Shown: one piece after another, positions 1 to 64,000 of the stretch
Layout: each line of letters opens with the position of its first letter
Position numbering within the stretch: the first letter of the stretch is position 1
The notes under the pieces: model-generated
Told to the model about the DNA's origin: nothing
The model's input: only the letters and a program-made list of their open reading frames with translations
Database searches by the model: none
Translations under genes and position numbers: made by a program
NCBI GenBank assembly: GCA_903813345.2
Contig: CAIIXF020000008.1
Coordinates: forward strand, 5,033,341 to 5,097,340
Direction: 5' to 3'
Source: Owenia fusiformis
Taxonomy: Eukaryota > Annelida > Polychaeta > Sabellida > Oweniidae
DNA: 64,000 nucleotides

Positions 1-892
1 GAAGTCTAACAAAATTACGGAATGCGCGAATATTGACCTCTGATCGTGGCCCGACAACATTCATAATTGAAAGGACTGTATGTAGTGATAAAGATTACCG
101 TTCGTGTAGCTGTGTAGAATACTAAGACCCCAAGGGCTTCAGTTTGCATATCACTGTCAGTGTTTACGATTGTTAGGTTTTCAACCTGCAAGTTAACACG
201 ATGATGGATGAGAATGAGTTGAAGTTGTAATATTGGGTATTGTGCCGTATACCTGGTAAATGGCTAAATTACAACTTGGTGGTTGTTAATTATTGGAACC
301 TGATCGCGGTTCACCGTGAAAAATGACATTTATTATTTATTTTTGGACGAAACACCACTCAATAAAGAAGTAATCTTCAGAAAATCATGCTAATGTTCTT
401 TTACAGGGTACAATCGTAATTTCATTTACAAAAAGATAAATAATTGGGATACCTTGTCAAATATAGAAGTTATTGAAAATTTATGATGCAGAAATGTCCA
501 AATTCATTGTATTCGAAAAAGGGGACGTCCCTTTTTCATTTTTCTTACCAGATAACCTAGAAAATTGGAGTACTGTCCTAAAATAAAACGTTTTAGAAAT
601 TGGGATGACATGGAATAATAAAATGATGAGATCAAAAAAGATTATTGTGACATTTTCGAAATTAAGATTCTCAACTCGTATCTATCCATTCATCGTTTTA
701 GATGTATAAATGTTTTCATTTGGAAACGTATGAATATACCTATCCTGAACAGTCAAACCCCAATTATATGAACTTACTATGAATTCAATGTTTTAACAAT
801 ATCATCAATTTATTTTTTAGAATTAAAACTGCATGATAATGCCTTTACCAAAAATACATTATCTTGATGCATTATACTGTTTTATTTTCCAG
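1..892. other. Upstream intronic or intergenic sequence
   Basis: No coding exon, RNA gene or clear repeat is visible before the splice acceptor at 891-892. The stretch is AT-rich and has no long reading frame. It is probably an intron of the gene whose last exon follows, but I cannot find an earlier exon of that gene in the window. Confidence 0.4.
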
Positions 893-1234
893 ACAACTGG
901 CATCCGACGTAAGGACAGCATTAAACGACGACGCAGCAGAATTAGTGAAGTAACGAACTATGGGCGCGACATAGAAGCGTACAACGCGATAAGAACAAAA
1001 ATAGTTGACAGCTCAGAGCTTCTAAACATCACGTCATCTTTAAGAGAGCGTATGAAAATGCTACAGTTTATGTACGACGACTGTAAGGATATGATAGATA
1101 GACGTATCCAAACACAAAAAAATAAATTGTATAAGGCCAGGTTATTTAAAGTGAAGTTAACATTTTGTGCGTTCATGGTAATAGTGGGTGTATTTGTATA
1201 TAGGATCTTTCTTCAAGATGGAATCACCGACTGA
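893..1234 (+). CDS. Last exon of an unidentified gene; protein with C-terminal membrane anchor
   Basis: The frame is open from 833, but a pyrimidine-rich tract ending in AG at 891-892 makes 893 the likely exon start, in phase 0, with 113 codons to a TGA at 1232-1234. The exon starts with a very basic stretch (RRKDSIKRRRSR). A charged region rich in Glu, Arg and Lys follows that could form a helix or coiled coil (roughly residues 20-85 of the exon). Then comes one hydrophobic segment (LTFCAFMVIVGVFVYRIFL) close to the C-terminus. Membrane topology of the tail-anchored kind is an inference. I do not recognise the family. The ATG at 833 could be a real start, but the acceptor argues against it. 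Confidence 0.5.
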   Translation, partial: TTGIRRKDSIKRRRSRISEVTNYGRDIEAYNAIRTKIVDSSELLNITSSLRERMKMLQFMYDDCKDMIDRRIQTQKNKLYKARLFKVKLTFCAFMVIVGVFVYRIFLQDGITD

Positions 1235-2788
1235 GTTTAAGCATGGCGAGGATACGGGATACGACCATATGTGATGATGAACATACGATACGTATACAAG
1301 AAACATGTTGAATGAGGGAAATCAGCGGCATCTTCACAAGTTCTTTATGTTCGTCCAGTCATACCATTGGTTTTCAACTAGAAATTCTTTAGCTCATTCT
1401 GACTGACGGAATAAAACAAAATGGCGGTCTTATCACTAACTTTTCACACACAAATTAATTAACTCCTGTGTAAGAAAACTCTACACTTTAAACACTAATT
1501 GTAATTTTGATTTTTGAAGTGTAGTGTAGAGAAACACAACTCATTGCCTGAGAGAGAAACATGTTATCCCAAAATCGTAACAACTTAAAACACTGATTAT
1601 CAATGAACTATATAATGAAGCTTATTTTCCATTGTGAGTGATCACTGTCTTCTCTCTGACATCTCACTATTGAAGGTTTTTACCATTGGAGCCTATGACA
1701 AAGCTAAATAAATAAAAACAAGTGCGTGTTGACATCTATTTACAGTCCTATTTATTCAGCTATATAGCAACTTGCTTATTCCTTTCAGCAATGAAACAGA
1801 AAGATGTGTTCCCTCTTCAAAACAGAGGCAAAAGAGGCATCAACGATCTTTGATACTGCTTTGTGGAATTCTTTAAAGATTTCGAAAAAAGACAAGATGC
1901 ATATATGTAAAAGTTAAGTTGATATTTGAAAAACACTAAATTACATCTGAAACTGTTGTTTTCAATTTTTTATCAATTTTGAATTTTATGTTTGAAAATG
2001 TGATTTCTATTACTACACACTATCGTACGTTGAGGAAATTTCACAGGGATTGGGAGTGGATACAATGTCAATGAGTCCAGATGGTTTTTAAATTAAGTTA
2101 CAGCATTAATGTCAAACAGTTTAATGGTCCAAAAATTACTGATGGTTTCTGGGCCTCAGGATGCTATACAGTATGCCACTTGTGTCATACTCGTTTCCCA
2201 GTTTGCAATTGATTTTCAACACATCATACCTTCGAAATCCAAGATGACTTGTGTATCACATTAAATGTGTTGCATTGAGCCATGGTAACCTAACATTTTA
2301 TTTAGGTACCTACTACATTACCAATTTGATCAAGAATTATTCTTCATAATTTTTGATATTTCTGACATTGGAGCGCAAGGCAGGCTTACGTAAACGGGAC
2401 GTAAACTAAGTAAGTTTATCCCCCGGGGTTTATCCCCATTGAGCACAATAGAAATAATACTGATACCCCCATTACATCAACAATGAACAACAAAAGTTCC
2501 ATGAAATTGACTGCAATCATCAAACAATGTGGCATTTAATTATCATTAATTAACTAATTTACGTCACTCAATTTCTAGCCTTTGTAGTAAGTAGGCTACT
2601 CAAGTATAGCAGTTACTAATCGTTTACGTGTCGAGAAAGCCCACTAACCACATGATATTCAATTAAGACATATTACCAAGAGAGGTCCATATGTCAGGAT
2701 ATTCCAAATCAACGGCTGGCAAAATAAAAAAGAATTGTCAAAAAGATAACTTCTCCTAGATCTAAGACTGGAGTATACACCAATAAAA
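1235..2788. other. Intergenic stretch with poly(A) signals
   Basis: No convincing reading frame is present. Two overlapping AATAAA hexamers (1707-1712 and 1711-1716) are plausible 3' end signals for the gene ending at 1234. No repeat structure was noticed. Confidence 0.4.
1707..1716 (+). terminator. Candidate polyadenylation signals (AATAAATAAA)
   Basis: Two overlapping AATAAA hexamers lie about 475 bp after the stop codon at 1234. They would give a modest 3' UTR. There is no experimental support. Confidence 0.35.
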
Positions 2789-3688
2789 ATGAGTGGAGTG
2801 GAGAATTCCGAGTCGAACGCTGCACGATTTGAATCAGAAATCCGCATCTTTCGTAATTTCAACGATGATGACAGAAGAAAGGCTGACACGCACATGGATA
2901 GCGATCTAACGCTTGAAGACATTGAACAGTGGCCATATTCAAGTGACAGCAATCTTGACTTACATGGAACCAATATGAAACCATGGGCTTTCAAAAGAGA
3001 CCCCTTGATGAAACGTGACAGTGCGGACTCTGGATTTGCATCTCCCGGGCGAGAAGATTTGACGAACTGCTTTGAACAATTTCAGATTTCTAATGAATTC
3101 GTCACATCTCGGGATATACATGTAGGAAGTGGAGGAAGTAACTCGCCTGTTAGCGAGGATGAATTTTTAGAACAAGAAACAATCATTGAGAACAGTCTAA
3201 ATAAAACATTAAAAACTGACGTATACTATCAAGATCACATTACGTTCCCCGCTTCAAAAGGCAAAGTGAAACATCAATTACGTCCTCTTCCTCTTGGATA
3301 CAAATTAACAATGAAAGCGAGGAAAATGCTCTATGGTGAAACGTCTCAAGGCTCAGTTCCGTTGCCTGTTAGTAAGACTGACAGTAGGCTTGGATATCAT
3401 GGCTCTCATCGTCGTGCATCATATCCGAATATTGTCCAACGTCAAGATGAAGAAACAGATTATGTAAAGAACACTGCTGAAAATCTAAAACACAATATTA
3501 GTGAGATGCATGACAGAACCAAGAATGAAATAGAAATGTCAGTCACTCACAATAATTCCTACATCAACGTGATGTCAACAAAGACATCATTTGATGCTAA
3601 CCGTGAAAAACTGTCAAAGTTTACCAGAAGAGGAAGTTTGCCGCCTCTCAAGATCAGGCCTTCGCTCCCCCCAATTACCATAGGCTAA
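2789..3688 (+). CDS. Hypothetical 299-residue low-complexity, probably disordered protein
   Basis: This is an uninterrupted 300-codon frame, the longest on the plus strand. It is preceded by an in-frame TAA about 42 bp upstream, so the ATG at 2789 is the first start unless a 5' exon is spliced in. The protein is rich in Ser, Asp, Glu, Asn and Arg, with no signal peptide and no membrane segment. Two basophilic kinase-like sites stand out, HRRASYPN in the middle and TRRGSLPPL near the C-terminus. The end is proline-rich (PPLKIRPSLPPITIG). A conserved-looking acidic segment (DSDLTLEDIEQWPY) lies near residue 40. I do not recognise the family. A cytoplasmic, phosphorylated regulatory or scaffold protein is a guess. 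It could also be the last exon of a longer gene. Confidence 0.55.
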   Translation: MSGVENSESNAARFESEIRIFRNFNDDDRRKADTHMDSDLTLEDIEQWPYSSDSNLDLHGTNMKPWAFKRDPLMKRDSADSGFASPGREDLTNCFEQFQISNEFVTSRDIHVGSGGSNSPVSEDEFLEQETIIENSLNKTLKTDVYYQDHITFPASKGKVKHQLRPLPLGYKLTMKARKMLYGETSQGSVPLPVSKTDSRLGYHGSHRRASYPNIVQRQDEETDYVKNTAENLKHNISEMHDRTKNEIEMSVTHNNSYINVMSTKTSFDANREKLSKFTRRGSLPPLKIRPSLPPITIG

Positions 3689-3712
3689 TGTGATGTTAAC
3701 ACTAAAGCTAGC

Positions 3713-4242
3713 CGTACACTTGGCGGATAAACTTGGACATCAAGGTCCCGAGTTAGACATAGAGTAAACTATTTTCAGCGGACATGAACGGACAAGTTCG
3801 GACATTTCCATCGGACATGGACGTTGCCCCTTTTTGTCCCATGTTGTCCGCGGGACATTGTCAGTTTTTGTCCCTTTAATATGTCCCATGAAAAAGAATG
3901 GACATGTTAAGCTTACGTAATTCTTTTCAACGGACATTACCGGACACATGAAGACAATGTTATCCAATGATGATCATGTGACCATTATCTGACAAAATGA
4001 CTACACTCCAGACATCATTGGACAAAATGGGACAATGTCAGATAATAGGGAGTTTAAGCTTGCAATGTTTTTCACAACTTGAACGTGAGCGGAAAATACT
4101 TAAGCCATGCATTTGTTTGGGCAATTGGTCATACGTATAGATTGGCGTTTAGATTTTATATGCAAGCTTAAACTCCCTACAGTCCGGGGGGACAAACGGG
4201 GACAAAACGGACAGAGCCGGAAAATGTTCCCCAAGTGTAAGC
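3713..4242. mobile_element. Degenerate DNA element with many GGACA/TGTCC words
   Basis: The left end (GTACACTTGGCGG, about 3714) and right end (rc of CCCCAAGTGTAAG, about 4226) form a short imperfect inverted repeat. The interior is built of many short GGACA or TGTCC words in both orientations. It starts about 25 bp after the stop of the 299-residue gene and is itself split by a younger MITE at 4048-4177. No transposase is present. Boundaries are approximate. Confidence 0.35.
4048..4177. mobile_element. 130-bp MITE with TA duplication
   Basis: Terminal inverted repeats GGGAGTTTAAGCTTGCA (4048-4064) and TGCAAGCTTAAACTCCC (4161-4177) are perfect over 17 bp. TA lies on both sides (4046-4047 and 4178-4179), as in Tc1/mariner-type insertions. 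It is nested inside the older GGACA-rich element. It carries no coding capacity. Confidence 0.65.
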
Positions 4243-5231
4243 CCAAGTGTAAGGCGATTGAACTCAATTGTAAAGTATCCTCACAAGTATAACACTGACA
4301 TTTGACACCATCAATAGATTTAATACCAAATGGTGGCAACTTCAAGGATACAAACCATCGAAGATGCTTGCCCGCAATACACCAAATACAGGCAAAATTA
4401 ATAATACAAATAATACAAATCAAAATAGTATATACTGTAATTATTTAACTAGAATACATTTTGTAAATATAGGACTATCTATCCAATAGATTGTATCACA
4501 TTGTTTCATATGTTAAATCTATTTACACAGGGTGCCACTCCCAAAAGTGAGGAATTAAAACTTCACATTATAACTATTTTAGTATTGATGCCAAAGGCTA
4601 GAATTATCCATAGAGTCATATAAGAGATCACACTTCCAGCAAGGTTCAACTAGACTATTAAAATATTAATGATATTTAATGCTTAGACATGTAAGATGGC
4701 ATGTAACTGTCTTCATGTCATAATTTAGGGTTTATAACATCTTTCCGTTTCATTAAGGCTGGGGAGAAATGAGATGTCATGGTTTATCATGAAGGGTTTT
4801 TGTTAAAAAAGGCACTGGTCGATATTTTAATACTGCTTGTCTTACTATCTTAAGTACAGTTTTCCAAGGTTATATATTTTGTTCATCTAAATAAGATAGC
4901 TAGCTGATCAAATATATTACATTGTATTTTGAGTGTTCGTTTTGTAAAAAAATATTTTTGTAGAGAATTGCAATATACAAGTAATAAATAGCAGTAGAAC
5001 TACAATAATGTGTATAAAATATAGAAAGACTTTATTGCACATCATTATTACATAATTAAAGGCTAAAAGAATTAACATAAGCTGATTATTGCAGCTTTGC
5101 ATAATACCATTCAATATATAATATATGATAATAATGATATTCTTATTAAGTTAGAATATAATTACTGTATAGCAGTAGCATAATGTGCACCTTTGTATTA
5201 TATTCAAATTGTAACACATGAACAATACTAT
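4243..5231. other. AT-rich intergenic stretch
   Basis: No gene or repeat that I can support. If the poly(A) signal at 5968 belongs to the 299-residue gene, this is part of a long 3' UTR. Confidence 0.3.
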
Positions 5232-5371
5232 AAGTTATTGAATGATTTGAAGTGCAATACAGGATATATTCTGCTCGAGAAATTCCGTATTGGAACGAGA
5301 CGAAGTCGAGTGCCAATACAGAATATCGAGACAGAATATAAACTGTATTGCACTTCAAATCATTCAATAAC
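5232..5371. repeat. Foldback repeat, about 140 bp
   Basis: Arms of about 30 bp (left arm from 5233, including GATTTGAAGTGCAATACAG; right arm to 5371) are close to perfect inverted copies. The centre contains further short palindromes built on CCAATAC and GGAACGAGACGAAGTCGAG. It has no coding content. It is probably a MITE, but no target duplication is evident. Confidence 0.6.
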
Positions 5372-5390
5372 GTTTTTATCGTGTGATCCT

Positions 5391-5481
5391 CTGTATTGCT
5401 ACTGAGATTGTCCCCTCCGTACCAATATTTTCTGTATTGCGACGGAGATGATCAACGGGGACAATCTCAGTAGCAATACAG
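5391..5481. repeat. Foldback repeat with 25-bp perfect arms
   Basis: The arms at 5391-5415 and 5457-5481 are perfect reverse complements (start CTGTATTGCTACTGAGATTG). They share the CTGTATTGC word with the neighbouring foldback at 5232-5371, so the two are probably related elements inserted side by side. A 41-bp loop separates the arms. Confidence 0.6.
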
Positions 5482-5967
5482 ATTGGTACAGCACAAGAAC
5501 TGACCAATCAGAGGGCTTCATTTTACAGATCATACGATAAAATTTAATACAAATATTTTGTTTTAGAGAGAAAATGTGATTTGAAATTTAATGGTGATAT
5601 TTCATATGAGAAAGTCTGGTCTCAATTTTTTAAATGTACAAAATTTACAAGCCTTTTGGTAATTCAATGGACAATTTTAAATGACATTCACCCACATGAT
5701 ATCTACTTGTGGCTTTTGTAGCTTACTCGTAAAAGATAACATCAACCTCTTCTTTATCAATTGTGACTGTTAAAATCAATTTGTAATGGTCTAAATATAA
5801 CAAATGACTGATCAGAAAATTGGCAATGTAATTGTTAAAAAGATGAATTACTTGTTGTTAAAAAAAGCTATTACAAGTACATGATTTTAAAAAGGGATGC
5901 ATATAAATATAACTAGATATATTTGTATGTTATTTAAACAGTGTGCACATGTAATGTAAATATGTTA

Positions 5968-5973
5968 AATAAA
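5968..5973 (+). terminator. Candidate polyadenylation signal AATAAA
   Basis: The AATAAA is followed within about 20 bp by TTTGGTTTTG and an A-run, a typical animal mRNA 3' end. It could end the 299-residue gene (2.3-kb 3' UTR) just before the convergent MOCS1 gene. This is an inference only. Confidence 0.3.
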
Positions 5974-6562
5974 GTTTGGTTTTGTAAAAAAATTAACACC
6001 TGATTGCAAGAAAAATAAGTTATTTTCCCCAAATTGCATCTGAATAAATAAAGATGCTAAAAATCATGAATCATGTAAGTCACTATCAGGGCTTGTTAAA
6101 ACTCTACAATGGAGCTCCCTACTCATTTGTCCATGTCCTAAATAACACAAAGCATTAAATATCCCTAACATATGAAATATTAGGATGTAGCAAATCAAAT
6201 TACATGTACATACATACTGTATAATTCAATTGTATTGCTTATCAGAGAATTCATTTCGCAACCCTCATTTATTTCATGTACATATTTTCATAATAAGAAA
6301 CCAACATTCAAATGTTTATTCTATCCATACATACCATATATTACTGATATGTACATTTACATGATTTTTTTTATACTTATTTTTATGAATGCAAAAATAG
6401 GTGCATTAAAAATTGGAGGTATTTCAACATAAAAGATATAAAATATGTTACCTCAAATTCATAATTTGGTCTAGTCTCTAACGTCACATTTGCTATAGCG
6501 TAAATAACCATAATAGAAGAATTCAGAAAATTACGCCATCTACAGTAGTGGTTATGATGTCT

Positions 6563-6730
6563 CAGCTTGTATTCGCGAATGCAAATAACAGCTATCAGCT
6601 ACCGGATTAACCTTCTATTTTATGGGCAACTCATTCAAATATGGATAGTACCTGCTTCTATTCCATTTATATTCAAATGAGTTGGTCATAGAATAGCAGG
6701 TTAATCCGGTAGCTGACAGCCAAAATGCAG
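6563..6730. repeat. Hairpin MITE, 'ACCGGATTAACCT' family, copy 1
   Basis: The arms pair CAGCTACCGGATTAACCTTC with GGTTAATCCGGTAGCTGACA, followed by inverted TTCAAATGAGTTG-type sequences. The outer edge reads ATTCGCGAATGCAA. The same element recurs twice as full copies near 51.54-51.91 kb and once as a fragment near 52.2 kb. Non-coding. Confidence 0.6.
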
Positions 6731-6877
6731 TTTCAGGGTAGACATAGGACTACCTTATTACTAATTTTCAAATTCTTTACAATTTTCTTCACAACCATTG
6801 CTCCCTGCAAGTTATAACATCATAAATCTGTCAAAAATACATTAATTTATATTCAGTATTATATTGAGCAAAATATA

Positions 6878-7965
6878 TTAACAATCATTTCTTTTGTAAT
6901 CACCTCTTGCTCCACCTGTCTTTTTCATTAGTTTCACATCTTGTATTATCATATCCCTTGTGACAGCCTTACACATATCATAAATGGTAAGAGCCGCAAC
7001 TGAAACTGAGGCTAGAGCCTCCATTTCAACTCCGGTTTTCCCAACAGTGTGAACTTCACCTGTTATCAAAATCTCATGATTTTCCTCATTGAACTCAAAC
7101 CATATGTCTGATTTTGTGATTGGTATAGCATGGCAAAGAGGGACCAAATCAGAGGTTTTCTTAGCAGCCATTATTCCAGCTATTTGAGCAACAGTTAAGA
7201 CATCACCTTTCTTCATTTTATTTTCTCGGACAAGGTGATATGCCTTTTCCCCAAGGACGATTGTTCCTTTTGCTATAGCAACACGATGTGTATCGTCTTT
7301 GTTCCCAACATTCACCATATTGGCCTTCCCTTGTTCATCTGTATGTGTTAACTTATTCTCTTCCTCTTCATCATATTTGTTAACACCAATATTTCCTACT
7401 GACTGGCCAAGTTGGTTAACCAACCCACCAAAATTACTCCTTATACCAGGGATTAATCCACCAGGTGGTGCCACTGAGCCAGTTTGCTCTATATTACCAC
7501 TAGGTGTCTCCCAATACTTCATTGTATCCTCATCTAGCCAATCATGACGGTCAGAATATTCATTTTTCTCATCTTGTCCTTTATTGCATGTTTTGTCACC
7601 ATCAACCTTTTTGCTATAGGTTCTATATTGATGAACTGCATAGGTTTTGTTCAAAGTGTTGCCTAACAACTTAACACATTGAATATTCAACAATGATGCA
7701 GTGGCTATATTCATTGGAGGCCTGTTGTTTATATCAATGTTCTGCTCCTTTTGATTATTGCTGATTATCATTTTTGAATCACTTATATCACAGATTTTAA
7801 CAATGCTTTTCTTATTTACATTTCTACACTGACATTTTTTGTCACTATAGTTCTGAAGTTTCATGATGTCATAATCACCGCGTTTCGTAGAATTCTGGTT
7901 AAATTCTGATGTCATCCAACTCGGAGGAATGTTATAGATGGCACTTGATGTCTTGGTGTATGCAT
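6878..7965 (-). CDS. MOCS1: MOCS1 exon 10: linker plus MoaC domain (MOCS1B)
   Basis: This large terminal exon (acceptor TTTCCAG, phase 1) encodes about 210 linker residues, then Moa[45 protein letters not shown], and [20 protein letters not shown] with the catalytic lysine of the family, ending [12 protein letters not shown]. In most MoaC proteins the PLCH motif is followed by Pro; here it is Ala. The linker is longer than in the human protein. It holds an internal Met (codon at 7714-7712) that starts a presequence-like stretch ending QYRTYSKK, a good R-3 processing site. MOCS1B makes cPMP from the MoaA product. Confidence 0.92.
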
Positions 7966-10900
7966 CTGGAAATAATCAAATAGTAAAAAATATTAAAGAA
8001 AAAAGAAATAAATTCATCATTTTTAACCTTTTAAATAATAGGCTAAATTAAGATGTTATATGAATTCATAATGGACCTTATACAATTTTTTAATGTTAAG
8101 ATTTTCTTCATTCTAGGCATTAACTTGGGATTTTCTTAAAAGCTCATACATTAACAGAAATATTTCTCTGCACATTTTTGTACATTCCACCCATAAACTT
8201 ACATTCACCACATTTTTGTCATTCATTTATTGCAACAATTGCATTTATTGTATGAAATTGCATTTATTGCAACAATTGCATTCATTGTATACAATTGCAT
8301 TTATTGCAACAGTTTCATTTTTTGCAACAATTGCAGTTATTGTACACAATTGCATATATTGTATTCATTGCACTTATTGTATACAATTGCATTCATTATA
8401 TACAACTGCATTTAGTGCACTTATTGCAACAATTGCATTTATTGTATACACTTGCGTTTATTGTATACATTGCACTTATTGTATACAATTGCATTTATTG
8501 CAACAATTGCATTTATTGCATACAACTGCATTTATTGTATACATTGCACTTATTGTATACAATTACATTTATTGCAACAGTTGCATTTATTGTATACAAT
8601 TGCATTTATTGAAACAGTTGTATTTATTGTATACAATTACATGTATTGCCACAATTGCATACAACTGCATTTATTGTACAAATTGCACTTATTGTATACA
8701 TTACACTTATTGTATACAATTGCATTTATTGCAACAATTGCATTTATTGTATACAATTGCAATTATTGTATACATTTGCATTCATTGCATACAATTGAGG
8801 CATTCTGATACTGTTGTACATACATGATAAATAGTTTAGCCTCACCCACCAATCAAAATCATAGGACGATTCTTCATCTTTGACAGAGTCACCATTCCTG
8901 AAAATACACACAATGCATATTTCATGGTGATATCCATTCAGAAAACATAAAGGCACAAAAACATCAGCGAATATCTTGAGAGTGATGAATATAAAGGAAC
9001 ACAATTTCTTAAACAGTTGAAACGATGCAAACATTGAAAAAATAAAATGTCTGAAAATTACTTATAAGGTTATAATGCATTTCAGAGCCAATACTGAAGA
9101 GCTGATATCATAAAATACATGTATGTACTAAAACAGCACCACAGCTGCACATTCCCATTATGAAGTTTGTCTCATAAAGACACAGTCAACTTTAAAATAT
9201 CAATGGTATTAGGTATTAGGATAGTCTCAGAAAGAAACATTCTCATACCAGCATGTTGTTTCTTCTTGCGGCCTACAGCTGCTCCAATAATATCTAGTAG
9301 TTGATCATCACTAGTATTCTCTCTCAATGCGTCTCTTAGGGACACTTCAGAGTTGCCGAACAGACATACCTTAAATGCAGTAACTGGTCATTGTTTCTCA
9401 AATTTATCAAATAATAATTTTTTTTTTGAAAATTTCACTTACAAATCCTAGGAAATTGAATACAAGAAAGAAACATTCTGCTCAGAATCAAAATATAACA
9501 TCTGATATAAGAATTCTTAAGTCCAAAATAATTAAACATGCAAATCTCCTAAAATTTCATTAAAATGAGACTTCAACAGAATTTCAAAGCTATATAGCAA
9601 AGTCTCTATTTCAGAATAAAGCCTTTTTTAACAAAGACCTTTACTGAAAAGACAATCCATATGACCTTACCTTCAAGTTCCCATCTGCAGTGATACGGAG
9701 TCTGTTGCATCCCCCACAGAAGTGTTCACTCATCGACGTGATAAAACCTACTTGACCTTTGAACCCAGACACCCTATATGCCTGCAAAATGAGACGCACT
9801 AAATATAAGATCAATATATCATATCATTAACAACTCAAACAAACAGTCAAAATAACTCCAGAGCATTGGGCCTGTTGCGATTACGGGTCAACACGGTAGC
9901 CTGGCGTCCGGCCGTATAAAGGGGGGGGGGTGCTCTGGATGAGACGTTAATATTGATTATGTTCCTTATATGTATATAACTTTTTACAAATTTATTTTCT
10001 TTAATAAGTCTGAAATAGTACTCTTCAGAATTGGAGGAAATAAAGATACAAACAAAAAAATGTAAACTTGAGAGAAAATATTAAATACATACATCAATTT
10101 CCTGTTCTCTTTACAAATATAATCATTCTAACAATGTATATTTCTTTGTTCTTCAAATTATACTCAAAGCACAATGTTTTACCATTACCTTTGAAGTGTC
10201 ACTTTTGGCATCAGAAAGTTTATCGAAATTTGGCCATCGCTGTCGGATAATATTGAGCATTTCTTGATAAGACACCATTTTGTTTTCATTCCACTTGTTG
10301 CCATCAAATGGCATGTACTCTATGAACCGCACATCTATGTTCTGTATAAATGAAAGACATAAATGTAAGAGTGACATGAGAGAATTAAGAAATCAAAGTT
10401 ATTTGATAATTGAAAAAATCTAATCTAAAATATTATATAATATCATTAAAAAGCATGAATTATTAAAAATTCAATGTAATTAAAACCTTCATAAGTGAAA
10501 CATATTTGATACCTCAAAAGAATGTTACATATACAGAGGTTCATTTTATATTAAGTAGAAAGGTAACATGAATGTGTTTCCCTTACAGATGTGTTTCAGT
10601 ATACAGGTTTGACTGTAGAAAGTATATTATAATCCATTGCGCACATTTTCTTCAGATGAAGAAAAAAGTTCATAGTCAAAACTAAAACTAAAAACACTTT
10701 CAGCAGATGTCTCAATTTTGACAGTTGACTTCTGGACAGGTCAATAATTACATGTCATACCTTGTTTTCTGTGAGAGCTACAAAGTCACATATTTCCTCC
10801 TCATTCAACCCCCTCATTACAACACAGTTGACCTGAAAAGAACACAAACAAAAAGTTTTATCCCAGGGTGTGTTGTCATGGTTATGGAAGGCTTGTAGTG

Positions 10901-13900
10901 TCAATAATTCTGTGTTCATTAATAATTATATACTTGCTGTCAGTATACATTGTTGATGTGGAAAGTTTAAGTGCAGGCATGACGTGTAAAATGAATATTC
11001 AGAAAAATATTGAATTTTAGAACCTGATTGTCGCTTCCAGGAGAAACTCCAAGTTTACAAAGGCATGTGCCAGATCCTCTCAAACTGAATATCAGAGATT
11101 TTAAAATTTAAATCATATGTTGATGTAGAATACAAAAGTGATTTAAATCATTATTTGAAAATCACCTATTTAAAAAACAAAAGATGGCACACTTCAGAAA
11201 GGTAGATAAATCAAAAAATATTCCTATTCTATTTCCAGTAAATACATTTTCATCCTTCCCAAATAAAGTTATATTTCTGAGAGCCTGAGGATGAACATTG
11301 GTATTTCATCCAATCCCTTAAATGAATACCAAATTGAAATAAATATTTACCTTCACTGGATCAAAGCCATGCTCTATAGCATCATCAATGCTCTTGAGGA
11401 CTCTATCCCAGCCTTTCCTCCGGGTGACAAACTCAAATTTTGCTGGCACTAGTGTATCTAAGCTAATGTTCAACTGGTTTAGACCAGCACTAACTAGTTG
11501 TGGAAGCTTCTTTGAGAGTGTGATACCATTCGTTGTCATGGCAATACTTTCCAGGCCATGTGATTTCAATGCATTAAGTTCACCTGTAAAAGATCATGTA
11601 GATGAAATTAAGTTTCATAAAATTATTTTGTGAAATGGGGAAGTACAGGTTATCTGTATTTCAAATCCTAAACAAGGCATTTATATGCAAAATGTCATCA
11701 CCTGCCATTTGTTACAGATGCCGACCACCAAACTCCAGCCACTGAGCACCAACTACCGAATGCCAAACCCCAACTGCCGAAAAAGTTGGTGAACATTCAC
11801 CACTTATGGTGGTGACATAATAAATTAAGACAGTTCATGCATATCAAGTTTTGATATGATCAAAAAATCTTTTTTCAACCTTAATGATTCATTGATTATG
11901 CAAGTTACAGAACAATATACAGTAAATCAAAAGCATGCCAAGGTAATCAAGGATTAGAATTTCAGAGACCATATTTTAAGGTATCTGAGTTAACATGTAT
12001 TCCCAAAATATTCTGATATTATGACTATCTGAGCTATCACTTTGATTGTGACATTAAGTACTGTACATGCATTAAGTCTTCCATTTGATTCAACTCACAT
12101 ACATTTTATTCATTTTCCAAACTTAAATTTTGGAAACAAAAAATATGTTGGAATGTGACACATTAATTATTGTTTATCACTAAAACCATCATCTATAAAT
12201 TACATTTAATTATAATGACGAAGCAAAGTAACCAATTTATGATGTTATAAATATTAAATATGTATAAACTATTCATCTCAACAAGTCATACCATACTTTG
12301 CCAAAATATAATTGAGCCACGTTTGAATCAAGGCAGAGAAGAATGTATTAACTTGGTCATTTTAAACACAACACTGCAAAATAACAGGCACAAAGCAATC
12401 CTCTCTGTCTACAATAGCATCAGTCAACTGTCCCGCAAATTGCGTATTTGTCATGCATTTGTTGAAGAAACTGAAGTCAAACCAGTTTTTTTGCGTGATA
12501 GATTATGTCACGCAAATATGCATTTTATCTGATTATTGTCAAGCAAAAAGAAATGCCGAAATATAAAAAACAATCCTGAAAAAACTAGCGCAGTTTATTT
12601 GAAATCTTCATGCAAATTGTGTATATGTCACGCATTTGCTTCAAATTTTTTGTGACTACCCCCAATTTGGACCAAGGTGTTCACAATTTGAAGGAAGGTG
12701 TTTAACATTTGTAAGTCACTCATTTTAGGTGTTTACAAGTTGACAGGCCTGTAGTAGACTCTTAAGGATACATAAATCCCCTAAAGGGCACTGTTCTGTT
12801 TCGCAGAAATAATTTTTGAAATAAGACTTGCTTTCTTCATCGATATGGTGAACTGAATTTAACAATGTCCTTTATGTAATGTTGACTGATTGACAACAAT
12901 TTAATGTGAAAATTATTTATATATATATTTTATATAACTGTTTTTGTTAAAAATTTTGATTTTTAGTGCAATTGTTTTTTTGTTACTTTCTACCAATTCT
13001 TGAGAATGAAATAAAATGTCTTTCCAAACTCTTGTTGGAACAAAATAGCATATACAACATTTTCTTAGACTTCCCAATATTATAGTTATACAAAGGAAAT
13101 TTTGGTTGATTTTACAAAAAGTATGCAAAAACTTAAAACAAAACCCCCCAGAATAGTTAAAAATTAAGATAAAACTTTTATTTCATTAACAAGATACTTT
13201 TTTTTAAATCAACCAAACTTTCCTTTGTACAATTACAATATTGAGAAACCTAAACACGTTGTGTTTATGTCGTTTTGTTCTAATGAGGTTCAGATAGATG
13301 TATCATTTCATTTCGAACATATGATACAAAGAACAAAAGAAGTGTCTGATGGGTTTTCTAAAACAATATAGAGAAAAGTATATATATATATATATTTCAA
13401 ATTATATTGTTACCATTCAAAAGATGACCATTTAATTGACGATGTGTAAAATTTTCAGAATTTTTGATGACAGTGGTTTAAGAGAAACGTGTGTTCAGAA
13501 AGTTCCCCATATTGATACCAATCCTTTAGTGCTAATCTTACAATTAATTTATATGGGCCTAACTATTTAAACACATGTCTGAAATGTAGTACTATAAACA
13601 GAGTTACATAAAATATATAAAGCACAAAATTAAAAGGATATATAATTCATGTTGACATAATAAATCAAAGTAAAAAAAAACTGATTGATAACAAGCTAAA
13701 TCCTCAAATCTCAAGACTCACAATCAATTAAATACAATTAAACTCAACAATGTTAATATTATCTCTGACCTCAACACAAACACAAACAAATGTATATCAT
13801 GAAATTATTCTATTTGGTGTCACAAACGTGATTTCCAGCAAAATGTGAATTTGTAATTCAAGCAATAAAGTTTAAAAATAGCAACATAATAGTTGACTCT

Positions 13901-16900
13901 TTTGCCCTATAATTTGCTGTGCTGAGGTACCTAACATTGGTAGTTGGAGGGTAATCAAGTTTTAAATTCAATCAAAACACAGTGATTCATTCTTAAGTGG
14001 TCTGGTAGTGGTGACATAAAAGAAATAAACAGTTGACAAAATCACCTATTAATTCTATGATGTCTTTCCTGACCAATGGTTCCCCTCCTGTGAGACGTAT
14101 CTTCCTGACACCCTCTCGTACAAACAGGGAGGCAATTTTGATAATCTCCTGGGTAGTGAGTAGTTCATTCTTGGGGGTCAATGCCACACCCTCTTCAGGC
14201 ATGCAGTATTTACCTACAACAGTAATATTAATTTCAAATAACTTCCAATAATCGTGATCATATCAATTATTTACCATTTGTGACTTGTCAGATGAATAAT
14301 TAAAGAATGTTAGAATACAAGTTATCAAGCTATTAGTTATCAAATGCTTTTTTCAAGGTTCAATGTTATCACATCGTCGCTTTCCACTGGGTCTAGAGGT
14401 ATGAACAACTAAAATCTTATGAATCAAGATGACGTTACCAAGATATATACTGAAATACACATCAATAAATGAGCTCCAAAATTTGCAGATTGTAGAAACT
14501 GTTTTTCACTGACAAGACCCTTTAACAACATTGTTATTATATCGTGCAATTAAATTACTAATAGAGTTGCTTCATTGTTGTTATCAAATAGATCTATTTT
14601 TATCTAATGTATTATTTAATATTTTTACATTCAATTTTATAGACTCAAATTGTTTTTTCATGTACTAAAATAACAATGAAGTCAATTATTACAAAAATGT
14701 TGTTTCAGGCATTGACAAAAAAGTTTTTTATAATTGGCAAATACGTGGGCAATTAATGATGCAAAGCACAACCACCATGCATACTTGTACAAAATGTTGG
14801 CATCATGGAACTAAAAGGTAGAATATGTCATGAAATGAGAGAAAGCCTGATATTTTTCCTAATATAGCGACAAATACCTTTCCATGAGGGAAGTTACTCA
14901 TGATCCTAAATTCAGAAATATTCAAACGCCTCATACTACTCATACAATACGATAGACAAACAAGATTCTAATCACTTTGTTTTAAAGAGTTTAAATGAGT
15001 GTGCAGTAATGCACAGCAATGTGCCACAACTAGCTTATCTTATTCTTTTGGTGATGAATTACTTCTTTCAATATCATAAATGCCATTTTAATGCAAACTA
15101 AATTATGAATCCCGATCTTGGACACAAATCATATTTAACAAAGGTGGACTGACAAATGAAACTCGTCAAAGGAATGAAACTCTAATCTCAAGATAGAGAA
15201 ATATCTAAAAATTAGACAAATATAATAATTTTTTGACTAAATCTACCTAAATGTAAACTTACACCTTAGATTACATCTTTCGGTGAGCGATATCCGCAAA
15301 TAATCATGTTGTCGACCAAATGAATCTGTGAGGAAACTAGAGAAAGGCTCAACTTCTTCACTAAACAGACTATGAGTTCTGCTCCCTTTTGGCTGGTATA
15401 TGTCCTGAAAGAAGAGCATATTTATTTTAGTTTTGAATAAGTAAAAAAAATTTAAAAAACATTGAACACTCAGACATTCATCCAAGAGCATAACCACCCA
15501 TTGAGGGGAGGGGTGCTAAGGTTAAACCTTTTGAATCAATTTTACTTTTCCCTCTGGATTTTGTTCACCGTGCTGAGGAAAAGGAGACAAAGAGGAAAAA
15601 CCTATGAGAAACTTTTTTTGAGATATACGTCGATGCACCTCCTTTGAAAAGTCCTTGGTACGCCCCCGATACCCATAACGATCAGTTCATAGGAACAAAA
15701 CAATACAGTATTGTAGATCTGAATGGAATCTTGGGCAATGGACATGAATTGTGTGGTCTCTATTTTAACAGTGAACAATTGGTTCAGTATTGGTATAACA
15801 ACAATACGCTGAATCAAAAGGTTTTACAATAACAAACAGTGTATAAATAGAAATAACACAAGGTGCAACTATGTAGATGCGTAACAGTATTTCTGCCAAA
15901 TTGCATATTGGCACTTTAAAGAACTATTCTAATCGTATGACATTCTGTGTTCAACTTTCACTATAACAGTCAGGTGAGTAGATTTTCTTTAATTTTCAAA
16001 ATACAAAACAAATATTCTTTATTTAAACAAGACTTGTAAAGTATGTGGAAATTAAATGTACATTAATGTACAAATCAGATAAATGAAAATTGGGTTCATA
16101 AATGTTGGAACAATAGGAATAAATGAATATGCAAAAGAGTTTTTGCCAAGAGATCTTAAGATAATCAAGGGCCATCAAAACATAATAAGGTATAAGGTAT
16201 AAGACCTAGGCATCATTTCCATGATTGTTACAAAATCACAATATGAACTTTAAAAATGACATACTGGTATCATAACATTTTATCCAGAGTACCCATATTA
16301 TCCAGATATGGGGAAAATTTCCCCATAATTGCACAAGTATATCGAAATATTTACTTTGGAAGAGTTGCCATTTACAAATACAAATAACACTATTGTCTGG
16401 TTTCTAATTGCATTATAGTACATTTCACTATATTAAAATTATTACAAAGCAGTCACATGCAAAATGTCACAACCCGCCATCTATGGTGTCAGAAATGGCT
16501 CAAAATTCAATGTTAGTTTCACATTTGATATATTTTAAATAGTCGAAATATATTTAAAACATCAAATAAAAATATGTGTTTCAAATTAAAAAAAAATGAA
16601 ATCAAAGCAATTATTTCAAAAACATCAAATAAGGAAAAAATTCAAAGTAAATGTTGAGAAATTCAAATTAGAAAAACATATGTCGAATAAGAAAAAAGAA
16701 TGTTTAATTTATGTTCTATAGTTCAAAGCAATAGAAAAAATGGCTTGTAAGTGTCGATTTCTTAGTTCAAACTTTTGTACAATTTTGGTTTTAACTTTTG
16801 GATTTTGGTTTGAACTTTTGGATCGAAAATTGACCAAAGTATATTTGGAATTTTTAGATTAATCTTTTTTAATCCTAAAAATTGAACATCGAAGCTATTA

Positions 16901-19900
16901 TTGATCTTGCATAATGAACATTTTTTTCAGTGTTTGACATCTTGATTTTTGGTGTTTGATGTTTAATTCTCCCTTCGCAGTGTGATAGATGTGTAACTGC
17001 TAACATCTAACACTGAAGATTTATTTTTTAACAACATTACTAAAATTGAATAAAAACTTTGAAAGTTTGAATTAAAAAGTGTAATATCAAACAAGAAATA
17101 TGGATTATCAAACAAAGAATTGAAAAAATTGGACAAAAATTTGAAAGTTTGAATTGATAAGTGAAAATTCAAACAAGAAAATTTAAATTTCAAACATGAA
17201 ATTGAAAACATTGAATAAAGATGCTAAAATAATGCCATAGCCATCTACCAAATGCCAAACACTGACCACTGTCCACAAGAAAGATAGAGATTTAACAATA
17301 TGTCACCACTTGTAGTGGTGACATAACAATGAAGTTTTGTTTAAATACTCCTTGCACTATCTGCAGTAAAATTTCTGTCACTTTTAACAAAACTCTAATT
17401 CATTATAATATTTCTATCAGGTATGTTGCTGTTTAGTGTGTTTTTGCTACTACTCTGGTCCCAGGTTGCAAATGCAGAAGGTTAGTAATAACATGCTTCT
17501 AATTTTCATAACCGGTGTTATTCACATTTATAGTTATTAACAGATTTGTTATATCTTCTATTATATATAACAGTAAACAAATTATTGCCACCATAAGTTC
17601 AGGAATAAGGTAACAATATGCAATATGCATTAATCAAATGCATCTTGTTTTATACCATTAGGTGTAATGAAATCCGACCAAGACAAGCCAGACTTGTGCC
17701 TCCTGCCACCAAAGGTTGGTAAATGTAAGGCACGTCTTGAGAGATACTACTACGATGATGAGACTAAAGAGTGCACACTCTTCTATTATGGAGGGTGTGA
17801 TGCAAATGAAAATAACTTTGAGAAAAAGGAAGATTGTGAAAAACGATGTGGTGGTGAGTTAAAAACTGCATATTTTTTTACATTAAAGAGGCAAACGTGT
17901 ACTACAACCCAAATCAACTTTTGCAAGATTCATGAATCAAAATTAGAGTAAAGTAGTAAATGGAGTACAAATGATCTCTATTCTTAACAAAGTCAATAGG
18001 CACATTGCCCTCTTTGCCGATTTGCTACCTAGCAATGAGGAAGTCAAGACAGGTACCTCTTCAAAATGTTACAGCTTTGGGATGCTTTTTCCTAAAACTG
18101 AAGATTATATCTTTGGATTAACAGATTATATATTATACGAGTAAATGTTGCATACATTTATAGAATCTGAATTTTAATTTAGATACCGGTAAGTTGGTTT
18201 GCCCACCAGTCCCAGTTGGGAAGTCTGGAGCATGTGTTGAAAGCTGTGGTGATGGTTGCACAGGGGGACAATTGTGCTGCAGTAATGGCTGTGGACATAG
18301 CTGCATGGATGGTATGTACATGAAAATTAGATAACTTCATACTTAAGAGTGCAATACCATTGCTTGGATCTATTCAATTCAGACAAGAGTTCTATCCCAT
18401 TTAAAGAAATTAAGTTTTTTCTTCATTTGTGACATTGTAAAATCTCACATTGTAAAAGCTACTTAACTATAAAGCTAAGCTACTGATAATTTCTCAAAGA
18501 ATATTTTGAGAAACAATGGCTTCAACTTTAGGAATCAAAAAGCCGATCCCACGAACCCCTTTACTTGGATGCCCACCTGTCATAGGGAAAGGGTCCTGTA
18601 AAGTAGAAAAGTGTGGGGTGATTGATGGGCAACCAAAGTGCCCTGAAGGACAATTGTGTTGCTACAATGGATGCACATATACCTGTGTGGAAGGTTAGGA
18701 ACAACGTTTTGAACTAGATATTTCAAATTAAAATATTTTAAACTTGTTTTTAGTCTCCCATGACATTCATGGCCTAACACTCTATTTCACGAAAGAGTAT
18801 TCATGTTGGGAAAGATAGTATTCAAGAGTTTTATGTAAGACTATAATGCATATTTTATAACACTAGGGGTTGCTACAGAAAAACCTGAGATCTGCTACAT
18901 GCCAGCAAAGGTTGGTAAATGTAAAGCAAAGATTGAGAAGTACTACTTTGATGCTGAAATGAATGAGTGTACACTGTTCTATTATGGAGGCTGTGATGCA
19001 AATGAAAACAACTTTGATACCAAGGAAGATTGTGAAAAACGGTGTTCAGGTAGTGTGCATATAGGTAAGTAACACAGATGGTAGTTAAAATGACATTGTT
19101 GAGTTTAGTTAATTTAAACAAATAAAAGAGGCCTAAGGCCCATATCATTTATAAAAATAGAATATATATTTACCAATCAATTCAGTAATTCCTGTCTTGC
19201 TTATTAAATGCCCTAAGGCAGAATGCTGCAAGTAACACATTCTTTAATCTCTACTTTTGTTGACATTAAAATTTTGTCATGAGTTTCAACATATTTTGAT
19301 GTCTGCCAATTTAAATTTAAAGTTCATGATAGGAAAATATTAACCTATTAGTTAACAATCTTGAGAATAACTTTTGGGTATATTATTGCCGAAATATCGA
19401 TATAATCAACAGAACAACCAACCTCCAGAATTAAACACAATCAATTCATGGCTAGTGAGGGGAATCCCCGTTGCTATCCTATGGTATAGAGCCTATTTTA
19501 ACAATAGTTTTACTTCTAATAATTATGTTGCAATTTGTTATATGCTTCTGAAATATTTTTTAGAACCGTAGAGTCCCCTTAGGAAGTCTTTTCTATCTAA
19601 TGTTTTTCTTTTTTTAAATTGTGCAGATATTTGCAACCTTCCAAATGAAAAATCCAAAAGGAAGTGTTCAAAAATTCAGAAAACTAGATACTTCTATAAT
19701 GCTGACAGTATGATGTGTGAGGAGTTCTGTGGTGAAGGATTAAACAACTTTGAGAGTAAAGAGATCTGTGAAAAAACATGTGGTAAATATTCGAAATTTT
19801 TGTACAGATGTATTATCAATTTATTACAAATCAATTTCCTGCTTCAAATGGGTAACTTTGAATCAAACAATTCATTTTTTAAATATAAATGGGCCTCATG

Positions 19901-22900
19901 CCAGTCTTAAGCTGCTAAATGAACACAGTATTGTCTGAAGAGTTTTATTATGATAATGTCATATGACTCCTATGCTGCAGGACATTCACTTTGTATTACC
20001 TAAATTTTGTTCGGAAAGTTGTACTACAATATAAAAATTCTTTTCTTTATTCTATGACTTTAATCATACAATTTTAACAGATGCATGTTCACAACCTAAA
20101 GTGATCGGTCCATGTAAAGCAGCTTTTCCCCGTTACTTCTATAACAGTGAGATGGAACAGTGTAAGAAGTTCACATATGGAGGATGCGGAGGCAACAAGA
20201 ACAATTTCCAAACGGAAGATCAGTGTGAAATACATTGTTAGTTCTTTTATACTATTTCAAAAGTGCATGTTCAATGCTCAAACAAGTTCAACTTAATCTA
20301 AAACACCATCTGTAAAGAGCAAAATGGTATATACATGTCATGTAAAAACATGTCAGTCTTTAAAGAATCAATTAAAACACATAAACTTATCCATCTATGA
20401 ATTCTTACTCAACATGTACAATATCCCATGGTCTTATGGATTTGATGGTAATGCCATAAGACAGTAGAGGGAAACAGGTCATTCAAACATGTTTCTTGAA
20501 TATTTACTTAACCATATTTCATTATAGTAATTTAGAACTAACACATTTATAATATACTGTACAGTAAGTATATTTCTCATTGCAGGTAAGCCTACATGTG
20601 AATACTACTGCCGAAGATGTGTGAATGCTAAAAAGCTTTTGACAAAGTGCAGTGGCTGCAAACAAAGGAAAATGAGAGGATATACAAAATGTGCAGCGTG
20701 CGTTAAGAGTGGAAAAGGAAAATATGCCAAATTAAACTACCAATGTTTCAACTGCATGAATTAAGCACTAACCTTTACTTTACTGTTTCAAATTAAAATT
20801 CAATAAAGATCAACCTTACCATTATATTTATACATGATGTTTCTTAAAAAGCCTATCCTCATCTTATAAGCTTAACATTTTGAAAGTGATTTGTTTAAAC
20901 TAAAAAACTAAAAGATTGAAGACTCTGAATCTTTATGTTTAAAGGACATAAGCAACATGGACCTTGTGACTTTGATATTGGACCCTGCTGTCCCACATCA
21001 TTTTAGGCTAAATGGTATGCCTTGTACATATCTGCAACTATTCATGATGTCCTAGTATTGCTCTTCTTGTTGTCATTGTAGGCTTGCTTGACAGCATATA
21101 TATAGCTTGCTTTTACACAGTTATGTTTGCTTGACAATGCTGCAGCTGGCTTGATATATAAACTTCCCATATCTTGTACAGTATGCTGTATACACCAACA
21201 ACCTGACATCCAAACAATGCAATTCAGATCCCCCAGTGTCAGAAGTATCTGTTCATTGTGGGTTGCTGTAACAAATTATGCCAAAACATTCATTTAAGCA
21301 ATGGTGAAAGTTCATGTATTGAGCCAACCAAAAGTGCAAACATTTTTATTATGCAAGAAATGCAAGTTTTTATTTATCACATTCTCTGTATTTTGTATTC
21401 ATGCAAAGTTTTTATTCTTCATTCTCTGTATTATGTTTCTTAGTAAGAAAGCTGCTGTATATGACAATGTTAACCACTATTACCTAAAATAAAATGTTCA
21501 ACTCTTGATGACAAAATATTACATGTTCATATTCATTCAAACTACTATATTAAGATAAAATGTCCAAAGCTCTCTTGAGGCTAAATGAAAGCTATTCTTG
21601 TTCATTGATCAGGTCACTGGTTTTTGCTCAACAGTGTGCCTTATACAATTAGTTAAATAGTTATTTGCAAAAGCAGCTCCTACTTATCACATCCGCCATA
21701 GTTGAGCATAGTAAAACATCTTCATCTTAACCCACTCTGGGTTCTTCAGGACAGTTGAGCAGTGTGTGTGTGTGTAGAAAATGTCCGTTGTGCTTCCTCT
21801 GGTGTGTTCGAGCATAACATCAGCTGCCTCTAGTCAGATCGACTGACAAAACAACCTTTTTTGGGGTTGTCTAGTTGGCCAAGAGGGCTTGAGCGCCAGC
21901 ACGTTTGAGCTAGGCGATTGAGCGCCGTAACCACGAGGTTGCGAGTTCCAGACGCGTGTGCTTCTTGTGTTTATTCATTAAAAAATACACAACTCAAGGA
22001 GTCTAGATGAGACCCCAACTACCAAACACAGCGATTCTGGTTTGATACAAGAACTCTCCAACTCTGTATGCAAAGGCACACGGCTCTGGAGATCAATTCT
22101 ACAATGTCCCAAACACATTCTGCACCACACTAAAAGTAAAGAAATCAAAGAAAACAAAGGGACAGAACAACTAATACACATTCTGAGGTAGTTGAATCAA
22201 TGAAATAGATACACTGGTTAGGCCAGGGGGAAATAACAATTAGTCTCAAAGAAATGAAAAGTTGAAAAAAGTCTCACCTTTTCTTGTTGCGCTGTGCCAA
22301 ACATCCTTTAATCATTTATATCCCTGATATACGTAGTATTAACTTGAAATGTTTTTAAAATAATCCGCGGCTTTGAACTAAGTTACACTTTGACAGTGAT
22401 CACAATCCATGATCTGATTCTTTTAAACACCCAGATGATGATTTTGCAGTACAAGTTCACAATGAAAACAGCATCTTTTGTGTTATGGATTAAATAATTT
22501 GATACCACTTATCTCCATTATTCTTCAGTTTCTATGGGACATTTATACAAGTTCTAAGGTAAACAACACTTACCCGTTTTTACAAGTTTGAATGATGAAT
22601 TCTGTAACTGAAAAAGTCAATTCTATGAGAAATCTATGTGATTTCTTTGCAATTTTAGGTGAAAATGAGAAAAGGTAAATCAAAAATCAAATGTGGCAAA
22701 TATTTAGAAAGTCATTTATTCCATCATACAACCACTGTCATAGAGCAAATAAAATAGCAGAAGAACAAATTGAAATATATTTTGGGTGAATTCCTACCAC
22801 TAATAGAGCTACTGAAACCATTAAATTACGAAGGTAAAACTGATTATTGATCATGGTTCAAGAAAATCTGTTAATTTTGTAGGAAATGTGGTGGAAATTC

Positions 22901-25900
22901 ATCAGACTCTGCAAATCCTTCTGTCTATGTTCTGGGAAAATGGAAAACTGACGGGAGTGATAAACTGAACTCAATGTACCATGAACATTAAGTCAAGGAC
23001 ACAGTCAATGGTTTGTTTATAAAGGCCATTTAATTCATATCCAGATAAACTGTATTAGTTCTACTGAATTAACAAGCATCATAACAAACATTTGTGTAGG
23101 AATACAAGGTAACTAGGCTAAATTGTACTTTTCACTTTGAAATCTATGCCAAAATGTTTGATATTGTTAAACTGTCTTTAAAACAATACAAACATAATTT
23201 ACCAATTACTGAAGCTTACATTTCACTGATTACTCTTAATTAAAAGTCACTAAACAATTGTTATTTTTTGTTTGAACTTGTGATAATCATTTTTCAAAAT
23301 TGTTTCTGTAGTTGTCCTGTCACCATAATTCTTGTGTGATACATCATTAGAAACTTAATCAATCAGAAAAAGGAATTCATTAAATCATTCTAGCTATAGT
23401 ACGCAAAACATTTGGATAAAGATATACATCAAGCATCGATTGTTTGACAGGTAAGTTAACAATGACAGGCTAGAAGTGATTTTAATCCTTCTGATAATTT
23501 CTAATGAGTCAGAATGACACTAATGTTTGAGAACAAAGAAACAGATGATATTAAATGAATAAAATTTGCCATATACAGAATGTCACAGATGAATTCTATG
23601 TCTATGTATTGTAGCATTTTGTTTAAATATTGCAAATCAATATTCAATGGAGTGCAGTGCAGTTATATGTGAATAATTGGCATACTGCAAAAACATTTTG
23701 TCACTAATACAATTGGATAGTTGGATAAATAAACAAGTATGTATCATAACAGAGAATAAAGCGACACATCTGATTCTATTAAATGTGAGCAATATCACTA
23801 AAAATTGTGTCTTAAAAGTAACATCTTACACAAATTGAATTGGAATGTTTATCAAAATTAAAGATTGTGATTTAACATATTTTCATAGTTCAATAAAGTT
23901 TTCATTACTTATAACACAACTCTAATTCATCATAATATTTCTATCAGGTATGTTGTTGTTTGGTGTGTTTTCACTACTACTCTGGTCCCAGGTTGCAAAT
24001 GCTGAAGGTTGGTGACAATATGCTTTTAATTTTCAATTACAGTTTTATTTACTTCTTTAGTTATTATCACATAATGTTATATCTTTTATATATTATCATG
24101 ACTTATACACTGACAGAAGAACTTCTTTATTTAGATGAGTTGATTTGCCCACCTGTGAAAGAGGGTATGGTTGGGGCATGTGCCAATTTATGTGGTGATG
24201 ATTGCACAGGGGGACAATTGTGCTGCAGTAATGGCTGTGGACATAGATGCATGGATGGTATGTACATGTACATGAATATATATAATATGAATATATCACT
24301 TACCAATTTCCAATATCAGTAGTAGCATGTCTATATCAAAGAATCATATGACCTGGAAAATTCCCTCTCAACCAGGATCCTCTGATCTTTGGAAATTAAG
24401 TAACTTTAAAATATCAACCAAACTTTTAAAAAAACTACTAGTAGACTATCATACATAATACACAGATTGTCATATGAATAAATAAGGCAGCTGATCAAGT
24501 TCCATACAAATTTTATTTGCTGGGACAACAAATAGCGACAATAAGGTCAGGAATGAGGTAACAATATGCATTAATCAAAGACATTATGTTTAATACCATT
24601 AGGTGTAATAAAACCTACTCCACCTAAGCCGGACTTGTGCCTCCTGCCATCAAAGGTTGGTAAATGTAAGGCACGTCTTGAAAGATACTACTACGATAAT
24701 GAGACTAAAGAGTGCAAACTCTTCTATTACGGAGGGTGTGACGCAAATGAAAATAACTTTGAGAAAAAGGAAGATTGTGAAAAACGATGTGGTGGTGAGT
24801 TTAGACTGCATTATAATGTATACGTTAATGTAAAATAGGCAAGTATGAACTATAATCCAAATTAACAAATTTTCAACAAGTAAAATCATTCTGTGAAAAA
24901 TATGCAAGAAACAAAAAATACAGGTGCCTACAGGTACTAAGACAACCGCCAATATGTGAGCTTTTAACGAAATGAAAAGGGGAAAATAGCTAAAATTGAG
25001 GCAGTTGAGACAGGTATACCTCTTCAAAATGTTACTTAGAGATGCTTTTTCCTAAAACTGAAGATTACATCCCAATGGACAGATGGAGGGAAGTCTGTAT
25101 AATATCTTCTTAGATCTTTGGCTTAATAGGTGATAAAAGATATCAAATGGACATTTTGTATTTTGCAAAAGTGACCAAATGACTTATTCTTGCAGATGTA
25201 GATATGTGCAACCTTCCTAAGAAACAGGGCAAAAAGAAATGTGCTGAGGATAAAGTAGAGAGATACTTCTATAATTCTGGCAGTATGGCGTGTGAGATGT
25301 TCAGTTACAGTGGATGCGGAGGAGGCAACCTAAACAACTTTGGGAATTCAGTAACTTGCAAGCAAACTTGCGGTAGGTATTCAAAATCATGTGTTAGTTA
25401 GTTAACTATGAATTAGATGGATTAATAAACTGATTCTTAACTATAATTTTGGGATAGTGGGAGACATGGTAATATATTTTACCTTTAAATCCTCATATAT
25501 TTAGAGATTATATTGATGTCATTAAAGACCTCTATGAATTTGGATCATTACAGTAGTTAATGTTGCATAATATGATACAATTATTGCTCAATGGGGAAAT
25601 TGGGAAATTCAGGCCAACTCTTGTATCACCAAAGCATGATAATCTCTCAGATACATATCTAGTTAATGAAAACACAGAATGAAGCTAACCCAGCCTATCG
25701 TCAGGCGCAATATTGGTCAATATTTGAGGTCTACTTTTGGTCTACTCATGAGGCATACTTCTGGTCTTCTTTTGGTTTTTCTCTGTGTTAAATCCCCATA
25801 GTCAGGCGCGTTTCAAATATTTAAATTAAGCCAAAAGTAGACCAGAAGTAGACCTCATTTAATGACCTCATCAGGTTTATCAGGTCTATATTTGAGGTCT

Positions 25901-28900
25901 AGACCTCATTTAAGCCTCAACTATCTGTATATCAGGTCTATATTTGAGGTATACTTTTGGTCTACGCCTTATTTGAGGTTCACTATTGGTTTTCAGGTCT
26001 ACTTCTCTTCTGCTTTTGGTATACACCTTACATTAAGGCACATTTCAATTATGGAAATTAAGCCTTAAGGTCTACTTTTGGTCTAGACCTCATTTCAGGT
26101 ACAAGCCTCATATACCTGTAAGTAAGGTCAGGTCATGTTTTGTTGTTTCAAAGTAGAAAAGTAGTTAGTACATATCAGTACCCTCCATAGTTGTTAAATA
26201 AATTGCATTTATTTTGAATTGCTGTGTTGTTTTCTAGGATTAACTTGTCTCATGGATAAGATACAGATCTATGAACACATTAGAAAGATGAAGCAAAAAT
26301 TACACAGTATTCTTATATAAATTATATGTAGGCTTCTAATATGATGTATTTTTGTTTCATCATTTAAATTTAACAATATTTCAATATTTTATTATTTTCA
26401 GACATCCTTCTTTAGGTTTCCCAGATTTTGATTATTTTTTTAAGTTCTGATAAAAACCATTAATAGGGAGTTGAAAATACAGTTTACTGGTCTGTTAACC
26501 TAATATATTATAATCTGTCTCCTTCGTGATTCTGACAAAATACTACAGTAAGTGTGGCTTTTTCAGTTTTCTAAGTTTTTAAAAAAATTCTATGTTTATC
26601 AGGTCTAGATTTGGTCATTTTATAAATGTTTAAGTTTTTAAGGCGCAGTTTTGGTCTATACGCCTGTCAGTGAGGTTTATTCTAAAATGTTCTTAGTTTA
26701 TCAGGTCTAGATTTGGTCATTTTGAAAATTGTTCAAGTTTTTCAGGCGCACTTTTGGTCTATACGCCTTACAGTGAGGTCTATTCTAAAATCTTCTAAGT
26801 AAATGTGGTTTAGAATTGGTTTTTAAGGCGCACTTTTGGTCTATACGCCTGAAAATAAGGTCTATAACTGGAATTATTGTGAGTAAATGAGGCTAGGTTT
26901 TGGTCTAAGCCTTAAAAATACCTGTAAAAGAGGCATACTTTTAGTCTAGACCTGAAAGTAAGGCGCATTTAAGGTTAACTTTTGGTCTACGCCTCAAAAA
27001 CCTGATGATAGGCTGGGAAGGGCTGGTTAGAAAAAGTCAGTCCACCTCAATAGGGATCAAACCCACGACCCCTCGCTTACAAGTAGGGCTGGCACGGAAC
27101 GGAATCGGAACGGAATTCGGAACTTGGCTTCGGAACTTTCGGCTAAATCGGACAGTTCGGACAATAATTCCGTTCCGTGCCAGCCCTACTTACAAGATTA
27201 ACTCTTGTATCTTCTAAGCATTATATTCTCACCTATACTTATCTACATGTTATTTGGTACTGTAGTAAAAAAATGGAATAATGTATTAGTAATCATGTTT
27301 TATTCAAAGTCATCTAAAAAATAATCACTTTTACTTAATTTTACTTAAACAGATGCATGCTCCAAGCCTAAAGTGATTGGTCCTTGCAAAGCAGCTTTTC
27401 CAAGATACTTCTACAGCATACACACAGGGCAGTGTGAAAATTTCTTGTATGGAGGATGTAGGGGCAACAACAACAACTTTCAGTCTAAGGAGCAGTGTGA
27501 AGGATATTGTAAGAACATTCATATCGTTACACTTCTACATGCTCAAATAGAACTTTAATTTCTTAGCATAGAACATATTTTACGAATCAATATGGGCTAT
27601 TTAAATGAACCACAATTTCCTTATTCGAATATTTTTATGATCACCTCTTCACCTCTTCAATACCTTTCAAAGTAATATTATTTACAAGTTACTCTGAAAC
27701 ATAGGATCAAATCTTATATTAAGGGCTTATGTAAAAAAGTCACTCCACCCCAGTGGGAATCGAACAAACAACCTGTCGATTACTTCCCGCTTACATGCCA
27801 GATGCAAGTTATTCTTGATCATGACCCATCATGAACCATTTAACAATAAACATTATTCAAAAAATTCTGAAGAGAATCAGTCTATGTTTGATAAATTGCT
27901 GACATTCTAAAAAAGACAAATGTAGTATTTAACAATTTTGTCTTAGTTTTATCTCAGTATAGTATTTTGAAACTGGTTTTACTGAGAATACGATAAATTT
28001 GATAATCCAATTGTTTTAAAGGAATATTCTTCCCTGCTGCAAACATTCTTTTATATGTAGGTAACATTTGTATGTACTCAGTTAGATATGATAATTTGGT
28101 GAAATGGCAAGCATTTTTTCGAAATTTCAACTTTTTTTCAAAAAATATCTTTAACAACTTTGTAAATCAGAAGATTCTAATGATTAATATTTTTTAAATA
28201 CATGGGACCTTTAAGCAAACTATTGCATTAACAGATCAGGGGCTCTTCTAATGGCTAATACTAGACTTTGTTTGGATAATTCTTTCATTTATTTATCTAC
28301 ATATTTTCAATGATAGCACACCTTAACTTCTAATTTCTAGGTCCAGTTCAAAGTATTAAATAAAATACATGTAGAGTGCAACCTTTAGAATTCTGGTTTA
28401 CCGTAGATTTCATGTGAAAATCATTTCACTTGATAATAAAACTATGCACCTATTGTAATTGTAACTTCAATTTACTCATGTGCTGTCAGAATGTATTATA
28501 AATAGGGGAGAGAATGTATTATAAATAGGGGAGAGAATGTATTATAGGGGAGAGAATGTATTATAAATAGGGGAGAGAATGTATTATAAATAGGGGAGAG
28601 AATGTATTATAAATAGGGGAGAGAATGTATTATAAATAGGGGAATGTATTATAAATAGGGGAGAGAATGATAATTTTTAAGGCAATTGCGAAATTCTTTA
28701 ATAAGGTGGCAATATAAAGTAGATAAACATTCATTTAATTGCCTGAACAGACTTGACATTTCATGCAGCAGTATTTTCTATTGTAGGTAAACCAACATGC
28801 GAGTACTACTGCCAAAAATGTAAGCAGGGTAAAAAGTTTTTGGCGAGGTGCAGTGGCTGCAAACAGAGAAAAATTAAGGACTACACAAAATGTGCTGCCT

Positions 28901-31746
28901 GCGTCATGTCTGGGAAAGGCAAATTTGACTACCAATGCTTTAACTGCGAGAAATAATCAATCAATGTTGGATTCGGATTTAATGTTCCAAATCAAAATTT
29001 AATAAACATCAAAACTGTTGCAAGCTTTAGAAAAAATATAGCAGTTTCTTCATCAAACAAATGTTTAAGTGGTACCTATTACACATCAGGTTTAAATTGT
29101 TCATTTTGTTAAATTGTTTCATCTAAATTCCTTCATAGCGAAGGATTTTGTGCCCGTGTAGCACTTCAAAACCTTACAATCTTAGCATATTCCATCTAAT
29201 TTAAAAGAATAGTAAGAGGCAATGGAAGCCCTGCTTCTATCCTATCAACGTCAAAACTAAAAAATGCCATGCCTCGTTACCTAGCAATTTCGTTTACCGA
29301 CTCAGGTTCAGACTTCTTTTGCAAGCTCACCTTTATGCACATAATTTTAAATGGGTTGCAAATCCAAAATGTTTATGTGACAATTTAAACCAGACAACTT
29401 TACATTTCCTGTTGAGATGTCCACTACTGACTGAACAGAGAACAACACTACTTGCAAGACTGGAGATGATGGGGATCCGTACTCACTATGATCGACTTAC
29501 TTAATGCTTGATCAAGCCCAGTTTTTACTTTATCAAGATAAAAAATTTCTAGCAGATGTTAATGAAAAACTAATGAATATAGTAGCATTAACATCCACCA
29601 TGGTTTAGATCTATTGAACATATAATCAATTCTAATATCATACAGCTGGAATCCCTCTGGCCAATGGAATAAACCTTACATATAATTAAGATATATAAGC
29701 GTAGTGAAATGACACAGTTTTGACACTTCTTTTCAAATTTAACGATAACATGACATGAAAAAAACTCATTGTGTAAAAGTTACAGATTCCATTTAAAATT
29801 TCTGTCAATGTCTTTCGACTTTGGCAATTGTTTAGTTTGTTAATATGTTTATATATGATGATTAATAAAAAGAAAACTATTATGAATACTTATTTTGACC
29901 TCAGCTATCTAACCATTAGACACTCGCAGTGCATCATGGGAGGTTCCAATACAGAATATTCCTCCACCTTTTTCAACACAAACAAATGTTTATTCCTTTA
30001 TAAACATGTAGTATATAAAGGGCAATAAATATATACATACATACAGTAGTATTATATGAATACAAAAAGTATTTCTTCCAACTGAACTATGAAGACCAAT
30101 GACAGAAAGCCTTTAGATTTTCACTTGGGTATCACCATCAATTTCCAAAAAGCAGCCTGCAGGTATGAACAGGAAGTGAATATTGATATTAATGTACAAT
30201 GCATATACATCAATGATCCTACTAAAACATATTCAGCCGATTAATAAGTACATAAGGAAAACATCGAAGTATATCATTCTGTTATTCAGTCAGAGTGTCA
30301 GTCAAATTTTAAGGAGGAATTTCACCTTATTATCACTCATCTATTTTCCTTTCAAAGATCCCCCAGAATTTTGTAATTTGAGACATCTCCTACAGGAGAT
30401 TTTGGAAGACGCGTTGTGCATTTATTAGAGTGAATGTGGCAAACTACTTACTTGAAATGCAGTTGCATAAGCCATACTATAGATTTAATGCGAAAAATGA
30501 ACTTCTCTTTCAGTTTATGATAATAATCAAGGAGCAGATAAAGCCAGACTAGGCCTCGACACGTATGCACACAAAGAATACTAAGATCAAGTTGAATTTT
30601 TTCTCTTGCTTTATCTTAGGTAGATATTGACAAGTGGGTAATTATTTCTTTTGATCAAAACATTTTTTTTTGTTGGTTTTAACTTCGATAATGCTTCAAA
30701 AACCTTGAATAAGTTATGTGCTTTCATTTTGTACTGCAGACGGCAGAGTAACCATGCATTTCTACGTTGATTTAAAACTGAATTTGCAAATGCTTTTAGA
30801 TCTGGTACATTCATTTCTCACATGTTTGACAGTTTTGTACATACATGTAGACCGAGGGATTCAAAGTACTATATAGCTAAATATAGAAGTGACTTCTATA
30901 TTGAGCTCAATAGTACCTTTCCCTTAGCCTATGGTTTTACCCCCATGAATGTGGGGTAGTCCAACAACATTACACCAGTCTAATCTCCATGATCATTTTG
31001 CCTTTGATGCGTTAATTTATCTTATGAATACATACACACCATCCCATATCCCCCTTAGACCCTATTGATGCATAATTACAAAAATATTGGAGACAGGTTC
31101 GGAATATAACGAAAATGTCGGTCAGTTCTGGTAACATCAAAATTGCAAATCGTATCAGAAATAAACCGTCATTGCGGCACTGCATTAACAAACAGTAGGT
31201 TTGCAATTAATAACTATTTTGTGTTTATACACGCGCTATAGTAAAGAACGCCATTATTGAGTTTAACGACAATGAACTAGAATGTGGGGGTGCTTTGCCT
31301 TTTTTGTGCATGGTTGACGATTTAGTGCTTAGGGGTTATCCAACAGACCGAATATGATATTTGGTCTGAATTTATTCAGCAGACGAAGGATACAGTCTAG
31401 GGGTTCCCAGATTACTGGATTGTTCAATCTTGGGATTATTATAACCCCACACTGATTCAAAATGACCATTTACTGTACACATTGTACTGTACAACATTGC
31501 TATAATTTCGAGCTGACTTATTTCATAGATCAGCTGATGCGAAAAATTAAAAATAAAAATTTTCAAAGTTTTATAGTTTTGAACTTCAATTTTAATACGT
31601 TTAAGTGAACTCACCTCTATAATTTCCACGTCTTTATGTGATGGAAGTATTGTAGAACAGTAAGCGCGAGTCCTTTGAACAGATGCATTCCGTAAAGTGT
31701 ATGATAATCTTGAAAAACTATATATAAATCTACTGCCAGAATTCAT
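6878..31746 (-). CDS. MOCS1: MOCS1: molybdenum cofactor biosynthesis protein 1 (MoaA and MoaC activities), bicistronic
   Basis: The gene has ten coding exons on the minus strand: 31615-31746, 15263-15404, 14046-14213, 11351-11583, 10761-10832, 10189-10341, 9671-9781, 9249-9369, 8842-8897 and 6878-7965. Every junction keeps frame. The MoaA form is a predicted 395 residues. It is a radical-SAM enzyme that, with MoaC, converts GTP to cyclic pyranopterin monophosphate in mitochondria. Visible are Cx3Cx2C for the SAM cluster (Cys88, 92, 95), GGEPL (134-138), the C-terminal cluster Cys322-x2-Cys325-x13-Cys339, and a terminal Gly-Gly before the stop. If an internal donor is used (exon end at 8850), or if exon 9 is skipped, MoaA fuses in frame to a linker and MoaC (755 or 739 residues). 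Both forms match the known animal splice pattern. Linking exon 1 across 16 kb is inferred from phase, Kozak and presequence; the other exons are secure. Two inhibitor genes lie inside intron 1 on the other strand. Confidence 0.88.
7617..7714 (-). other. Internal mitochondrial presequence-like segment in the MOCS1A-MOCS1B linker
   Basis: Starting at an internal Met, about 34 residues have no Asp or Glu, are rich in Ala, Leu, Asn, Lys and Thr, and end in R-T-Y followed by S, the consensus for matrix peptidase cleavage one residue after Tyr. It lies between the two domains, where it could free MoaC from the fusion or start a separately imported MoaC protein. Inferred from composition and motif only. 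Confidence 0.45.
8221..8800. repeat. 18/19-bp minisatellite in the MOCS1 intron next to the alternative exon
   Basis: About 580 bp consist of alternating variants of two units, ATTGCATTTATTGCAACA (18 bp) and ATTGCATTTATTGTATACA (19 bp). The words CAATTG and GTATAC are self-complementary, so the array can fold on either strand. Several spurious open frames (Ile/Tyr/Cys/His-rich) cross it and are not genes. It fills most of the intron between exons 9 and 10 of MOCS1. Confidence 0.85.
8842..8897 (-). CDS. MOCS1: MOCS1 exon 9: MOCS1A C-terminus with Gly-Gly and stop; alternative donor
   Basis: The exon encodes [18 protein letters not shown] and a TGA at 8842-8844. The double Gly is essential to MOCS1A activity in this family. 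Within the last codons lies a donor GTGGGT (exon end at 8850) that removes Gly-Gly and the stop and joins in frame to exon 10. A second possible donor (GTGAGG, exon end at 8846) would shift frame and hit a stop within a dozen codons of exon 10. This is the switch between MoaA-only and fusion transcripts. A minisatellite begins about 40 bp downstream in the intron. Confidence 0.88.
9249..9369 (-). CDS. MOCS1: MOCS1 exon 8: third cluster Cys and RKKKQHA
   Basis: It encodes [15 protein letters not shown] and later [14 protein letters not shown], and ends in phase 1 after one base of the next Gly codon (donor GTATGA). The acceptor (GCATTTAAG) has an unusually weak pyrimidine tract. The phase-1 end allows either exon 9 or direct joining to exon 10. 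Confidence 0.9.
9671..9781 (-). CDS. MOCS1: MOCS1 exon 7: C-terminal Fe-S cluster motif
   Basis: This 37-codon, phase 0-0 exon contains [20 protein letters not shown]. Its two cysteines (322 and 325), with Cys339 in the next exon, bind the GTP-side [4Fe-4S] cluster in this family. The acceptor is TTTTGCAG and the donor GTAAGG. Confidence 0.92.
10189..10341 (-). CDS. MOCS1: MOCS1 exon 6: [15 protein letters not shown] segment
   Basis: This 51-codon, phase 0-0 exon encodes [15 protein letters not shown] and MVSYQEMLN, strongly conserved in animal MOCS1A. The acceptor is TATACAG and the donor GTAATG. Confidence 0.9.
10761..10832 (-). CDS. MOCS1: MOCS1 exon 5 (24 codons)
   Basis: This small phase-0 exon encodes [20 protein letters not shown] and four more residues. 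It is flanked by TTTTCAG and GTATGA. The [10 protein letters not shown] string is a strong MOCS1A signature. Confidence 0.88.
11351..11583 (-). CDS. MOCS1: MOCS1 exon 4: MoaA barrel core
   Basis: It encodes [14 protein letters not shown] and [19 protein letters not shown], both characteristic of MoaA/MOCS1A. Phase 1 in (after ACAG), phase 0 out (AAG before GTAAAT). It joins exon 5 as [12 protein letters not shown], as in other animals. Confidence 0.9.
11674..11821 (+). mobile_element. MITE, 'ATGTCACCACC' family, copy A
   Basis: It begins near GCAAAATGTCATCACCTGCC and ends GGTGGTGACATAA. The ends share inverted ATGTCAxCACC. The interior repeats ACCAACTACCGAATGCCAAA-like words. It lies in a MOCS1 intron. 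Related copies lie near 16.45-17.33, 46.49-46.63, 53.96-54.12 and 57.96-58.11 kb. Confidence 0.6.
12850..14045. other. MOCS1 intron 3 sequence
   Basis: No exon other than the flanking MOCS1 exons is visible. The stretch contains the 300-bp imperfect palindrome listed separately and a short (TA)n run near 13380-13392. Confidence 0.5.
13005..13320. repeat. Imperfect inverted repeat, about 110-bp arms
   Basis: The left arm (about 13005-13115) and right arm (about 13200-13320) are diverged reverse complements sharing ACAAAGGAAATTTTGGTTGA-type sequence next to CAATATT and GAACAAAA words. It is an old foldback element in a MOCS1 intron, with no coding content. Confidence 0.5.
14046..14213 (-). CDS. 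MOCS1: MOCS1 exon 3: radical-SAM motif and GGEPL
   Basis: It completes [13 protein letters not shown] across the junction and encodes the strand carrying [16 protein letters not shown], the SAM-binding GGE motif. It ends in phase 1 at a GTGATT donor. The long open frame running past the donor is intronic. Confidence 0.9.
14214..15262. other. MOCS1 intron 2 sequence
   Basis: I see no further exon, RNA or structured repeat here. Confidence 0.45.
15263..15404 (-). CDS. MOCS1: MOCS1 exon 2: start of the MoaA domain
   Basis: The acceptor TTTCAG precedes 15404 and the donor GTAAGT follows 15263, splitting a Cys codon after its first base. The exon encodes [20 protein letters not shown] followed by CNLR. 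This is the animal MOCS1A N-terminal signature leading into the SAM-cluster motif, whose last cysteines come from the next exon. Confidence 0.9.
16452..17328 (+). mobile_element. 'ATGTCACCACC' MITE family, expanded copy B
   Basis: The left end (ATGCAAAATGTCACAACCCG) and right end (CCACTTGTAGTGGTGACATA) match the short family members, but here they are about 880 bp apart. The interior is packed with short degenerate words around TTCAAATT, GAAAATTCAAAC and their complements, which look amplified. It lies just upstream of the first inhibitor gene. Confidence 0.5.
17423..17480 (+). CDS. Inhibitor 1 exon 1: signal peptide
   Basis: It encodes [19 protein letters not shown] and the first base of a Gly codon; donor GTTAGT. 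The ATG follows ATTTCTATCAG-GT, which looks like an acceptor, so a non-coding 5' exon probably lies upstream. The paralogue at 23950 has the same arrangement. Confidence 0.8.
17423..20764 (+). CDS. Secreted Kunitz/WAP inhibitor 1 (409 residues, 8 coding exons)
   Basis: Exons: 17423-17480, 17662-17853, 18183-18311, 18532-18693, 18867-19064, 19627-19782, 20081-20236 and 20586-20764. All introns are phase 1. Order: signal peptide (1-19, ending VANAE), Kunitz 1 (20-83), WAP 1 (84-126), WAP 2 (127-180), Kunitz 2 (181-246), degenerate Kunitz 3 (247-298), Kunitz 4 (299-350), and a 9-Cys tail (351-409). Kunitz 1, 2 and 4 have six cysteines at the usual spacing and Lys at P1 (GKCKA, GPCKA), so trypsin-like serine proteases are the expected targets. 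Kunitz 3 lacks the usual third-to-fourth Cys loop. A secreted defence, digestive or shell-matrix inhibitor is plausible, but the role cannot be told from sequence. Both sides of every exon obey GT-AG. It lies inside MOCS1 intron 1 on the opposite strand. Confidence 0.85.
17662..17853 (+). CDS. Inhibitor 1 exon 2: Kunitz domain 1
   Basis: The cysteine spacing is C-x8-C-x15-C-x7-C-x12-C-x3-C, exactly canonical. P1 is Lys (VGKCKA) and FYYGGC is intact. Donor GTGAGT after TGTGGTG. It is nearly identical to the Kunitz exon of the paralogue at 24603-24794. Confidence 0.9.
18183..18311 (+). CDS. Inhibitor 1 exon 3: WAP domain 1
   Basis: It has eight cysteines in the four-disulfide-core pattern, including [16 protein letters not shown]. 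Acceptor TTTAG, donor GTATGT. It is closely related to the first domain of the paralogue (24135-24257). Confidence 0.88.
18532..18693 (+). CDS. Inhibitor 1 exon 4: WAP domain 2
   Basis: It has eight cysteines in four-disulfide-core order ([16 protein letters not shown]), preceded by a Pro-rich spacer ([11 protein letters not shown]). Acceptor CTTTAG, donor GTTAGG. It has no counterpart in the second inhibitor gene. Confidence 0.88.
18867..19064 (+). CDS. Inhibitor 1 exon 5: Kunitz domain 2, two usable donors
   Basis: Canonical Kunitz with P1 Lys (VGKCKAK) and FYYGGC. It can end at GTAAGT (19064) or, 15 bp earlier, at GTAGTG (19049). Both keep phase 1 and differ by five residues (GSVHI). The first donor is the stronger. 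No counterpart exists in the second gene. Confidence 0.85.
19627..19782 (+). CDS. Inhibitor 1 exon 6: degenerate Kunitz domain 3
   Basis: Six cysteines remain, but only three residues separate Cys3 and Cys4 (CEEFC) instead of seven, so the FxYxGC core is deleted. P1 is Ser (KCSKI). Compared with the paralogous exon (25196-25372) the difference is a short in-frame loss. The reading frame and splice sites are intact, so it is probably translated but not an inhibitor of the usual kind. Confidence 0.82.
20081..20236 (+). CDS. Inhibitor 1 exon 7: Kunitz domain 4
   Basis: Very canonical ([21 protein letters not shown]). The last Cys is split by the intron (T then GT in the next exon); donor GTTAGT. 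If the intron is retained, the codons read TGT TAG, closing the protein exactly after the sixth Cys. Confidence 0.87.
20586..20764 (+). CDS. Inhibitor 1 exon 8: 9-cysteine C-terminal tail
   Basis: After completing the last Kunitz Cys, the exon encodes 58 basic residues with nine cysteines: C-x3-C-x2-C-x9-C-x2-C-x10-C-x2-C-x14-C-x2-C. Motifs shared with the paralogue are [15 protein letters not shown] and YQCFNC. I do not recognise the domain. Its four CxxC pairs resemble metal-binding knuckles, but in a secreted protein they are likely disulfide-bonded. Confidence 0.82.
20802..20807 (+). terminator. Polyadenylation signal of inhibitor 1
   Basis: AATAAA lies 38 bp after the stop, in AT-rich sequence (AATTCAATAAAGATC). 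The same position relative to the stop is seen in inhibitor 2. Confidence 0.6.
20808..23949. other. Spacer between the two inhibitor genes (within MOCS1 intron 1)
   Basis: There is no coding exon I can support. It contains a short (GT)n run near 21763-21774 and a tRNA-like SINE relic (21862-21990). A non-coding 5' exon of inhibitor 2 probably lies in its last few hundred bases, but I cannot place it. Confidence 0.5.
21862..21990 (+). mobile_element. tRNA-derived SINE relic
   Basis: An A-box-like TAGTTGGCCAAGAGG is followed by GAGCGCC words and a B-box-like GGTTGCGAGTTC about 65 bp later, the layout of a Leu/Ser-type tRNA head. No CCA end or functional cloverleaf is seen. A tRNA pseudogene is the alternative. 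Confidence 0.4.
23950..24007 (+). CDS. Inhibitor 2 exon 1: signal peptide
   Basis: It encodes [19 protein letters not shown]; donor GTTGGT in phase 1. It differs from inhibitor 1 at two residues, and the upstream ATAATATTTCTATCAG is the same as in inhibitor 1. Confidence 0.8.
23950..28956 (+). CDS. Secreted Kunitz/WAP inhibitor 2 (291 residues, 6 coding exons)
   Basis: Exons: 23950-24007, 24135-24257, 24603-24794, 25196-25372, 27353-27508 and 28787-28956; all introns are phase 1. Order: signal peptide (1-19), WAP (20-60), Kunitz A (61-124), Kunitz B (125-183), Kunitz C (184-235), 9-Cys tail (236-291). It is a tandem paralogue of inhibitor 1; exon and intron sequences are alike around the first Kunitz exon. 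Differences: the WAP domain comes before the first Kunitz domain instead of after it, and WAP 2 and Kunitz 2 are absent. P1 is Lys in Kunitz A and C and Ala in Kunitz B (KKCAED). Introns 4 and 5 have grown by transposon insertion and a minisatellite. Expected to be secreted; the target protease is unknown. Confidence 0.85.
24135..24257 (+). CDS. Inhibitor 2 exon 2: WAP domain
   Basis: Eight cysteines in four-disulfide-core order ([16 protein letters not shown]). Acceptor TTTAG, donor GTATGT. It is the clear counterpart of exon 3 of inhibitor 1, but placed first. Confidence 0.88.
24603..24794 (+). CDS. Inhibitor 2 exon 3: Kunitz domain A
   Basis: Canonical six-Cys spacing, P1 Lys (VGKCKA), FYYGGC, donor GTGAGT. 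Nearly identical to exon 2 of inhibitor 1, with a different Pro-rich lead (KPTPPKPD). Confidence 0.9.
25196..25372 (+). CDS. Inhibitor 2 exon 4: Kunitz domain B
   Basis: Six cysteines with longer loops ([22 protein letters not shown]) and P1 Ala (KKCAED). It is the intact counterpart of the degenerate domain 3 of inhibitor 1. Acceptor TTGCAG, donor GTAGGT. Confidence 0.86.
25691..27017. mobile_element. 1.3-kb non-autonomous element in intron 4 of inhibitor 2
   Basis: The ends are inverted: CCCAGCCTATCGTCAGG (from about 25689) and CCTGATGATAGGCTGGG (27001-27017). The interior is made of dozens of short words, AGGTCTACTTTTGGTCT, GAGGTCTAGACCTCA and relatives, in both orientations, separated by AT-rich stretches. 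No transposase and no clear target duplication are present. Spurious frames inside are not genes. Confidence 0.6.
27022..27235 (-). mobile_element. tRNA-derived SINE relic, interrupted by a hAT MITE
   Basis: Read on the minus strand, it has CTTGTAAGCGAGGGGTCGTG followed by B-box GGTTTGATCCC and the tail GGTGGACTGACTTTTTCT. A second piece of the same family lies at 27722-27815. It was split by the 105-bp MITE at 27084-27188. Confidence 0.5.
27084..27188. mobile_element. hAT-type MITE, 105 bp, with perfect 8-bp duplication
   Basis: The target site CTTACAAG is duplicated exactly at 27076-27083 and 27189-27196. The terminal repeats read TAGGGCTGGCACGGAACGGA on the left and its near-perfect reverse complement on the right. 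The 8-bp duplication and end sequence fit the hAT superfamily. It is non-coding and probably young, because the duplication is intact. Confidence 0.85.
27353..27508 (+). CDS. Inhibitor 2 exon 5: Kunitz domain C
   Basis: Canonical ([22 protein letters not shown]), P1 Lys. The last Cys is split by the intron; donor GTAAGA. Counterpart of exon 7 of inhibitor 1. Confidence 0.88.
27722..27815 (-). mobile_element. tRNA-derived SINE fragment
   Basis: On the minus strand it carries a GTTCGATTCCCACTGGGGTG-type B-box region followed by GAGTGACTTTTTT, the same family as the relic at 27022-27235. It lies in intron 5 of inhibitor 2. Confidence 0.45.
28490..28665. repeat. 23-bp minisatellite, 8 copies
   Basis: The unit is AATGTATTATAAATAGGGGA followed by GAG. 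Eight copies are almost identical; two are shortened by 4 bp. It lies in the last intron of inhibitor 2, about 120 bp before its terminal exon. Confidence 0.9.
28787..28956 (+). CDS. Inhibitor 2 exon 6: 9-cysteine C-terminal tail
   Basis: It has the same nine-cysteine plan as in inhibitor 1, three residues shorter before the last CxxC pair (x11 instead of x14). [28 protein letters not shown] and YQCFNC are conserved. Acceptor TTGTAG, stop TAA. Confidence 0.84.
29001..29006 (+). terminator. Polyadenylation signal of inhibitor 2
   Basis: AATAAA, 45 bp after the stop, in a context (AAATTTAATAAACATC) like that of inhibitor 1. Confidence 0.6.
29290..29502 (+). pseudogene. Fragment of a non-LTR retrotransposon reverse transcriptase (C-terminal end)
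   Basis: One frame reads [17 protein letters not shown] and then a zinc-knuckle-like [21 protein letters not shown], the usual ending of LINE polyproteins (C-x-C-x8-H-x4-C with the TxxHFLLxC core). Only about 70 residues remain, with no upstream polymerase motifs, so this is a 5'-truncated relic. The clade cannot be told. Confidence 0.6.
29515..31614. other. MOCS1 intron 1, proximal part
   Basis: I find no exon, RNA or organised repeat here. The short reading frames show no recognisable domain. Confidence 0.4.
31615..31746 (-). CDS. MOCS1: MOCS1 exon 1: mitochondrial presequence
   Basis: These 44 codons start at an ATG in an ideal context (CACCATGA) and end at a strong donor GTGAGT in phase 0, matching the phase-0 acceptor of exon 2 at 15404. 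The peptide is rich in Ser and Arg ([20 protein letters not shown]) with almost no acidic residues until its end, as expected of a matrix-targeting presequence. The assignment rests on phase, strand, content and the lack of any better 5' exon; it is not proven by homology. Confidence 0.65.
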
Positions 31747-31755
31747 GGTGGGTGA
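31740..31755 (-). promoter_or_regulatory. MOCS1: Strong Kozak context at the MOCS1 start
   Basis: On the minus strand the start codon sits in CACCCACCATGAAT, with A at -3 and C at -1, -2, close to the animal optimum. This supports 31746 as a genuine translation start. I cannot identify a TATA box or cap site upstream. Confidence 0.5.
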
Positions 31756-31919
31756 TAATTTATCTAATGCACTAGACGAAACGTGTCAATGGAAAATGTA
31801 CTGAATCAACCCCGGGAAAACGTTGAATGCATTCAAGTCAGTGCATTCAAATCTCTCAATTTTCACATCGGTCTAAAATAAGTGGGTCTGTTATTTACAA
31901 GTCAGTACTCGGGGTGGAA

Positions 31920-32077
31920 AATTTTCTAAGAGGCTCCGTTAAGGAAAAAATGACTTTATGAGCTGGATGGAATTTCTGTGTATTTTTTATTCTATTAGGG
32001 TGTCCTGCATAAAGGATTTCGCCTGCGAAGCATATAACTCTTGCGAACATATCTAAATACTGGTCCGAAGAAGACAT
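31920..32077 (-). other. Short open frame at the left end of the foldback element
   Basis: The frame starts MSSSDQYLDMFARVICFAGE. A matching frame at the right end (37436-37594, plus strand) has the same start and diverges by a few substitutions. Both read inward to outward. I think they are open by chance because the arm is duplicated, but conserved frame at both ends is a possible sign of a small coding exon. Confidence 0.3.
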
Positions 32078-34328
32078 ACCTTGAATTTTTTAGAAAAAAT
32101 TGGCTAAAAATCGAAACTACAAGAAGTCAAAATGTTCAACTCAAACAAAGTTGTAGCTATTCTATATCAATATTTTGTGTTATGTAAGGTTTCTCAGATG
32201 TTTCAAGATCTTCATTAGTATACTTGTGTCTAGAAATGTGACATTTAAGGACAAAATTTGGCTTTTTTAATCATTTTCGCTTTCAGCATTAACATATAGT
32301 TCCTTATATCTTGAGTTTAATGCTGACTGGTTGTTGCATTTTTGATTAAATCTGTGCTTGTACATATGTTCTTCCATTTAAGGTATAGAAAATGTATAGT
32401 GGACAACCATTGTTCATATGAGAGCTTTCAGATCTCCCCTACCCCATTTATTATGGAAAATTACCGAAAAATATGAAAAAATAAAATAACTTGAAATTAT
32501 AAACTTTAACAAAGTTGTAGCTATTCTATGTCAATATTATGTGTTATTTAATGTTTTTAAGATATTTCCGAACCTATAGCGGTATACAAGTGGCTAGAAA
32601 TGAGACATTTAAGGACAAAACTTGGCATTTTTTTTATCATTTTCGCTTTCAGCAGTAATATATAGTTCCTCATATCTTGAGTTTTATGCTGTCTGATTGT
32701 TGCATTTTCAATCAAATCTGTTCTTGTGCATGTCTTCTTCCATTTAAGGTATAGAAAATGTATAGTAGACAAACAATGTTCATATCAGAGCTTTCAGATC
32801 TCCCCTACCCCATCAATTATGGAAAATAAACAAGAAATATATAAAAAAAATGAAATAACTTGAAATTATAGACTTTCATAAAGTTGTAGCTATTCTATTA
32901 TCAATATTATGTGTTATTTAATATTTTTAAGATTTTTCAAAACTTTTATTGGTATTCAAGTGGCTAGAAATGAGACATTTAAGGACAAAACTTGGCATTT
33001 TTTAATCAATGCTGCTTTCAGCAGTAACATATAGATCCTCATATCTTGAGTTTTATGCTGACTGGTTGATACATTTTGGATTAAATCTGTTCTTGTACAT
33101 GTTTTATTCCATTTAAGGTACTGAAAATGTATAGTAGACAAACAATGTTCATATTAGAGCTTTCAGTTCTCCCCTACCCCATTTATTAGGGAAGATGACT
33201 GGAAAATATAAAAAATAACTTCAAACTACCAGTATAAACTTTAACAAAGATGTAACTATTCTTTATGTGTTATTGATTGCTATAATTAATGTTTCCGGAC
33301 CTTTATTAGTATTCTAGTGTAGAGAAATTAGACATTTAAGAACATAATTTGGCATTTTTCATCATTTCCACTGTTAGCAATAACATATAGTTCCTTATAT
33401 CTTGAGTTTTATGCTGATTGGTTGATGGATTCTTGATCAAATCTGTTCTTTTGCCTGCCTATTTTGATTTAAGGTATTTAAAAATGTATATTGGAAAGCC
33501 TGTCATTATATTAGAGCTTACATATCTCCCCTACCCCATTTATTTTGAAAAAATAACCAGAAATATAAAAACCAAACAATTTCAAAGTATAGACTTTAAC
33601 AAAGTTGTCGCTATTCTAGATCAATACTATGTATTATTTGATATTTTTCAGATGTGTCAGGAACTTCATGAGTCTCCAAGTCTAAAAATTAGACATTTAA
33701 AGTTGAGTTGCAAATGGGGCGGGTATTCTCTATCTTTGTCCATTGGGCTTTTCTGGTTATGATATGTTGCAAACTGCTCATGAATCTATGCAATGTATAG
33801 TACAATACTGTATAAGTGGTAATTTTGCCTAATCATTTAATTTGCCTATTGCCTAATTTTTGCCAGGCTCGGAAAATTAAATGTCGGAAATATTGTCTTC
33901 ATAATGTTATCCAATGGGAAGTTTCTTGTCATTAGGAAAATTAAAATAAGGAAATTGATAAAATTTGACCATTCGGCAAATTAACCACTCGGATTAAATA
34001 CCACTTATACAGTACTTGGAATATATTTAAAAATAATGGGGTATAGTACTGTGATAATTATAACCAGTGATCAAGCCATATTGGTTGAATTCCCTCATAT
34101 CAAATGCAATGTTGTCAAATGCTTGGTGATTTCCATATTACACCTAAGGGTGGGGTAATTAGGAAGTTCATGATAGATATTGGGCTTGGGGATATTTTGG
34201 TAAATGTAAACATTGTGAAATGAAGAACAGCCAACAAGATGATTTTGGAAAGGATTACAAAATGGTAAAGCTGTCTTTGGTTTGTGAAGCAATGTTACTG
34301 TGTCTCTAAAATGGGATGAATTTCACTT

Positions 34329-34541
34329 ATGGCAGAGCTGCTATTGAACTTTGCAAAACTGATAGTTGCAACTTATCTATCAAATACTGATCATGAAGAA
34401 GTTGACACTCTCCTTATGGTCCATGTCTATTACAGTGCTGCAGACAAGACAAAGGAGTTCAATGTTGAGAGAATTTGTATTCAGTCTGATGATACAGAAT
34501 GTTGCTTGCAAAGAAGGATGAGAGTTAAAAAGAGCTCTTAA
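34329..34541 (+). pseudogene. Transposon-type coding relic (HEEVDTLLMVH motif)
   Basis: One frame contains SNTDHEEVDTLLMVHVYYSA and later VERICIQSDDTE. This resembles the 'HEEADTR..LH' and 'SxDTDV' pair seen in proteins of mobile elements in many invertebrates. It degenerates after DDTE, where a hydrophobic run would be expected. From memory of the motif only; the element class is unknown. Confidence 0.35.
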
Positions 34542-34911
34542 AGTTTCTTATGTCCTTCAAGGTAGCATTCTAAATTACTATATGAATCTCAAAGTGCAAT
34601 ACCTATTTGAAGATATATCAAAGATGGGTGTCTTGTACCAGTACTCACAAACAAACCTTCGTAGCAACACAAGAAACATATGTCCTTGGCAATTCGCAAA
34701 TGTAAAATGGCAAAAGGCAGCGAAAATTGCTATACAAGGTTTCTAGTCAAGGGTGTATTGCTACTTGTCCATGTGGCAATAAACAACATAGTGCACATCG
34801 TTGGACAATATTTAAGGATGAGTTTCTCAGAACTATAAAAATTATTTAGAGATCTTACATATCTGAATAGCTTGTGGTGTCATGAGCAACTTAGACCTTT
34901 AAAATGCTTCC

Positions 34912-35935
34912 TAGTCAACTGGTACCCAAGACAAGTCGTACCCAAGATAACTGGTACCCAAGACAACTCGTACCCAAGATAATTGGTGCCCAAGACAACT
35001 CGTACCCAAGTTATTTCCAGTATTATGGGTGCATATTAGGAAAACAAATTGAGTTTGTATAATTATGTTTTCATGTTATAATGTGACTCAAATAAGCCTC
35101 AATATTTTTTTGAATTTAGAAGACATTTTTTCTCAATGGATTAAGTAAAGCATTTTGATTTAACTTGAATCACCTTTTTACTAATAAAACAAGTGCTTGA
35201 AGTGCTTGTTCACAACATTTTTTGCCAAACATATATATAAATAAATATAATTACAACAGTGACTTTTCTACAAATGAATCAAACAATTAATTTGAGCATT
35301 TTGAGAAAGTTTAAAGGAAGTTTAATCTGTTAATTTTTTTCCAATTGGAACTAAATTGGATTATGCACATGCATACTAAGTGTAATAATATATCATGTAT
35401 GAATAAGTACCAAAATAATATGTGATATTAATATTATACTATATTATTACTTGTATACTATTATATTATTATTCAAAATATTTTATTGCTAAATTTCATG
35501 AATATGACTTCTGATAATATGAAATCCTAGACAAATACATTATCTGTTTAATAAGAAATTAGGCCCAAGATTTGATGAATCAATACATTTATAATAATAC
35601 CATCTTCCAAGATGAATTAAATCTGACACTTGTTCCAAACACTCATAAACATACAATATTTAAAAAAATGATTATGAATGTGTGGAATAAACATATATCT
35701 CTTCACTCGAACATCCAATATAGAATAATAGTCAAAATAAATTGACACTCAAAGCTCAAAATGTTACAAAATTATATCAATTTCTTCTGAAAATTCTTCA
35801 AACTTCTGAACAGTATGTTACAGTTATAATATGTATATCTTTACACATTCCCAGTCCAACACTTGATTCAAAACAAAATATATGCTTGGGTACGACTTGT
35901 CTTGAGTACCAGTTGACCAGTTACCTTTAAAATGA
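34912..35935. mobile_element. 1-kb inserted element with GGTACCCAAGACAAGTCGTA ends
   Basis: Left end: CAACTGGTACCCAAGACAAG then TCGTACCCAAG, with three or four further tandem variants to about 35010. Right end: CTTGGGTACGACTTGTCTTG then AGTACCAGTTG (35884-35920), inverted. The interior is AT-rich and non-coding. It sits in the middle of the foldback element. The target duplication is unclear. Confidence 0.5.
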
Positions 35936-37619
35936 CTTAAATGCAGCTCTAACATAGAACCAGGGAGATTTGAAAAATCAGGCTGTTGCTGGATTAAGTT
36001 CGAGAGTTGTGAACAATCATGTCTATATAAAGACATATCCTTTGATTCATATGAGAGTAAACTGCGAAATTACAAAATTATTTTGCACTATGCTATTTTT
36101 GAGTAATCTTTTAAAAATATAGTAGTGTAGTAATTTTATCTCTAATACGTATATTTGTGTTTAAAACACATTTTCCATGCTTTGAAGATAACAAGACACA
36201 TTGTTGAATATATATGATCTAAAATATGTCAACTAATCACCATTCAACTAAAAATATAAACAACTATTGCTGAAAGTGAAACATTGGTCATTTTGCCCAT
36301 TTATGTGTCATTTTTTGATTTTAGTGTGCTAATAAATATGCTAAACTTTTGAAAAGTTTAAGAATATAATCATGCAATAATAACATTTGTGTTGGTTTTC
36401 TCATTTAATGGTGGAGGGCAGATCTTAGACCTCTAATAAAAACATTCGTTGTCTTACATACATTTTCTTTAAGTTAAATCAGAGAAGACAGATTCAATAA
36501 AAAACATATATGAATCTATCATCAAAGAATTATAATTGTGGAAAATTATATGCTACTGCTAAATGCAGAATGCTAAAAATGCCAAATTTTAGACACATGT
36601 AATCAAATGAAGGTTACATTAAATAATACATAGTATCGATAGAGAATAGCTACAATTTTGTTAAAGTTGATGATTTGAAATTACTTTTTCATTTACATAA
36701 ATGGGGCAGGGGAGACATGAAAGCTATAATATCAACATTGGTTGTCCAATATACATTTTCTATATCCTAAATGGAAGAAGACATGTACAAGAACAAATTT
36801 GACTAAGAATGCACCAACCAGTCAGCATTAAACTCAAGATATAAGGACCTATATGGTATTGCTGAAAGCGAAAATGGTCAAGAAAGCCATGTTTTGTCCT
36901 TAAATGTCTCATTTCTAGGCACTAGTTTACCAATAAAGGTTCTGAAATATCTGAAAAACATTAAATAATACATAATATTGATATAGAATAGCTACAACAT
37001 TGTTAAAGTTTATAAATTCAAGTTATTTTATATTTTCATATGTTTCAGTAATTTTTCATAATAAATGGGGTAGGGGAGATCTGAAAGCTCTAATATGACC
37101 ATTGGTGGTCCAATATACATTTTTTGTATCTTAAATGGAAGAAGACATGTACAAGAACAGATTTAATCAAAATTGCAACAACCAGTCAACATTAAACTCA
37201 AGATATAAGGAACTATATGTTACTGCTGAAAGCGAAAATGATCAAAAATGCCAAATTTCGTCCTTAATTATCTTATTTCTAGACACTAGTACACTAATGA
37301 AGGTCCTTAAACATCTGAAAAACATTAAATAATACATAGTGTTAATATTAAATAGCTAGAGTTTTGTTTGAGTTGAACATTTTGACTTTTTGTAGTTTCC
37401 ATTTTTAGCCAATTTTTTTCTAAAAAATTCAAGGTATGTCTTCCTCGGACCAATATTTAGATATGTTCGCAAGAGTTATATGCTTCGCAGGCGAAATCCC
37501 TTATGCAGGAAACCCTAATAGAATGAAAAATACAGAGAAACTCCATCCAGCTCACAAAGTCATTTTTTGCACAGTTCTCACACCTTCCACCCCGAGTACA
37601 GTACACAGCAAACATTATG

Positions 37620-37788
37620 CAAATAGTGACTGCCATTGAGGGCAATAGTGTAAATTATTTCCCCGAGGGAATATCCTCTACAATGTACTATTCCCGAAGC
37701 CGCAGGCTGAGGGAATAGTATATTGTAGAGGATATTCCCAAGGGGAAATCATTTACACTATTGCTCGAAATTAGGCAGTCACTATTTG
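37620..37788. mobile_element. 169-bp hairpin MITE
   Basis: The ends CAAATAGTGACTGCC (37620-37634) and GGCAGTCACTATTTG (37774-37788) are perfect inverted copies. Inside, GGGAATATCCTCTACAAT and GGAATAGTA words pair as well, so the whole element folds. It lies just outside the large foldback element. Non-coding. Confidence 0.65.
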
Positions 37789-38159
37789 TTTTATTATATA
37801 CCCTATACTGACTCTTGTCCCGTTTCCTCTGCGAAGGCCAAAAAGGCTTAGAAAGCCCCCTCCCCGGGTCCATTGTTAGCATTATAAGCTGTGACGTCAT
37901 CAGATGCTCAACAGAAATTTTTGCCTCTGAGACTCTCACTTGACAAATTCAATCGCGTTTAACACGCGGAATAGATTATCATAACACTTGAAATTACACA
38001 GACGTATTGAGCTAAGGGAACTTTATACACGTTGCTTATATTGTATCGTTCACGCACGTCTGTCATGGTGAACGGAGTTGATTTGTGTTTCTGCTCATCC
38101 TCCATTTTTCTGTTTTTCGTCTGCGCAGTGATGATGAGCAGACGTTTCCAAGGGTAATA

Positions 38160-38275
38160 GAGCTTGCAATTGTGACGTCAGCGGGCAATAGTTCAAATGT
38201 ATATTCCCGCTGACGTCACATTTGAGGGAATATAACTTTCCGAGGGAAATAGTAAATCTATTTCGGAACACGTGA
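38160..38275. repeat. Inverted repeat with two TGACGTCA palindromes
   Basis: GTGACGTCAGCGGG (from 38172) and CCCGCTGACGTCAC (to 38220) are inverted copies, each with a full CRE-type octamer; a related GTGACGTCATCAG occurs near 37892. The GGGAATAT words link it to the hairpin at 37620, so it may be another part of the same element. Whether it binds CREB-type factors is unknown. Confidence 0.45.
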
Positions 38276-38299
38276 CTAGGTATTGACCAATCAGGATTA

Positions 38300-40532
38300 G
38301 TGTTACATATTGGGTATATAATAATTCTCAATGTTGAATCAATGTTGAGTTTTTTGTAAGTCAATATTGAGAACTGTTGACTGTGTACACAGTCATAGGT
38401 AACATTTTAAACATGTTATATCTTATTCCTTGGGCAGGGGCTCAGAAAGAATTACTTCAGATAAAGAAGTCTCTAATCTTGATGTGTATATTGACCAGTA
38501 GTGAATGTAGTGCAGCTACTTCGAGTTCAACAGTTAAAACTATTGACCACTGTTCGGCCAGTCAACAACCCCTATTCACCTATCAGAGGGGAATATCTAA
38601 TTTTTTCTACAATGTATATGCAACTTACTGTAGATTTCTATTGAGGTCAACTGACAAAGTTGTATACTGTGAACATGATAATACCATCGACTGACAACAT
38701 TAAAAAGTTAAGGCCTTTAGGTTAGTCCACAGTATACCCCAATAGACTGAACATCTCGAGAATTCATTCTAATGATCATCATGTCCCTCCTATGGGAAAA
38801 AGAGGACATTTTCTGCACAAAATTATCAATTTTAGGAAGCAACACTTCCCAAACATAAACATTATAATAATTCAATTAGTAGTAAGGTACAATTAAATGC
38901 TATGTGAAGTAACACAGCGAATTGTCAAATGGAAATAAATTAAGGTCGGGGAAGTAACAAATATCAAATTAATTTACTCCATCTGACCATCCGCTATTTT
39001 TAATGGCACTTCCAATGTAAACAAATAATTTTCCATCACTAATTTTAACATATGTGGGCTATAGTCTGAATATTTTCCTACCAAATTTCATAAAAAATTC
39101 AGACGACATAGTCTAGAGTCAAGGTCAACAGTACTTACAGGGTTTACAATTCAGTGATATATTCTAATCTATATAGATTTTTATTCAAATCAGAGGTTAA
39201 CAGTCAATGTTGTTATACCTCAACCTCAGTCTTAATACTAAGTTTTCATTGGTTGTTCTGGATCTACACTGTAGACTACAGTCAATTCATTTGTACTTAC
39301 AAAGTTCACTCTTATTTAAAGATGGCAGCACATAAATTTGAATTATTAGAATTATTTGAGAGATTATAGATGTCTCTACTAGTGACTATTATTAATTCAT
39401 CATGGTGGAAGCAAATTCCCTGAATTTATTATAAACCCACAAAAATGCGAAAATCTTCGTAAGTATTGCTTTTTATACCTTCTAAGTGCTATCGATAATC
39501 AGGCTAAATAAGTAGATAGAGTAAAACTAGTTAGATTTCTCATGTATTCGACTGTTTTGCAGAACAAATATGCTTTTTTCTTGGAAATTTATCAGGATTT
39601 TTTTCCATTCCATTCCTCACAGTTCATTTTTACTGATTTTTTGTGTTTCAGGGAAAAATGCTAGAGATGGCAACTATGGAATATCCTTAGCGAGAGTGGA
39701 AATTTATCAATATGATTGATGCATTGTTTCAAACCATTACTCAAGTGACCGGCTAATCAAACCACAAGATTCTAGCTACAGTACTGAGTGGTCATTGGTC
39801 ATTTGATCGCTGACTTCTTTTGCTGCATTGAAACCAAGAAAATCGCTCTTGGTCAGATAGTAGTATAGTACAGTGCCATTTAAAATGATTGCTCAATGTT
39901 ATGCAGATATAAGAAGATGATATAAGTCTGCGGAAAAGAACGAGTACCAAAATGTTGACCATATTTTGAAACAATCATTGATTTGAACAGCGTCAAACTT
40001 TGTGACCCCCTTTCAAATATTTATATGGGGATCACAGCCAAAGTTAGCGCAATGGCCAGTCATCGTTTCAAAAAGCATGAAGCCAATTATAAACAGGCGG
40101 ATGGGACGATACGAGCGCATTCTCAGAATAGTGGACAGCCCCATAACTTCCAAGGGGAAGAGAATCCAAACAACTTAGTCTATAAAAAGGTGAGATTTCC
40201 GTTCATTGTACCAAAAGCATGGATGTCTAGAACAAATGGAGCTAAAGATCTGGATGCTTTATGGTACTTTGACATGTCAATACGATGAACTGTCAATCTG
40301 TCACCATTACTATTAGGTGGGACAGGGACTCATTTTTTGAAAATCAGCCTCTGTTTAGAAAAATGGTCATAGATTTTTACAAGATGGAGCCAGATTATGT
40401 ATATGCCTAATTTTTCTAAATGAGAGAGGGAAGATTTTATATATTTTCATACATTTGGTCCTCCTCGTAGAAATTTAGCTGCAACCCTGGAATACCGTTC
40501 TATGAATTATTGGTGTGCAATTTGCCTTTTAT
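38300..40532. other. Intergenic stretch, no gene recognised
   Basis: Two reading frames of about 100 codons (38377-38694 and 39983-40288, plus strand) show no family signature, no splice support and ordinary local composition, so I leave them as chance frames. No structured repeat was noticed. Confidence 0.35.
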
Positions 40533-40571
40533 TATCCCAACGAACGAAGTTCGTTAGGGATATAGTGAAGC

Positions 40572-40615
40572 CCTCCGTCCGTCCGTCCGTCCGTCAGTCC
40601 GTCAGTCCGTCAGTC
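40572..40615. repeat. TCCG/TCAG microsatellite (left half)
   Basis: About eleven tetranucleotides of GTCC, GTCA type. The same array resumes at 42408-42450 after the inserted element, showing that a single tract was split. Confidence 0.8.
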
Positions 40616-42407
40616 CAGGGTTCGAAATTAGCGTTGCGGAAGTAACGATTCGTTCCTTTATTTTCTCAAATCGTTACCTAGCAACATGCCCAAGTAACGA
40701 AAACAGTTCCCTGGTTTATGGGAAGATCTCTATATGATCGTCAACTCAACTTCTCAGTTGAAAAAATGCTGAGAAGTGAGAATGAAATGCTGCCGTGATA
40801 AAACTTTTTTGAAATTTTTTTCTTTGGCACTTTCCGTCCTCTTTCACTTCAGCTTTTAGGCTATAACTTCTCAAAACATAAGATAAAGTGTTTACTTACC
40901 ATACAGATTCTTATTTTTCTAAAATAAAGTCTTAAAAACCGGCAATTTTCAGGTAAAATCACCGTATTATTAAGATACTTTTTGAAGTTAGCTAGTTACT
41001 GTTCTCAGATTAGTGTGAGAGGGGGAGACATCTATTGAGAAAAATACTAGATATAGTAATTGCTTTCAGTTTCAATAAGCATACCCCCTTCAATAAAGTT
41101 TGTAGTTCCCATTTCACCATGTAGATTTGAAATAAAAAATAAAATCTTGGGGAGGGAAACTCTGAATCGCAACAGCTGCATAAATTAAGCAGGTTGACCT
41201 TTCACTTAGAGCCACTTAGAAATGTTAATTATAGTGGGAAATTTAAATTTGAATGTTGAAACAACATGATTGGTCTATTATAATTTGGTCTGATCACATG
41301 ACTACCAATGTTTATGTTCTCATAAGACAACATGTTTTCTCTGAATTGTTTGACTTGAAACATTCTTCTAATGTCTTCTAAAGCTAATTCTGTTTACTCC
41401 TGAGTCAGAAAAATACTATTTTTGAGGCAAATATATCTATAGCTATTATTCTGGAAAGAAGGATAGTCCTGTATGATCCACACCCTATGCAGACAGAGCC
41501 TGTGGGAAATATTGGGTGGGGAGCAAATGAGCGGAGGGTGCGGAGCTAACGGTCATTTTTGAATTTAAATTTGGGATATTTCTGGAACTAAGCCGTTTTG
41601 GGACTTCAAATATACCAAGATATGTGTATTTGACACCAAACATCAATACAATTGTGAAAATAGTAGCGCAATTCATTCTATAGCGACGCAGTGTGCCTTA
41701 AACCTTTCCCAGACCTATATATTTTGAAATTATCCTTTTAATACTGAGTCCCCAGCATTCATAAAAAATGGTGTTCAAGGTACACTATCTATACAAATTA
41801 CTTTTGCATCTTGGAAGCCAGGCAGTATCAGTGTGATTTTATAAAAATTCGGAAATGTTTTTCAGATATGAGCCCCCTCTAAATATTGGGTGCGGAGCAG
41901 CTCCATAAACGTAGCTCCGCACCCAATATTTAGAGGGGGCTCATATCTGAAGAGCATTTCCGAATTTTTATAAAATCACTCATTTGCGGCGCACCCAATA
42001 TTTCCCACAGGCTCTGTCTGCATAGGGTGATCCAGTTCTTTTCATATCTTATTTCAATGTCATATTAAAGGGGGGGGGGGCGTTGTTTAATTGCTCATTG
42101 GACATGGGTTTAGTTGTTGGGATTCTGAAAATTTCCTGGTGTGATTCCACATAGACATGATAGATACATGTTCTTAGTACTATCTCTGAAAACAAGGCAT
42201 GAAGTTTCAAATGTTATCATGGAATAATAATTAATAATAAACTTGAGATCAACAAATCGATTGACTTGTTAGTGTCAAGGAAAACTGTGTCTATCGAAAT
42301 TTTTTCAACCGGTAAAAACAACTACCTTACTTTGGAATTTAGTTACCTAGAAAAAATGTCAGGTAACTATTTTCACTACCAGTCTAAAAAGTTAAGTTCG
42401 AACCCTG
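40616..42407. mobile_element. 1.8-kb element with CAGGGTTCGAA ends, nested in the microsatellite
   Basis: The ends CAGGGTTCGAA (40616-40626) and TTCGAACCCTG (42397-42407) are perfect over 11 bp. The interior has no recognisable transposase. The ends resemble those of hAT elements, but the target duplication cannot be read because the site is a microsatellite. It hosts the foldback at 41481-42029. Confidence 0.55.
41481..42029. mobile_element. 549-bp foldback element with CACCCT ends and 5-bp duplication
   Basis: The ends CACCCTATGCAGACAGAGCC and its reverse complement (about 37 bp in all) are flanked by ATCCA on both sides (41476-41480 and 42030-42034). An inner pair of about 65-bp arms (41834-41898 and 41918-41983) is nearly perfect and carries AGGGGGCTCATATCTGA. 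No transposase. The end hexamer and the duplication length are the same as in the element at 61566-62454. Confidence 0.8.
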
Positions 42408-42450
42408 CAGTCCGTCAGTCAGTCAGTCAGTCAGTCCGTCCGTCTGTCCG
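42408..42450. repeat. TCAG/TCCG microsatellite (right half)
   Basis: It continues the tetranucleotide tract interrupted at 40615 (CAGTCCGTCAGTCAGTCAGT and on to GTCCGTCTGTCCGG). Confidence 0.8.
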
Positions 42451-43132
42451 GAAGATAACTCAAATACTAGTTGACAGATTTTTTTCATATTTAGTGGAAA
42501 GATGTATATTGGTGAATAGTTTTACGCAAAAAAAATTTTTTCAAGATGGCCGCCGCTTTAAAAATGACGGGACTTTTTCGCAAAAATCATAAATTTTTCA
42601 TTCTAAACCAAAGTAATTAATATTATTGTTTGAAATTTTGGTAGTGTATTCACAACATTTATCTATTTCACATATATTCTGTGTTTTTCATCCTGACCCC
42701 CAGGGGCCATGTATGGGGGGACAGGAAAACAGAAATTTTCGCTAATTTTTAGATCTTTCTGAAGTATAGCTTTATTATACTCAAATGAAAGGCAATTAAG
42801 AGTAGATTGCAAATATTGTTTTTTTTTTCTGATTGGAGCCTCGTAAAATTCAAAATGGCCGTCTAATGTACGATTTCGCAATATTTTTCGATCCCTTCAA
42901 AGTATGGCTATATTATACTCAAATTGAAGGAATTTTGGAGTAGATCACAATTATGGTATTATTTTTCAGATTTGTACCTCAGAAAATTCAAAATGGCTGC
43001 TTTGCAGGAATTCGCAATTCTAAAATCTAATTTTTTCATTTTCAACCAAAGTAATGAGTATAATTGATTGTAATTCGGTAATTGATATTTTGTTCGTTGG
43101 GATTTGCTACTCCGCGGAGTTGCCGTTATCTA

Positions 43133-43625
43133 GTTTAAAATGAAACCATGCAGAATAAGTTATAATGTTTATGAGTACAGTTGTATTCTAAACTTGTGTG
43201 TATTATAAAACTTGCATATAATTTCCCAAACACATCATAGGCATACTGGATTACCTTTATTACATTGTGTAAAAGTAAGTCTAAGTAGAACCATGGGCTT
43301 TCAATTAGAACATTTTATATACACTCACCCACTCATCATGAGCAACCATGTTCTAAAGATTTCTTCCTGTTTTAATTCTGAAAAAATGTCAATGCATTTT
43401 AAAAACTGTTTGTATGATCATAGTACATGTATGAACCAATGATCATTTTATTATCATTCAATATTGGTCTTAGAATTACCTTCATTTCAGACCTGAACAT
43501 TTTTGCCTTAAAAGTAAGCTTAGATGAAAATACAATCTACATTTGTTTGTTTATGTGATATGTTAGAAACAGAATTCGTACCTTACAATTTACAATGTTT
43601 CTGTTTTTCTATACTGGAAAATGTA
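43133..43625. other. AT-rich spacer
   Basis: Nothing I can support. Confidence 0.3.
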
Positions 43626-44206
43626 CAGGATGTTCAATAAGTGAACTGCTAATTTTGCTATAACTTTCGTTTTCTTAATTCTTTCTTCATGAAACTTTCA
43701 CAACAAAATGGGGTGAAATGTGACCCTCTGGAACTTTATGGGCCTTACAACATGAAGTGCTCAAAGTAGGCGCTAAGCATCAACGCACAGTTGCTGCCTG
43801 ATGACACTCTCATGGTACATATTCTCAGAAGCCATCCTTGAAGTGTGTGGCTAGGGAGGTGTTCACTGCAGACATCAATTGAAATTCTGGTGGGATATTC
43901 CTCGCAGATGCACTATACATATTATGATGTCATAGCTCTTTGTTAATACATAATACAAACTGACAACATCAAATTTTGACCATAATACATGTATCAAGTT
44001 TTTATTCATCAAAAAGTGTTAATTTTATTTAAAACAATAATTCATCATGTAAATCCTGAAGGTTGCCTGCATTCCCATGACAATGGTTACCATAGTAACT
44101 ATAACTATGTCAATTCTTGGTTGACTAATAAAATAGAGTCAGATATATCTTACTAATGTTGTGAAAAAAGTTATAGCAAAATTTGCAATACTTTTTGAAC
44201 ACCCTG
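43626..44206. mobile_element. 581-bp non-autonomous element, mariner-like ends
   Basis: The left end CAGGATGTTCAATAAGTG and right end ACTTTTTGAACACCCTG are inverted, and the match continues inward (TTTTGCTATAACTTT against AAAGTTATAGCAAAA). TA precedes the left end; the right flank is CA, so the duplication has decayed by one base or is absent. No transposase frame. Confidence 0.55.
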
Positions 44207-44849
44207 CACTAAACTGCAAAAAAATTATATATCAATTTCCAATTTTCACTCTAATGATAATCAAATGTATATTTACCTGTAGCTTGCCTACATTGAAGGC
44301 TGAAGCCCAGAGGCTAATTCTAGATAATGTTCCTTTAAACTTTATCTTGAAAAGGGTATCTGTTGTGATGTTGCATATTGCACCATAGCTAAGACTGGTA
44401 GAGATGTAATCCAAATTTCAGATTTTATTTGTTTATTTGCCCTTTCCTTAGCTTCTGATGATACAATAAAATTACTAAATTAGGCTCTCAGCCAAGTCGG
44501 AATTCTCTTCAGGGTTCTCCTTAACTTCGTTGTTCGGAGTTTCCTGATTCATGTAGTATCATGTACATACTGTAGTTAGTTTATAAAGTCATTTTTATGA
44601 GAGTTATAATATATTTACAAATATGACCTTATGTATAAGACCTTCGTCAAACTCCCACACACTTCATTCAGGATGGGCTAATTTCTGCATTATTCAACAG
44701 AGCTCAAAGATACTTACTTTAACTTGATTTTCCCCATTTTATTTTCTCAGTTTACTTGATTAGATCTTGGGGTCAGCAAGATGCAACAAGCAGCATGCTC
44801 TGATATTTAAACAAGTCTTACTTTAGCTATTCTGGTAGACAACTACTGT

Positions 44850-45576
44850 CATAAATGTGAAGGGAATCGCCTTTTAATTGACCTACATAAATGTGAAGGG
44901 AATCACATTTTAATTGACCTACATAAATGTGAAGAGAATCACATTTTAATTGACCTACATAAATGTGAAGGGAATCACATTTTGATTGACCTACATAACT
45001 GTGAAGAGAATCATATTTTAATTGACCTACATAAATGTGAAGGGAATCACATTTTAATTGACCCTCATAAATATGAAGAGAATCACATTTTGATTGACCT
45101 ACATAAATGTGAAGAGAGTCACATTTAATGGAACTACTTAAATGTGAAGGGAATCACATTTTAATTGACCTATATAAATGTGAAGAGAGTCACATTTCAA
45201 TGGACCTACATAAATGTGAAGGGAATCACATTTTTAATTGACCTACATAAATGTGAAGAGAATCACATTTTAATTGACCTACATAAATGTGAAGGGAATC
45301 ACATTTTAATTGACCCTCATAAATGTGAAGAGAATCACATTTTGACTGACCTACATAAATGTGAAGAGAGTCACATTTAATGGACCTACATAAATGTGAA
45401 GGGAATCACATTTTAATTGACCTATATAAATGTGAAGAGTCACATTTCAATGGACCTACATAAATGTGAAGGGAATCACATTTTTAGTTGACCTACATAA
45501 ATGTGAAGAGAATCACATTTTAATTGACCTGAATAAATGTGAAGAGAATTACATTTTAATTGACCTACATAAATGT
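44850..45576 (+). repeat. 36-bp minisatellite, about 20 copies
   Basis: Unit: AATTGACCTACATAAATGTG then AAGGGAATCACATTTT. Copies vary mostly at AAGGG/AAGAG and at ACCTAC/ACCCTC; a few lose or gain one base. Because 36 is a multiple of 3, runs of copies are open and encode a 12-residue repeat (DLHKCEGNHILI). This is no evidence of a gene: there is no start context, no splice site and the frame breaks where copies have indels. Confidence 0.9.
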
Positions 45577-46485
45577 TTGCCTATCAGTATATTACATAAA
45601 AGCTATTATAATCTATAAGTTGAAATATGAGATCAGATTAAAGATGGATCACTATAAGCCTATAATTGGGGATCTCATAGAATGGAAAACTGCTCTCTGC
45701 ATTCGTTTGACTTCACTTCTTAAAAGAGAGCTTCGTCTCCACTCTCAGTTTCTATATGGTCCTTTGCTCTGACATCATCGCATAGTTAATGAGCACACAT
45801 TTAGCGTGTGCTCCTTCCAGCTCGCTGATTGGTTGAGAAAAGGTCAGCGGGGGCCGCAGGAGGTTTGAAATGATTTATGACAGGCTGGCATGTGGGTACC
45901 AGTCGTGGGAGCGGGGCTGCTAGACTGTAATACAGTCTATACTGGGCAGAGGGTAGTTGTCAGCTAGACTGTGAACAGGGTAATGGGAAACCTTCTACAA
46001 AATATCATGGCATCTCATAACAGGTAGTTGAAGGAGACATAGGCATTTACACAGTGTATCATGATGGCCTATTGTCTCTATTATACAGACAAAGAAGCCC
46101 TTCCAGGGACCCTTTCTATTATAATTCATCTTATCAAATATACAATGGTACACAAAATCTGGTTTCATTAATATGCATTAAAGTACAAGGGTATTTGTAA
46201 TATAACGTAATCGTATTAATCAGTTGTTCATTAGGCAGTATTACCAATTTACCCTACATGCATAATACATGTATATTATATTGTAGTCTGAGGATAGATT
46301 AATCAACAGATTCTTTAATTGAATTCATGGTTGAAATCTCTATGTGTTTTGCATACTATCAGGCGATTCACTTATTTGTTGATGAACTGTCTTAATGAAC
46401 TGTTTACAGAAAAACCTTGTGCTGTAAACACCTGCATTGAATTGAACATATTCATACTTTGGAATGTCGAGTTATTAATTGTTAT

Positions 46486-46630
46486 GTCACCACCACAAGT
46501 GGTACCATACTGTTATGGTCTCCAACATTTTTGTGACAGCGGCCAGTAGTTGGCATTCGTTGTTCAGAGTTCAGTATTTGGCATCTGTTACAAATGGCAG
46601 GTGGTGACATTTTGCATGTGAATGCCTTAT
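46486..46630 (-). mobile_element. MITE, 'ATGTCACCACC' family, copy C
   Basis: It starts TTATGTCACCACCACAAGTG and ends CAGGTGGTGACATTTTGCAT, the inverse of copy A at 11.7 kb, and carries the same TTGGCATTCGTTG-type interior. Confidence 0.6.
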
Positions 46631-46999
46631 TTATTTATGTGCCAATGGCCCAACACTTTATAACAGGGGTACATATATTTATTTGTTAATTCTCGCAACA
46701 TTGCATAAAATTAAATTTTTGGGAAGGGTTTCTCCAGAATCAGAAAATAAATCTTCAGAAGGAAGATTCTTTAAATCTAAAAATTCAGTACATTCTTTAA
46801 ATAACCCTCCAGTCTGTGCTGCAATTTAAATTACAAAAGTTACATTTTCCATCACCACTCCATGAAAAACAGCTAGAATCAAGACAAAAATATTGAACCT
46901 TAGTAATGTCAGGAGAGGAACTTGAGTCTAGACCTTTACAGTCATTATTTTGTTTCATATAATTTTCTAGGTATATAGATGTGGATGTGAATAAAATTT

Positions 47000-48649
47000 A
47001 AGAGGTATCATGACATTGTACATATATGTTCAGGTGTTTTGGAAATAAATTCAAAATTTAACCCAAATTATGATTGAGTGAAAAAATCTGGGTCTATAAG
47101 TCCCAGTTTGGTTTAAAAAAGTAATTTGGGATTTGATAGGACAGAAAATGTTCTTCACTGGCTGAATAGCTTCTGAGAAAAATTAGGTAAAAGATTACAT
47201 TCCCCTATGATCTAAGTTCCTAATCTAATAGCAGCCTACAGATTTCCCTATTTGCCAACATTGGTTTAAAATCATGTACGCCGTGCAGAATTCTAAGTAT
47301 AATTTCACTATATAAGGTATAGGGATCAAGACACGTCATGCTTGATATATATTCTACTGAGACTGCATCCAAACACCCATAGATGAACTTGTACGTAATG
47401 TCGCTGATTGAAATTAATAGTCAAATTGTATTACTTAGATCTGCCAAGGGAAAACGATTTTTAGCCCCAACAGATAAATAATCGCATCTTTTTTGCTATA
47501 AGTGCATTCACCAAATGTTCTAACAAATTAATTGAAGTTTACTTCGGAACTCAATTCTGATCCATTCAATTAACCCCATTGAAATGTCATATTCGTGGCT
47601 TGGTGCATCAGTATGATGTAAAGGTTTATATTTCCCAATAAAATACTTTGAGCACAGAGGTTCATTCTAAATTCACACAAAGCTAGGCAAGGTGTGTCCA
47701 ATTCTAGCCAATGAGAACGTTCTATTTCATATAACTGCATTGTATTATATAGACTACAACCAATCTAAGGTCATTTTTAGATTCTAGTGAAACTAATGAA
47801 ACGGATAAGCTGATCAATTTCATTTACTTCGGTCCAAAGCCTTCTCTATATTCCGGCTTTGAGGAGGAAGATTGAGCTGCCTTAGTATTATAAATATTGT
47901 AAATCATTGTGTCACACGCACAGTAAATATGGCATAATAATACGAAATATACCTTTATGTACAGATTTGAAGAACACCAGCTCACATCCCCGTCTGAATC
48001 TATTGTTATATTTGATTTCTTTAAGCGAGAATAATTTCAAATGTTATTCACGTCCAGAACCGGAAGCCATTTTTAGCTACAGCGAGAAAATTTCACCATG
48101 TGTCAAACTCCGAAATGAAATTTTGAAATATCTAAATCCAGACAAGCAACGCTTCATCCTAAATATGATTAATATTCTTAAAAATATTTATAAAATTTAT
48201 TAAAAATGAGTTCTAGGTGCGTGTAGGTGCGTATAGCACAGTACATACGAAATCAATGAAGTTTCGTCTAGCTGTAAGCTAGAGACTCGAGTAAAATTTC
48301 ATAGTTGAGTAAAAATCTTTGAATATTATCATAGGGAATAGCAAGCCAAGTGCTTATGCAGGTCAAATGGTCAAGTGTTGAAAGGTTGTCAAGGTGACAA
48401 TTTTGACCCTTGCAAAAAAATTTCTTGAAAATATTTTCTTTTAAGTCATGTTTCCTAAACTTAGCATTCAATACTATGCATTTCTTGCAAAGTTTGAAAC
48501 AACACCTTAGAGGAATCATAATCAGTCTATAATGTACTGAGTTCAAAGTTTAAATCCTTAAGTAATCTCTGAACAGTTAAAACAATTATACAGTTCAGCT
48601 CTCCTGTCTCACTGCCATTAGCTACCACAACACGAATCAAAAATCAAAC
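47000..48649. other. AT-rich stretch, no gene recognised
   Basis: A 98-codon frame (47907-48203) and a 92-codon frame on the other strand (48268-48546) have no recognisable domain or splice support. Nothing else is noted. Confidence 0.3.
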
Positions 48650-49028
48650 CAACCAACCGCGCTGACATTTTCTCAGCCAATCAGCAAGAAATAAGAAATG
48701 TTAAATTTAATTTTGGTCTATTACTTGGAAAACAATGACTAGAGAGGAAATGATCAAATGTAGAAAATTGTCCCTTCTTACGATGACAAGCTTCTGTCAG
48801 CTCAGCAAGTTCAAAGGTTTCTCTTAAACTTAAAGATTGAAGAGTCTAGTTAAACTACAAGACGAAGCTCTCTTTTAAGAGGTGAAATAGAATGAATGTA
48901 AATGGTAAGAAATGTTTAAACTTTATACTCCTCAATTGTTATGACATTTGTTTCATATTTGCCCTTTTAAATATAATATGTGAGTGTCCCATTTTTATTT
49001 GCTCACCCTATATACAAAATGAAACTTA

Positions 49029-49677
49029 GGGGCGGGGTCAAAATATCGATGTTCATATGGAGACGAAAGTACTTTCGCGAGGGGGGAGGGGGTTTTTGGG
49101 CACTTTCGTTGACCAAAAAAACATTGATAATTCGGATCTGATATACAAAAAATAATTGGACTTACCCACTTTTTCTGGCGCTATGTTCTGATAAAAAGGC
49201 TTGTTTTCAATAGTTCGTGAGCTTTTTTGTGTGATAGGTCCAAAATATTGGTAGATAAAGACGATAATTCGATCATTTTTCAAATAAATTCCGTACTTTT
49301 CCCTCCTCCTTTTGAAGAGTTCAATGCAGTTAGATTGCGAACATGTGTTAATTCACCGTAATAATAACCCGGCAAATAGGATACGATTATTAATCAATGT
49401 TTTTTTTAAGTGACCTAAGCTTTCGTCTAGAGGGGGGGGGGGGGGGTGGGGGCAGTGTATGCCCTAAGGATTCAAGAGCTGCTGGTCAAAAAGGCATTAC
49501 TGACCAGTTGCAATGTTATTTTCCTATACCTAGTGAAAAAATCAACTGGTCAGTGTCAAAAGTAACCAGATAATGACCAGCTGTCCGACGCTTAAGGCGT
49601 GCCCTGGGTGGGGGGGTTGTTGTCCAAACGAAATTACTTTCGTCTCCATATGAACATTGATATTTTGACCCCGCCCC
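49029..49677. mobile_element. 649-bp Harbinger-type MITE with TTA duplication
   Basis: The ends GGGGCGGGGTCAAAATATC (49029) and GATATTTTGACCCCGCCCC (to 49677) are inverted; TTA flanks both sides (49026-49028 and 49678-49680). The match runs inward through GTTCATATGGAGACGAAAGT. G-runs interrupt the interior (49431-49447), along with a CTGGTCA-rich block (49470-49585) that may be another insertion. The 3-bp TWA duplication fits PIF/Harbinger. Confidence 0.75.
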
Positions 49678-49680
49678 TTA

Positions 49681-50455
49681 CATAATATGAATGAAGATAG
49701 AATACAATACCATCACCACCTCATCTAGCTTTTAAATCAGTTATTTTGTATTGATGAAAAGTTAGAGACTAAAAGTTGACAGATACAAACATCAGTTGAA
49801 TTCTATGGACCTAAATGGTTCAATGAGCATGTAGTATTATGAAGGATGGCTTCGATAGGAACATGGCCTAGTTCTATTGTATGGTTGTGTGGTCGCAAAA
49901 TAATCTTGTCATGTCAGAAATCAAGGAAACTCCATCTGAAATCTGTGCAGATGCAAGGTTAGACTAGTAGCAGGTTTTAGACGTGTTGGAATATTTTATC
50001 TTGATTCACAAAGTTACAGTTGGTCCAACGTCTTTTAGACCTTTAGAGCCAGTAGCTGGTAATAGTGGGGTAATTTATTAGGCACTAATTTTTGAATTTC
50101 AGGTGCGATCTTTTTCGGTGTTTTGTTTAAAAAAGATGCTTTAAGAGATCTTCTTGCATAATCAAATCCAATCCAATGGGTGGTTACCACAGATCATTTA
50201 ATAACTCAAATACAGCCAGAGAGTCTAGCATGTGAATTGTAGTATCAAATGCTATTATATACCGTATGTTGTAGTGCCATTATGCCATATGCATTTGCTT
50301 TTGTGTAAAAAACAATAGAGCTTAGCATAGTACTTTGACATAGGTATGAACCAGCAATTCAACTACAGGTCCTCGAACCTGGTTCCTTTATCACTGCAAA
50401 ACAAAACTCATATTTTATTTATGTGTATTGAGTTATGATATAGAGATGTCAAAAC
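49681..50455. other. Intergenic stretch
   Basis: No gene, RNA or repeat that I can support. Confidence 0.3.
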
Positions 50456-50463
50456 GTCTATGC

Positions 50464-51096
50464 TAGTGCTTGCAACGGTAATGGATCTCACTGCCGGTAC
50501 ATTTCACCTCCATTACCTTACCGTTACCGATAATCGTTGATACTGATAATGTTCCTAAAATCCCGGGGAAAAATCTGAAAGTGAAACTAAAATATTTGGA
50601 AAAATCCTTAACGAAGCCGATTTCTCAGCTTGATTTCCCGCTCACATCAACTACAGTGGATATATTGTATCATCGTGTATCTCGTGTGTGATTGTGTATT
50701 GTTAGGAAGTCTTTGAATGATAATATAGAGTGAATTCGATCAAAATTGATCAAATTATTTGTGTTTGTTTTTACTTCACCGAAATATCACGTCACGTGAT
50801 TTGTTAATCTCGCGGCATGGGAGATGATTGACAGAAGTGGGCGGGGTTTTGCTTATCCTCCCGCCTTTTACGAATGATTTGCAGTTGATTGACAGATTAG
50901 CTCTTCAAATGTGGCGATTGAAATATACATGATTGATAAAATATTCTTAAACGAACATTGTTTCGTAAATTTGACAATGGATCGCAATGCCAATCATGTT
51001 GCAGCAGCATGGCGATTATCGGCAATGGATTTTATTACCGGCAATTGAGAGTATCTACTGCCGCTGCCGACAATCCGGCATTACCGTAAGGCACTA
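50464..51096. mobile_element. 633-bp hAT-type MITE with perfect 8-bp duplication
   Basis: GTCTATGC is duplicated exactly at 50456-50463 and 51097-51104. The ends are TAGTGCTTGCAACGGTAATG and, inverted, TAGTGCCTTACGGTAATG. Inward, CCGTTACCGATAATCG pairs with CGATTATCGGCAATGG. No transposase. Confidence 0.85.
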
Positions 51097-51540
51097 GTCT
51101 ATGCATTCCATTGCACACTTTTAAGTCTCGAGGGATCGAGTTCAATATTATACAGTATACCAATAACCTCATTTCAAATGGCAACATAGTGAAATCGTGC
51201 TGCTGAAATTAAGTTATTTGTATTATCATCACCTAATAAAAATGAAGTGCAAACTCATTATTCACCCTGGACCAGGGTGGATGATGACCACATATGGCCT
51301 GCCACTATGGCCCAGCACTTATAATGGCTCAAGTCAAGATAGTAAAATATAAGCCTTAGCTTAGTACTTAGTACTGATACCCTAAAAACAAACTTTGCAA
51401 GCTGATGATAATATATTATTCATGTATTAGCACTTCCCTCAAGATAGCATTTTTTAATAATACAAATACAAATATTAGATAAGAAGATGCATTTGGAAAA
51501 AACTGATTATGAGAAGAAGGGCTTTATTCTAAACTTGCTC

Positions 51541-51905
51541 AATTTCAGCGAATGCAACTAATGGCTAGCGGCTACCGGATTAACCTTCTATTTTATAGGC
51601 AACTCATTTATTTAAATATGAATTGTACCTGCCACTATTCCATTCATATTTAAATGATTTGGTCATGAAATAACAAGTAAATCAGGTAGCTGACAGGCGT
51701 TAGTTGCATTCGCGAATATAAGTTGAGCTTGCCTAATTTCAGCCAATGCAGCTAGCGGCTACCAGATTAATCTACTATTTTATGACCAACCCATTTAAAT
51801 ATGAATGGAATAGTAGCAGGTACTATTCAAATTTAAATGAGATGCCCTTAAAATAGTAGGTTAATCCAGTAGCTGAGAGGCATTAGTTGCATTTGCGAAT
51901 ACAAG
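51541..51905. repeat. Hairpin MITE, 'ACCGGATTAACCT' family, two adjacent copies
   Basis: Copies at about 51541-51730 and 51731-51905 each have the arms GCTACCGGATTAACCT (second copy: GCTACCAGATTAATCT) and an inverted GGTTAATCCAGTAGCTGA-type end, with GCATTCGCGAATA edges. A fragment of the right end follows at 52165-52205. The family also occurs at 6563-6730. Confidence 0.65.
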
Positions 51906-52205
51906 CTAATTCAGTAGACCCTGCTTCAAATTTAAATGATGAAATTTTGAAATATGAACCTGCTAGTCCTAATACTTGGCTTGTCAGTAGTGTTTTTAGG
52001 TTTTATGGTATTTTATCCTTTCTAATATATATGCAAGGGAAGAATAGGGAAAAAATATGGAGTTAATCTGTCACATAAAAAATCATGTGATCACTGTACT
52101 AACGGTTGGTACGTTAAATCAACTTGAAAATGACAGGTTAATTTATGAAAATTAATAGATTGATGCGGCAGCCGACAGCCGAAAGTTGCATTCGCGAATA
52201 CAAAC

Positions 52206-53960
52206 TTAGCTCCATAAGAAATATTAAATTGTAAAGTTAGTAGAGGCAAAACAATTGATTATTTTAGGCTAGTCTCGTCATACATTTACAGGATAAAACT
52301 ATGATTGATGACTACATTTGCTATATTTGTGACATAAAGTATTATTATAGTGCCTGTAGACATTCATTCTGATACCTATCACATCTTCTGTTTCAACTTA
52401 CAGGGAACTGAGAGAAGTTAGGATCTGTAGTGATGGCTTGTACAAAGTTTGATGGTGACTCATTATTATTTCACACATCATTTTTACACTCATTTCAGGA
52501 GTGCACTTTAATAAGAACATCTGGGTGTGTCCTCAACAGACGTGAATCCATCTATACCATCAACTAAGTATTTCTCGATCCATAATGTATTCAATATAAT
52601 GATACCTTCCCGAGGATACCTTCTTCTGGTTTGATTGATTTAGTAATTCCCCGCAATTTTGATTTTCTTACTTTTAATCATTGATGGGATTTACATAATC
52701 GGTTAAGTACAGACGCAGGCAGCTCCCAATGGTGCAAAATAGCATTCAGCAAATTAAAGCAAAAATACTTTGTGTGTGGTATTATTTTTTTTGTTTTACA
52801 GGGTGGGCCAAAAGCCCAAAGATGTCTTAATTTTTTGTTTCAGAATATTGTGAGTACCCTACATGCATTTTTTCTGCATCATACCCTTAAAATCTTCTAA
52901 CTTTTCTTATTAAAATATGATGAAAGATATATTTTAAATCCATGGCTTGTTATAAAATATGTACATTGTCATAGGTGTAGCCAGGGGGGTGCGATAGGTA
53001 CGATCGCACCCCCGCCCCCATAACCAAAAAAGAATTTTTTGGTTTGTCTTGTGTATGCCACGATTGCACCCCCCCCCCCCCCCCCCGACTGAAAACCCCC
53101 AAAAATTGATTGTTTAGCCCATCATGTACATGTTAATTAAAATGTTATCATTGCTTATCATCAACATGTATTGTACCATTGGAATGATGACATCAAAAGA
53201 AAACACTCTTTCCATTTGGGATTGATTATTAATTTAAAGGCATTGATCTTTCCTACATTGAAACAAGAAGATGTGCACCCATTTGATATTTGGGAAAAAA
53301 AGACTATTACCTACTTATCCATTGGCAACTACTTGAAAATGAAGAGGATATCATGGAAAATAGGTATAGTTAACGATTATCAGTTTGAATTATAAAAATG
53401 AAAAATATATAATTTTTTGAGAAAACAACTTGAAGAGAAAATCATGTCGTATTAACAGACTCATATTAGAAGCTAATATATTCTTGTCACCTAACAAGTA
53501 CAGGGTTGCTCAAGGTTTTAATGTGGGAACGCTACCTTTTAAGGCTAATGACCCTACCCCTTAACTGTTCAAATACAGTTAATTTTCTAATATTTATCTT
53601 TTGAAATGCTCCCTTAAAATTAAAAAAAAATTAAAACTGATGCATGCAAAAGTCGCCATTATTCACAAAACTGGATTTTTAATATCTGTAATAATGTAAC
53701 CAGCTTTATGTATCCCTACTCTACCATTTGAAATAAAATGTTAAGTATGGATTTATTTTTCCCCTGGTACCTCATTTTCCTCAAAAATCAATAATTTCTA
53801 GCAAATCTAAACTGCATGTGTCATCGAGTTAACCCCTCTGTTATTATCTATCATGGAAAATCTTCCAGCTACCCATTTTAAGATCTTCATTCATTGAAAC
53901 TCTTTGAATTATTGATCATTTTTGATAAGCTTACTATGAAGTCACAGGCTCTTAATTTCA
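52206..53960. other. Intergenic stretch with a decayed TE end and a poly-C run
   Basis: TACAGGGTGGGCCAAAAGCC at 52798 resembles one end of the MITE at 63441 without a partner. Around 52975-53100 a palindromic TGCGATAGGTACGATCGCAC and a run of about 20 C form an old element. A 74-codon frame at 53171 shows no domain. Confidence 0.35.
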
Positions 53961-54118
53961 ATGCCACTACCACAATTGCTGACATTTGTTATAGTGCTCA
54001 AATGTTTTGTGGACAGTGTTTGACAGTTGGTGTTTGATGTTTGGTGTTTGGCAGTTGGCATTAGGTATCTGTAACAAATAGTTAGGTGATGACATTTTGC
54101 ATGTTCATGCCTTGTCTG
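53961..54118 (-). mobile_element. MITE, 'ATGTCACCACC' family, copy D
   Basis: A diverged member in minus orientation ending GTGATGACATTTTGCATGTT, with tandem GTTTGGTGTTTGGCAGTTGG words inside. The left end is mostly decayed. Confidence 0.5.
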
Positions 54119-56519
54119 TCTTTATGAGCAAACATTTATTTCATATTCAAATGAGTATAAACAGCCTTACAGCATATAGGTGAATACGAGTTTATCATCA
54201 AACTATAAAATCAGAGGAAAGTATCGCCAGCCCATTGAGAGTCAGGGTAACTACCATACAACCAATCAGTGAGCAGGATTCACTTCTTAAAGCAAGAGTT
54301 CCAATGAAAATCTAGGAGCCATTTGTGTCTTTAGAATCAGAGAAATAGTGCTGAGTGTGTTTTATGAGAGAGGTAGCTATATATTGACCGGATCTTTGCA
54401 TTAAGCCTACAAAGATCATTGCTGTTCTATCTTCCATTTGTGTATATTGATCTCATATACTTCTAACACTTCATGTCATGCCTTCAATGGCTGCCAGATC
54501 TGTTATTTCTAGCTTTAATTTGTTTCATTTTATTGTCATGATAGTGGGGTGTTCGGTTCTTAACTCTACTGCACTATCCCAGTGAAAGACCCATTGGTTT
54601 TGTATTGTGATTGGTCAGTTTTGGTCATGTGACTGATATAGGGGTAGCTGGGAGTTAATTTGTCTAGTGTTTACTCCTTCTGCAATCAATGTGCAGGCTA
54701 AGTCCTGCCTAGTATACACGCAGAATATATAGTATCGCCACGGTTACTAGAATATACATGTAATCTCATGGCATTTCTGATTCCTAACACTAAATACCAA
54801 AATGAAAGGTTCGATAAGTGGTTTGGCACAAGAAAAGCACTGCTGGTTGTATAGATGTGCCAGGAATGAATGTATTTCATTGAAATGGAAAGAGAAATAT
54901 GTGACAGAAGCGTGACATGAGTGACATAATACTTCAGAGTTCTTGAAGTCCACAACTCCAGACTGAAGCATTGTGTATCATTGCCATACATGTACCAACA
55001 ATTCATTACAAGATATGGTTTTGAGCTAGAACTTATCTTGAACATCATTCTTGTATGCTCACATTTTATGAAAGTTCACATTTTGTTCTTAATGAAATAC
55101 AAGTAAATATGCCTTTCTGAATAACCCCTAGTGAACCAACCTTTTTCTCGATGAATAGTTTTTTGACACAGAATTTAGATCAATCCATCAACTCCCAGTA
55201 AACAGTATAGCATCCTCCAACGCTTGCCCATATACAAGTACAACTTATTTGCCTCCCTTTAAAGTGAAGTCATCAGCCTCCAAGGTTAAAAACGTTAATT
55301 CCCATTATTTATTTTGAAATTTTGAATTTTTAAAGTATTTTCTAAATCTGTTAGATATAATTATTAACATAAACTAACTAACTTTAATTGTTTTGGCTTA
55401 CTCTGTTGACAAATCATCAATAAACTATATGTCTTAATGACTATATTCTTGAAAAGGATTATCGTTTGTATCAATTCGTCTAATGTTTTCCGAATGGCAG
55501 GATTTGAGTTTTTAGTTTTCCTATGGGACCATTCGTTCACTCCTCAAAAGTCAAGTGTTCGACTTAACCTCTTGAAAAACTAGCCCAACTTTTTACACAA
55601 ATGTTAATTACAGGTTGTCTTGATCCTGTTTGTGTTACGTTCTTGTTGATTCAAAAATAAATTGTTAGGTAATAAAATATACCCTTCTTAAACTTCCACT
55701 TGTATATTTATATTAAGTACGTAATAAAGAAAGTTAATGTTGAAGGAAATCATTTCTAATTCGCTCGAAACTACATCAGATTCCTAAATGAAATCCTGAT
55801 GGTTTTTTAGGCAGTTAGACCTTCATTTGATACTTTAACATTGAGAAACATGGGGTAGTATCTGTATATTCCAATAGCAATCACTGATAAAAGTATACTA
55901 TATTTAACGAGAAAGTTAACATTGATGTGTTTCTTTCTTCGATTAAAACTGAGAAAAGGAACTACCAGGGAAGATAACGCCAGCAAAATATATCTCACTG
56001 CGGTGAATTATTACCCTGATACCCTGTTTGTGCACTGAATTCTAGATATTGGTATATTCCAGGGATTGAATTCCCATGTACATGTATTTTTCTTATGGCC
56101 AGGATACCAAAATATAGCTGAAAACAATTGGATAACATATTTCTAGGAAAATAATCCTAAGAATCTTCATTTTCTTTTATTAATTGGTATTTAATAATAC
56201 TTGAATGATAATAGAATATAAAGCATTATGAAAAAGGATTAAATAAGACCCTTCTGTTTTCTGATCATTGTTTATCTCAATATTTGGAATTAGTCTTGAT
56301 TTTTAGAAACCTGAGCACAAAACAAAGATAAAGACCCACTTTATATTTATACTATGTAACTTTTCTTTCAGTCAAATTACAATAGAAATAGTACTTAGTT
56401 ACTTATTTTTGCTTGTTCTTCCCTGTATGCTTCATAATAAACTAGAGAGAATCTTCTTGCAGCTTTTGTAACTGTTCCTCATGTAACCCCACTTGTGAAT
56501 AGTCTTCTGTGACATATTA
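54119..56519. other. Intergenic stretch, no gene recognised
   Basis: A 116-codon minus-strand frame (54698-55048) has no recognisable domain. In another frame the same region gives a His/Cys-rich string (CHSCHASVTYF), but no family fits. Confidence 0.3.
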
Positions 56520-56960
56520 TTAACTTATTAAAGTTAGCAGTCAACGAGTCAACAGTTATTTCCCGGTAGACTACAATTACTGTACCTTTTAGTAAAAGTT
56601 CTATCAGTCAGCAATATTTTCTGGACGTTTTCAGTTACTAAAATATCTCAGCGAATTGATATATCAGCAATATTTTCTATTATACTAAAGTTACTACATG
56701 TATACCTTTAAGCAATGAGTTATATCAGTCAGCAATATTTTCTAGCTGGCTACAGTTACCATACCTTTCAGCAATATGTTAGAAATTCATTTACTGTACC
56801 TTACTATTGCTCTACATACAACAAATTGATATTTAGTCAGCAGTACTTTCTAGTCATTAAAAGTATGTCAGTCAAAAGTTCCTTTTAGCAGTCAACAGTA
56901 GCAGTCAATATATAAAATAGCAGTCAACAGTTCTTTTGAAAGGTTTGACAGTTCTTCCCT
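56520..56960. repeat. Degenerate tandem repeat, TCAGTCAGCAATATTTTCTA type
   Basis: About six diverged units of 70-80 bp combine CAGTCAGCAATATTTTCTA with CTACAGTTACTGTACCTTT and AGCAGTCAACAGT words. Non-coding. Confidence 0.5.
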
Positions 56961-56990
56961 ACAAAACACTAAAATAACCAGTCATAAGCA

Positions 56991-57169
56991 GACCCATATG
57001 AGGGGGGGTTGAGCAAACTCAACTCAAGCAAAATCATGCAGTTTTCACCTTTCTGAGCACTTTTCAAGTGATTTTGGCCATTTTTGGTGCAAAGTTTTGA
57101 CAAAAGTGAACCCCCCTGGAATTTTTTGAAAAGTGAACCGCCCCTTGGTAAATCCTGGATACGGGCCTA
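56991..57169. mobile_element. Short MITE-like element, about 180 bp
   Basis: The left end GACCCATATGAGGGGGGGTT and right end AATCCTGGATACGGGCC form a weak inverted repeat. AAAAGTGAACC words recur near the right end. The target duplication is unclear. Confidence 0.35.
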
Positions 57170-57789
57170 ATAAGTGTGTTTTAAAATTATGTGGACACTT
57201 TCAAAGGTTTGGCAGAAAAATATCAAGTATTTGAACTGAGAAATTGGTGTTTTTCTGTATGTAGTAGTATGCCTAGTGTATAGTGGCATACTGTTTAGAT
57301 GATAATTGAATTAGCTTGAATTCTTATTGATAAAAGCACTGGGTTTCACCTCAAGTGAAAGATGGATAACTGCCCTTGAATAAAATAACATTGTGATCAA
57401 TTTTAAATTAGAATATATTTAAGCTTAAAAAATAAGACGAGCAGAGAATAAGAAAAGCATACTTAACCTAATACTGAAATGCAAAAATAGAAAACATGTT
57501 ATTCAAACATTGCACAAAAGAGAGTAGAAAAGTATGATTAGAGTGATATTTTAAGCCATGGTTGATTCAATTTGCAATATTAGGTTTGCGAATATGCTGA
57601 AATACATGCTTTTAAAGGCAATGACTTTTCAGCCTTCACAATGTGTTTCTACATGTTAGACCATATCAAATAGTCAATACTTTATTGAGCGCTAAAAAAA
57701 CTTCAATGTCAATATTTATCAATCTTAATAAATAGGTCTTGGATGCTGATATAAATTAATTGGTTTTAGAGATTGTCCATCCATTATGG

Positions 57790-58520
57790 GGGATAAATTG
57801 ATAGGCCCTCTGACACCTCGGTTATTGAGTAAGTAGCCCTCTGTAACCCCTTTGATGGTCAGGTTATTAGGTATAGTATGTTAGTAGTTCCTTTGATACC
57901 AAAGTTATCGGGTATAGTAGCCCATTTGACCCACCGTCTATTTACATTTCTGTTAATTTGACATGCTGCTTCACCACAAAAAAAATTAATGACATATTGT
58001 TGTTATGGAGTCTTTTTTTTTTGTAACTGACATTTAGCATTCAGTGTCTGTAACGAATTGATATTGCACTTTTATATTTGTAACCAGGTGCTGACATTTT
58101 GTCATGCTAAAAGCCCAACTAAGAATAGTATCTCCTTTGACACCTAGACTATTTATTTTGACACTCACACTATTTATTTTGACACCCGGGTACCCACACT
58201 ATTTGTTTAAAATAGTATCCTCTTGACATACTATTCCCTTGACATACATACTATTTAAGAAGATAGCCCTTGACACCCATTTGATTACTTTTGACACCTA
58301 TGCTACTATAGAAGAGTAGCCCCTTTGACACCTAAAATTCTTCATTTGACACCCATACCTTTTGAAATAGTAACCTTTTTGGAAAAGTAGCCCCTTTGAC
58401 ATCCAAACTACTTCCCTTGACACTTATACTTTTCAGAATAGTAGCCTCTTGAACACCGAAGCTATTTCCTTTGACACCCATGCTATTTTGAAAAAGAGCC
58501 CCCTTGACAGCAGAGTATTG
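57790..58520. repeat. Degenerate tandem repeat, TAGCCCCTTTGACACC type
   Basis: Units of roughly 35-45 bp carry CCCTTTGACACCCAAACTAT and AATAGTA words, most regular from 58130 to 58510. It is interrupted by a diverged 'ATGTCACCACC' MITE (about 57958-58111). The minus-strand frame across it (58332-58592) is a by-product of the repeat. Confidence 0.55.
57958..58111 (-). mobile_element. MITE, 'ATGTCACCACC' family, copy E
   Basis: A diverged copy: CTTCACCACAAAA at the left, CATTTAGCATTCAGTGTCTG then TAACGAATTG inside, and AGGTGCTGACATTTTGTCAT at the right. Inserted into the degenerate tandem repeat around it. Confidence 0.4.
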
Positions 58521-58599
58521 TGGAATAGTATTTTGGTAGGTGAAACAACTGTTCAGCATTCTATTATATATGGCCTTATGTGAATTATGCACTGGTGTT

Positions 58600-60418
58600 T
58601 AGTACCAATGGTCATGCTATTGGAAAATTACTGGAAAGAACTAAAACTGACAAGTGGCGTGTCTGCATTCTGATACATGACGCCATCATGTAATCATTTG
58701 AAGTCACCCTTATAAACATTTCATGAAATTGATCTAAATACTTATTGGCTCATTTATTTGTATGGACAAGACAATACAAAGAGATATGATAGTATTCCAA
58801 GGGAAACTGTTTTAACCAGTTTTTTGGCAACTATTGGCACATTGCATGTTGATCTATTTTTAGCTTTATATTCAGTTTTGAGAGGTTGTAAGTCAGTCAT
58901 CGAGGTCTGTTGTATGGATACTAGTGTTGCCTTTCTCATTGGGCAGTTGTAACTTTTGATCTTCAGAATTCATGATTAATCCCTGTAAAGTTTTTAATAG
59001 CACCAAGTTTCAATATAATAGTTTTTTATGTAAATGTGAGGGAATGTTTTGTGCCTAGTGAAAATATATATTAATTCATTAAATTTTCACACAACTTAAA
59101 TTCACAGATTAGCTGTATGGTCCTTAATATAATAATAAGGTTGGGTATGAAATCCAATATATTCTCTCTCAAAGTTCAATTCTTTTCTAATTTTTGTACT
59201 GTTTTCATGTGTTTCCATGGCATCAGTTTTGTGGTACCATAGCATCAGTTTTTCAGATGTATGTTTCAGTGATTGCAGAAAATAACCTGAAAGGACCCAT
59301 TGCATAAATATAATTGACCAATCAAATTGCTTACATTCTCATGGATATATATCACATGATAGATTGATTAAATGTTAGATAATTGATTAATTACATGTAT
59401 CCAATATACTAGTTAAATCTACTTATTTGTAATTTTGTACAAATTAGTACAATAGTTGTCAAATGAGAATTGTAAAATTGTTTCATGGATTAATTTAGAT
59501 TTTTCAATACATGCAATATAGTATTAGTTTTGCAAATGTCAAATATGAATCCATCTGAACCAACATTTAATATAATTACTTATTATAAATCCGTCATGTC
59601 ATAATTTGTTATATATTAGGTTAAGGTTTTGCATTGACAGCATGACTTGATAAATTACCATTGAAAATTATCAGTTTGTATGAGTTTGACGCTTCAGATT
59701 CTGAAATCGATTTAAACTGATTCATTTTTAGATCTTATATTCTGGGATACATTTTTGTTCATAACCAATAATCTGTTACTTTTGACAATATTCATGCATC
59801 AATGTCAAGTTGAAACGCTTTCAGCTCAAGGGTGATCTCACCTTAATATTACAAAAATGTTGCAATTTAAACTGTAGCGATGACGTCTTATGATAGGTTC
59901 ACATCCCCTTTGCAGATTAGCCTCGCCTGTTCAGTGGCGTGTTCAGAATGAAAAAAGCAATGAGGCAAATGCCTTATCTGCCTCATCCTGGCTATGCTAA
60001 AACATTTTCATTATTCAAATTAAAAAATTGCTTTAGCTCAGTCAGAACTAAAAAATATGAACATAATCGAAAATATGAAAGTAGAGTTATACTTATAAAA
60101 CACATCAATATACGAACTCAGTATGATGATGGCAATAGAAGAACACAATGATTATGCACAATTGAAAAAAATTTGACTTAAGATTGAAAATCAATAAAAG
60201 TTTAACAATTAATATACAACTCGTCATTCATAGAGAGATATATCTTAAAGGGGGTATAAGGCAGTTATCTCATCCTGGCTATGCTAGAGCTATTTAAATT
60301 GTCCCCCTCTTATCTTAGGTCAAAGCTGTATGTGCCTTTTTAATCTTCAGTACCCCTTCTTCTCGTACATATTTGGATTGAGTGATTTTAAAGATTATAG
60401 GCAGAAATAGATCAACTA
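58600..60418. other. Intergenic stretch, no gene recognised
   Basis: Nothing supported beyond AT-rich sequence; short frames lack domains. Confidence 0.3.
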
Positions 60419-60420
60419 TA

Positions 60421-61471
60421 TGAGGAGGGGTGATCAATAAGTAATGGACGCTTTTTACACAGATGTTTTTTAGAGACCAATTATCTATCAACTCTGAAGA
60501 TTTGAAAACAAAACAAATAACATATTTTGATATATCTTTATTTCTGTGAAGGAGGTATAGGTACCCCGAGACTGACATGACGTCTCACATTCTGAAGCTA
60601 TTTTAGCTTGTTTAACATGCAATGCAGTTGAATGCAGGCTGAACAAAACTAACCATGATGGTCATGAATTATACCATTTTAATATGCCATACTTTATTTT
60701 GAATATTCTATCATCACTATGTGGTATTCATGCAACATTCATCCTCCAGGGGTCTCTGCATAGGTTCCACCAAGTGCTACATGTACACACTTCCTCATCC
60801 TCTTAACCCAAAATTGTGAGACAAGGCCTAATCCATTCTCTGACATGGTAGCAAGATGCAGTCGCACAGTTTGTTTTATTTCATCAATATCATTAAACCT
60901 GCATCCTTTCTCTATAGAAATAAGTAGTAATACAAGTATAGAAATAAATAAGTCACATGTGGGCAGATCACAAAATGGTGCATTAGCCAAGGGCTCAATT
61001 TTGAGGTCCAAGGATATTGTATTCTGAATATTTTGAGATCTGTGGCCAGGTGCATTGTGCATATGGAGTAGGGTGTTCCCTTCTCTCACCAACCTCTTCT
61101 TCCAAAATGTTTTCTCATTAGATTGACTGCAAACCCCGACCATACAACACTTTGATATCACAATAATTACAGTTTATGTGTTACCAGTCAGCAAAATATT
61201 TCAAAAAACAACACAACACTGTTGCATTAAAAAAGTTCAAATCTAACTGAAATATGCCTCACTGGCTAAAAACTTAATATGTGACGTAAATGTCAGTTCT
61301 GGGGTACCTGTACCTCCTTCACAGAAATAAGGATATATCAACATGTATTACATATTTTGTCTTCAAATTTTCAGAATTGATAGATAATTGAATGATGTAT
61401 CACTGGTAGGAAAATCAAAGGGTTTGGTCTATAAAAGGTATCTGTGTCTATTACTTATTGATCACCCCTCG
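60421..61471 (-). mobile_element. Inactive mariner-family transposon, about 1.05 kb
   Basis: The ends are inverted (GGGGTGATCAATAAGTAATG near 60426; TTACTTATTGATCACCCC to 61468) with TA on both sides (60419-60420 and 61472-61473). The inner inverted match extends through TTTTCAGAATTGATAGATAA. It carries a broken transposase on the minus strand. Length and target site fit Tc1/mariner. Confidence 0.8.
60739..61161 (-). pseudogene. Broken mariner transposase, C-terminal half
   Basis: The 140-codon frame shows the mariner order: the strand with LLHMHNAPGHRSQNI (second catalytic Asp position, here His in place of Asp), the NAPFCDLPTCDLF region (normally PxSPDLxPxDxxLF, damaged), a Lys/Gly segment GCRFNDIDEI, and a C-terminal FWVKRMRKCVHVALGGTYAE. 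The N-terminal DNA-binding half is missing. The changed catalytic position means it is dead. Confidence 0.75.
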
Positions 61472-61565
61472 TATCTAGTATCTCAATGAATTTCCGACAT
61501 TTCTGACATAAATTTTATACCATGACTGGAAATTTATCAACATTTTGATAAAATCAAATCATTAA

Positions 61566-62454
61566 CACCCTTGGTATACGCAGCTAACGAAAATTGACCG
61601 GTACGGGTCAAAAGCTGGACCGGTACGGGTTAACGGTTTTATTTGAATTTAAAACAGCCATAACTTGCTCAATATTGACTTCCTCGTGTCTAATTTGAAA
61701 TATATGATGCCTCCCGATGCTTTTAAGTACCCCAATTTTTTACAGATTTTTAAACGGACCAAAACTCTCTAAATGCGCATTTATGCTCTTTTCTCTCGAG
61801 AACGACTGTCTCATTTTCACGATAACTTTTATTTAGTACTTCTAACATATAAGATCTATTTTTCCCCATCAAGGTAAGATGTAAATGACATGCTATTTAC
61901 ATCTTGTGAGTTTCAATGACGCGCGTTTGATTTTATAAAAAATGCCAAACTTTGTGACAAAGAATTTCATCAGCTATTGCCCCGAACCGGTCCGTCTTCT
62001 CGTTGCAAGCAGATTGCCCCGAACCGGTCCGTCTTCTCGCTGCAAGCAGGATGAAATTCTTTGTCACAAAGTTTGGCATTTTTTATAAAATCAAACGCGC
62101 GTCATTGAAACTCACAAGATGTAAATAGCATGTCATTTACATCATACCTTGATGGGGAAAATAGATCTTATATGTTAGAAGTACTAAATAAAAGTTATCG
62201 TGAAAATAAGACAGTCGTTCTCGAGAGAAAAGAGCATAAATGTGCATTTAGAGAGTTTTGGTCCATTTAAAAATCTGTAAAAAATTGGGGTACTTAAAAG
62301 CATCGGGAGGAATCATATATTTCAAATTAGACACGAGGAAGTCAATATTGAGCAAGTTATGGCTATTTTAAATTCAAATAAAACCGTTAACCCGTACCGG
62401 TCCAGCTTTTGACCCGTATCGGTCAATTTTCGTTAGCTGCGTATACCAAGGGTG
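61566..62454. mobile_element. 889-bp foldback element with CACCCT ends and 5-bp duplication
   Basis: Two arms (61566-61971 and 62050-62454, about 405 bp each) are near-perfect inverted copies; only scattered single-base differences are seen. ATTAA is duplicated at 61561-61565 and 62455-62459. The ends read CACCCTTGGTATACGCAGCT. The 78-bp loop is two tandem copies of a 38-bp unit with GCCCCGAACCGGTCCGTCTT. No coding capacity. The end hexamer and duplication length match the element at 41481-42029. Confidence 0.88.
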
Positions 62455-62748
62455 ATTAAGACAGTTCAAAAATTGAAAATCTCTATTTCTGTTTGATCTG
62501 CTATCAGTTCTCTGGAGTCATTCACATTTGTATAGTATTTCATTCATTTCTACAGGTTGATTTGATCAAACTATATTTTATATAAGGTCTCCATGGTAAT
62601 GTTATGATGTCATGCACAGTGATATTACATAATATTGAATTATTAATGTAATTTATCTGATATATCTTGGGAATTGTATGATGAACTGATTTAAAATGTC
62701 CCTTTCATGCCTGTTCAGTGTATTAAGGGATCAGATCAAAAACATTTA

Positions 62749-62839
62749 TCTTAAGTTATTGTAGAGGGAGAATGTACAAATGGTTCAGTTCTTTTCTTAA
62801 GTTATTGTAGAGGGAGAATGTACAAATGGTTCAGTTCTT
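62749..62839 (+). repeat. 46-bp tandem duplication
   Basis: CTTAAGTTATTGTAGAGGGA and the following 26 bp occur twice in a row without a difference except at the edge, so the duplication is recent. Non-coding. Confidence 0.9.
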
Positions 62840-63440
62840 AGATATTTATATAATTTTACCTACCAAATAAGCAATTTTGTCAATCATTTATATTAGCCAA
62901 AATACATTTCATTGCATTGTACTTATATTGAATGAGGAACTAAAATTAAAGCCTCTGCCATATATTACAAGCAAATCATGCATGTCATTTATGGATTAAA
63001 GGCTGTGGTGTCTCTCATGGAGCCTTCTTGACTTATAAAGCTTTTAGAGCTTGACTTCACTGCTCTAGAATACATGTAGCATCTCTTTAAGGTATATTCT
63101 TATTGTACAGATATTCTCATCTAATAAGCAAGTGCCTGTTTCAGGCTGAGTGAACCCATTTCAGCATCTTAAACCACCATTTTATTGTATTAATAAGAAG
63201 GCATATTAATACATATAGGATCATCGATTGAATTCTTCTTAGAAAGCATGGATTACAATTCATAATGTTTAAGTGTGCGTAGCTTTTCTTGGATGTTTCT
63301 TCGTCCAAGATTTAGCTTCTTGAAGGCACCTGGAGGATATTGATCTACCAAACAAATAGATCTGTCATGGCAATGGTAGAATAGACTATTTTTTAGTTAT
63401 AGAGTAAAATAGAGGAATTGACAGAGGATAAGGTCTCATA
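62840..63440. other. Intergenic stretch
   Basis: Nothing supported. Confidence 0.3.
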
Positions 63441-63713
63441 CAGGGTGAGCCAAAAATGTTACCCAAACAAATGGTATAACTCAGTCATTCAGCATATGGG
63501 TTTAAGGTCACATTTGGCACAATTCAAACTTATTCTATGTTATTTCATTCTCTGTTCTCTCATTCTAAGTTTTGTTGGTCTTATCCAAATCGGGTGAATT
63601 TTGAAATGTTTCAGGATTTGGAGCATGTTTTGCAAAATGGCCATGAAATTGTTACAACTGGGAAGAATGAATGAATATTAGACAAGCAAGGGTTACCTTT
63701 TTGGCTCACCCTG
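63441..63713. mobile_element. 273-bp MITE with TA duplication, CAGGGTGAGCC ends
   Basis: The ends CAGGGTGAGCCAAAAATGTT and, inverted, AACCTTTTTGGCTCACCCTG are flanked by TA (63439-63440 and 63714-63715). It fits a Tc1/mariner-derived MITE. A lone similar end occurs at 52798. Confidence 0.75.
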
Positions 63714-64000
63714 TATGTGAAGACAAATAAAATATGTTTGGTTCATATAAGAAGAATTTATGAACGTTTTTGGTTTGTTTGAGCATATTCATTGTATATA
63801 ACCAAACAGTTGCTACATTTACTCCCAAGAGGGTTTCAATTACTTCTAAATACTTCTAAAACACCATCTATACATTACGTTTAGACGACACTTTATAAGA
63901 ATATCATACTTGTGGACATATAGAGCTATGTAATAATTGATAACATAATCAAATGCTCTATAAGTTATACGTTATACGGGAATAATAAACATGCTATAAG

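Follow-up and report, generated by a model that had tools for sequence, protein, structure and literature searches.

We find that a cysteine-rich tail on the last exon of two protease-inhibitor genes from the annelid Owenia fusiformis also ends genes of the same genome that resemble glutamate receptors. This distribution suggests a C-terminal module that secreted proteins can exchange. Our preferred reading, which we hold tentatively and at a probability of about 0.42, is that it is a bona fide exon-borne domain, shuffled on phase-1 exons between Kunitz/WAP and Venus-flytrap (VFT) genes, with a disulfide-bonded fold and a role in attachment or retention. What makes the tail interesting is not so much its nine cysteines as the fact that inhibitors of proteases and soluble relatives of glutamate receptors share it. 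If true, one animal would hold a traceable case in which a lineage of sensory receptors and a lineage of protease inhibitors came to share a domain by exon exchange. Its genome contains candidates for donor and recipient, a paralogue in which no tail was detected, and a copy in decay.

Two inhibitor genes end in a tail exon

The window, meaning the whole stretch of 64,000 nucleotides that was analysed, holds two inhibitor genes (Table 1). Pfam recognises four Kunitz_BPTI and two WAP stretches in the gene 1 model, and three Kunitz and one WAP stretches in that of gene 2. Both tail exons have GT/AG splice sites, start in phase 1, and are open to a TAA stop; the donors before them are gttagt (gene 1) and gtaaga (gene 2). 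Each tail exon opens with GT, the second and third bases of a TGT (Cys) codon whose T is the last base of the preceding Kunitz exon (20236 or 27508). Thus, the junction is in phase 1, and the codon of the last Kunitz cysteine is divided between two exons.

Direct reading of these junctions and open frames bears out the proposal of the earlier note that the tail is a module of its own, encoded by a single exon that begins in phase 1. It also gives the nine cysteines at exactly the spacing claimed (3,2,9,2,10,2,14,2 in gene 1 and 3,2,9,2,10,2,11,2 in gene 2), and all four motifs quoted as common to the paralogues are present. An AATAAA lies 38 nt past the gene 1 stop and 45 nt past the gene 2 stop. 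As a family-wide test of tails, poly(A) signals were set aside as weak: of the 13 copies, 7 have AATAAA or ATTAAA after the stop, within the 71 to 150 nt available, and 0.31 of random 150-nt windows contain one of the two.

In the last intron of gene 2, about eight copies of a 23-base unit form a tandem array (28488-28669) that lies some 0.1 kb upstream of the tail exon. A 103-base tandem repeat (2.1 copies, 26588-26800) occupies part of the intron between Kunitz domains 2 and 3 of the same gene, where it is surrounded by repeats of the AGGTCTA/TTGGTCTA type. Elsewhere in the window, an ORF of 345 aa at 6878-7915 (-) encodes a complete MoaC domain (Pfam E 1.9e-55) and may belong to a gene for molybdenum cofactor biosynthesis.

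Table 1. Exons of the two inhibitor genes, in positions of the window.
Feature	Position	Strand	Basis or remark
Gene 1 signal-peptide exon (putative), ATG 17423	17421..17480	+	Hydrophobic stretch read by eye
Gene 1 Kunitz domain 1	17662..17853	+	Pfam Kunitz_BPTI
Gene 1 WAP domain 1	18183..18311	+	Pfam WAP
Gene 1 WAP domain 2	18532..18693	+	Pfam WAP
Gene 1 Kunitz domain 2	18867..19049	+	Pfam; donor picked by phase, another GT few bases downstream
Gene 1 Kunitz domain 3, diverged	19627..19782	+	Pfam
Gene 1 Kunitz domain 4	20081..20236	+	Last Cys codon finished by tail exon
Gene 1 terminal tail exon, nine-cysteine, basic, stop TAA 20762-20764	20586..20764	+	Open frame, acceptor ttgcag
Gene 2 signal-peptide exon (putative), ATG 23950	23948..24007	+	Sequence reading
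Gene 2 WAP domain	24135..24257	+	Pfam
Gene 2 Kunitz domain 1	24603..24794	+	Pfam
Gene 2 Kunitz domain 2	25196..25372	+	Pfam
Gene 2 Kunitz domain 3	27353..27508	+	Last Cys codon finished by tail exon
Gene 2 terminal tail exon, nine-cysteine, basic, stop TAA 28954-28956	28787..28956	+	Open frame, acceptor ttgtag

The tails form a genome-wide family

We searched the window's own genome (498 Mb) with four different tails; the copy counts are lower bounds. At least 13 intact copies were found, on contigs C2, C4, C5, C8, and C115. The window pair and one further copy lie on C8; C4, C2, and C115 have two each, and C5 has two Kunitz-linked and two VFT-linked copies. Hence the description of the tail as shared by both inhibitor genes is correct for the pair and understates the family.

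All 13 tails, without exception, share eight cysteines arranged as four CxxC pairs, together with the FN of CFNC. Every one of the exons starts in phase 1 and reaches its stop 1 to 6 residues past the last cysteine. Net charge is +14 and +10 in the window tails and positive in all 13 copies, nine of which are mildly basic (+3 to +7). We also detected a degraded VFT-tail copy (L044, C5:41855700-41865600), in which stop-bearing pieces of the tail lie about 1.3 kb apart. Near it, another VFT copy (L048, C5:41869500-41879400) has matches to exons x1-x3 and no later exons within 9.9 kb.

Four of the tail genes are Kunitz/WAP genes: the window pair (C8:5.05 Mb) and a pair at C5:18.76 Mb. A genome search with Kunitz exons (E up to 1e-6) gave 37 matches, seven of them inside these four genes. 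A dense Kunitz cluster at C8:16858003-16868943 accounts for 13 of the 37 exon matches, and no tail was found there. At the other Kunitz loci the four tail searches likewise found no tail, although a strongly diverged one could escape them; on these searches, the tail is not a general feature of Kunitz genes.

Nine Venus-flytrap genes end in the tail

The earlier note had treated the tail as a feature of inhibitors. We find instead that 9 of the 13 intact copies end genes with mGluR-like VFT exons. Exon-by-exon comparison gives the order x1 to x7, then tail, within each stretch examined. At L011, x6, x7, and the tail were found; at L010, only x7 and the tail lie within 9.9 kb, with an x1 match in the same orientation some 19 kb upstream. 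In all nine genes the junction between x7 and the tail has GT/AG splice sites in phase 1, and the stop falls 2 to 6 residues beyond the last tail cysteine.

The VFT identity rests on a gene model of L017, to which the other eight genes were assigned by exon similarity. This model matches Pfam ANF_receptor (E 1.9e-36) and, as its nearest solved relative, mGluR7 (E 9.4e-32); single exons of L009 also match ANF_receptor. Compared with mGluR7, the Ser, Thr, Asp, and Tyr of what we take to be the amino-acid clamp look kept in L017, while the last Asp is replaced by Glu.

Signal-peptide-like starts are visible in the four VFT-tail genes that were looked at. None of the 79 genome matches to 7tm_3 (E up to 0.01) falls at the nine VFT-tail loci, and none of the 49 genome matches to NCD3G (E up to 10) falls at these loci or on tail exons. 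Given the absence of both kinds of match, the nine genes are best read as encoding soluble, secreted receptor ectodomains. They make up a family of nine or more genes that encode apparently soluble VFT proteins of mGluR type with an alternative C-terminal domain, a family which surveys of class C receptors that demand a 7-TM would overlook.

The tail compared with NCD3G

The place of the tail in the VFT genes raises the alternative that it is a strongly diverged NCD3G (PF07562). Receptors without a 7-TM would have kept a remodelled CRD as a dimer or docking piece coupled to the VFT, and Kunitz/WAP genes would later have captured its exon. We consider this somewhat unlikely. The tail directly follows a class C VFT in nine genes, which is NCD3G's own place, and like NCD3G it is a small nine-cysteine extracellular domain with a PxSxC-motif start. 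Exon x7 ends in LPRSECPK or similar, resembling the NCD3G start PxSxCS in receptors of the same genome; the comparison set comprised 24 class C receptors of this genome, from 26 NCD3G matches over the cut-off. The two phmmer alignments listed, both to mGluR7, enter the CRD, up to PCCWTC / PKCWDC, and the CW-x-C and later CxxC of NCD3G can be aligned with the tail. Furthermore, the LB2 cysteine of the 'CI' motif, which we take to be the interdomain cysteine, is kept in all seven x2 exons found. In CaSR, a disulfide between CRD and LB2 (C236-C561) is reported (PMC4977154).

Profile comparison gives a divided answer. When x6, x7, and tail were aligned by hhalign with the LBD end and NCD3G of those receptors, the probability was 80, with E 1.4e-5 and a score of 34.7, compared with 23.7 without the tail. 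This anchored set comprised eight of the nine VFT genes, L010, for which no x6 lies within its 9.9 kb, being excluded. When all tail columns were shuffled, none of 150 replicates reached this score. However, it was reached by 2 of 150 shuffles when the cysteine columns were kept, and by 23 of 800 when cysteine and gap-rich columns were kept. The tail alone gave a probability of 3-7%, and its score was reached by 75 of 400 cysteine-kept shuffles.

Other features separate the two domains. The CC pair and CCWxCxxC signature of NCD3G, as seen in the 24 receptors of this genome, are missing from all 13 tails, which have four CxxC instead; the receptors follow the pattern C-x3-C ... CCWxCxxC ... CxxC ... 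C. Pfam NCD3G touches one of 12 tails (E 0.059) and none of six x7+tail proteins (from six of the nine VFT genes), so that no match exceeds the cut-off. The tail ends its protein, whereas NCD3G leads to a 7-TM. The tail also occurs on Kunitz/WAP proteins, and in those four genes it is not placed after a VFT domain. A plain NCD3G filing was rejected, since it fails both the profile cut-off and the cysteine pattern. Because CCWxCxxC is absent and cysteine-kept shuffles reach the anchored score, we do not file the tail as NCD3G; homology between the two is only weakly indicated.

Domain and fold searches give no significant match

The profile and structure checks proposed in the earlier note returned no significant match in Pfam or PDB. 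For the two window tails, Pfam gave nothing near any cut-off. When 12 tail copies were searched singly, 20 families were touched, every one with a best E of at least 0.05. PDB sequence searches with the tails gave chance-level matches (best E 0.28 and 0.16). AlphaFold models of the tails had a mean pLDDT of 61.9 and 60.6 (from 12- and 13-row alignments), and Foldseek searches with them against PDB and viral models gave nothing significant. Over the sequence and structure searches together, matches to ovotransferrin, Nup153, and cytochrome were rejected as chance-level. Given the low confidence of the models, a new fold cannot be claimed from them. A pattern scan of the viral collection gave 221 pattern matches with no tail relative among them. 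We found no report of the tail, or of its sharing between Kunitz and VFT proteins, in titles and the starts of abstracts, a partial coverage of the literature that makes for weak evidence of absence. The tail is apparently an undescribed cysteine-rich extracellular module.

The invariance of the eight cysteines as four CxxC pairs in all 13 copies would also suit a zinc-binding mini-domain, with two Zn(Cys)4 sites like those of double zinc ribbons. The double zinc ribbon family (DZR, PF12773) touches the most tails of any Pfam family (5 of 12, best E 0.05). Nevertheless, its score stays well below the cut-off (10.1 vs 27.3 bits), and Foldseek gives no ribbon, albeit on poor AlphaFold models. 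The signal-peptide-like starts and the disulfide-rich neighbouring domains make an oxidised tail likelier, and we regard zinc binding as unlikely.

Cysteine number varies around a core of eight

An odd, ninth cysteine could instead form an intermolecular disulfide, making the tail a covalent dimerisation piece. In favor of this, 10 of the 13 tails have nine cysteines, including two (L009 and L043) that are without cysteine 1 and have one extra cysteine elsewhere, which brings them to nine again. But three tails (L016, L017, and L018) have eight in total, and the VFT genes bring an additional cysteine in x7. Parity is thus not kept across the family, and a dimerisation role for the ninth cysteine seems quite unlikely. 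The idea that an odd cysteine count is conserved likewise gives way to a core of eight, with cysteine 1 present in 8 of the 13 copies and missing from the other five. On our preferred reading, the eight core cysteines in their four CxxC pairs would make a compact, mainly disulfide-bonded fold, and the extra cysteine would be a variable addition.

Probable constraint on the window tails

The two window tails differ by 7, 11, and 20 substitutions at codon positions 1, 2, and 3 over 55 codons compared; third positions thus hold 20 of the 38 differences. Estimates of dN/dS are 0.157 (NG86), 0.10 (ML), and 0.67 (YN00), a spread that makes the window-pair estimate rough. In gap-tolerant alignments the non-coding flanks of the pair are 75.7% and 77.4% identical, against 80.5% for the exon. 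The claim that selection keeps both copies is probably right: third-position bias and the low NG86 and ML values agree with it, while the YN00 value and flanks almost as similar as the exons mean that constraint on the pair is not firmly measured. We consider such constraint likely.

It is highly improbable that the tail exons are pseudogenised or unspliced leftovers: although an in-frame TAG lies inside gttagt, the penultimate-exon donor of gene 1 (20237-20242), so that a transcript retaining this intron would encode an inhibitor that stops at the last cysteine of Kunitz domain 4 and lacks the tail, and although the flanks of the pair are so alike, the frames are open, the junctions conserved, and third positions biased, 13 copies are intact, and the degraded L044 shows what loss looks like.

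Possible exchange between inhibitor and VFT genes

Phase-1 exon shuffling may have carried the tail between Kunitz/WAP and VFT genes. The tail starts in phase 1 in both architectures, which would make exon transfer easy. One of the VFT genes, L009 (C8:4.54 Mb), lies on the window's contig, 0.5 Mb from the window genes, and of the tails outside Kunitz genes, its own is closest to that of gene 1 (63% identity, E 4.4e-9). In a tree of the 13 tails, L009 groups with the window Kunitz tails at 89/88, where no branch reached the program's bar. This grouping is suggestive of transfer between architectures. An AU test did not reject separate clades of Kunitz and VFT tails (p 0.162), so the tree settles neither the number nor the direction of transfers.

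A possible role in attachment or retention

A close VFT paralogue at C5:1.21 Mb (L045/L046, C5:1210700-1230500) has matches to x1-x7, with x1 55% identical. Where the nine VFT-tail genes have their x7 donor (GTAAGA, GTAAGT, or GTATGT), this gene has A|GTGGAA. It reads on to ...PESQCSTSGSSAIYMTGVLFAMISTLWIIF*, a hydrophobic end preceded by small residues, and no tail was detected over the 19.8 kb examined. This end resembles a membrane anchor, of the GPI kind or another, although the short spacer ahead of the hydrophobic stretch counts against a GPI reading.

Attachment or retention is the most economical guess for the role of the tail, because a GPI-like end takes its position in this close paralogue and because the tails are net basic. 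The tail may hold an inhibitor, or an amino-acid-binding VFT, at the surface or in the matrix. The support for this consists of analogy and one paralogue, and the charge of most tails is mild. A more elaborate scenario, which we think unlikely, is that an exon from the CRD position of truncated, secreted mGluR-like proteins turned into a mobile module, a cysteine-rich domain of receptor origin that ends both soluble amino-acid-binding VFTs and inhibitors. Being interchangeable with a GPI end, it would place both at one site, for example a secreted tube, mucus, or cell coat.

Comparison with known systems

A close parallel to the VFT-tail genes is SmGBP of Schistosoma mansoni, described as a truncated mGluR without CRD and 7-TM that is encoded as such in the genome (PMC3206071). 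Like the nine VFT-tail genes, SmGBP is an mGluR-like VFT protein without a 7-TM; where it has no CRD, the VFT-tail genes carry a different cysteine-rich tail. Native SmGBP is reported with the membrane fraction despite having no 7-TM (PMC3206071).

The window genes resemble Kunitz/WAP multidomain inhibitors in combining several domains of both kinds (four Kunitz and two WAP in gene 1, three and one in gene 2), and differ from them in adding the tail domain. Among inhibitors, TFPI offers an analogy, which implies no homology: TFPI alpha ends in a charged tail, and a GPI end is found in TFPI beta (PMC3556101). A charged tail and a GPI-like end would be similar alternatives in the Owenia VFT family. 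The account given there does not present the tail of TFPI alpha as a cysteine-rich domain, which the Owenia tail is (PMC3556101).
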